This document shows positions 1 to 25,373 of a DNA stretch of 25,373 nucleotides, piece by piece. Within the stretch, counting starts at the first letter, position 1. Each line of letters starts with the position of its first letter. The notes beneath the pieces are model-generated. The model made no database searches. It was given only the letters and a program-made list of their open reading frames with translations, and was not told the DNA's origin. This DNA is from a virus. The stretch spans positions 1 to 25,373 of the IMG/VR virus record IMGVR_UViG_3300030333_002820; one strand, given 5' to 3'. The position numbers and the translations under genes are program-made.

Positions 1-44
1 GTCGGGAGTCGATACGTAAATAGAAAATGACCCCCCCCCTCTGT
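1..44. other. Left window end, candidate cos-proximal non-coding segment
   Basis: Non-coding stretch between the stop of the HNH gene and the end of the sequence. It carries a run of nine C (31-39; G on the coding strand). If the molecule is circular or has cohesive ends, this joins positions 25332-25373 and gives about 86 nt between the HNH gene and terS, where cos sites of HK97-like phages normally lie. No overhang can be defined from sequence alone. No repeat shared with the right end was seen. Confidence 0.4.
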
Positions 45-410
45 TTACTGTCCTGTAGCAGTCTTCCTGTTATGGCATCTCTGGCAGAGAGCCTGCCAGT
101 TAGACGAGTCCCAGAATAGCTTACTGTCTCCTCTATGCGGTACGATATGATCGACAACGGAGGCAGCTACTACCTTACCGTCTGCTTTACATTGTACGCA
201 GAGAGGCTCCCTGCGTAGGTAGGTTAGTCTAGCCTTACGCCACTTATGATTATATCCTCGTGCGTTACTATTAGCTCTCTTAGGCTTAGCAGGATCGTTA
301 GGCTTAGGCTCAGGTCTTACCCAGGTCTTAGGTACCGTACGCCTATCCTGATTACGGCATATGCAGGTACGCTTACGGCAGAACTTACATAAGCTAACCC
401 TACTACTCAT
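45..410 (-). CDS. HNH endonuclease, packaging-associated
   Basis: A 121-aa HNH nuclease. The beta-beta-alpha metal core is visible at the C-terminus: a CxxC pair (C71, C74), D87-H88 in VVDHIVPH, N104, and C109/C112-H113 in LCQRCHNRK. The N-terminal third has a second Cys cluster (C8, C11, C16, C18) and a basic Pro/Lys-rich linker. Start ATG overlaps the end of the upstream 49-aa zinc-ribbon gene. Family knowledge: HNH proteins encoded next to cos and terS in HK97-like phages work with terminase in cos cleavage. Here the gene ends 44 nt from one sequence end while terS begins 42 nt from the other, which fits that role. It could instead act as a free-standing or restriction-type nuclease because it follows a methyltransferase gene, but the packaging reading is favoured. 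Confidence 0.88.
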   Translation of the reverse strand: MSSRVSLCKFCRKRTCICRNQDRRTVPKTWVRPEPKPNDPAKPKRANSNARGYNHKWRKARLTYLRREPLCVQCKADGKVVAASVVDHIVPHRGDSKLFWDSSNWQALCQRCHNRKTATGQ

Positions 411-552
411 AATCTACCTCTATATATATCTCTACATATAATGAGCATAAGGGGCACTGCAACGACTTACAGATCCCGGTAGTAGTATCATTATCCGATA
501 ACCATACTAGCTTGATATCATTACATGTAGGGCAATTGTATATACTACTCAT
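403..552 (-). CDS. Small zinc-ribbon-like protein (49 aa)
   Basis: A short ORF filling the gap between the HTH gene and the HNH gene. Its ATG overlaps the HTH stop (TATGAGTAG) and its stop overlaps the HNH start in the same sequence context, so all three genes look translationally coupled. The product has two CPxC knuckles (CPTC at residues 7-10, CPLC at 33-36) separated by 22 residues, the spacing of a zinc ribbon, with an acidic tail. Small zinc ribbons of this kind are common in phages and usually of unknown function. Coding status rests on tight packing and the paired knuckles. Confidence 0.7.
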   Translation of the reverse strand: MSSIYNCPTCNDIKLVWLSDNDTTTGICKSLQCPLCSLYVEIYIEVDYE

Positions 553-757
553 ACGCTACAGTAACCTCTAACCCTACTGCCTTAGCCATATCTATTAGGG
601 TATCTAGAGTAGCATGCTGTACACCGTTCTCTATACGGCTCCAGTTAGGTTGCGATATACCAGCCCCTTTAGCAGCCTCTACCATAGATAGCCCCTTAGA
701 TTGTCTATTCCTAATGATATCTAATAGCATATTCTCTCGTAATTCGTTTAGCTTCAT
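545..757 (-). CDS. Cro/C1-type (XRE) helix-turn-helix regulator
   Basis: A 70-aa single-domain HTH_3 protein. Helices 2-3 of the HTH lie at about residues 24-42 (SMVEAAKGAGISQPNWSRIE), followed by the typical conserved 'T-L-x-x-L-x-x-x-A-x-A-x-G' third part. There is no dimerisation or peptidase domain, so it is Cro-like or C-protein-like rather than CI-like. It lies 4 nt downstream of the cytosine methyltransferase gene. A small HTH protein next to a methyltransferase is also the arrangement of restriction-modification controller (C) proteins. The 20-bp palindrome at 2165-2184 over the promoter of this operon is a plausible target, which would make the circuit autoregulatory. That link is inference. 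Confidence 0.85.
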   Translation of the reverse strand: MKLNELRENMLLDIIRNRQSKGLSMVEAAKGAGISQPNWSRIENGVQHATLDTLIDMAKAVGLEVTVAYE

Positions 758-761
758 CTCT

Positions 762-1718
762 TTATCTCTCCCTCTCCAGGATATATCTACCCCATACCTC
801 GGCTACCTGCGGTACTACCGCATTGCCTAAGCATCTAATTCTGTGTGCCCTATTGGGAACCCCATTAACCACTCTGTCCAGTCCGGGCTCAAATTCCCAT
901 TGATCCCTCCCGGCTTGTTGATGTACTCGCACAAGTTGCTCTTGTATGTGGGGCTCCCTGGATATCTGTTTTTCGGGCATCCTTTCGCATCCGATGCTGC
1001 TGGTGTTGGTATGAATGTTTTTTTCCCGTTCTTTCTCTTGCTGAATTCCAGATCGGGACGTACCGCCCTGGATAGGCTCCCGCTCGGCATCTTCTCCGCA
1101 TCTGTTGCTACTGGGGTAGGCCACATTCTCAATGGCTTCTCTGAAAGACTGTCCCTGACCGCTGCTCCCAGATTCCAGCCGTGCTTTCCTGTTTTGTGAC
1201 TCGGGGCTATAGATTCTCCTCCCGTCATTGCTGTCGGGGTAGGCCAGTATGAACACCCGGTCACGTCTGTGAGGGGCACCAACACTGGCAGCCGGTATAC
1301 AGTGCCATTCCGCATCGTACCCGATCTCGGCCACTTCTCCGAGTACTCTATCCATCCCCCGAGTAAGGAGCGCTGAGACGTTTTCCAGTAAAAGGTATCT
1401 CGGTCTGAGTCTCTCTGTAATTCGCATAACTTCGTAAAATAGTCCGCTTCGTTTTCCATCTAATCCGGCTCCTTTGCCTGCATAACTTAAATCCTGGCAA
1501 GGGAATCCCCCAGCCAATACGTCTATATCCCAGTCTCCAGCCTCTGGAGGAAAAGTAGTAACATCGTTCCACCTTTTAGCCTCCGGCCAGTTTTTCTCGA
1601 GTACCTTAGTAGCGTACTCGTCTATCTCTACCTGCCATTTGACGGCAAAGCCTCCGGTCATCTCTAACCCTAGCCCTATACCACCAATACCAGCAAATAG
1701 CTCACCTACCTGTAACAT
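762..1718 (-). CDS. dcm-like: DNA (cytosine-5) methyltransferase
   Basis: A 318-aa C5-MTase with the conserved motifs in order: motif I FAGIGGIGLGLE (residues 8-19, SAM binding), motif IV GGFPCQ with catalytic Cys74, motif VI ENV (112-114), motif VIII GAPHRRDRVFI (148-158), a variable target-recognition region (about 165-275) and motif X GNAVVPQV (298-305). Start ATG has a GGAGGG Shine-Dalgarno and overlaps the preceding small gene closely. No adjacent restriction enzyme is recognisable, so it is best read as an orphan methyltransferase protecting phage DNA from host restriction. The target-recognition region is low in obvious structure and contains a long second open frame on the same strand (827-1459, separate entry). 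Target sequence unknown. Confidence 0.95.
   Translation of the reverse strand: MLQVGELFAGIGGIGLGLEMTGGFAVKWQVEIDEYATKVLEKNWPEAKRWNDVTTFPPEAGDWDIDVLAGGFPCQDLSYAGKGAGLDGKRSGLFYEVMRITERLRPRYLLLENVSALLTRGMDRVLGEVAEIGYDAEWHCIPAASVGAPHRRDRVFILAYPDSNDGRRIYSPESQNRKARLESGSSGQGQSFREAIENVAYPSSNRCGEDAEREPIQGGTSRSGIQQEKEREKNIHTNTSSIGCERMPEKQISREPHIQEQLVRVHQQAGRDQWEFEPGLDRVVNGVPNRAHRIRCLGNAVVPQVAEVWGRYILERER
827..1459 (-). CDS. Possible overprinted 210-aa ORF nested in the methyltransferase gene
   Basis: A 633-nt open frame on the same strand as the methyltransferase but in another frame, entirely inside it. Its translation is not random-looking. It contains WPRSGTMRNGTVYRLP, two WPTP repeats and one PTPAASD, and ends with LSPDWTEWLMGFPIGHTEL. 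I recognise this pattern from proteins annotated in many phage genomes. The ATG has AAAGGAG nine bases upstream. Against it: the same DNA encodes conserved methyltransferase motifs. IPAASVGAPHRRDR reads as RLPVLVPLTDVT in the other frame, and GLDRVVNGVPNR reads as DWTEWLMGFPI, so the family itself may be an out-of-frame echo of C5-MTase conservation. Real expression is unproven. Confidence 0.3.
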   Translation of the reverse strand: MENEADYFTKLCELQRDSDRDTFYWKTSQRSLLGGWIEYSEKWPRSGTMRNGTVYRLPVLVPLTDVTGCSYWPTPTAMTGGESIAPSHKTGKHGWNLGAAVRDSLSEKPLRMWPTPVATDAEKMPSGSLSRAVRPDLEFSKRKNGKKTFIPTPAASDAKGCPKNRYPGSPTYKSNLCEYINKPGGINGNLSPDWTEWLMGFPIGHTELDA

Positions 1719-1720
1719 CT

Positions 1721-1909
1721 CTAACCCTCCTGATTACCGTACGCTGCATTAACCAGGAGAGCTATAGCCTCCTCTACTCCCTGCTCGTACGCTATCTCTA
1801 GATAATGCTTAAAATCATCTGCAGAGCCGTTAATAAAATCTCTAACGGCTTTTGTCTCTTGCTGTAGAGCCTTGTTAAACTCAATAACTGTATTGCTGTA
1901 ATCTGGCAT
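1721..1909 (-). CDS. Small acidic hypothetical protein (62 aa)
   Basis: Not recognised. A mostly helical, acidic 62-aa protein with no Cys, no membrane segment and no obvious motif. The start is well supported by GGAGG ahead of ATTATTA-ATG. Its stop lies 2 nt before the methyltransferase ATG, so the two are probably co-translated. Position as second gene in an operon controlled from the palindromic operator suggests an early or regulatory accessory function. No function is proposed. Confidence 0.65.
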   Translation of the reverse strand: MPDYSNTVIEFNKALQQETKAVRDFINGSADDFKHYLEIAYEQGVEEAIALLVNAAYGNQEG

Positions 1910-1929
1910 TAATAATCCTCCGATGTTAT

Positions 1930-1956
1930 GCCGCCCCGAAAGGCGGCGGGGTTTTT
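1930..1956 (+). terminator. GC-rich hairpin with T-tract, plus-strand terminator-like
   Basis: GCCGCC (1930-1935) pairs with GGCGGC (1942-1947); alternatively CCCCG (1934-1938) pairs with CGGGG (1947-1951), which places the stem directly against TTTTT (1952-1956). Only the plus-strand reading has the T-tract, so it would stop plus-strand (antisense) transcription. In the minus operon it lies between the stop of the 57-aa gene and the ribosome-binding site of the next gene and could instead act as an RNA hairpin there. Confidence 0.5.
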
Positions 1957-2128
1957 ATGTGTACTCGATGTCGCCAATCCATTTACAATATTCGTCGATC
2001 TCTACCCACATCAGAACGTCATATTCTTCTGCTTTGGCTATGTCTAGTGCTTCTTCCCAAGTATTAGCTTCTACTACCCAGCCACTATCCACATCGTCGT
2101 ATTGGTCTGCTAATGAAAAACGCTTCAT
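1955..2128 (-). CDS. Small acidic hypothetical protein (57 aa), first gene of operon
   Basis: A short ORF beginning at ATG 2128, about 40 nt downstream of the predicted transcription start, and ending at TAA immediately before the hairpin at 1930-1956. The product is acidic and Trp-rich (MKRFSLADQYDDVDSGW at the N-terminus, then an amphipathic helix around WEEALDIAKAEEYD). No strong Shine-Dalgarno is visible. No family recognised. As the promoter-proximal gene of a repressible operon it could be an early host-interaction or anti-defence protein, but nothing in the sequence shows this. Confidence 0.6.
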   Translation of the reverse strand: MKRFSLADQYDDVDSGWVVEANTWEEALDIAKAEEYDVLMWVEIDEYCKWIGDIEYT

Positions 2129-2164
2129 TTGTTTCGGCTTTCGTTTGAAGGTTAAAGGTTAGTT

Positions 2165-2184
2165 GTTATACTAATAAGTATAAC
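2165..2184. promoter_or_regulatory. Perfect palindromic operator candidate
   Basis: GTTATACT-AATA-AGTATAAC: eight-base perfect arms with a 4-bp spacer. It covers the -10 box and presumed start site of the leftward promoter, so a bound dimeric regulator would block initiation. The HTH protein of the same operon (545-757) is the natural candidate. No second copy was noticed in the window by eye. Confidence 0.65.
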
Positions 2185-2204
2185 TATATTATCGGCTATG
2201 ACAA
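2177..2204 (-). promoter_or_regulatory. Sigma70-type promoter for the methyltransferase/HTH/HNH operon
   Basis: On the minus strand TTGTCA (-35, 2204-2199) is followed after 16 nt by TATACT (-10, 2182-2177). Both boxes are close to consensus. Predicted start near 2170, giving a leader of about 40 nt before the 57-aa gene. The -10 box lies within the palindrome at 2165-2184. Confidence 0.65.
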
Positions 2205-2237
2205 GCCCTCTCTATACCTTTTCGTATAAATAATCAT

Positions 2238-2287
2238 AAAAAAATACCCCTGCCGGCAAGAGGGATAGATAAGGCTACCGGCAGGGG
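2238..2287 (-). terminator. Intrinsic terminator, minus strand
   Basis: Perfect 10-bp stem CCCCTGCCGG / CCGGCAGGGG (2247-2256 with 2278-2287), 21-nt loop. On the minus strand it is followed by TA and seven T (2244-2238). It would end leftward transcripts of the replication operon that run past 3193 antisense through the metallophosphoesterase gene, and insulate the next promoter at 2177-2204. Read on the plus strand, the same hairpin loop carries AGGGATAG. Confidence 0.75.
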
Positions 2288-2341
2288 CTAACAGGGTTAG
2301 TAACCTCATTATAAAAACTGCCTATATAGCCGCTACGCTAT

Positions 2342-2366
2342 TATCTAGAATCTACTAGATAGGAGG
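2342..2366 (+). promoter_or_regulatory. Inverted repeat and strong RBS ahead of the metallophosphoesterase
   Basis: TATCTAG (2342-2348) and CTAGATA (2355-2361) form a 7-bp inverted repeat with a 6-nt spacer. They abut AGGAGG (2361-2366), a near-perfect Shine-Dalgarno six bases before the ATG at 2373. The repeat may be an operator or a weak RNA hairpin. I could not settle on a plus-strand promoter in 2205-2341. Confidence 0.45.
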
Positions 2367-2372
2367 CAGGTA

Positions 2373-3227
2373 ATGCAGCAGATCGAGCGTAAAGGACGCA
2401 ACGTACAAGTACTCAGGTTTTCCGTACGTAAAAATGCCGATATTCGTAGTTTACTAGTTCTATCCGATATCCATTTTGACAATCCTAAATGTAAAAGGGA
2501 CTTACTCAAACGGCACTTGGACGAGGCATTAGAGAGAAACGCAGCTATAGCTATATTTGGGGACTTGTTTTGTCTCATGCAGGGTAAATACGATGGAAGA
2601 GCCTGTAAGGGAGATATCCTCCCGCAGCATAACGTACCGAATTATATAGACGCAGTTATTAACGAGGCTGCTGAATGGTTTAAGCCTTATTCAGATAATC
2701 TAGTAGTCGTTACCCCTGGTAATCACGAGACTGCAATAACGAGCCGTCTCGAGACGGACGTAATAGAGCGATTCTGCCAGATTCTACGCTCTGAGGGAGG
2801 TATTACGCTATCTGGAGGATATGGTAATTTTCTCAAAGTAGCGATTAGCAAAAACAATAGTAGAGCCTCTAAAATAATCTACTCGCATCATGGATATGGC
2901 GGTGGTGGTGGATTTAGCCGGCAGACTGGAGCCTTCCAAAAGTATCTAACCCAGGTACATGCCGATATATACATTGCTGGCCATATTCACCGGAAAGAGG
3001 CTTTTCCGCTAATGCGTACCCGGCTTAGCTCGAGCTTTAGACCCGTTAACGATACTCTGTATTTTATACGCACTGGCACTTATAAAGACGAGTTTATAGA
3101 CGGAGCCAAAGGATGGGCTAACGAGAGAGCTTTAGGAGCTCGGCCTCTGGGAGGATACTGGTTAGATTTTACGTTTGATCCACGTAAAGGTATCAACTAC
3201 CGAGCCTACGAGACTGATCAGCTTTAA
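2373..3227 (+). CDS. Calcineurin-like metallophosphoesterase, SbcD/Mre11-like
   Basis: A 284-aa protein with the metallophosphoesterase metal-binding motifs: SDIH (D32, H34), FGDLF (D64), GNHE (N117, H118), a YSHHG block (H172-H173) and GHIHR (H204, H206). This order is that of the Mre11/SbcD and YfcE-type superfamily, which use two divalent metals for phosphodiester or phosphomonoester cleavage. The partner ATPase SbcC is absent, so a DNA nuclease role is only possible. A nucleotide or RNA phosphatase is an alternative. It is the only plus-strand gene, diverges from the repressible operon and converges with the DUF3310 gene, overlapping it by 35 bp at the 3' end. It therefore has its own promoter and can be expressed independently of everything else. 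Confidence 0.85.
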   Translation: MQQIERKGRNVQVLRFSVRKNADIRSLLVLSDIHFDNPKCKRDLLKRHLDEALERNAAIAIFGDLFCLMQGKYDGRACKGDILPQHNVPNYIDAVINEAAEWFKPYSDNLVVVTPGNHETAITSRLETDVIERFCQILRSEGGITLSGGYGNFLKVAISKNNSRASKIIYSHHGYGGGGGFSRQTGAFQKYLTQVHADIYIAGHIHRKEAFPLMRTRLSSSFRPVNDTLYFIRTGTYKDEFIDGAKGWANERALGARPLGGYWLDFTFDPRKGINYRAYETDQL

Positions 3228-3426
3228 CCTGCCGGATACGCTCGTCTAGATAATTACGAGCCTTTACCAGATCGTCTAACTCTGGATTGCCTTTTTTACG
3301 TCCAGCCCGGCATATATATTTTAGTACGTTGCCTAGCCAGTAGCATAACCCCCAGTCCTCTATTACGTCCCAGGGCTGCAAATCTAAATCGTAGTGCAGT
3401 GGTGGTTTAATTCTCTCGTCGTTCAT
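3193..3426 (-). CDS. DUF3310-type protein (SaV-like)
   Basis: A 77-aa protein matching the small phage DUF3310 pattern: PPLHYD near the N-terminus, W-D-V-I-E, then GNVLKYICRAGRK and a DDLVKARNYLDERI helix. These proteins are common in phage replication regions, sometimes called nucleotide kinase or pyrophosphohydrolase-like, but their biochemical role is unsettled. The gene is the last of the leftward replication operon, overlapping the Lar-like gene by 20 nt. Its 3' end overlaps the plus-strand metallophosphoesterase by 35 bp. Confidence 0.8.
   Translation of the reverse strand: MNDERIKPPLHYDLDLQPWDVIEDWGLCYWLGNVLKYICRAGRKKGNPELDDLVKARNYLDERIRQVKADQSRRLGS
3240..3261 (+). terminator. Weak hairpin past the metallophosphoesterase stop
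   Basis: GCTCGT (3240-3245) pairs with ACGAGC (3256-3261) across a 10-nt loop and is followed by CTTT. It lies 13 nt after the plus-strand stop and inside the opposing DUF3310 gene. The T-run is short, so termination would be modest. Confidence 0.3.
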
Positions 3427-3655
3427 TCATATTATCCCATAATTCGCCTACATCGGCCTTATTGCCTAGCCCTGCGTAAATCATCTGCCCGCATTTACAA
3501 ACTATCCAACTACCCCAGTGGCTCCAGTACCTGGCAGGCTTTTTACCGCAGTTATGGCAATTGGTCAAATCGTCTGTTTTATGATTGCTTTCCAAAGTAT
3601 TACGTAATCTCTGTAATGCTTTCTGTAGCTGCTCTACTAATTCTCTGGGTTGCAT
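3407..3655 (-). CDS. Lar-like (restriction alleviation type) zinc-ribbon protein
   Basis: An 82-aa protein: helical N-terminal 25 residues, then a zinc-ribbon core with CHNCGKKP (C33, C36), IVCKCG (C53, C55) and a closing 'DVGELWDNMNER' segment that corresponds to the 'A-x-x-x-W-N' ending of the Lar restriction-alleviation family. The second knuckle is CxC rather than CxxC. Lar of Rac prophage modulates type I restriction, but most homologues are uncharacterised. The start overlaps the resolvase gene by 19 nt and the end overlaps the DUF3310 gene by 20 nt. Together with the methyltransferase it could help the phage against host restriction; this is inference. Confidence 0.6.
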   Translation of the reverse strand: MQPRELVEQLQKALQRLRNTLESNHKTDDLTNCHNCGKKPARYWSHWGSWIVCKCGQMIYAGLGNKADVGELWDNMNERREN

Positions 3656-3975
3656 ACTTCCAATACCTCAGGTAAATCCTCCGCCAGTATGCATAGTATC
3701 CAGTCATTACCGTTAGAGCGGGTTAATACTACTGGTATCTGAGCCCCTTTAGCGTCTGTTATTGCCTGATCTATCCATCGGTATAGAGCCTGATTACCTC
3801 TCTCTGTACGCTTTACCTCGATATGCAGATTAGGATTGCCTACAACGTCTGCGGCTCCATCTCCAATACCGCAATATTGCTGGGATCGTTTCCAGTCGTA
3901 CTCCGGAAAAATCTTTTTAAGCAGCCTAACGGCTTCGAGCTCTCCCCTTTTGCCCTTTTGCTTACTGTTTACCAC
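3637..3975 (-). CDS. Holliday-junction resolvase-like PD-(D/E)xK nuclease
   Basis: A 112-aa protein with the layout of archaeal Hjc-like and phage resolvases: basic start KQKGKRGELEAVRLL (E12 as the first acidic residue), then GAADVVG (D43), HIEVKR (E53-x-K55), the PD-(D/E)xK catalytic set, and a C-terminal strand 'IPVVLTRSNGNDWILCI'. The start is GTG. It overlaps the end of the sulfotransferase-like gene by 14 nt. With Sak4-like ATPase and DUF669-type protein upstream it completes a recombination module. Expected role: resolving branched replication intermediates before packaging. VRR-NUC or another small PD-(D/E)xK enzyme remains possible. Confidence 0.75.
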   Translation of the reverse strand: MVNSKQKGKRGELEAVRLLKKIFPEYDWKRSQQYCGIGDGAADVVGNPNLHIEVKRTERGNQALYRWIDQAITDAKGAQIPVVLTRSNGNDWILCILAEDLPEVLEVCNPEN

Positions 3976-4546
3976 CTAATACCCTCGCTCTAGTTGGTGT
4001 AATCGCTATATCGTTATAGCCGTATCTAATTAAATCCTCACTAAAATACCTGTAGAGGTATATTAGCAGATCGGGATTAAGCCTACTGTACCGTTGCAGC
4101 CAGTCTCCGTAATCACTTAACGCTATACGGCATGCTCTCCCTGTTACTCTTTTTATATCCTTGCTGAGGCTCTCGTAACGTATAATCTCGTAAGGCTGCA
4201 CGCTAGCAGCCCACTGGTTAATAGTCTCCGAGTAATTCCAGTTTAATCGGCCTATATCGTTAGAGAATGTAGCTAAATCAACGGGAGCCGCTAAATCGTC
4301 TCTCTCTTGGTTGTATTCCTCCAGCAGATTGAGCAGCCTGGTATATGGATTACGTACTACCAGAGCTCTCCTGTATTCCATCCACTTTACCGGTATTCTG
4401 GTAGTTGCCTCATCTGCCCAGGTAATAGAGTTAGTACCGATAACCCAGTAACTACCCTGTTTAGAGCATATCTTGCTATGAATAGCATCTGCGTTAACTC
4501 CGGTAGGAGTGAATATTATCAGTTTTTCAGGCTCTAGTACTATCAC
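3962..4546 (-). CDS. Sulfotransferase-like protein (Sulfotransfer_2 type)
   Basis: A 194-aa protein starting at GTG. The fold signature is VVRNPYTRLLNLL (residues 63-75), the 3'-phosphate-binding strand-helix of PAPS-dependent sulfotransferases. A short N-terminal strand and turn (IIFTPTGVNADAI) sits where the 5'-PSB loop belongs, and YEIIRYESLSKDI matches the downstream 'd-x-I-x-x-E-x-L' element. Two points are atypical: the PSB loop lacks the usual Lys, and the Ser of 'R-x-x-S' is Asn (N73). It could be an active enzyme modifying a host or phage molecule, or a degenerate family member. It overlaps both neighbours and sits oddly in a replication operon. Confidence 0.55.
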   Translation of the reverse strand: MIVLEPEKLIIFTPTGVNADAIHSKICSKQGSYWVIGTNSITWADEATTRIPVKWMEYRRALVVRNPYTRLLNLLEEYNQERDDLAAPVDLATFSNDIGRLNWNYSETINQWAASVQPYEIIRYESLSKDIKRVTGRACRIALSDYGDWLQRYSRLNPDLLIYLYRYFSEDLIRYGYNDIAITPTRARVLGGKQ

Positions 4547-4721
4547 GTTTAACCCGTTTAGCTCTGCCGGCTGTAATAAAGTGCCTAATAAATGCTAATA
4601 GCCCTACCTGTTTAAATCCCTGCGTATCTAATGATTTATCTAGTTTTGATAAAGCGTCTACGTTATTGGTTAATATTCGTAATCTCTTATTTTGTCCGGG
4701 TTTTATGTAGCGTACTCTCAT
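4527..4721 (-). CDS. Small basic hypothetical protein (64 aa)
   Basis: Not recognised. A Lys/Arg-rich 64-aa protein (about one residue in four basic) with an RLRILTNN start and a C-terminal amphipathic helix followed by a basic tail (AGRAKRVKRDSTRA). AAGGAG precedes the ATG. It overlaps the 3' end of the initiator gene (35 nt) and the sulfotransferase-like gene (20 nt). A nucleic-acid-binding or partner-of-initiator role is conceivable from charge and position only. Confidence 0.55.
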   Translation of the reverse strand: MRVRYIKPGQNKRLRILTNNVDALSKLDKSLDTQGFKQVGLLAFIRHFITAGRAKRVKRDSTRA

Positions 4722-5493
4722 ACTCTTTAATCTCCTTGCGTAGGCTCTCCGCTGTAACTGTGTCTCCCTGATTCCTTTCTACTAGCCTCTGTAATCGCTT
4801 CTGCGCATCGTATAGTAGCGTATTTGTTACATCTCTCTTATTTACTCTCTTAGCAGGCTTAACGGGCTCCTCTGGATTACTGATATCTCCTAGCCCTTTC
4901 CAACCATTAGCAATCGCTCTGTTAACCTTTAATTCTAAGCTACTCGTAGGGATTCTCTCCACCTGTTTAATAAAAGCCTCTATCTGCTGATCTGTATAAC
5001 GAGCTCCTGTACGCTTATACTTAACCCAGGAGGCTATCACTCCATCTCTAACTACGTCCCCAAAAACAAAAACCCTTTTTCCCTTTCTTTTATTCTTTTC
5101 TTCTTTTCTTATTCTAATATCAGTTTGCATATCAGTTTGTATATCAGTTTGCGTATCAGTAGCTGTGTGGCTTTTTAGTGCCTCGTCTTGGTAAGTCCTG
5201 TAATTACAAATAGTTACGACCGTACAAACCGTATCAGCCTCTATGCGTATCATTTTGAGCCCCTCTAATACCTTTAGATGCCGTCTAACAGTGTTTACCG
5301 AGCAGTCCAGAGCTCTCGCTGCTCTCTGGTTACTGGTGACTAGCTGCCCTCTCTCTATGTAGATACCCTGCCGGGTCTGCCTATCTTCCCAGTTAGCATT
5401 TAATAAGAGCCAGAGCCAAGTTTTTAATAGTTTAGGCTCCTCAAATACCTCGGACTCTAAGAGCCTCCGGTATATTTTTACGTACCCCTGCAT
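4687..5493 (-). CDS. Replication initiator, winged-helix DnaD/O-like
   Basis: A 268-aa product from the ATG at 5493, preferred over an upstream GTG at 5538 because AGGAGGG lies just before it and the GTG lies inside a terminator hairpin. The N-terminal domain (about residues 1-105) follows phage initiators with a winged helix: GYVKIYRRLLE, LLKTWLWLLLNANW, then 'A-A-R-A-L-D-C-S-V-N-T-V-R-R-H-L-K-V-L-E'. A repetitive TDTQTDIQTDMQTD linker is encoded by 12-bp tandem repeats (putative origin). The C-terminal half has basic and helical segments resembling the DnaD/lambda-O helicase-loader contact region (VIASWVKYKR, KGLGDISNPEEP). It lies downstream of Sak4 and SSB-like genes. No helicase or polymerase is in the window, so host enzymes are probably recruited. 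Confidence 0.75.
   Translation of the reverse strand: MQGYVKIYRRLLESEVFEEPKLLKTWLWLLLNANWEDRQTRQGIYIERGQLVTSNQRAARALDCSVNTVRRHLKVLEGLKMIRIEADTVCTVVTICNYRTYQDEALKSHTATDTQTDIQTDMQTDIRIRKEEKNKRKGKRVFVFGDVVRDGVIASWVKYKRTGARYTDQQIEAFIKQVERIPTSSLELKVNRAIANGWKGLGDISNPEEPVKPAKRVNKRDVTNTLLYDAQKRLQRLVERNQGDTVTAESLRKEIKEYESTLHKTRTK
5065..5160. other. Putative origin: 12-bp iterons plus A/T-rich purine tract
   Basis: On the minus strand four tandem units sharing ACTGATA at exact 12-bp spacing (5160-5149, 5148-5137, 5136-5125, 5124-5113; consensus ACTGATAYRCAA, last unit divergent) are followed by a purine-rich, A-rich tract from about 5112 to 5065. The block lies inside the initiator gene, as the lambda origin lies inside gene O, and its DNA repeats explain the TDxQ protein repeats. 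Function is inferred from position and architecture. Confidence 0.55.
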
Positions 5494-5509
5494 AGTATCC
5501 CTCCTACGC
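5490..5509 (-). promoter_or_regulatory. Start-site hairpin of the initiator gene with AGGGA loop
   Basis: In the minus-strand RNA GCGUAG (5509-5504) pairs with CUAUGC (5495-5490), six pairs with one G-U. The 8-nt loop GAGGGAUA is the Shine-Dalgarno and fits the ANGGAN core bound by CsrA proteins. The AUG start is in the 3' arm. Folding would restrain translation, and a CsrA dimer could occupy the loop. Confidence 0.45.
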
Positions 5510-5511
5510 TT

Positions 5512-5548
5512 AAAAAATGCCCTGGCAGATATCCCCACCTGCCAGGGC
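5512..5548 (-). terminator. Intrinsic terminator or attenuator upstream of the initiator gene
   Basis: Perfect 10-bp stem GCCCTGGCAG / CTGCCAGGGC (5519-5528 with 5539-5548), 10-nt loop; on the minus strand the stem is followed by A and six T (5517-5512). It lies between the 47-aa gene and the initiator ATG. Read-through or an antitermination event would be needed for transcripts from upstream to reach the replication genes, unless a promoter lies in 5490-5512, where none is evident. Confidence 0.75.
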
Positions 5549-5555
5549 TCCCAGT

Positions 5556-5587
5556 CAACTCTACCCCCGAGAGTTTCGGGAGAGTTG
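5556..5587 (-). promoter_or_regulatory. Hairpin with two competing 5' arms, possible attenuator element
   Basis: The minus-strand RNA reads CAACUCU-CCCGA-AACUC-UCGGG-GGU-AGAGUUG. The outer arms pair over 12 bp with a 3-nt bulge. A second AACUCU copy (5575-5570) can instead pair with AGAGUU (5562-5557). The stop codon of the 47-aa ORF sits in the bulge, so ribosomes finishing that ORF would disrupt the fold just ahead of the terminator at 5512-5548. Confidence 0.45.
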
Positions 5588-5704
5588 TACTCTCTCTAAT
5601 AAATAAACTAAAAAACAAATAACAGATATTAACGCTCCTGTACCGTTGCTCGGCATTACTAACGCCGGAGTAAATATTAGTACTATCGCTACCTGTCTAC
5701 TCAT
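5561..5704 (-). CDS. Tiny two-span membrane protein (47 aa)
   Basis: Starts 3 nt past the stop of the DUF669-like gene, so it is likely translated by reinitiation. The product has two hydrophobic stretches (VAIVLIFTPALVM, about residues 5-17, and GALISVICFLVYLL, about 23-36) separated by a short polar turn, and ends with a basic tail. It resembles small holin-like or leader-type membrane peptides but matches no family I know. Because its stop lies inside a hairpin followed by a terminator, it could also serve as a leader ORF whose translation affects read-through into the initiator gene. Confidence 0.55.
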   Translation of the reverse strand: MSRQVAIVLIFTPALVMPSNGTGALISVICFLVYLLERVQLSRNSRG

Positions 5705-5707
5705 TCA

Positions 5708-6178
5708 TTAAAACGGTATATCACCATCTAAATTGGTACCGTAGGCTGCTTTGGACTTTTTCGGTTTAGTCTTATCCTTTTTAGTAGGCTTTTCCGATTC
5801 TTCCAAAGGATACCACTCGGCTACCTTATTCCGCATTACTTTATTCTTTTTCTGCTCGTATTGCTCTACCCGGCAGGAGCCGGATAGACCGAATAAATCA
5901 GAGCTATCTACCTCTCCTGCCTCCCAATCGTCACCTAAACCAACTGAGTAGAGAAACTGCCGGAGTAGATAAACCCGAGACTCAGAGCAGAGCCACTGGT
6001 TTAGTAAGCTAGTACGCTCTCCCTGTTCAGTCTCCCAGGTTAATCTCAGTAGTACTTTAATCTGAGGTATAGACTGGTCGTCCTGCTCAAAAACGGTATC
6101 AGTAGCCTCTACTACCTCAAAATAATAGTCTCCGTCCGGCAATAAAAACGGATCAGCTTTAGTCTTATCGAATTTCAT
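5708..6178 (-). CDS. DUF669-like single-stranded DNA-binding protein
   Basis: A 156-aa protein: an N-terminal 'F-D-K-x-K-A-D-P-F-L-L-P-D-G-D-Y-Y-F-E-V' strand start, an OB-like beta body (QIKVLLRLTWETEQGER, then NQWLCSESRVYLLRQFLYSVGL), and an acidic/Lys-rich flexible tail ending GTNLDGDIPF. The acidic DIPF-type end is typical of phage SSB proteins, where it recruits partners. DUF669-type proteins usually sit next to Sak4/RecA-like ATPases, and here only a 65-aa gene intervenes. Expected role: coating ssDNA during replication and strand annealing. Confidence 0.75.
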   Translation of the reverse strand: MKFDKTKADPFLLPDGDYYFEVVEATDTVFEQDDQSIPQIKVLLRLTWETEQGERTSLLNQWLCSESRVYLLRQFLYSVGLGDDWEAGEVDSSDLFGLSGSCRVEQYEQKKNKVMRNKVAEWYPLEESEKPTKKDKTKPKKSKAAYGTNLDGDIPF

Positions 6179-6362
6179 ACTTAACCTTTAATAAATTGCA
6201 AATATCAGTAAGTGATTTATAACCCAGGTAGATACCCGTATTTTTGCGGACGTAGTTTCTAATCTGCCCGATAGTCATCCTCTCTAGTTCCTCTCCTACT
6301 AGCTGCACGTAATCAAAAACCCGGATAATATCGGCCGTTTTTCTAGAGCTCCTAACTGGCAT
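6165..6362 (-). CDS. Small hypothetical protein, possible HTH (65 aa)
   Basis: A basic, fully helical 65-aa protein lying between and overlapping the Sak4-like (11 nt) and DUF669-like (14 nt) genes. The segment MTIGQIRNYVRKNTGIYLGYKSLTDICN looks like helix-turn-helix or resolvase-arm spacing, but no family is recognised. Its position suggests an accessory DNA-binding component of the recombination module. Confidence 0.6.
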   Translation of the reverse strand: MPVRSSRKTADIIRVFDYVQLVGEELERMTIGQIRNYVRKNTGIYLGYKSLTDICNLLKVKYEIR

Positions 6363-7236
6363 TTATTCTATCCTCGCAGTAAGTCAGACACTTGTCTACC
6401 TGTTGCTCTGTTAGCTGGTATAGCTCCTCCACTCCCGCAGCCTCCAACCAAGAGTCTACAGTAGCCTGCCCTATGCCCGCCTCTCTGCGTTTACTATCCA
6501 GGAGTGTTACCTTTTCCTCGGGAGCAGGTACTATAGCCTGCTCTGTTTCTTTTTCGATTAGCTCCGCTCCGAATCGTTTAGAGAATTCCGGGAACTTTAG
6601 CGGGAAACTAGAGCCGGTATCTAATCCCTTGATTCTGGATTTACGCACCTTAGCCTTACGGGTTTTACCTATCATGCTAACCTCTAGCCATACGTCTAGT
6701 TTATGGTCTAGCTTTTTCATACCGTCAAAAGTAGAGCCTACTACCTCGGACTCTCCCTTAGCGTTTTTTCCCCATTTATCCGCTGGATGACAGATTAGAA
6801 TGACGTTCATATCTAGTTTATTAACCCAGTGGAGCAGCCTACGGGTAGGCTTATTAGCTTCTCGCTTATCTGCTCCAAAGTCATTACCTACCTTTATCTC
6901 TGCCTTAGCTGCTTCGGCATTGTAGAGCTCTGTAAAAGAATCTATTACGAGCGTCTGGTAATCGTGCTCTACGGTAGCTAACGCTATTACCTCGTCGATA
7001 ACGCTATTGATACTACCGGCTCCCTCCGCTCGTCCAAAGTAAGCACCTCCGGACTGCTCTAACTTCTCCTGGTAATGATCTCGGACGGCAGAGCCCTCTA
7101 CGTCTATAAAATAGCATTTTGGGAAGTCTAAACTAAAATAAGTCTTTCCTACCCCTGCTGCTCCGCTAATGATAATCCGGGCTCTCTGGATACCCTTAGC
7201 CTCTGGTTTCCGCGCTTTTAGGCTTTTCTTTGCCAT
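6352..7236 (-). CDS. Sak4-like RecA-fold ATPase (AAA_24)
   Basis: A 294-aa P-loop ATPase: Walker A GAAGVGKT (residues 25-32), an FIDVEGS strand, Walker B TLVIDS (D99), a His-Pro sensor-type segment (LICHPADKW) and a basic segment MIGKTRKAKVRKSRIKG that fits DNA contact. This architecture is that of the phage Sak4/AAA_24 ATPases, short RecA-type single-strand annealing recombinases that act with an SSB encoded nearby. A C-terminal helical region (about 240-294) is a probable interaction domain. SD is CAGGAG. The 5' end overlaps the csrA-like gene by 41 nt, implying coupled translation of regulator and recombinase. Confidence 0.85.
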   Translation of the reverse strand: MAKKSLKARKPEAKGIQRARIIISGAAGVGKTYFSLDFPKCYFIDVEGSAVRDHYQEKLEQSGGAYFGRAEGAGSINSVIDEVIALATVEHDYQTLVIDSFTELYNAEAAKAEIKVGNDFGADKREANKPTRRLLHWVNKLDMNVILICHPADKWGKNAKGESEVVGSTFDGMKKLDHKLDVWLEVSMIGKTRKAKVRKSRIKGLDTGSSFPLKFPEFSKRFGAELIEKETEQAIVPAPEEKVTLLDSKRREAGIGQATVDSWLEAAGVEELYQLTEQQVDKCLTYCEDRINAS

Positions 7237-7390
7237 TGTCTAACTCCTGTAGTTCTGATCTTAGTACGGGAATACTCCTATCTGCCTCGATGTGCAAAAT
7301 AGCAGAGTCCCCCTTAAAACGTGTAACGGTTATGAGAGCCTTACCTACTGTAAAGCTATCGCCCCTCTTTCTAGATATAACTAAACCCAT
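7196..7390 (-). CDS. csrA: CsrA/RsmA-family RNA-binding regulator
   Basis: A 64-aa homologue of the global regulator CsrA. The first strand LVISRKRGDSF aligns with 'L-I-L-T-R-x-x-G-E-S', followed by the conserved 'G...I.V......G....I.I.A....P-V-x-R-x-E' sequence (KALITV, LHIEADRSIPVLRSEL). R44, a main RNA contact in characterised CsrA, is kept, as is the Arg of strand 1 (R7). The tail after residue 50 is Lys-rich. CsrA dimers bind GGA in hairpin loops, often over ribosome-binding sites, to block or stabilise mRNAs. This gene's own RBS lies in such a loop (7389-7412). It sits between an unknown gene and the Sak4-like gene, which it overlaps. It may retune host CsrA targets or phage mRNAs. Confidence 0.88.
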   Translation of the reverse strand: MGLVISRKRGDSFTVGKALITVTRFKGDSAILHIEADRSIPVLRSELQELDNGKEKPKSAETRG

Positions 7391-7412
7391 TTATCTACTC
7401 CCTCAGATAAAT
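7389..7412 (-). promoter_or_regulatory. Hairpin enclosing the csrA ribosome-binding site
   Basis: Minus-strand RNA AUUUAUCU (7412-7405) pairs perfectly over 8 bp with AGAUAAAU (7396-7389). The 8-nt loop GAGGGAGU holds both the Shine-Dalgarno and an A-G-G-G-A-G match to the CsrA core ANGGAN. The first two bases of the AUG are in the 3' arm. It also overlaps the stop codon of the upstream 197-aa gene. This is the classic layout for CsrA autorepression. Confidence 0.55.
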
Positions 7413-7996
7413 AAACCCTGTAGTACTTCCTGCCTCTTATCGGCTTTACGCAGCATGCTAGGTACCTCGGACATGGTAAACCCCAGATCGTAAATAGGCA
7501 CCTGGTATATCGTCGGCCTTAAATTCCAGATATTACCATTTTCTAGCTGTAGCCTATCGCAGCCCCCGTAAAAGTGAACTAATTTACCATCGTAGCGAGC
7601 CGCTAGATAGAGCCTCACCATCGTCTCAGAATGTAACCTGTAACGGCTTAACCTCAGACCCTCCTCAGCCTCGTTGTAATCAAACCCGGCAGAGGTAGGT
7701 ATAATACAGAGAGGCAGTATAACCCCCGATTCTATAGACTCTACAACAAAATCTATATATGTCCCTGCGTTGTATCCCCACTCGTGGAATAGCCCCTCGT
7801 TTACGCAGTATCGACTAAATGCCCAATGAGTTACTAGGTCTAAAAATACGCTTTCCTCATCGTACCGCCTGCCCGAGTAATTAGAGTAGTTAGCAGGTCT
7901 AGCCTTATCGCTCGCATACGTTTTAATCCGCTGAGCGATTCCTTTAGGTACTCGTATTTTAACTGCGTTGGAATTTTGCATTGAAGAAAATAACAT
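7403..7996 (-). CDS. Hypothetical protein (197 aa)
   Basis: Not recognised. Mixed alpha/beta protein with a basic N-terminal segment (VKIRVPKGIAQRIKTYASDKARP), a Tyr/Arg-rich turn (NYSNYSGRRYDEES) and a YIDFVVES strand followed by another strand VILPLCIIP, loosely reminiscent of PD-(D/E)xK nucleases, but no E-x-K follows. The GGAGGGAG Shine-Dalgarno supports the start at 7996; an in-frame Met at codon 6 is an alternative. It is the first gene of the regulation/replication module and its stop lies inside the csrA RBS hairpin, so its translation could open that hairpin. Confidence 0.7.
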   Translation of the reverse strand: MLFSSMQNSNAVKIRVPKGIAQRIKTYASDKARPANYSNYSGRRYDEESVFLDLVTHWAFSRYCVNEGLFHEWGYNAGTYIDFVVESIESGVILPLCIIPTSAGFDYNEAEEGLRLSRYRLHSETMVRLYLAARYDGKLVHFYGGCDRLQLENGNIWNLRPTIYQVPIYDLGFTMSEVPSMLRKADKRQEVLQGLFI

Positions 7997-8092
7997 TTTC
8001 TCCCTCCGAATTAATTATAAAGTAAATGGTAAAGGTTAAAAGCTAAATAAGCCTACTATAATACTCGGACGCATTGCAATAGCAGCTATAGG

Positions 8093-8365
8093 CTATTTTG
8101 TGAGAATATACCAGAGAGCAGTACCGGCAGCAGATGCTATAGCAGTTATAGCAGTCCTGGTAGCCCATCTGGTAGAGCCTTTTAGCTCCTTTAGGTCTGT
8201 CTCATTTAGGAGCACTCTAGCCTCTAGGCTAGGCTTTCCGTTACCTCTGTATAGATGCGTTAGAGGCTTTATTTCGGTTAGAACTTGCTCTATTTTTATC
8301 TCTAAACGGCTAATATCTTTTCTTACTTCGTCGTATTCGCTCATTATGTAAAAGCCGGTAGGCAT
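8093..8365 (-). CDS. Coiled-coil protein with C-terminal membrane segment
   Basis: A 90-aa protein (83 aa if the second Met at 8344 is used). Polar coiled-coil-like N-terminal half (ISRLEIKIEQVLTEIKPL), then a single hydrophobic segment TAITAIASAAGTALWYIL ending two residues before the C-terminus. This N-out or N-in tail-anchored layout is seen in hemolysin XhlA-like and other lysis-accessory proteins that help holins. The start is uncertain: AUG 8365 lies in the loop of a stable hairpin (8353-8380) and has AGGAAGGG pressed against it, while AUG 8344 has no visible Shine-Dalgarno. Confidence 0.65.
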   Translation of the reverse strand: MPTGFYIMSEYDEVRKDISRLEIKIEQVLTEIKPLTHLYRGNGKPSLEARVLLNETDLKELKGSTRWATRTAITAIASAAGTALWYILTK

Positions 8366-8380
8366 CCCTTCCTACTGGCT
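8350..8380 (-). promoter_or_regulatory. Stable hairpin with AAGGGAUG loop at a gene start
   Basis: Minus-strand RNA AGCCAGUAGG (8380-8371) pairs with CCUACCGGCU (8362-8353) over 10 positions with one A-C mismatch. The 8-nt loop AAGGGAUG contains the AUG at 8365 and matches the ARGGAUG part of the CsrA SELEX consensus. UUUU follows the stem, so it could also be a terminator for the late genes. Just 5', CUCC-GAAA-GGAG (8390-8379) is a competing GNRA-type hairpin. Confidence 0.5.
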
Positions 8381-8395
8381 CCTTTCGGAGTTTCT

Positions 8396-8707
8396 TTATA
8401 TTTTAGAGCTACCGTATTCTTCGGATGTTATCCAGGCGTTTAAGCTGGTTGACGCTCCGGCACTCGCTACGGTTAAACGTACGTTGCACGGATTCAGATT
8501 GAAATTAAATGCTCCATCGTCTGACAGCTTGCCTTCGTCGCCTACGCTAATCCACGTGGTTCCATCGTCCGGGCTAACTTCCAGCTGTAGTGTTGCACTG
8601 TCCCAAGTGCCGGACGCTATAACCTGGCCTGTTCGACCGTCCCAATTTAAGGAGCTGGTGGAACCATTGGCGGTTTGTGCTGTAAATACTTTATCGTACG
8701 TATACAT
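8396..8707 (-). CDS. Small beta-sandwich virion-type protein
   Basis: A 103-aa beta-rich protein without Lys-rich or membrane regions. Alternating strands with the pattern 'W-D-G-R-T-G-Q-V-I-A-S-G-T-W-D-S-A-T-L-Q-L' and 'S-P-D-D-G-T-T-W-I-S-V-G' resemble small Ig-like or bacterial neuraminidase-repeat-like modules found in phage decoration and tail accessory proteins. It follows the DNRLRE-like protein gene, so an exposed virion component is the best guess. Family not confirmed. Confidence 0.6.
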   Translation of the reverse strand: MYTYDKVFTAQTANGSTSSLNWDGRTGQVIASGTWDSATLQLEVSPDDGTTWISVGDEGKLSDDGAFNFNLNPCNVRLTVASAGASTSLNAWITSEEYGSSKI

Positions 8708-8712
8708 TGTTT

Positions 8713-9399
8713 TTATTCCTTATTCGGTATTTTATAAGCTACTGGATTAGCGACTTTTGATCCTATTTTGTGAGCGATACCAGATATGCTGCCTCCGCCG
8801 CCACCGCCTCCACCGTCGTATTCAATAACAAGCTCGGCGGCCTCGCTAGCACTTGAATAGTCGTAAGATCTTGCAGTCCAAGAATATTGCCCTGCATAGC
8901 TAAATGTGTTTGTGACAATAGCAAGCATCATTGCATTGCCACTTGACCAACCAGCACGATCTACAATTTCCTGTAGGATGGTTTTAATATCTGAACTGGT
9001 TTGTTGCCCTGTTCCTGCCGAACTTGTCCAGCTAACGTTTGCTGAAGTGAAATTGCTTGCTGCTAAATCGCTTCCGGCCGTCGGTGCTGCTGCATTATCC
9101 GCATTAATGCCATGAAGCACTAGAGGCACGGACGGATAGCCTGATTTGTACGGCTTAAAATACGCCGAAGATATTGTCGCACCTTGTGCGATAGTGATGT
9201 TCTGGAAACGAAAATAACCGAGGTAGTGCGTGAAATAGTTAGGCCAGCTTTCATTATCTTGACTGCCAACTCTAACGACACTACTACTATTGCTGGGAGT
9301 ACCCCAGCCAGACGTTGGTATAGTTGCTGACGATGTGGCTTTTTCTACCTGGCCATCATCTGCACTTGCTGCCACTGTAAATGTTGTAGTGGTTGACAT
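8713..9399 (-). CDS. DNRLRE/carbohydrate-binding-like surface protein
   Basis: A 228-aa Ser/Thr-rich beta protein. The block YLGYFRFQNITIAQGATISSAYFK matches the start of DNRLRE-type domains ('F-x-F-x-x-I-x-I-P-x-G-A-x-I-x-x-A'), followed by the VSWTSS and 'ELVIEYDGG' end of such a jelly-roll. A run of eight Gly then leads to a basic C-terminal peptide (ISGIAHKIGSKVANPVAYK). Domains of this kind bind surfaces or carbohydrates, so a receptor-binding or virion-surface role is likely, with the glycine run as a hinge to an anchoring tail. AAGGAA precedes the start. The residues after the Gly run recur as a tail-like peptide and are not explained. Confidence 0.6.
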   Translation of the reverse strand: MSTTTTFTVAASADDGQVEKATSSATIPTSGWGTPSNSSSVVRVGSQDNESWPNYFTHYLGYFRFQNITIAQGATISSAYFKPYKSGYPSVPLVLHGINADNAAAPTAGSDLAASNFTSANVSWTSSAGTGQQTSSDIKTILQEIVDRAGWSSGNAMMLAIVTNTFSYAGQYSWTARSYDYSSASEAAELVIEYDGGGGGGGGSISGIAHKIGSKVANPVAYKIPNKE

Positions 9400-9585
9400 T
9401 TAGCCGATTTCCTTATCCGTAATCTTACGCAGCACGATATTAATGGCTGCAACTACGCCACCAACTATCGCAGCCACTTCAGGGTTTTCAGCTACCCAGT
9501 CGCCGTTTGTCAATGCTGTTAATGAGCTAACAATAAACGCTAAAACATTAACCCAGATGGTTTTTGACTGATACCATTTTTTCAC
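9400..9585 (-). CDS. Holin-like small membrane protein
   Basis: A 61-aa protein with two membrane segments (IWVNVLAFIVSSLTAL and VAAIVGGVVAAINIVLR) and the recognisable frame 'K-W-Y-Q-S-K-T-I-W-V-N...N-P-E-V-A-A-I-V-G-G...L-R-x-I-T-D-K-x-I', found in many phage proteins annotated as holins. Start is GTG with GGAGG nine bases upstream, overlapping the previous gene's stop. It would permeabilise the inner membrane at lysis. The usual endolysin neighbour is not recognisable, which weakens certainty about its role. Confidence 0.65.
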   Translation of the reverse strand: MKKWYQSKTIWVNVLAFIVSSLTALTNGDWVAENPEVAAIVGGVVAAINIVLRKITDKEIG

Positions 9586-9812
9586 AATTTGAATCCTCCG
9601 AATTTAATAATAACCAACCCAATGATAACGGCTATCAGTAGTATTGCAGTCCACTTACGTTTAATTGCAACTGCTTTAGCCTTTTCGGTCTTGGCATCTA
9701 TTTTAGATACTTTGTAGTCTCTCCGCTCCTCTTTTTTCTCTACTTTTGGAGCGTCTCTATCTTCGTAGTAATATTGTCCGTCTTTTCGGTATCTTCTTTT
9801 ACGTCCTACCAT
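9582..9812 (-). CDS. Basic single-span membrane protein (76 aa)
   Basis: Start chosen at ATG 9812 (TGATG overlap with the upstream stop, AAAGG seven bases before) rather than the TTG one codon earlier. About 50 N-terminal residues are highly charged and mostly basic (GRKRRYRKDGQYYYEDRD...), followed by one hydrophobic helix WTAILLIAVIIGLVIIKF near the C-terminus. By topology it should keep its charged domain in the cytoplasm. Located directly before the holin-like gene, it may be a lysis regulator or accessory, but no family is recognised. Confidence 0.6.
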   Translation of the reverse strand: MVGRKRRYRKDGQYYYEDRDAPKVEKKEERRDYKVSKIDAKTEKAKAVAIKRKWTAILLIAVIIGLVIIKFGGFKL

Positions 9813-10813
9813 CAATATACCTTTCCGTCCTCAGTACATATTACCCAGGCTCCGGTACGCTCGGCTATTTCCTGCGCTTGCCGCTTATCGGATTCTACAA
9901 ACCAATCTAGGCCGAGCTTACTAAACTCCCGAGCCTTATAATCGCTTATAGCTCTCGGTTTAGCTCTATCTGAGTTACTGCCGGAAAACATAATAAGCCT
10001 TTTAACGTTTACTCCCCAGTCCGCCAGCCATTGCTCGGTTTCTGCTCTATCGGCCTCGAGTCTGCCAGTAATAATCGTTACGTCTGCAATTCTTGGTAGA
10101 TACCTTGGTTTTGGTATTTTAGTATCTATCTGGGACGGTAATATATCCTCACATATTACTCCGTCCATGTCGAACCCCATACGCTCTACGTATAAACTGT
10201 TAAATAAATTCCACTCTAAAAAATGCGGAGGCTGTAGACTCTCTAAATTGTAGTCTGGTTGTAGCTCAGAGTTAGGGTTGCTAAAAATAGCTGCCGTAGG
10301 AGCTCGGAGCTCCTGTAGCTTACGCAGGGTATGCCCGTTCATCACAGTATCATCTACGTAAAGTATATTACTACCAGACTTGCCAGGCTTTAACCGGTTA
10401 CCCTGTCCTACGGCTCGGGGCTCTCCATCTTGGAGAGTATACAGAGGTAAATGTAAATGAGTAGCTATTACAGAGGCAGGAATCATACCGGATCGAGGTA
10501 TACCGCAGACTCCATCTAAATTAGCCGGGAGCACGCTACATAAGTCTACCGTTTTACGTACGAGCGTAGAGGTATAGATTAACCGAGCGTCTCTGTATGC
10601 TGGGGTCGGCTTAGCGTTATTAAGTGCTGCTCTACGCTTATTACACTTTCCGCAGGGTTTTACTCCTACGGCTTTAGTAACTCTGGCTACAGAGTCTCCT
10701 AACCCCTTTTTTAGGCCGCAATTGCGCCTAGTAGGCTTTTTCTTAGTAATGCCACAATTTACACAAACTACTCCGGGAGTCTGTTTGTGCTGTTTAAATA
10801 TACAATCAACCAT
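9812..10813 (-). CDS. Cys-motif / phosphoribosyltransferase / HAD hydrolase fusion
   Basis: A 333-aa three-part protein. Residues 1-68 carry C17/C20, C32 and the phage motif 'G-V-K-P-C-G-K-C-N-K-R-R-A-A-L-N' (C54, C57), a probable metal-binding part. Residues about 85-185 are a type I PRTase with NILYVDDTVMNGHT as PRPP-binding loop (149-162). Residues about 210-333 are a HAD phosphatase: FDMDGVI (D215, D217), TIITGR (T249), K293 in DYKAREF and WFVESDKRQAQEIA as motif IV. All catalytic motifs look intact. It would couple transfer or removal of phosphoribose with dephosphorylation, but the substrate is unknown. It overlaps the Cys-rich tail gene by 8 nt, an odd place for a metabolic enzyme. Confidence 0.75.
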   Translation of the reverse strand: MVDCIFKQHKQTPGVVCVNCGITKKKPTRRNCGLKKGLGDSVARVTKAVGVKPCGKCNKRRAALNNAKPTPAYRDARLIYTSTLVRKTVDLCSVLPANLDGVCGIPRSGMIPASVIATHLHLPLYTLQDGEPRAVGQGNRLKPGKSGSNILYVDDTVMNGHTLRKLQELRAPTAAIFSNPNSELQPDYNLESLQPPHFLEWNLFNSLYVERMGFDMDGVICEDILPSQIDTKIPKPRYLPRIADVTIITGRLEADRAETEQWLADWGVNVKRLIMFSGSNSDRAKPRAISDYKAREFSKLGLDWFVESDKRQAQEIAERTGAWVICTEDGKVY

Positions 10814-12098
10814 TTGATACAGTTACCGTCCCCGTTGTATCGCAAAAATCAGATAATTCAATTACAGACGATCCTGTTGTAACTGCAATAAATACCTGCG
10901 TCCCATCCAGATCGCAGTTACTTAACAGGCTTATTCCCTCGTCATACTCCCACAAAAAACGGCTCTCATCTACATCCATCGTAATCAAATCCTGAACAAA
11001 CACGTTTATCTCAACAAACCACTTTGTTCCGGTTTCTCGCCTAACTTTAATGTCGATCAGCGTTAACTGCAAATCGCCCTTTGTGCATTGAGGCTGTGAA
11101 TATGGATCAAAAGTATACGACCAAACGCAATCAAATCCGCCGAGCTGTCCTACAAACGGAAGGCTGTACGTTTCGTCCAGCTCATCGCCGCAGATGTCGC
11201 AATCGTCATCAGCCCACCCGCTAAACTGTACTTCTAATTCGAGGGGTATTCCACACTTACAGCAAATCAAGTTTATTTCTTCACAGCCGGCTAGGTCGTC
11301 GGCATTGCGTTTGATGTCGATGTCGTACACTCGGACATGTTTAGAGATTGACTTAGTAACGCCGTCACAATCGAAAGTTTCGCTGCCTGCAGTAGTGCTA
11401 CCCATAACAGCCATAGCTAACTGATTACCGCCATGAGCATCTATAAGCAACGGCAGGCTAAATTCACTGGTGGATAAAAATATAAACGGCTCGCCGGAGT
11501 CGCAGGTATCGACAGCAAACTCTATTCGTTCTCGCCATGTAAACACGGCAGACGGCAGGGTTATATAGTCGATTTCATCCAGCTCTAACGATCCCGAATC
11601 CATTTTCATCAACTCAAAAATAACTGCCGTGCCGCTCGAGTGTTCGCCGTCTATATGAATTCTAACGCCGTGCCAATTGTCATCGTCTACATAATCGGCT
11701 ATTAGCTCAATTCCTACGTTGTAGGTACTACTAGTAATATCTGGGTCGTACGTTAGCTCTAAATCAAAGAACGCTGAGTATTTGTCCGGCAGCTGCTGCT
11801 TAAACAATGCGCGACGACCTGGAAAGTTATCATTGAATACACCCTCTGCCCAGACTTTGCCCTCGTCAGATGGGCAATTAATGACAAAGCAATCGGAGGT
11901 AGTATTTCGTACGCTCCAGGAGTTACCTGTGGGGGTTTCATCGTCCCACTCCTCACCGAGAAAACCTAAGAATACTCCAGGTATTCCCAGAATTTCGCAA
12001 AAGGTAGTGCTGTAGATTTCGCAACAATTGCACTCTGTACAATCCGGGCTGCGTTTGCTAATCCCCACTAGCCGCATGCCTCCATATCTACAAACCAT
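10806..12098 (-). CDS. Cys-rich beta protein, probable tail-tip or fibre component
   Basis: A 430-aa acidic protein. An N-terminal Cys cluster (CTECNCCEIY) precedes a jelly-roll/LamG-like region (about 50-260: DNWHGVRIHIDGEHSSG, FILKSTSEF-like strands, VRVYDIDIKR). A second Cys module follows (CCKCGIPLELEVQFSGW, CDICGDELDETYSLPF, CVWSYTF), a recurrent arrangement I associate with Planctomycetota and their phages. The start is uncertain: ATG 12098 lacks an SD, ATG 12077 sits too close to GGAGG, and a GTG at 12068 is better spaced. Following two beta-rich proteins in the tail module, it is probably part of the adsorption apparatus, perhaps metal- or disulfide-stabilised. Confidence 0.55.
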   Translation of the reverse strand: MVCRYGGMRLVGISKRSPDCTECNCCEIYSTTFCEILGIPGVFLGFLGEEWDDETPTGNSWSVRNTTSDCFVINCPSDEGKVWAEGVFNDNFPGRRALFKQQLPDKYSAFFDLELTYDPDITSSTYNVGIELIADYVDDDNWHGVRIHIDGEHSSGTAVIFELMKMDSGSLELDEIDYITLPSAVFTWRERIEFAVDTCDSGEPFIFLSTSEFSLPLLIDAHGGNQLAMAVMGSTTAGSETFDCDGVTKSISKHVRVYDIDIKRNADDLAGCEEINLICCKCGIPLELEVQFSGWADDDCDICGDELDETYSLPFVGQLGGFDCVWSYTFDPYSQPQCTKGDLQLTLIDIKVRRETGTKWFVEINVFVQDLITMDVDESRFLWEYDEGISLLSNCDLDGTQVFIAVTTGSSVIELSDFCDTTGTVTVSNG

Positions 12099-12694
12099 TG
12101 TCCGTAGCTATTCTGCTTAATTGTTATCCAGCTCCCAGAGGCTACGGTTGCATCAGCAATATTGTAGACGGTTACGTTCTCCCCTGTATCTACCAGGTTT
12201 CCGGAGGATATGTAGTAAAGGCTAGCGGTACCTGTTCCCGCTGTAGTGCCTGATCTGCCAGTAATTCCATTAGATACTCCAACCGCAGTCTGGACGGGAT
12301 CAATTAGCCATAAACCCGATTTACTGTGTCGCTCGCATCTAACAAAGGTATCAGATGCAACTGGTACGGCAGAAGGGTTATATATTCTTATCTCCTCCCG
12401 TTTACTCTCTGAGTAGCAGTAATCGTAATAGTAGGTACCGTCTGCTGCTTGAGTTTGACTAGTTTCCCTGGAGAGCTCGTATATTTTAGCCTTGCCTGTT
12501 CCGAGGCAGTCATCAGAGTCTATTGCAGGTATTAGCTCGGAGGCTTTTACTATTACTTGCTGTTCTTTCGTACCGGAACCTAAACCCGTACGTATTAGCT
12601 GCTCTAAATGTTGGAGCCTCCGTTTGAGCGTCTCGTGATCTGCTTTTAGTTTTCTAACGGAGTCCCTGTCGAACTGATAGCCGTTAGAAACCAT
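12068..12694 (-). CDS. Coiled-coil plus beta-domain tail accessory protein
   Basis: A 208-aa protein: residues about 8-40 form a coiled coil (RDSVRKLKADHETLKRRLQHLEQLI), suggesting trimerisation. The rest is beta-rich with two related blocks, IRIYNPSAVPVASDTFVRCERHSKSGLWLID and VTVYNIADATVASGSWITIKQNSYGQWFVD (broken here by description: 'x-V-Y-N-x-x-x-x-x-V-A-S-x-x-x-I/V-x-x-x-x-x-S-G-x-W-x-I/V-D'). The repeat suggests duplicated small domains of a fibre-like protein. AGGAG precedes ATG and the gene overlaps its neighbours by 11 and 31 nt. Tail-tip location is inferred from position. Confidence 0.6.
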   Translation of the reverse strand: MVSNGYQFDRDSVRKLKADHETLKRRLQHLEQLIRTGLGSGTKEQQVIVKASELIPAIDSDDCLGTGKAKIYELSRETSQTQAADGTYYYDYCYSESKREEIRIYNPSAVPVASDTFVRCERHSKSGLWLIDPVQTAVGVSNGITGRSGTTAGTGTASLYYISSGNLVDTGENVTVYNIADATVASGSWITIKQNSYGQWFVDMEACG

Positions 12695-13496
12695 CCGTAT
12701 ACGTCTCCTGAATAGGTAAAGTAGGAGCCGATTTAGTAGTAATCGTAACTACGCTGGGATCGTAGGTTATTACTCCCCCGGCTGCTGGAGCTAAAGTAGC
12801 AATGGTACGAGCTAATAAAGAGCCTGAGCAGTCTACTGTACCCGATAGATTTAGAGTAGTAATACTTCCCGAGCTATTGTAGTTAACTCTACCGCCGTTG
12901 CTATTTAGTGTAGTTACGGCTGCTGAGCCTTCTAAGATACAGGAGCCCGTATAAATCGTTACCGTAGTTATCGTGGAGTCTGTAGTTAGGCTGCCTCCCT
13001 GAATGTTTGCAGAGGTTAGCGTACAACCGTCTCCTATTTCGATACTACCGCCGAGCAGCTTTATAGCGTTTATCGTTGCTACTTCTCCTGGGTTAAACGC
13101 TACGCCTACGCTGCCGCCTATAACGTTTAAATTATCTATATCCGTACCGATGAGCATTAGTCCGGGAGTCCCAGTAGTAGACCCGCTGCCTGATATTGAT
13201 ACGTCTATATTGCTACTTCCGATATCTAAATAGACCTGATCCAGCCCATTAAAGTTAACTGCTCCGTTTAATGATATCTGCAAGTAGCCCGCTTTACTTC
13301 CTATCTTTCCGGTATAACCCTGTACTGTAAAGTTAGCTATCGTCGTAGCGCTCTGATTAAGGCCGGACGTTACAGATACGTTATAGTCTGAAGTAAAAAA
13401 TACATTATCTCCTGATGTTGGTACGCTGCCGGTACTCCAGTTAGTAGCTGTCGAGTAGTCGCCGTCTGTCGCTCCAGTCCAGATTACGTCTGCCAT
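12684..13496 (-). CDS. Beta-helix-like adhesin/tail protein
   Basis: A 270-aa Ser/Thr/Gly-rich, Lys-poor protein. It opens with VIWTGATDGDYSTATNWSTG then PTSGDNVFF, the 'W-x-G-x-x-D-G-x-x-x-x-x-x-N-W' header of beta-helix and autotransporter-like proteins. Short repeated rungs follow (ATINAIKLLGGSIEIGDG, TSANIQGGSLTTDS, TVTIYTGSC). This points to a parallel beta-helix, as in phage tailspikes and adhesins. No catalytic residues stand out. It sits between the probable distal tail gene and the coiled-coil protein. Confidence 0.6.
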   Translation of the reverse strand: MADVIWTGATDGDYSTATNWSTGSVPTSGDNVFFTSDYNVSVTSGLNQSATTIANFTVQGYTGKIGSKAGYLQISLNGAVNFNGLDQVYLDIGSSNIDVSISGSGSTTGTPGLMLIGTDIDNLNVIGGSVGVAFNPGEVATINAIKLLGGSIEIGDGCTLTSANIQGGSLTTDSTITTVTIYTGSCILEGSAAVTTLNSNGGRVNYNSSGSITTLNLSGTVDCSGSLLARTIATLAPAAGGVITYDPSVVTITTKSAPTLPIQETYTDGF

Positions 13497-13497
13497 T

Positions 13498-14670
13498 TTA
13501 TGCGTCCCTTACGTTTTTTAGTAGTTGTGGTTGATGTATATTGAGATTCCTAAAGTCGATCTCTGGGTAAACTGCGTATTGCAAATAAACTGCATCCGAT
13601 CTAGTTAAATCTAGCAATTCTCCGTGCCCATTTAGTAAGCTAGGCTCTTTTGCTGCGTTTCCAGCCTCATCCGTAATAACTTCTGTTTTACCAGGAGCAG
13701 CAGTAGTACCATCGGCTTCTAGTGTATCATCTTTGACAGAGTATCCTCTGTCTAAAATATCTAGTCTCCATCCGTAAAGAGGGTCTATTTCCAGCTCTAA
13801 ATTGCAGCTAAAGTAGCCTACTCCGTCTGAGTGCATCGGAGTTATACCGATTCCTTGTATTTTACAAGTTTGACTTTTTATTCCTAATTTAGTTAAAAGT
13901 GTCCGAGGTTGTCCATTTTCATCCTCTGACTCTATGATATGAGATAAAACAAAGTCCTTAGAGTTTACGCAGTTTACAGCTCTAATTAACGGACTCGGAT
14001 AATCTAAAGTCCTAAACTCGATGCCTACGGTATATCTCGTATAGTCTATCTCCGGAGCTGGATCAAACGGTTTAAAGTTTGAATTGGTTATAGCTCGGTC
14101 ATTTTGGATATTATTAAAAAAATCAGATATAACGCTAGGCCACCCGAGAGGCACTTGGTTTCTTAAATCAAAGCATGCATTAAAGCCATTAACTAAAGGT
14201 ACGTTATTGTTTTGATCTGAGCCCGCTGGATATTCCTTTTGCCCCATATAAACGCCGAATTGGGCAGCCCTAGAAACCCTCGTAGTGCTCATTGTCACAA
14301 TAACCGGCCATTCTGTCGGGTCGTCCTCTTTAACTCCATTACCTGGATCTGGTTTTTCAGTCTTTATCGGTTTTTCATCTTCATCCTCTGGTTTTATCCG
14401 CTCATAAGTAGCGACAATCTCCCAAAGATTTCGAGTACCGGATACTGGAGAGGCAGTTAGGTTAGAGAGAGCAGTTAGATAGTACCTATCGTTTCCTACA
14501 TCATAGGCTGATCCGATACTCGGCATTTTAGGAGAGCTCAATACCTCGTAGGCTCCGTCCTGAGGATCGTCTACCTCGGCTAGGTATGTTACGTTAAAGC
14601 TAAAACCCTCTTTTATATCTGCTGAGCCGCTCCAGCCCTCATGCGATACATTTACGCTTGTTACTGCCAT
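13498..14670 (-). CDS. Probable distal tail / baseplate protein
   Basis: A 390-aa protein directly after the tape measure gene, the usual place for the distal tail (Dit-like) or tail-tip protein. The N-terminal region has beta-strand patterns with VSHEGWSGSADIKEG and LWEIVATYER, followed by an acidic/Lys/Pro linker (KPEDEDEKPIKTEKPDPGN). The middle contains ITNSNFKPFDPAPEID, YTVGIEFRTLD and CNLELEIDPLYGWR. No cysteine protease or lysozyme motif is seen. Assignment rests on gene order; sequence similarity to a named family was not recognised. AAGGAT precedes ATG. Confidence 0.55.
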   Translation of the reverse strand: MAVTSVNVSHEGWSGSADIKEGFSFNVTYLAEVDDPQDGAYEVLSSPKMPSIGSAYDVGNDRYYLTALSNLTASPVSGTRNLWEIVATYERIKPEDEDEKPIKTEKPDPGNGVKEDDPTEWPVIVTMSTTRVSRAAQFGVYMGQKEYPAGSDQNNNVPLVNGFNACFDLRNQVPLGWPSVISDFFNNIQNDRAITNSNFKPFDPAPEIDYTRYTVGIEFRTLDYPSPLIRAVNCVNSKDFVLSHIIESEDENGQPRTLLTKLGIKSQTCKIQGIGITPMHSDGVGYFSCNLELEIDPLYGWRLDILDRGYSVKDDTLEADGTTAAPGKTEVITDEAGNAAKEPSLLNGHGELLDLTRSDAVYLQYAVYPEIDFRNLNIHQPQLLKNVRDA

Positions 14671-14673
14671 TAT

Positions 14674-16008
14674 TTAAATCCTTACAACATTTACAGAGCC
14701 GGTATTCTTCTTAATAGCATCTAATTTATGATTACGTTTTCGGCTCTCCTCCAGCTCTAGCTTATTCTGTTCTGCTATTCGCTCCATAATTCTTACCTGT
14801 TTCTGCTGAGCGCTGAGAGCGGCAGTCGATCCTCTGGTAGCTATTCCAATAGCCTGTCGTTCTATTGCTTTTATTTCCTTTTTCTTAAACTCCTCGGACT
14901 TTTCGAGCTCATCGTTAGCCTTTTTGACCGCTCGTTCATATGTCTCCCAGCTAATAACTCCTTCGGATAGCATCATGTCTAAATCTTTTATAGTGTCTGT
15001 ATACTTTTCTATTGGCGTACGTAGGCTCTCGGCTAGTTTGATTCCTCGCTGTTCTAAAGCCTCTCTAGCTTTAGCTGCTTTTTCCTCTGCTTCTCTTTGC
15101 TTTTCTGCTTGAATCATTGCCTCCTCTGAGGCTTTTTTAGCTTTATTGGTTTCTAGAGTCCATTCTTTATAAGCTACAGCCCCAAAAGTAATAGTATTAA
15201 TCCATTTATTAAACGCATTAACAGCCTTTACTGCCCATACAACTATCTCAGTTAGGATGTTAGCAATCAACTCAAATATAGGAGCTAACGCTACGGCTAA
15301 TTGGTTCCAAAGACCCTCGGCAGCAGTCTTTAGCTTCGTCCAAGCATTATTTGCGTCCTGTATTTTATCTGTATCATGTTTACTAAGAGTACCCTGTAAT
15401 CTCTCGAGCTCCTCTCTCTGAGATTGGATACCTTCGGAGCCGCTCTGTAGCATAGGCAACAATTTTAAACCCTCCTCCTCAAAGAGTTTTGTAGCCATTG
15501 CTGCTTGCAAAGCCGGGTTTTCTATCTTCTTTATTGCATCAGCAATAGCCAGAAACCTCTCATCTGGAGACATTTTCAATAAATTGTCCGTGCTCAATCC
15601 TAGCTTTTCAAAAGTAGCTGCAGCCTCTCCGGTACCGATAGCTGCCTCTCCGATTTTCTTTTGCAATTTGCTAAAAATCGTTATAAATTGCTCTCCCTCT
15701 AAACCGGCTAATTGAGCGGAAAACGTTAAACTCTGTAACTCCTGTATTTGGAGTCCTAGAGACTCTGCAGCCTTAGCCTCTCGGTCTAGCCTATTCATAG
15801 CGTCACTAACCTGGCTAATCGCTTTTTTAACCGCTACAAATCCTGCAGCAGCAATAGCTAAAGGTATAGCCATCCCTTTTAGCTTGCCTCCGAATCCTCC
15901 GATAGACTTGTTAGTATCTGCCAGAGTTTTTCGGGTCTGGCTCATACCCTTATTGAAGCTACCGGTATTACTTATTACGTTTACCGCTAGGTTTGCTATT
16001 GTCGCCAT
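14674..16008 (-). CDS. Tail tape measure protein
   Basis: A 444-aa, strongly helical protein with the usual tape-measure start (MATIANLAVNVISNTGSFNKGM), a hydrophobic segment MAIPLAIAAAGFVAVKKAI (about residues 47-65), a central region resembling the 'L-G-L-S...L..M...E.F..I...I' tape-measure repeat, a second hydrophobic stretch (VALAPIFELIANILTEIVVW, about 240-260) and a long charged coiled coil rich in KAKKASEEA-type heptads to the end. It is short for a tape measure, so the tail should be short (by the usual length rule, of the order of 60-70 nm). The start overlaps the chaperone T reading frame by 41 nt. It has no peptidase or transglycosylase domain. Confidence 0.85.
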   Translation of the reverse strand: MATIANLAVNVISNTGSFNKGMSQTRKTLADTNKSIGGFGGKLKGMAIPLAIAAAGFVAVKKAISQVSDAMNRLDREAKAAESLGLQIQELQSLTFSAQLAGLEGEQFITIFSKLQKKIGEAAIGTGEAAATFEKLGLSTDNLLKMSPDERFLAIADAIKKIENPALQAAMATKLFEEEGLKLLPMLQSGSEGIQSQREELERLQGTLSKHDTDKIQDANNAWTKLKTAAEGLWNQLAVALAPIFELIANILTEIVVWAVKAVNAFNKWINTITFGAVAYKEWTLETNKAKKASEEAMIQAEKQREAEEKAAKAREALEQRGIKLAESLRTPIEKYTDTIKDLDMMLSEGVISWETYERAVKKANDELEKSEEFKKKEIKAIERQAIGIATRGSTAALSAQQKQVRIMERIAEQNKLELEESRKRNHKLDAIKKNTGSVNVVRI

Positions 16009-16306
16009 ATTTCGCCGCTATTACTGCTCTAAACTCGTCTACTGAGTTATCGGGTTTATCTGTCGGTATATAATCTGCGGGACTAGTGCCGGTACCCTTA
16101 CCTCCTAGAGCTGCATAAACCATAGAGGCTAAAGTACCAGTCTGTAGCCAGTCCATCTCGAACCCAAAGGGCTCGAGATAAACCCCGTAGGCTACCCACT
16201 CGTCCGCCTGTTCAGGAGTTATCTGGGATAGCATCAAATCAACGTCTACGTACCCTAGCTGTAGGGCTAATCTGTAGTAGAATCGTCTACGCTGATTTGT
16301 TCGGAG
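15968..16306 (-). CDS. Tail assembly chaperone T segment, expressed by -1 frameshift
   Basis: The -1 frame is open from the slippery site at 16312-16306 to the stop at 15968. The segment before the only in-frame ATG (16237) already shows the conserved pattern RFYYRLALQLGYVDVDLML, continuing into SQITPEQADEWVAYGVYLEPFG, which matches the 'Q-x-x-E-W-x-A-Y-x-x-L-E-P-F-G' part of T/DUF4035-like tail proteins. The ATG at 16237 has no Shine-Dalgarno. I therefore read this as the C-terminal part of a G-T fusion (about 232 aa in total), not a separate gene. The fusion would bind tape measure during tail assembly and is needed in small amounts. Confidence 0.8.
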   Translation of the reverse strand, partial: LRTNQRRRFYYRLALQLGYVDVDLMLSQITPEQADEWVAYGVYLEPFGFEMDWLQTGTLASMVYAALGGKGTGTSPADYIPTDKPDNSVDEFRAVIAAKYGDNSKPSGKRNK

Positions 16307-16665
16307 TTTTTTACAGTGTCGTCTATATCGCCCTTATTAAATCCGCAGTGTTCCTGGCACGCATCATAAATACGAGACGATACAAACGCATCTAAATTAG
16401 CTAGAGCGGATAAATCGCCGTCTGAAAATATACGCTCTCCGGCATCGTCTACTATGCAGAGAGCTAAAAGCCTCCTAGTTGCATCCTGTAGCCTCTCGCG
16501 CATAATTCCTTTGCCGTTTTTAGCTATTAGGCAGGTTTCATATTGGCTTTTTTCGCTTTCGCTTAGAGACTGAATACGCACGGTTACCTCCCGCTCTGGA
16601 ATATCTACCGTAGCGTATCGTCTCTCACAAAGCTTTAATAATGCCTCTCTACTCGCAACCGTCAT
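16267..16665 (-). CDS. Tail assembly chaperone (G-like)
   Basis: A 132-aa zero-frame product: RYATVDIPEREVTVRIQSLSESEKSQYE near the N-terminus, a helical body, and DDAGERIFSDGDLSALANLDAFVSSRIYDAC, typical of the G-type chaperones ahead of tape measures. The C-terminal tail after about residue 110 is acidic. Codon 119 (AAA) and codon 120 (AAC) form the slippery site, so a minority of ribosomes would make the G-T fusion. GGAGGAG precedes ATG. It chaperones the tape measure and is absent from mature virions in characterised phages. Confidence 0.8.
   Translation of the reverse strand: MTVASREALLKLCERRYATVDIPEREVTVRIQSLSESEKSQYETCLIAKNGKGIMRERLQDATRRLLALCIVDDAGERIFSDGDLSALANLDAFVSSRIYDACQEHCGFNKGDIDDTVKNSEQISVDDSTTD
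16306..16312 (-). other. Programmed -1 ribosomal frameshift site A AAA AAC
   Basis: The zero frame reads GTA AAA AAC, giving a canonical X-XXY-YYZ heptamer (A AAA AAC) 40 nt before the zero-frame stop. Slipping back one base continues as CTC CGA ACA AAT and remains open for 112 codons through the T segment. A small hairpin CCCUA-CAGC-UAGGG starts two bases after the zero-frame stop (16269-16267). Confidence 0.85.
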
Positions 16666-16954
16666 TATCTAACTCCTCCATTGGCTCTACTTCCGGTACC
16701 ATACTAACGCGTTCATAACTCTCCCCCATTAGAGAGCCTATAGCCTCTAGTACTGTCTGTTTAGCATCGTCGTTAAAATGTGCGATAAGGTTAATACAGC
16801 TATTTTCGCCTACCGTTAAAAATCCGATTAGGTCGTTATCGATATAAATGGCTCTCTGATCTGTTGCAGTTAGAGGCTTATCTATTCCTAACTTCTCGTA
16901 TCTTTCCCTGGTAGCGGTTGTCGCTGGATGTTCCTCTACTCGTAATCCCTCCAT
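16649..16954 (-). CDS. Hypothetical protein between tail tube and chaperone (101 aa)
   Basis: An acidic 101-aa protein with a helical N-terminus (TATRERYEKLGIDKPLTATDQRA), two hydrophobic strands (IGFLTVG, CINLIAHF) and an acidic tail (VEPMEELDNDG). AAGGAG precedes ATG; it overlaps the G-like gene by 17 nt. Not recognised. Small proteins at this site are often extra tail chaperones or tube-capping factors. Confidence 0.65.
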   Translation of the reverse strand: MEGLRVEEHPATTATRERYEKLGIDKPLTATDQRAIYIDNDLIGFLTVGENSCINLIAHFNDDAKQTVLEAIGSLMGESYERVSMVPEVEPMEELDNDGCE

Positions 16955-16969
16955 TATTTAGCTCCTTAA

Positions 16970-17395
16970 CTAACTTCCTGCGGTATATGTCGGCTCAGTT
17001 TCACCGTCGAATTGTACCGTACAACTAATTTTCATTATCTCGCCTGGTGCTGCTGAGGCAGTACCTCTGGACTGGATAAACCCGGAGCCAGCAAAAGTAG
17101 CTGCTGTACCGGAACTCGTGGCTTTAGGCCATGTAATAGTTATAGTTTCCGCCGCAGCAGTGATATCAGGTAGTGCCTGATCTGCTGCGTATAGAAACTC
17201 TACATCAAACGTGCCGGGCTCGTGGATATCCGCAGGGATATATAATTTGCTCCCGTCTGCTGATACTGACAAATCAGTAATATCTAGAGCGTCTCTAGAT
17301 TGCTCTACTGAGCCGATGCTGGTTATTTTGCCGGTTAGCGCAGAAGTACCAAATGATACGCTTGCTCCCTGGCTCGCATAGTTTTTAAGTGCCAT
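16970..17395 (-). CDS. Major tail tube protein
   Basis: A 141-aa beta-rich protein typical of the lambda gpV/HK97 tube family: N-terminal ASQGASVSFGTSALTGKITSIG, a DALDITDLSVSADGSK loop, TFDVEFLYAADQ, ending with KISCTVQFDGE. No Ig-like C-terminal domain is present, so it is the minimal tube form. TAGGAGTG precedes ATG. It polymerises around the tape measure; located between the tail terminator and the chaperones as expected. Confidence 0.8.
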   Translation of the reverse strand: MALKNYASQGASVSFGTSALTGKITSIGSVEQSRDALDITDLSVSADGSKLYIPADIHEPGTFDVEFLYAADQALPDITAAAETITITWPKATSSGTAATFAGSGFIQSRGTASAAPGEIMKISCTVQFDGETEPTYTAGS

Positions 17396-17406
17396 TTAAT
17401 TCACTC

Positions 17407-17829
17407 CTAAAATGACGGTATAGTGTTAGTGTGTGTTATATCAAACTCTAGCAAAACTCTGTGCCTCCCTAAATCGCTTCCATCTGTAGGAGGCTCGTAG
17501 GTTTCGTTACGGTTAGTTAGTCTTACCGAGTTTATTGTTTCGCTGCCCATCGAGCCAGAGTAACCCTGAGTAACTAGCCTAATAGCCTCTCCTGCTGAGT
17601 TGCTGGATATATGGGAATCGCTGTATATGTCTACCTGTACTGTACTTGTTACGCTTCCGGATGATCCCGCTAGTACATCGTGAGGGTCAGAAAATATAAC
17701 GTTATAAACTACTGCCGGCAATGTGGCGTCCTGTGGCAGTACTCCTGGGTAAATCCTAGTCCCTACTTCATCCGTTACGCTTGTTTGTCCTACTAGGTAG
17801 GCTCTTAGCCCTCTTCCGATATCTGCCAT
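17407..17829 (-). CDS. Tail terminator protein (DUF3168-like)
   Basis: A 140-aa protein with the DUF3168 pattern: 'R-A-Y-L-V-G...V-T-D-E-V-G-T-R-I-Y-P-G-V-L-P-Q-D-A-T-L-P-A-V-V-Y' then VQVDIYSDSH and a C-terminal LLEFDITHTN strand. In this position it should cap the tail tube and join it to the head connector. It starts within a base of the gp10-like gene's end. Confidence 0.85.
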   Translation of the reverse strand: MADIGRGLRAYLVGQTSVTDEVGTRIYPGVLPQDATLPAVVYNVIFSDPHDVLAGSSGSVTSTVQVDIYSDSHISSNSAGEAIRLVTQGYSGSMGSETINSVRLTNRNETYEPPTDGSDLGRHRVLLEFDITHTNTIPSF

Positions 17830-18267
17830 TTATTTAGTCCCCGCAGGTCGTATTTTAACTGCCGTAGTATAAATCGCCTTAGCCATACCCTGTTTAAATC
17901 TTGCTATTACTGCGGATCGAGCCATGCGAGCAGCACTACGGGCAAAAGGTTTTGGAGCTGCTTTACTTGTGCCGGTCTCCAATTGGTACGCATAACGTAT
18001 CTTTTTACCTTTTACTGTAACTGCTGCCCCAGTCCAGCCCGCTCTCCATCTCTGTTTAGATAGACGCATATTTTTTATAGTTAGCTTACTCTTTAACTTA
18101 CCGCTATCTACTGGTACTGTCGCCTGCATTGCGTTTAATAGTGGTACTGCAGCATCCTTTAATACCTCTTTAGCCATTTTCCTACGTAAACGCTTCGGGA
18201 ACTGCTCTAAAACTAGGTCTAGCTCTTTTACTCCGGTCATCTGGTACCATATTGGAGGATTAGCCAT
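17830..18267 (-). CDS. HK97 gp10-like head-tail protein
   Basis: A 145-aa basic protein with the gp10 family layout: VKELDLVLEQFPKRLRRKMAKEVLKDAA, VPVDSGKLKSKL (the conserved 'P-V-D-S-G-x-L' motif) and the closing YQLETGTSKAAPKPFARSA ('E-x-G-T-S-K-x-x-x-x-P-F-x-R-P/S'). AAGGAGG precedes ATG. It acts at the head-tail junction, probably in neck or tail completion. It overlaps the head closure gene by one base. Confidence 0.88.
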   Translation of the reverse strand: MANPPIWYQMTGVKELDLVLEQFPKRLRRKMAKEVLKDAAVPLLNAMQATVPVDSGKLKSKLTIKNMRLSKQRWRAGWTGAAVTVKGKKIRYAYQLETGTSKAAPKPFARSAARMARSAVIARFKQGMAKAIYTTAVKIRPAGTK

Positions 18268-18596
18268 TACGCTACCTCCTTTACGTATAGCCAGATTTCC
18301 CGCTCGTGCGTATCTCTTCGCTGTACGCTCTCAATATTAAACGTATGAGCACCCCATACTACTCTATGCTCTGCCTCCGGGAATGTGCCAGCGCTCGGGT
18401 ATCTAATCCGAATAATAGCAGTTAGAGTAGCGTCTACCTGCTGCCCTCGGATCGTCTCGGCTCCACCTTTATAAATCACTTCGGCAAAACAGGTACGGTA
18501 AGTGCTCCAGGATTGGGTAACCTGCCCAGCACCATCTACGCTACCTGCGTTACTTTGTAGGTTAACTCGGTGTCTTAGTGCGCCGCTTCGTACCAT
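18267..18596 (-). CDS. Head closure protein (HK97 gp7 / SPP1 gp16 type)
   Basis: A 109-aa protein of the phage head-tail joining family: GALRHRVNLQ at the start, QSWSTYRTCFAEV, a beta core (IIRIRYPSAG, HRVVWGAHTFNIESV) and 'R-D-T-H-E-R-E-I-W-L-Y-V-K-E' at the end. It closes the capsid after packaging beneath the gp6-like connector. The ATG overlaps the upstream gene by 22 nt. Confidence 0.85.
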   Translation of the reverse strand: MVRSGALRHRVNLQSNAGSVDGAGQVTQSWSTYRTCFAEVIYKGGAETIRGQQVDATLTAIIRIRYPSAGTFPEAEHRVVWGAHTFNIESVQRRDTHEREIWLYVKEVA

Positions 18597-19186
18597 TGGA
18601 AGGCATCCCCCAAACGATAAACAGATAGTAAACTATCAACGGCTAACGGAACTACGGAGGCTACATTATTAAACGCTACTGCTTCTCTATGCTCAAAGTA
18701 ATGTCCTACCATAAGTAAAGCAGCCTGCTTAATACCCTCTGGTGTTACGCTAGAGTCTCCGTAACCGCATACAAACCGTACGGTAACTGCGTCTCTCTGT
18801 AAACGAGTAGCTGGCCAGGTCTTATTATATGCTGGCTCTAAAATAGCAGGCTCTCGGCTATCAGTTACGGTATAGTTACTAGCGGCTAATGTCTGCTCTA
18901 CTCCGTCCGTATCTATGTACTTTACCGAGGTTATGCTCTGCAATTGCCCTTTTGGTAAATAGATATCGCCGGAGGCTCCCGGAAACTTGTCTAGGATCAA
19001 ATCATAAGTAGCAGTACATATCTGCCGATTAGTATTAGCCTCAATATACATTCTAGCGGCTTTAATATAGTCATTAATGAGAGTATCAAAAGTACTGTCA
19101 TCAATTGCCATATGCAGCTTAGCCTCTGTGCTATCTATTGGCTCATCGGTAGGAGCGGTTACGGTTTTTAGCGCGTAGTTATTCAT
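18575..19186 (-). CDS. HK97 gp6-like head-tail connector
   Basis: A 203-aa protein with the gp6-like pattern: 'P-I-D-S-T-E-A-K-L-H-M-A-I-D-D...D-T-L-I-N-D-Y-I-K-A-A-R-M-Y-I-E' helices, CTATYDLILDKFP, LPKGQLQSITSVKY ('L-P-x-x-P/Q-L-x-S-I-x-S-V-x-Y'), VRFVCGYG and AALLMVGHYFEHREAV. It is longer than minimal gp6 (about 110 aa) and resembles the two-part Q-like/gp6 form with an added beta domain. It assembles as a ring under the portal. Overlap with the basic 76-aa gene is 8 nt. Confidence 0.88.
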   Translation of the reverse strand: MNNYALKTVTAPTDEPIDSTEAKLHMAIDDSTFDTLINDYIKAARMYIEANTNRQICTATYDLILDKFPGASGDIYLPKGQLQSITSVKYIDTDGVEQTLAASNYTVTDSREPAILEPAYNKTWPATRLQRDAVTVRFVCGYGDSSVTPEGIKQAALLMVGHYFEHREAVAFNNVASVVPLAVDSLLSVYRLGDAFQWYEAAH

Positions 19187-19406
19187 TTACTGCGGGTTTC
19201 TTTTTTGGTCTAGCCCGTTTTTTGGGGCTCGGTTTAACAGCAGCCTCTATAACCGGCTTACTGCCGGCTCCCTTACGAGAGCCGGCAATAATTGCCTGGT
19301 TACTATCTAAAAGCCGCTGCCCCTCGGCATCGGGTACCTCGATGATATCACCGGGATTCTGTACGAATCCGGTACCCGCTCTGCCTACTAACAGCTTAAC
19401 TTTCAT
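19179..19406 (-). CDS. Small basic protein downstream of the capsid gene (75 aa)
   Basis: Start ATG 19406 is chosen over the TTG one codon earlier because AGGAG is then seven bases away. N-terminal half shows 'V-K-L-L-V-G-R-A-G...N-P-G-D-I-I-E-V-P-D-A-E-G-Q-R-L-L', a small SH3-like or beta domain frequent between capsid and connector genes; the C-terminal third is Lys/Pro-rich (KPSPKKRARPKKKPA), which could bind DNA or the acidic capsid lumen. Exact role unknown; a head-completion or decoration factor is possible. Confidence 0.7.
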   Translation of the reverse strand: MKVKLLVGRAGTGFVQNPGDIIEVPDAEGQRLLDSNQAIIAGSRKGAGSKPVIEAAVKPSPKKRARPKKKPAVNE

Positions 19407-19416
19407 CAATTAACTC

Positions 19417-20733
19417 CTATGCTTGGACTAGGTACTTTACTGGGTTAGTACCTGCGTCTAGCAGCACGGAATCATGGCGAGAGAAGGCTACGAATCCGGT
19501 CTGATCGTAGTCTCTATACCGCTCATCCATACGAGCCAATTTAATGCCGCCTGCGTCACGGATCAAGAACTTATCCATCGCGCCGAAGAGAACTGTTTTT
19601 TCTCCCGTAGCGATACTGGAGGCCATCTCCTGATTGATTACTACAGGCTTTCCTAACAGAGTATCAGGGTCTGAGGCTGTAAGCCCAGGCTGCCAGAGAT
19701 ACTGTCCGTTAGAGTCCTTAAGCTTACGCAGAGCAGATTTAACGCTATTGTGCATCATAAACCCAGCAGAAGCAGAAGCCTGGTAAGCAGGATCGACGCT
19801 ATTCATTAGGTCTATAAGCTCATCCATAGTAATCGCAGTAGCGGAGGCTGCTGTAACCCCTGCGGCTGCACCAGTTACGATACCCTCGGGTTGAGAGGAG
19901 CCCGTACCAGTAGTAAAGTGCTCAGCAGTGATGCGCCCAATACGCTCACCAATCATGGCACCGAGCTCGGCACCGAGAGAAAACGCGCTATCTGCCATTA
20001 ACTCCGCAGAAACTCTAATTAAACGGCTCGAGTACTTATAGGCTCCAACCGTTACGCTACCAAAGGTTACATCCTGCTCAGATACTTGAGTATTTTCTGC
20101 AAGGATAGCCCCTTTATTAGAGGTATCGTTTACTGTTGGCCAAGGGATATCGTTACCGCTGGCAGTGCGTACTACTCGAGCTACTCGGCGAACTCCTCCA
20201 AAGGCTAGTAGAGCCTTTTCTAGCTCGTTACTAAATCCTTCTGGGACTGTGTAACCCCCCTCTGAATTAGTAGTGCTCTGGGCTCGATATTCCTGACCGT
20301 AACCGTTAGCGTTATACCCGCTAGCTGTGTTACGTAAGTCGATATCGAAAAATGCTCGAGTAGGGTCTACTCCGCAGCGTTTAGCAGCTTCGAGTAAATC
20401 GCTTCCTACGTCCTGCCCGGCTTGATGTTTACACCATGCACGGAGAGCTTTAGAGCGTACTTCGTCGTTAATTGGAGCGGGCTCATTGTTTCGGCGAGCT
20501 TGCCAGTCTGCTTTTTCTCGCTCCTCTTTGAGCGATTCCAGACGAGCTGCTACGTCTAGCTTCTGCTTTTCGTCTCGCAGCTCGGCTACTACGTTATCAT
20601 AATCAGCATTAAGGGTATCCCAACGCTGCTCTTGTTCTGCGTCCCAGGAGTCTCTACAGTCTCCTAGCTCGTTGATAGCTGCGTGTAGCTCGTTACGCTT
20701 TTCCTGCAGCTCTTGGGTTTTATCTAAAGCCAT
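19417..20733 (-). CDS. Major capsid protein, HK97 fold
   Basis: A 438-aa precursor. Residues 1 to about 130 are a charged coiled-coil delta/scaffold domain (KTQELQEKRNELHAAINEL and following heptads), cut away by the protease in this family. The mature shell domain starts near TTNSEGGYTVPEGFSNELEKAL and includes ARVVRTASGNDIPWPTVNDT (broken here: 'S-G-N-D-I-P-W-P-T'), SAELMADSAFSLGAELG, GERIGRITAEHFTTGTG, 'E-G-I-V-T-G-A', the LWQPGL loop, 'G-K-P-V-V-I-N-Q-E-M' and a FLIRDAGGIKLARMDERY end. This is a complete HK97-fold ordering. TAGGAG precedes ATG and a structured 143-nt leader lies upstream (20734-20876). Confidence 0.92.
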   Translation of the reverse strand: MALDKTQELQEKRNELHAAINELGDCRDSWDAEQEQRWDTLNADYDNVVAELRDEKQKLDVAARLESLKEEREKADWQARRNNEPAPINDEVRSKALRAWCKHQAGQDVGSDLLEAAKRCGVDPTRAFFDIDLRNTASGYNANGYGQEYRAQSTTNSEGGYTVPEGFSNELEKALLAFGGVRRVARVVRTASGNDIPWPTVNDTSNKGAILAENTQVSEQDVTFGSVTVGAYKYSSRLIRVSAELMADSAFSLGAELGAMIGERIGRITAEHFTTGTGSSQPEGIVTGAAAGVTAASATAITMDELIDLMNSVDPAYQASASAGFMMHNSVKSALRKLKDSNGQYLWQPGLTASDPDTLLGKPVVINQEMASSIATGEKTVLFGAMDKFLIRDAGGIKLARMDERYRDYDQTGFVAFSRHDSVLLDAGTNPVKYLVQA

Positions 20734-20775
20734 TTTCTAGGCTCCTATTTTAATTTTAGTTGTGGCGCAAAATTT

Positions 20776-20818
20776 AAGGCTGCACCTATCGCCTCCTCGG
20801 TCGATACGCTACAGCCTT
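20776..20818 (-). promoter_or_regulatory. Two-tiered hairpin in the capsid mRNA leader
   Basis: The 143-nt gap between protease and capsid genes (20734-20876) has no ORF of note. In the minus-strand RNA AAGGCUG (20818-20812) pairs with CAGCCUU (20782-20776), and UAUCG (20806-20802) pairs with CGAUA (20791-20787), separated by a small internal loop. The 10-nt apical loop ACCGAGGAGG shows a GGA/SD-like sequence 59 nt before the AUG. It may tune capsid expression or mark an mRNA processing site. GAAACCG occurs twice, 35 bp apart, just 5'. No convincing promoter was found. Confidence 0.5.
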
Positions 20819-20876
20819 TAACGGTTTCGCTGATCGTTTATTATGCTACTACCTAGCGGTTTCACATAATCTAAAT

Positions 20877-21515
20877 TTAGAGCTCTAATGCGTCCTGGTC
20901 AAGTTTGATTTGTGCCAGCCTTACCTTTACTGCGTTTAGAGCTGCATTTCGGTTATTCTCCCAGCTATCCAGAGCAGCCTTAGCCTCCTCTACGTTTTCT
21001 GCTGATCTTAATCCGCTAGTAGCTGCCTCATATGCTGGGTAGGTTACTACAGATACATCGTACAACCGAGTTTCTAAGATATTACGGTAGGTAGTACCGT
21101 CTTTATCTCGCTCTATCTTTTGACCCTCTGGGGTTACGCTAAATGCAAAACTAGAGCCGCTAATATCGCCTCTTTCCACGCTTTCGGCTAAATCTCGGGC
21201 TAACTGCGTATTAGGCAGGTCTACCTCGTATTTCAGCCCTACTTTATCTGCTGAGAGTCTAAGAGTACCGGATTTACTGCGTCCGAGTACCGCTGAGGCA
21301 TCGTGGTTAAATAGAGCTCTAACATCATCGCCCTCATTTAAAGCTCTGGTAAATGCTCCAGGCTGGATTCGCTCGTAATAATTTGGCATCAACTCGTACT
21401 GTGTGCCTGGGTTATCTTGTCTATGATATACAGCAGCATACCCGCTAATAGTAGCTGTACCATCTGCTCTACGCTCTACTGTTACTGGTTGTTCATTAGG
21501 GAATAGCTTACGCAT
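20877..21515 (-). CDS. Prohead protease (HK97 S78 family)
   Basis: A 212-aa serine protease of the U35/S78 family: 'I-S-G-Y-A-A-V-Y' near residue 25, ERIQPGAFTRAL, the His motif ALFNHDASAVLGR (H71), LPNTQLARDLAESVERGDISGSSFAF with the conserved Ser cluster (S119-S122), and 'L-Y-D-V-S-V-V-T-Y-P-A-Y' close to the usual domain end. It cleaves the capsid delta domain and itself during maturation. Start overlaps the portal gene by 8 nt. The last 40 residues are helical and probably self-cleaved. Confidence 0.92.
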   Translation of the reverse strand: MRKLFPNEQPVTVERRADGTATISGYAAVYHRQDNPGTQYELMPNYYERIQPGAFTRALNEGDDVRALFNHDASAVLGRSKSGTLRLSADKVGLKYEVDLPNTQLARDLAESVERGDISGSSFAFSVTPEGQKIERDKDGTTYRNILETRLYDVSVVTYPAYEAATSGLRSAENVEEAKAALDSWENNRNAALNAVKVRLAQIKLDQDALEL

Positions 21516-23241
21516 TATTAAAACCTTTGGCTTTTAACTTGTCTCTGTATAACTGGGTAACCTCACTAGCAAACGAGTTTGTTACCTCTTTTAGGGTTTT
21601 TTTGGGGTCGTCTATTCGAGAGTCATCTACCACTCGTACAACGTCTATAAACAAATCGTAAAACAACGGCTCTACAATAGCATCTATAAAATCGCTACGA
21701 TTCCATCCGTTTAGCGTGCAAATCATTGTAGATATCTGGCTAATAGAGTCTCGCAAAATAGGCTTTTCCTCATCTGAATTAATTTCAATCCAGAGCATAA
21801 ACCGCTCGTGTCCCTTTTTTGAGAATTCCCGGTTAACCTTTCGGGTAAGGTAGCCTGTAAATCTCTCTATCTCTTTATCCAGTAGCTCCATAGCTGGAGT
21901 AGTTAACTGACAGGGGCAATCGTCGGCACATCTCTCCTCGTCTAACTCCTCCTCTACCGGCTCCTCTGCTTCTACCTGATCTACTACGGGCTCCTCGTCT
22001 TCTGGCTCCTGTTCTGCATACTCCATATTTAACGGTCTAAGGTACTTAGAGCCTAGCCCGTCTGGTCTGGGGTTTAGGTTCTGCATAGCTCGCACCTCGT
22101 CAGGGCTTAGTATGCCGGCCTCGATACCTGTACGGTAGATCGTGTACTGAGTAGATATATCAGCCTGCACTAGAGCCGCAGTATTAAACTCTACAAAATG
22201 GCTATTGCTCTCCTGTTCTAACGGGCTGAGTAGCTTTAAGTAGCATTCTGCCTCTACTGTTTTGAGCCAGTGAGAGAGGCAGCCTTGCAAGTATGCCCTG
22301 TTTTCCTGCTCGAGAGAGTTATAAGAGGCTTTAGAATCGTCTCCTAATTTGTGAGGAGGGATATTAAACCACCTAGCTACCTCTTTTACCTGCTGATCTC
22401 TCGCAGCAGTCATCTGCGTTTGCTCTGGAGTAAATTGTGCTTGATGAAATTTAGCGCCGTCTCTCAGGATCACGCTTCTAAAAGAGTTATCTATACTCTC
22501 GTAAGTCTTCCTAAACCCGCTCTCCAGGTTATCGGCTCCCTGCTTAGTCATCCCTGGAGGCATCTCTAAAATACCGCCTATTCGTCCACCATTTACAAAG
22601 TACTTAGAGGCAAACTGCTCCGCTGCTAAAGATAATGCAAAAGCCTCTCGGGCTTTATAGAGTAACTGACAGTCTGCCTCTCCAGTTATGCTGATTTGCT
22701 CGATGTGTAGAATATTAGAGGCAGCGAATCCCTGCAACTCTCCGTCTATCTCTGATACGTAGAATAGCTGCCCGTCTTTTGTTCGCTGTGGAGTAGTCCT
22801 ATCCGGCAGTAATGGCAGGAGCTCCGTAGGATTACCGGAGGAGTCCCTGTTGATAATACAGTAGGCATTACTCCAGAGGAGTGAATGCGTCATAATTCTA
22901 CGCCAGAACTTGAAAGCGCTCATCTCCGGGTTAGGTCTGTATTTGATTAACCTCTGTGCTGGATGGTTATCGTCTACATCTCTACCCCTAACCCCGAGCT
23001 CCGGCATGCGCTTATAAACGTTTATAGGCAGTTTAGCTACATCCCCGCTAATCAGGTTAATAGCCTGAAATACAGGGGCTATCGTTAGGCTGCTAGCCGG
23101 GTTAATAGATATTCCAGACTGCGTATTAGTACTACCAAATACCTCTTGCCATACATCGGGGGAGCTTAGCGGTATATTAGGGTTTTCAATGGCTCGGGTT
23201 GCGTCTATTCCTGGGGCTATTATGTAGCTGTTGGGTTGCAT
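21508..23241 (-). CDS. Portal protein with acidic C-terminal extension
   Basis: A 577-aa protein; HK97 portals are nearer 420 aa. Residues 1 to about 400 follow the phage_portal family: TIAPVFQAINLISGDVAKLP, YRPNPEMSAFKFWRRIM, NAYCIINRDSSGNPTELLPL, YVNGGRIGGILEMP-like core, ARWFNIPPHKLGDDS and VEFNTAALVQADISTQ. Then a Glu/Asp-rich linker with a CADDCPC knot (about residue 435-450) leads to a helical domain of about 125 residues (LLDKEIERFTGYLTRKVN...). The extension is of unknown role; it could bind terminase, DNA or the protease. It abuts TerL directly. Confidence 0.9.
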   Translation of the reverse strand: MQPNSYIIAPGIDATRAIENPNIPLSSPDVWQEVFGSTNTQSGISINPASSLTIAPVFQAINLISGDVAKLPINVYKRMPELGVRGRDVDDNHPAQRLIKYRPNPEMSAFKFWRRIMTHSLLWSNAYCIINRDSSGNPTELLPLLPDRTTPQRTKDGQLFYVSEIDGELQGFAASNILHIEQISITGEADCQLLYKAREAFALSLAAEQFASKYFVNGGRIGGILEMPPGMTKQGADNLESGFRKTYESIDNSFRSVILRDGAKFHQAQFTPEQTQMTAARDQQVKEVARWFNIPPHKLGDDSKASYNSLEQENRAYLQGCLSHWLKTVEAECYLKLLSPLEQESNSHFVEFNTAALVQADISTQYTIYRTGIEAGILSPDEVRAMQNLNPRPDGLGSKYLRPLNMEYAEQEPEDEEPVVDQVEAEEPVEEELDEERCADDCPCQLTTPAMELLDKEIERFTGYLTRKVNREFSKKGHERFMLWIEINSDEEKPILRDSISQISTMICTLNGWNRSDFIDAIVEPLFYDLFIDVVRVVDDSRIDDPKKTLKEVTNSFASEVTQLYRDKLKAKGFNNA

Positions 23242-24879
23242 TTAGAGTAGCTCTATCTCGTTATTTTCGTAATAGTCCAGAGCCGGCATTATTTCAGCCT
23301 CGGCAGTAGCTCTCCCGAGAGCCATAATAGCGGCTACTATACCGTCTATTTTCCTCGGGTTATCGTGCCCAGGCTTTACCGGCCTCTTATTGTTGTTAGG
23401 GTCTGTTTTAACCGATACATTTTGAGCCTGCCAGTTTAATACTGGGTTGTCATTGTGTCTCAGTTTTTCCGATATTACTAGCCGCTCTAATTCTGCCGTT
23501 GGCGCTGCAAAGTGCATTATAGTTTGTGGGAAGTTTGTGCGATAACAGCCTATTCTATTCTCAAGCCTCGTAGTAATATCCTCCGCATACATCCTATCGT
23601 ATACTATCTCTGTAATTATAAATCTCTCGGCTAGATTAGATATAGCATTTTCTACTACGTTATAGTCTATAACATCTCCCTGTATGAGCTCTATGTAGCC
23701 CTTATCTGCCCATTGTAGGTAGGGGGCTATATGGTCATTCTCTTTAGCTGCCTGTTCTGGGTACCAAAAGAACGGAATAATCGTATACTCCTCTCCCTCT
23801 GTAAATACGAGAACTGCTGCTGTCATGTCCCGAGTCCTGGATAGGTCTAGCCCTAAAATACACTCCTGCCCCTCGTAATCTTCTAGCGTAAAATCTCTAG
23901 CGCATTTACGCCAATCCTCCGACCGTAACCAGGGGCTCTCGGACGTACTCCAGATATTGAGCCTGTACATCTTAAAAGCCGCCCAGTCCGAGAGGCTGCG
24001 TTTAGCCCTATGGAGACTCTTACTAAACTCCTCCTCTGAGATGATCGTACCCATAGAGGGATTCGCAGCCCTCCATACTTCGGGGTTTAGTAGCTCGTCA
24101 TCTGTTAGATTATCGGGAGCTGCGTATTTGATAAATAAAAACTCGTCATCGTCTATATCTCCTCTGTTTACTGCCTCTCCGTATTCCCACTGCTTTTTAC
24201 CGTATCCTGTAGGGTTATTGCCTGCAGTGCTAATTTCAAAACGTAGCCACTCACTACGGCTAATACCGGCATGCTCAATAGCGGAGGCAGTCCGAGAGTC
24301 TAATACGTGCACCTCATCTACAATCGTGCTACCGTTTAACCCCTCTAGGCTCTGAAAGTTAGAACCTGCTACTATCTGATAGGTACTATTACTCGGAGCG
24401 TAGCTAATAACTCCGGTACTGTTGTTTATCTGACATAGCTGCCGTAGTGCCGGGCTCTGCTCTACCATCATACGAGCATTTTTATGGACAATTCCAGCCT
24501 GCTTAGCGTCTCTAGCTGCTGAGTAGATATGGTTGCCGGGCTCTCCGTCTGCGGCTAGGAGGTATAGGCCTACTGCGGCTCCTGTGGGGCTCTTTCCGTT
24601 TTTCTTAGGGAGCCAGATACTAGCAATTCTAAACCGTCTAATATTACGCTTGTAGAATTCCGAATATTTACACCACCCGAACAAACGATAAAAGAGCTCT
24701 ACCTGCCAGTCTAAAAGCCTAATCGGTTTACCGGCATAGTCTCCCTCGTATAGGCATAACTGCGTCTCTATAAAATTACAGATATGCTCTCCTCTAGCCT
24801 CATCCATAAAGTAGTCTTTATCGGCTGCTCTCTGGTCTGCCTCGTTACGTATCCAGGCTTTAGTAATCTCGTCTACCAT
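23242..24879 (-). CDS. terL: Terminase large subunit (HK97 gp2-like)
   Basis: A 545-aa packaging ATPase-nuclease. ATPase half: the Walker A variant PKKNGKSP (residues 91-98), 'I-Y-S-A-A-R-D-A-K-Q-A' and Walker B TIVDEVHVL (D188, E189). Nuclease half: ILGLDLSRTRDM (D345), IVYDRMYAED (D428) and NPRKIDGIVAAIMA (D512), the three-Asp RNase H-like set. All motifs are present. It overlaps terS by one base (TAATG). It drives DNA into the prohead and cuts at cos. Confidence 0.95.
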   Translation of the reverse strand: MVDEITKAWIRNEADQRAADKDYFMDEARGEHICNFIETQLCLYEGDYAGKPIRLLDWQVELFYRLFGWCKYSEFYKRNIRRFRIASIWLPKKNGKSPTGAAVGLYLLAADGEPGNHIYSAARDAKQAGIVHKNARMMVEQSPALRQLCQINNSTGVISYAPSNSTYQIVAGSNFQSLEGLNGSTIVDEVHVLDSRTASAIEHAGISRSEWLRFEISTAGNNPTGYGKKQWEYGEAVNRGDIDDDEFLFIKYAAPDNLTDDELLNPEVWRAANPSMGTIISEEEFSKSLHRAKRSLSDWAAFKMYRLNIWSTSESPWLRSEDWRKCARDFTLEDYEGQECILGLDLSRTRDMTAAVLVFTEGEEYTIIPFFWYPEQAAKENDHIAPYLQWADKGYIELIQGDVIDYNVVENAISNLAERFIITEIVYDRMYAEDITTRLENRIGCYRTNFPQTIMHFAAPTAELERLVISEKLRHNDNPVLNWQAQNVSVKTDPNNNKRPVKPGHDNPRKIDGIVAAIMALGRATAEAEIMPALDYYENNEIELL

Positions 24880-25331
24880 TACCGCTCCCTCGGCTTAATT
24901 GCTAGGATAGCCTCGCTCGGTTTATCGACTACGATACGGCTACGGCTCGAGGGAGTTAACCCGAATTCTACCAGTATCTTGATTAGCCTGTCGTACCAGT
25001 CCCGAGCGGCTATATCGTTTGGGTTACGTTTACCGTCTACTACGATACCCTCCCGCTCCGTAGCCTCTTGGCATTTTCTCCAGTTTGCATAGCTTTGGGC
25101 TAGCTGCTCCATAGCTATTCGATCTGCCGTAGTAACTACCCCGAGCTCGTCGAGTAAATCGGAGTAGTACGTCCATGCCTGTTTGCCGTGCTTGTCTTTT
25201 ATCCAGGTAGGCCGTCTATGCTTCTTCTTCTCCGGCTTTGGCTCGTTTAAGTTAATGCGTCCGGGGTCGTTTCTGTCTAACCCCTTGAGCCGCTTTATCT
25301 CTGTAGGTATAGGTTTACGTCCTCTCGGCAT
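24879..25331 (-). CDS. terS: Terminase small subunit, P27 family
   Basis: A 150-aa protein: MPRGRKPIPTEIKRLKG basic start, a helical centre WTYYSDLLDELGVVTTADRIAMEQLAQ (described in parts: L-D-E-L-G-V-V-T-T-A-D, A-M-E-Q-L-A-Q-S-Y), NPNDIAARDWYDRL, and 'F-G-L-T-P-S-S-R-S-R-I', the hallmark of P27-family small terminases. It recognises the packaging start site and stimulates TerL. The ATG is only 42 nt from the sequence end, consistent with the physical genome end or a contig break at cos. Confidence 0.9.
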   Translation of the reverse strand: MPRGRKPIPTEIKRLKGLDRNDPGRINLNEPKPEKKKHRRPTWIKDKHGKQAWTYYSDLLDELGVVTTADRIAMEQLAQSYANWRKCQEATEREGIVVDGKRNPNDIAARDWYDRLIKILVEFGLTPSSRSRIVVDKPSEAILAIKPRER

Positions 25332-25373
25332 GGCTACCCCAAAATATTAATTGTGCGGAATAATAAAAAAAAG
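25332..25373. other. Right window end upstream of terS, candidate cos-side segment
   Basis: Non-coding, A/T-rich; on the coding strand it begins with a run of eight T after C and continues ATTATTCCGCACAATTAATA before TTTGGGG ahead of the terS start. No promoter can be fixed in so short a stretch. Considered with 1-44 it forms the HNH-terS intergenic gap where cos is expected. Confidence 0.4.

What the first reader, a model, noticed from the sequence alone, without database searches (positions are those of the whole stretch)
7389..7412. Phage-encoded CsrA whose own start site is a textbook CsrA hairpin
Seen: the 64-aa CsrA homologue (7196-7390) has its Shine-Dalgarno in the 8-nt loop GAGGGAGU of a perfect 8-bp hairpin ending in the start codon. 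Known: CsrA dimers bind ANGGA in hairpin loops over RBSs, including their own. Inferred: the phage protein represses its own translation. Phage CsrA genes are uncommon, and one in the replication module, overlapping a Sak4-like recombinase gene by 41 nt, suggests a post-transcriptional switch.
Basis: partly seen in the sequence, partly recalled or inferred. Interest (0 to 1): 0.82.

Follow-up and report, generated by a model that had tools for sequence, protein, structure and literature searches.

The report
Phage CsrA gene with hairpin-masked start
An uncultured virus of bacteria carries a gene for the RNA-binding regulator CsrA, and the start of that gene's message folds into a hairpin that looks like a CsrA docking site, so the protein may switch itself off; phage CsrA genes are known, and none of the virus's relatives available here has the hairpin.

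Summary
Minus-strand 7412-7389 is a perfect 8-bp hairpin with loop GAGGGAGU. Its loop holds the Shine-Dalgarno of the 64-aa ORF at 7196-7390, and its stem holds A and U of the AUG. With G-U pairs it is an AGGGAG (ANGGAN) hexaloop on a 15-bp stem. It is the only such site in the window and far beyond shuffles. The protein is a CsrA-family member (Pfam above cut-off; R44 and E46 kept; CsrA folds fill the top 15 structure matches). csrA sits in a conserved, tightly packed block, upstream gene - csrA - sak4, in ten related IMG/VR loci, and evolves under purifying selection there. The hairpin is not conserved: none of 8 distinct csrA leaders from relatives has it, and one has no GGA at its ribosome-binding site. 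Available relatives are distant (csrA at most 36% identical), so a recent, lineage-specific device is not excluded. The left arm is the last codons of the upstream gene, which makes a ribosome-opened coupling hairpin a strong rival or co-mechanism. Phage csrA genes, CsrA autoregulation and GGA loops over ribosome-binding sites are each documented. I rate it a new member of a known kind, with a clean, testable candidate autoregulatory site.

The parts
7196..7390 (-). csrA-family gene, 64 aa (P0001)
   Evidence: Pfam PF02599 35.7 bits against a cut-off of 27; Foldseek top 15 all CsrA/RsmA; R44 and E46 kept
7389..7412 (-). 8-bp perfect hairpin with loop GAGGGAGU; hides A and U of the AUG, displays the SD
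   Evidence: sequence; folds and shuffles
7383..7418 (-). extended 15-pair stem (8 Watson-Crick, 7 G-U) under an AGGGAG hexaloop
7398..7403 (-). AGGGAG loop: ANGGAN CsrA-type motif containing SD GGGAG
7428..7430 (-). second GGA, 29 nt upstream of the loop GGA (inside the published 10-63 nt bridging range)
   Evidence: range from PMC7652899
7403..7996 (-). upstream gene orf197, unknown function; its last codons (Leu-Phe-Ile-stop) form the left arm of the hairpin
   Evidence: homologues precede csrA in relatives
6352..7236 (-). Sak4-like AAA ATPase (AAA_24), start overlapping csrA by 41 nt
   Evidence: Pfam PF13479 and PHROG 124; overlap 20-35 nt in the relatives

Best explanation
The gene encodes a genuine phage CsrA. 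It lies in a tightly packed block (orf197 - csrA - sak4) in which each gene is probably translationally coupled to the one before. In this phage the csrA start sits in a hairpin that hides the AUG and displays the SD in an ANGGAN loop. Ribosomes finishing orf197 open the hairpin and allow csrA translation. When CsrA accumulates, a dimer binds the loop (and perhaps the GGA 29 nt upstream) and blocks the SD, lowering csrA and, through the overlap, sak4 synthesis. Shown here: CsrA family membership, the hairpin, its rarity, the gene order and overlaps, purifying selection on csrA in relatives. Inferred: dimerisation, RNA binding, repression, coupling. Whether the phage's own CsrA or the host's is the main binder is open.
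For: CsrA identity. RNA-contact residues R6, R44, E46 kept, L4 to I, T5 to S, R7 to K (R44 and L4 critical per PMC7652899). Loop AGGGAG fits ANGGAN; AGGGA loops bind RsmE tightly (PMC4005645). SD-in-loop is the arrangement solved for RsmE with hcnA mRNA (2JPP). E. coli CsrA represses its own mRNA through sites including one over the SD (PMC7652899). The hairpin is unique in the window and exceeds shuffles and 373 real gene starts. csrA dN/dS is about 0.04-0.24 in relatives.
Against: No other csrA leader in the group has the stem (8 distinct leaders), and L037/L038 lack GGA at the csrA and sak4 ribosome-binding sites. Seven further csrA leaders from unrelated phages lack it too. The stem is much longer than most SELEX ligands, and the loop is an octaloop unless G-U closes it. 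GGA occurs in most SD sequences anyway (260 of 373 starts). The window CsrA is the most divergent of its group, with a one-residue deletion and a changed Q29.
Confidence: 0.48

Rival explanations
1. The hairpin is only a translational-coupling device: it masks the csrA start until ribosomes translating orf197, whose last codons are the left arm, unfold it. CsrA binding plays no part.
For: Left arm is orf197 codons and the stop codon is at the loop edge, 12 nt before the ATG. Upstream stop and csrA start are -1 to +8 nt apart in the relatives that keep an orf197 homologue directly before csrA, so close coupling is the conserved feature. RNA unfolding at inter-gene hairpins is an established model (PMC12548453).
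Against: Does not explain why the loop is exactly ANGGAN in a csrA leader, although an SD makes this likely. Relatives manage without a hairpin.
Confidence: 0.3
2. The hairpin is a chance or neutral structure with no regulatory role.
For: No conservation in 8 distinct leaders. Given the actual spacer, about 18% of synonymous recodings of the upstream codons still give a stem of 7-8 bp, and about 0.2 such GGA hairpins are expected somewhere in the window. It was picked after reading the whole window.
Against: Seven of 20,000 shuffles at this site; none of 373 real starts; 15 contiguous pairs against a maximum of 9 in shuffles.
Confidence: 0.17
3. The host's CsrA is the regulator (overlaps with the main explanation): the phage leader reads host CsrA levels, and the phage protein acts mainly on host messages.
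For: A plasmid-borne RsmA was exchangeable with the chromosomal one of another genus, and phage csrA is proposed to act on host physiology and CRISPR-Cas (PMC8450108); one phage csrA contributes to plaque size (PMC11879866).
Against: Host unknown; no related prophage or host found, so whether the host has CsrA is not known.
Confidence: 0.15
4. The inverted repeat is a DNA operator for a dimeric repressor.
For: Perfect 8-bp inverted repeat with half-site centres 16 bp apart.
Against: It occurs once in the window even at 3 mismatches, no promoter-like site was found next to it, and it lies inside an operon.
Confidence: 0.02

Closest known systems
E. coli csrA autoregulation (reviewed in PMC7652899)
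   Same: CsrA-type site over the SD of csrA itself; inferred negative feedback
   Different: E. coli leader has four sites; here one structured site plus one GGA, at an operon junction, and no binding data
RsmE with hcnA mRNA (2JPP; PMC4005645)
   Same: SD in an ANGGAN loop on a stem
   Different: hcnA loop has a C-G closing pair; here an AU-rich 8-15 bp stem with G-U closure that also contains the AUG
Phage-encoded CsrA/RsmA (Pseudomonas F116 and phi297, Vibrio D65, E. coli phage PTXU04; PMC7366521, PMC8450108, PMC11879866)
   Same: phage csrA gene, in F116 and phi297 a few genes before recombination genes
   Different: not directly next to a sak4 gene in the annotated regions inspected; no leader hairpin in the 7 inspected; sequence far from the window protein
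Translationally coupled gene pairs with an inhibitory hairpin (PMC12548453; phage f1 VII/IX, MS2 coat/lysis)
   Same: hairpin spanning the end of the upstream gene and the downstream start
   Different: the loop carries a CsrA motif before a gene for CsrA
CsrA control of iraD through a coupled upstream ORF (PMC5574718)
   Same: CsrA plus translational coupling
   Different: there CsrA acts through a short upstream ORF; here the site is at the downstream start

Membership tests
CsrA/RsmA protein family (PF02599) | match above curated cut-off | tested here: met
   35.7 bits against 27
CsrA/RsmA protein family (PF02599) | RNA-contact residues L4, R6, R7, R44, E46 | tested here: met
   R6, R44, E46 identical; L4 to I and R7 to K conservative
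CsrA/RsmA protein family (PF02599) | CsrA fold | tested here: met
   model pLDDT 69, core 83-87; top 15 PDB matches are CsrA/RsmA, prob 0.91-1.00, E 0.01-0.18; moderate confidence
CsrA/RsmA protein family (PF02599) | dimerisation and RNA binding | not testable with these tools
   needs protein
CsrA binding site | GGA, best ANGGA, in a hairpin loop | tested here: met
   AGGGAG loop
CsrA binding site | hexaloop directly on the stem | tested here: inconclusive
   only if the G-U pair closes (probability 0.74); octaloop otherwise
CsrA binding site | short stem (4 or fewer bp in most SELEX ligands) | tested here: not met
   8 Watson-Crick bp, 15 with G-U; a tendency, not a strict requirement
csrA autoregulation | site overlapping own SD | tested here: met
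   SD GGGAG in the loop
csrA autoregulation | site conserved in relatives with covariation | tested here: not met
   absent in 8 distinct relative leaders; relatives are distant
csrA autoregulation | protein represses own leader | not testable with these tools
   needs gel shift and reporter
Translationally coupled gene pair | short stop-to-start distance, conserved | tested here: met
   12 nt here; -1 to +8 in relatives with orf197 directly upstream
Translationally coupled gene pair | inhibitory structure opened by the upstream ribosome | tested here: inconclusive
   structure present with left arm in orf197; opening not testable

The most novel reading that the evidence does not exclude
A phage CsrA that represses its own translation through an SD-displaying hairpin placed at an operon junction, so that one RNA element combines coupling to the upstream gene with negative feedback and, through the overlap, sets the dose of a Sak4-type recombinase.
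Probability: 0.4. Interest if true: 0.55.

Novelty: new member of a known kind. Interest (0 to 1): 0.42.

Why it matters
Phage CsrA proteins are widespread, but I found no paper in the library searched that describes how their genes are controlled or shows their own messages as targets. This leader is a compact, cheap test case: a 38-nt RNA and a 64-aa protein. A conserved csrA-sak4 block in uncultured phages also suggests that CsrA may act on the phage's own replication genes and not only on the host.

Tried and rejected
P0001, P0002 and P0003 alone found no relatives in viral contigs; P0001 had no match in INPHARED; the exact leader pattern had no match. The csrA alignment had no stretch conserved enough for a scan. 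Prophage or host search in genome contigs failed twice, so the host is unknown. Rfam had no match. DNA operator rejected. One INPHARED csrA (Acinetobacter 'phage' MD-2021a) is bacterial DNA next to alaS and was left out. Covariation analysis was not run because no relative shares the stem. The closest terminase relatives (95-98%) are fragments that, by their length, do not reach csrA.

Full report
What is there. On the minus strand, 7412-7389 reads ATTTATCT-GAGGGAGT-AGATAAAT, a perfect 8-bp inverted repeat whose loop holds the Shine-Dalgarno GGGAG and whose right arm runs into the AUG of the 64-aa ORF at 7196-7390. Allowing G-U pairs the stem is 15 pairs under an AGGGAG hexaloop, spanning 7383-7418. 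The 24-nt and 38-nt RNAs fold at -5.2 and -7.9 kcal/mol, about three standard deviations below shuffles. A longer 101-nt segment is not exceptional. In a 100-nt context the stem pairs have probability near 0.87, the AUG is paired and the loop is over 90% open.

Is it chance? A GGA loop on 8 or more Watson-Crick pairs appeared in 7 of 20,000 dinucleotide shuffles of the 55-nt leader; 0.2 are expected in the whole window on both strands, and this is the only one. For an ANGGAN hexaloop the contiguous stem is 15 pairs against a maximum of 9 in 20,000 shuffles. Among 373 gene starts in related phage loci, none had more than 6 Watson-Crick pairs around an SD GGA. One caution: with the real spacer kept, about 18% of synonymous recodings of the last upstream codons still give 7-8 bp, because Leu-Phe-Ile codons are AU-rich.

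The protein. P0001 passes the Pfam CsrA cut-off (35.7 bits against 27). A profile of its relatives finds CsrA/RsmE/RsmA structures in the PDB. A model of moderate confidence (pLDDT 69; core 83-87) matches CsrA/RsmA chains in its top 15 Foldseek hits, including RsmE bound to the hcnA SD, although E-values are weak (0.01-0.18) for so small a protein. In the alignment with E. coli CsrA, R6, R44 and E46 are kept, L4 is I, T5 is S, R7 is K, and Q29 is S. It is the most divergent member of its group.

Relatives. The window is a 25,373-nt IMG/VR record. Terminase and Sak4 searches gave related records. csrA lies directly before sak4 in ten related loci (L035-L044, eight distinct csrA leaders), overlapping its start by 20-35 nt; the window overlap is 41 nt. 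In all but L042, where a DPPY-motif methyltransferase-like gene intervenes, an orf197 homologue ends -1 to +8 nt from the csrA start. csrA is missing before sak4 in L031, and another small ORF takes its place in L033 and L034; these are the closest Sak4 relatives of the window (57-60% identical). Pairwise dN/dS in csrA is about 0.04-0.24, so the gene is maintained.

The hairpin in relatives. None of the eight distinct leaders forms it; the best is a 4-bp AATA/TATT stem with GGGGA in L043, reduced to 2 bp in L044. L037/L038 have no GGA before csrA or sak4. Seven csrA leaders from unrelated phages also lack it. It is not met for a recent, lineage-specific one, because the nearest csrA is only 36% identical and the 95-98% terminase relatives are fragments that stop short of csrA.

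Mechanism. CsrA-type binding is well supported by form: ANGGAN loops are the high-affinity target, AGGGA loops bind well, and SD-in-loop is the solved RsmE-hcnA arrangement (PMC4005645). E. coli CsrA represses its own translation through sites including one over the SD (PMC7652899). A second GGA lies 29 nt upstream, within the published bridging range of 10-63 nt. Against this, SELEX ligands mostly have 4 or fewer contiguous pairs, and an octaloop costs about tenfold in affinity. The left arm is coding sequence of orf197 and its stop is at the loop edge, so ribosomes finishing orf197 must open the stem; this is the RNA-unfolding model of coupling (PMC12548453). I therefore favour a combined device, coupling plus CsrA feedback (0.48), over coupling alone (0.30) or a neutral structure (0.17). 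These are judgements, not computed probabilities.

What is known. Phage csrA genes were catalogued in 30 of 2,517 phages (PMC7366521) and found in many GenBank and IMG/VR phages, with a proposed anti-CRISPR role (PMC8450108). Knock-down of one reduces plaque size (PMC11879866). A consensus query found 91 INPHARED records, of which at least one is bacterial DNA. The finding is a new member of a known kind with an attractive, unproven regulatory site.

Noticed in passing
L033 2395-2604, L034 upstream of 2489: In relatives lacking csrA, a different small ORF (MSDLNTILNNLDKAGF...) occupies the csrA slot before sak4.
   Followed up: partly
L042 1802-2317: A methyltransferase-like gene with a DPPY motif is inserted between the orf197 homologue and csrA.
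   Followed up: no
window 762-1718: C-5 cytosine DNA methylase (PF00145) next to a small helix-turn-helix protein (545-757).
   Followed up: no
window 7403-7996: orf197 family of unknown function (no Pfam or PHROG match) conserved before csrA/sak4 in the group.
   Followed up: partly
window 5519-5548: Strong terminator-like hairpin (13 pairs, T-rich tail) on the minus strand between replication genes.
   Followed up: no
window 4687-5538, 8093-8365: DnaD-like helicase loader and XhlA-type holin, types I associate with phages of Firmicutes; the csrA group's best PDB match is 5dmb, a CsrA bound to a flagellar assembly factor. Host not identified.
   Followed up: partly
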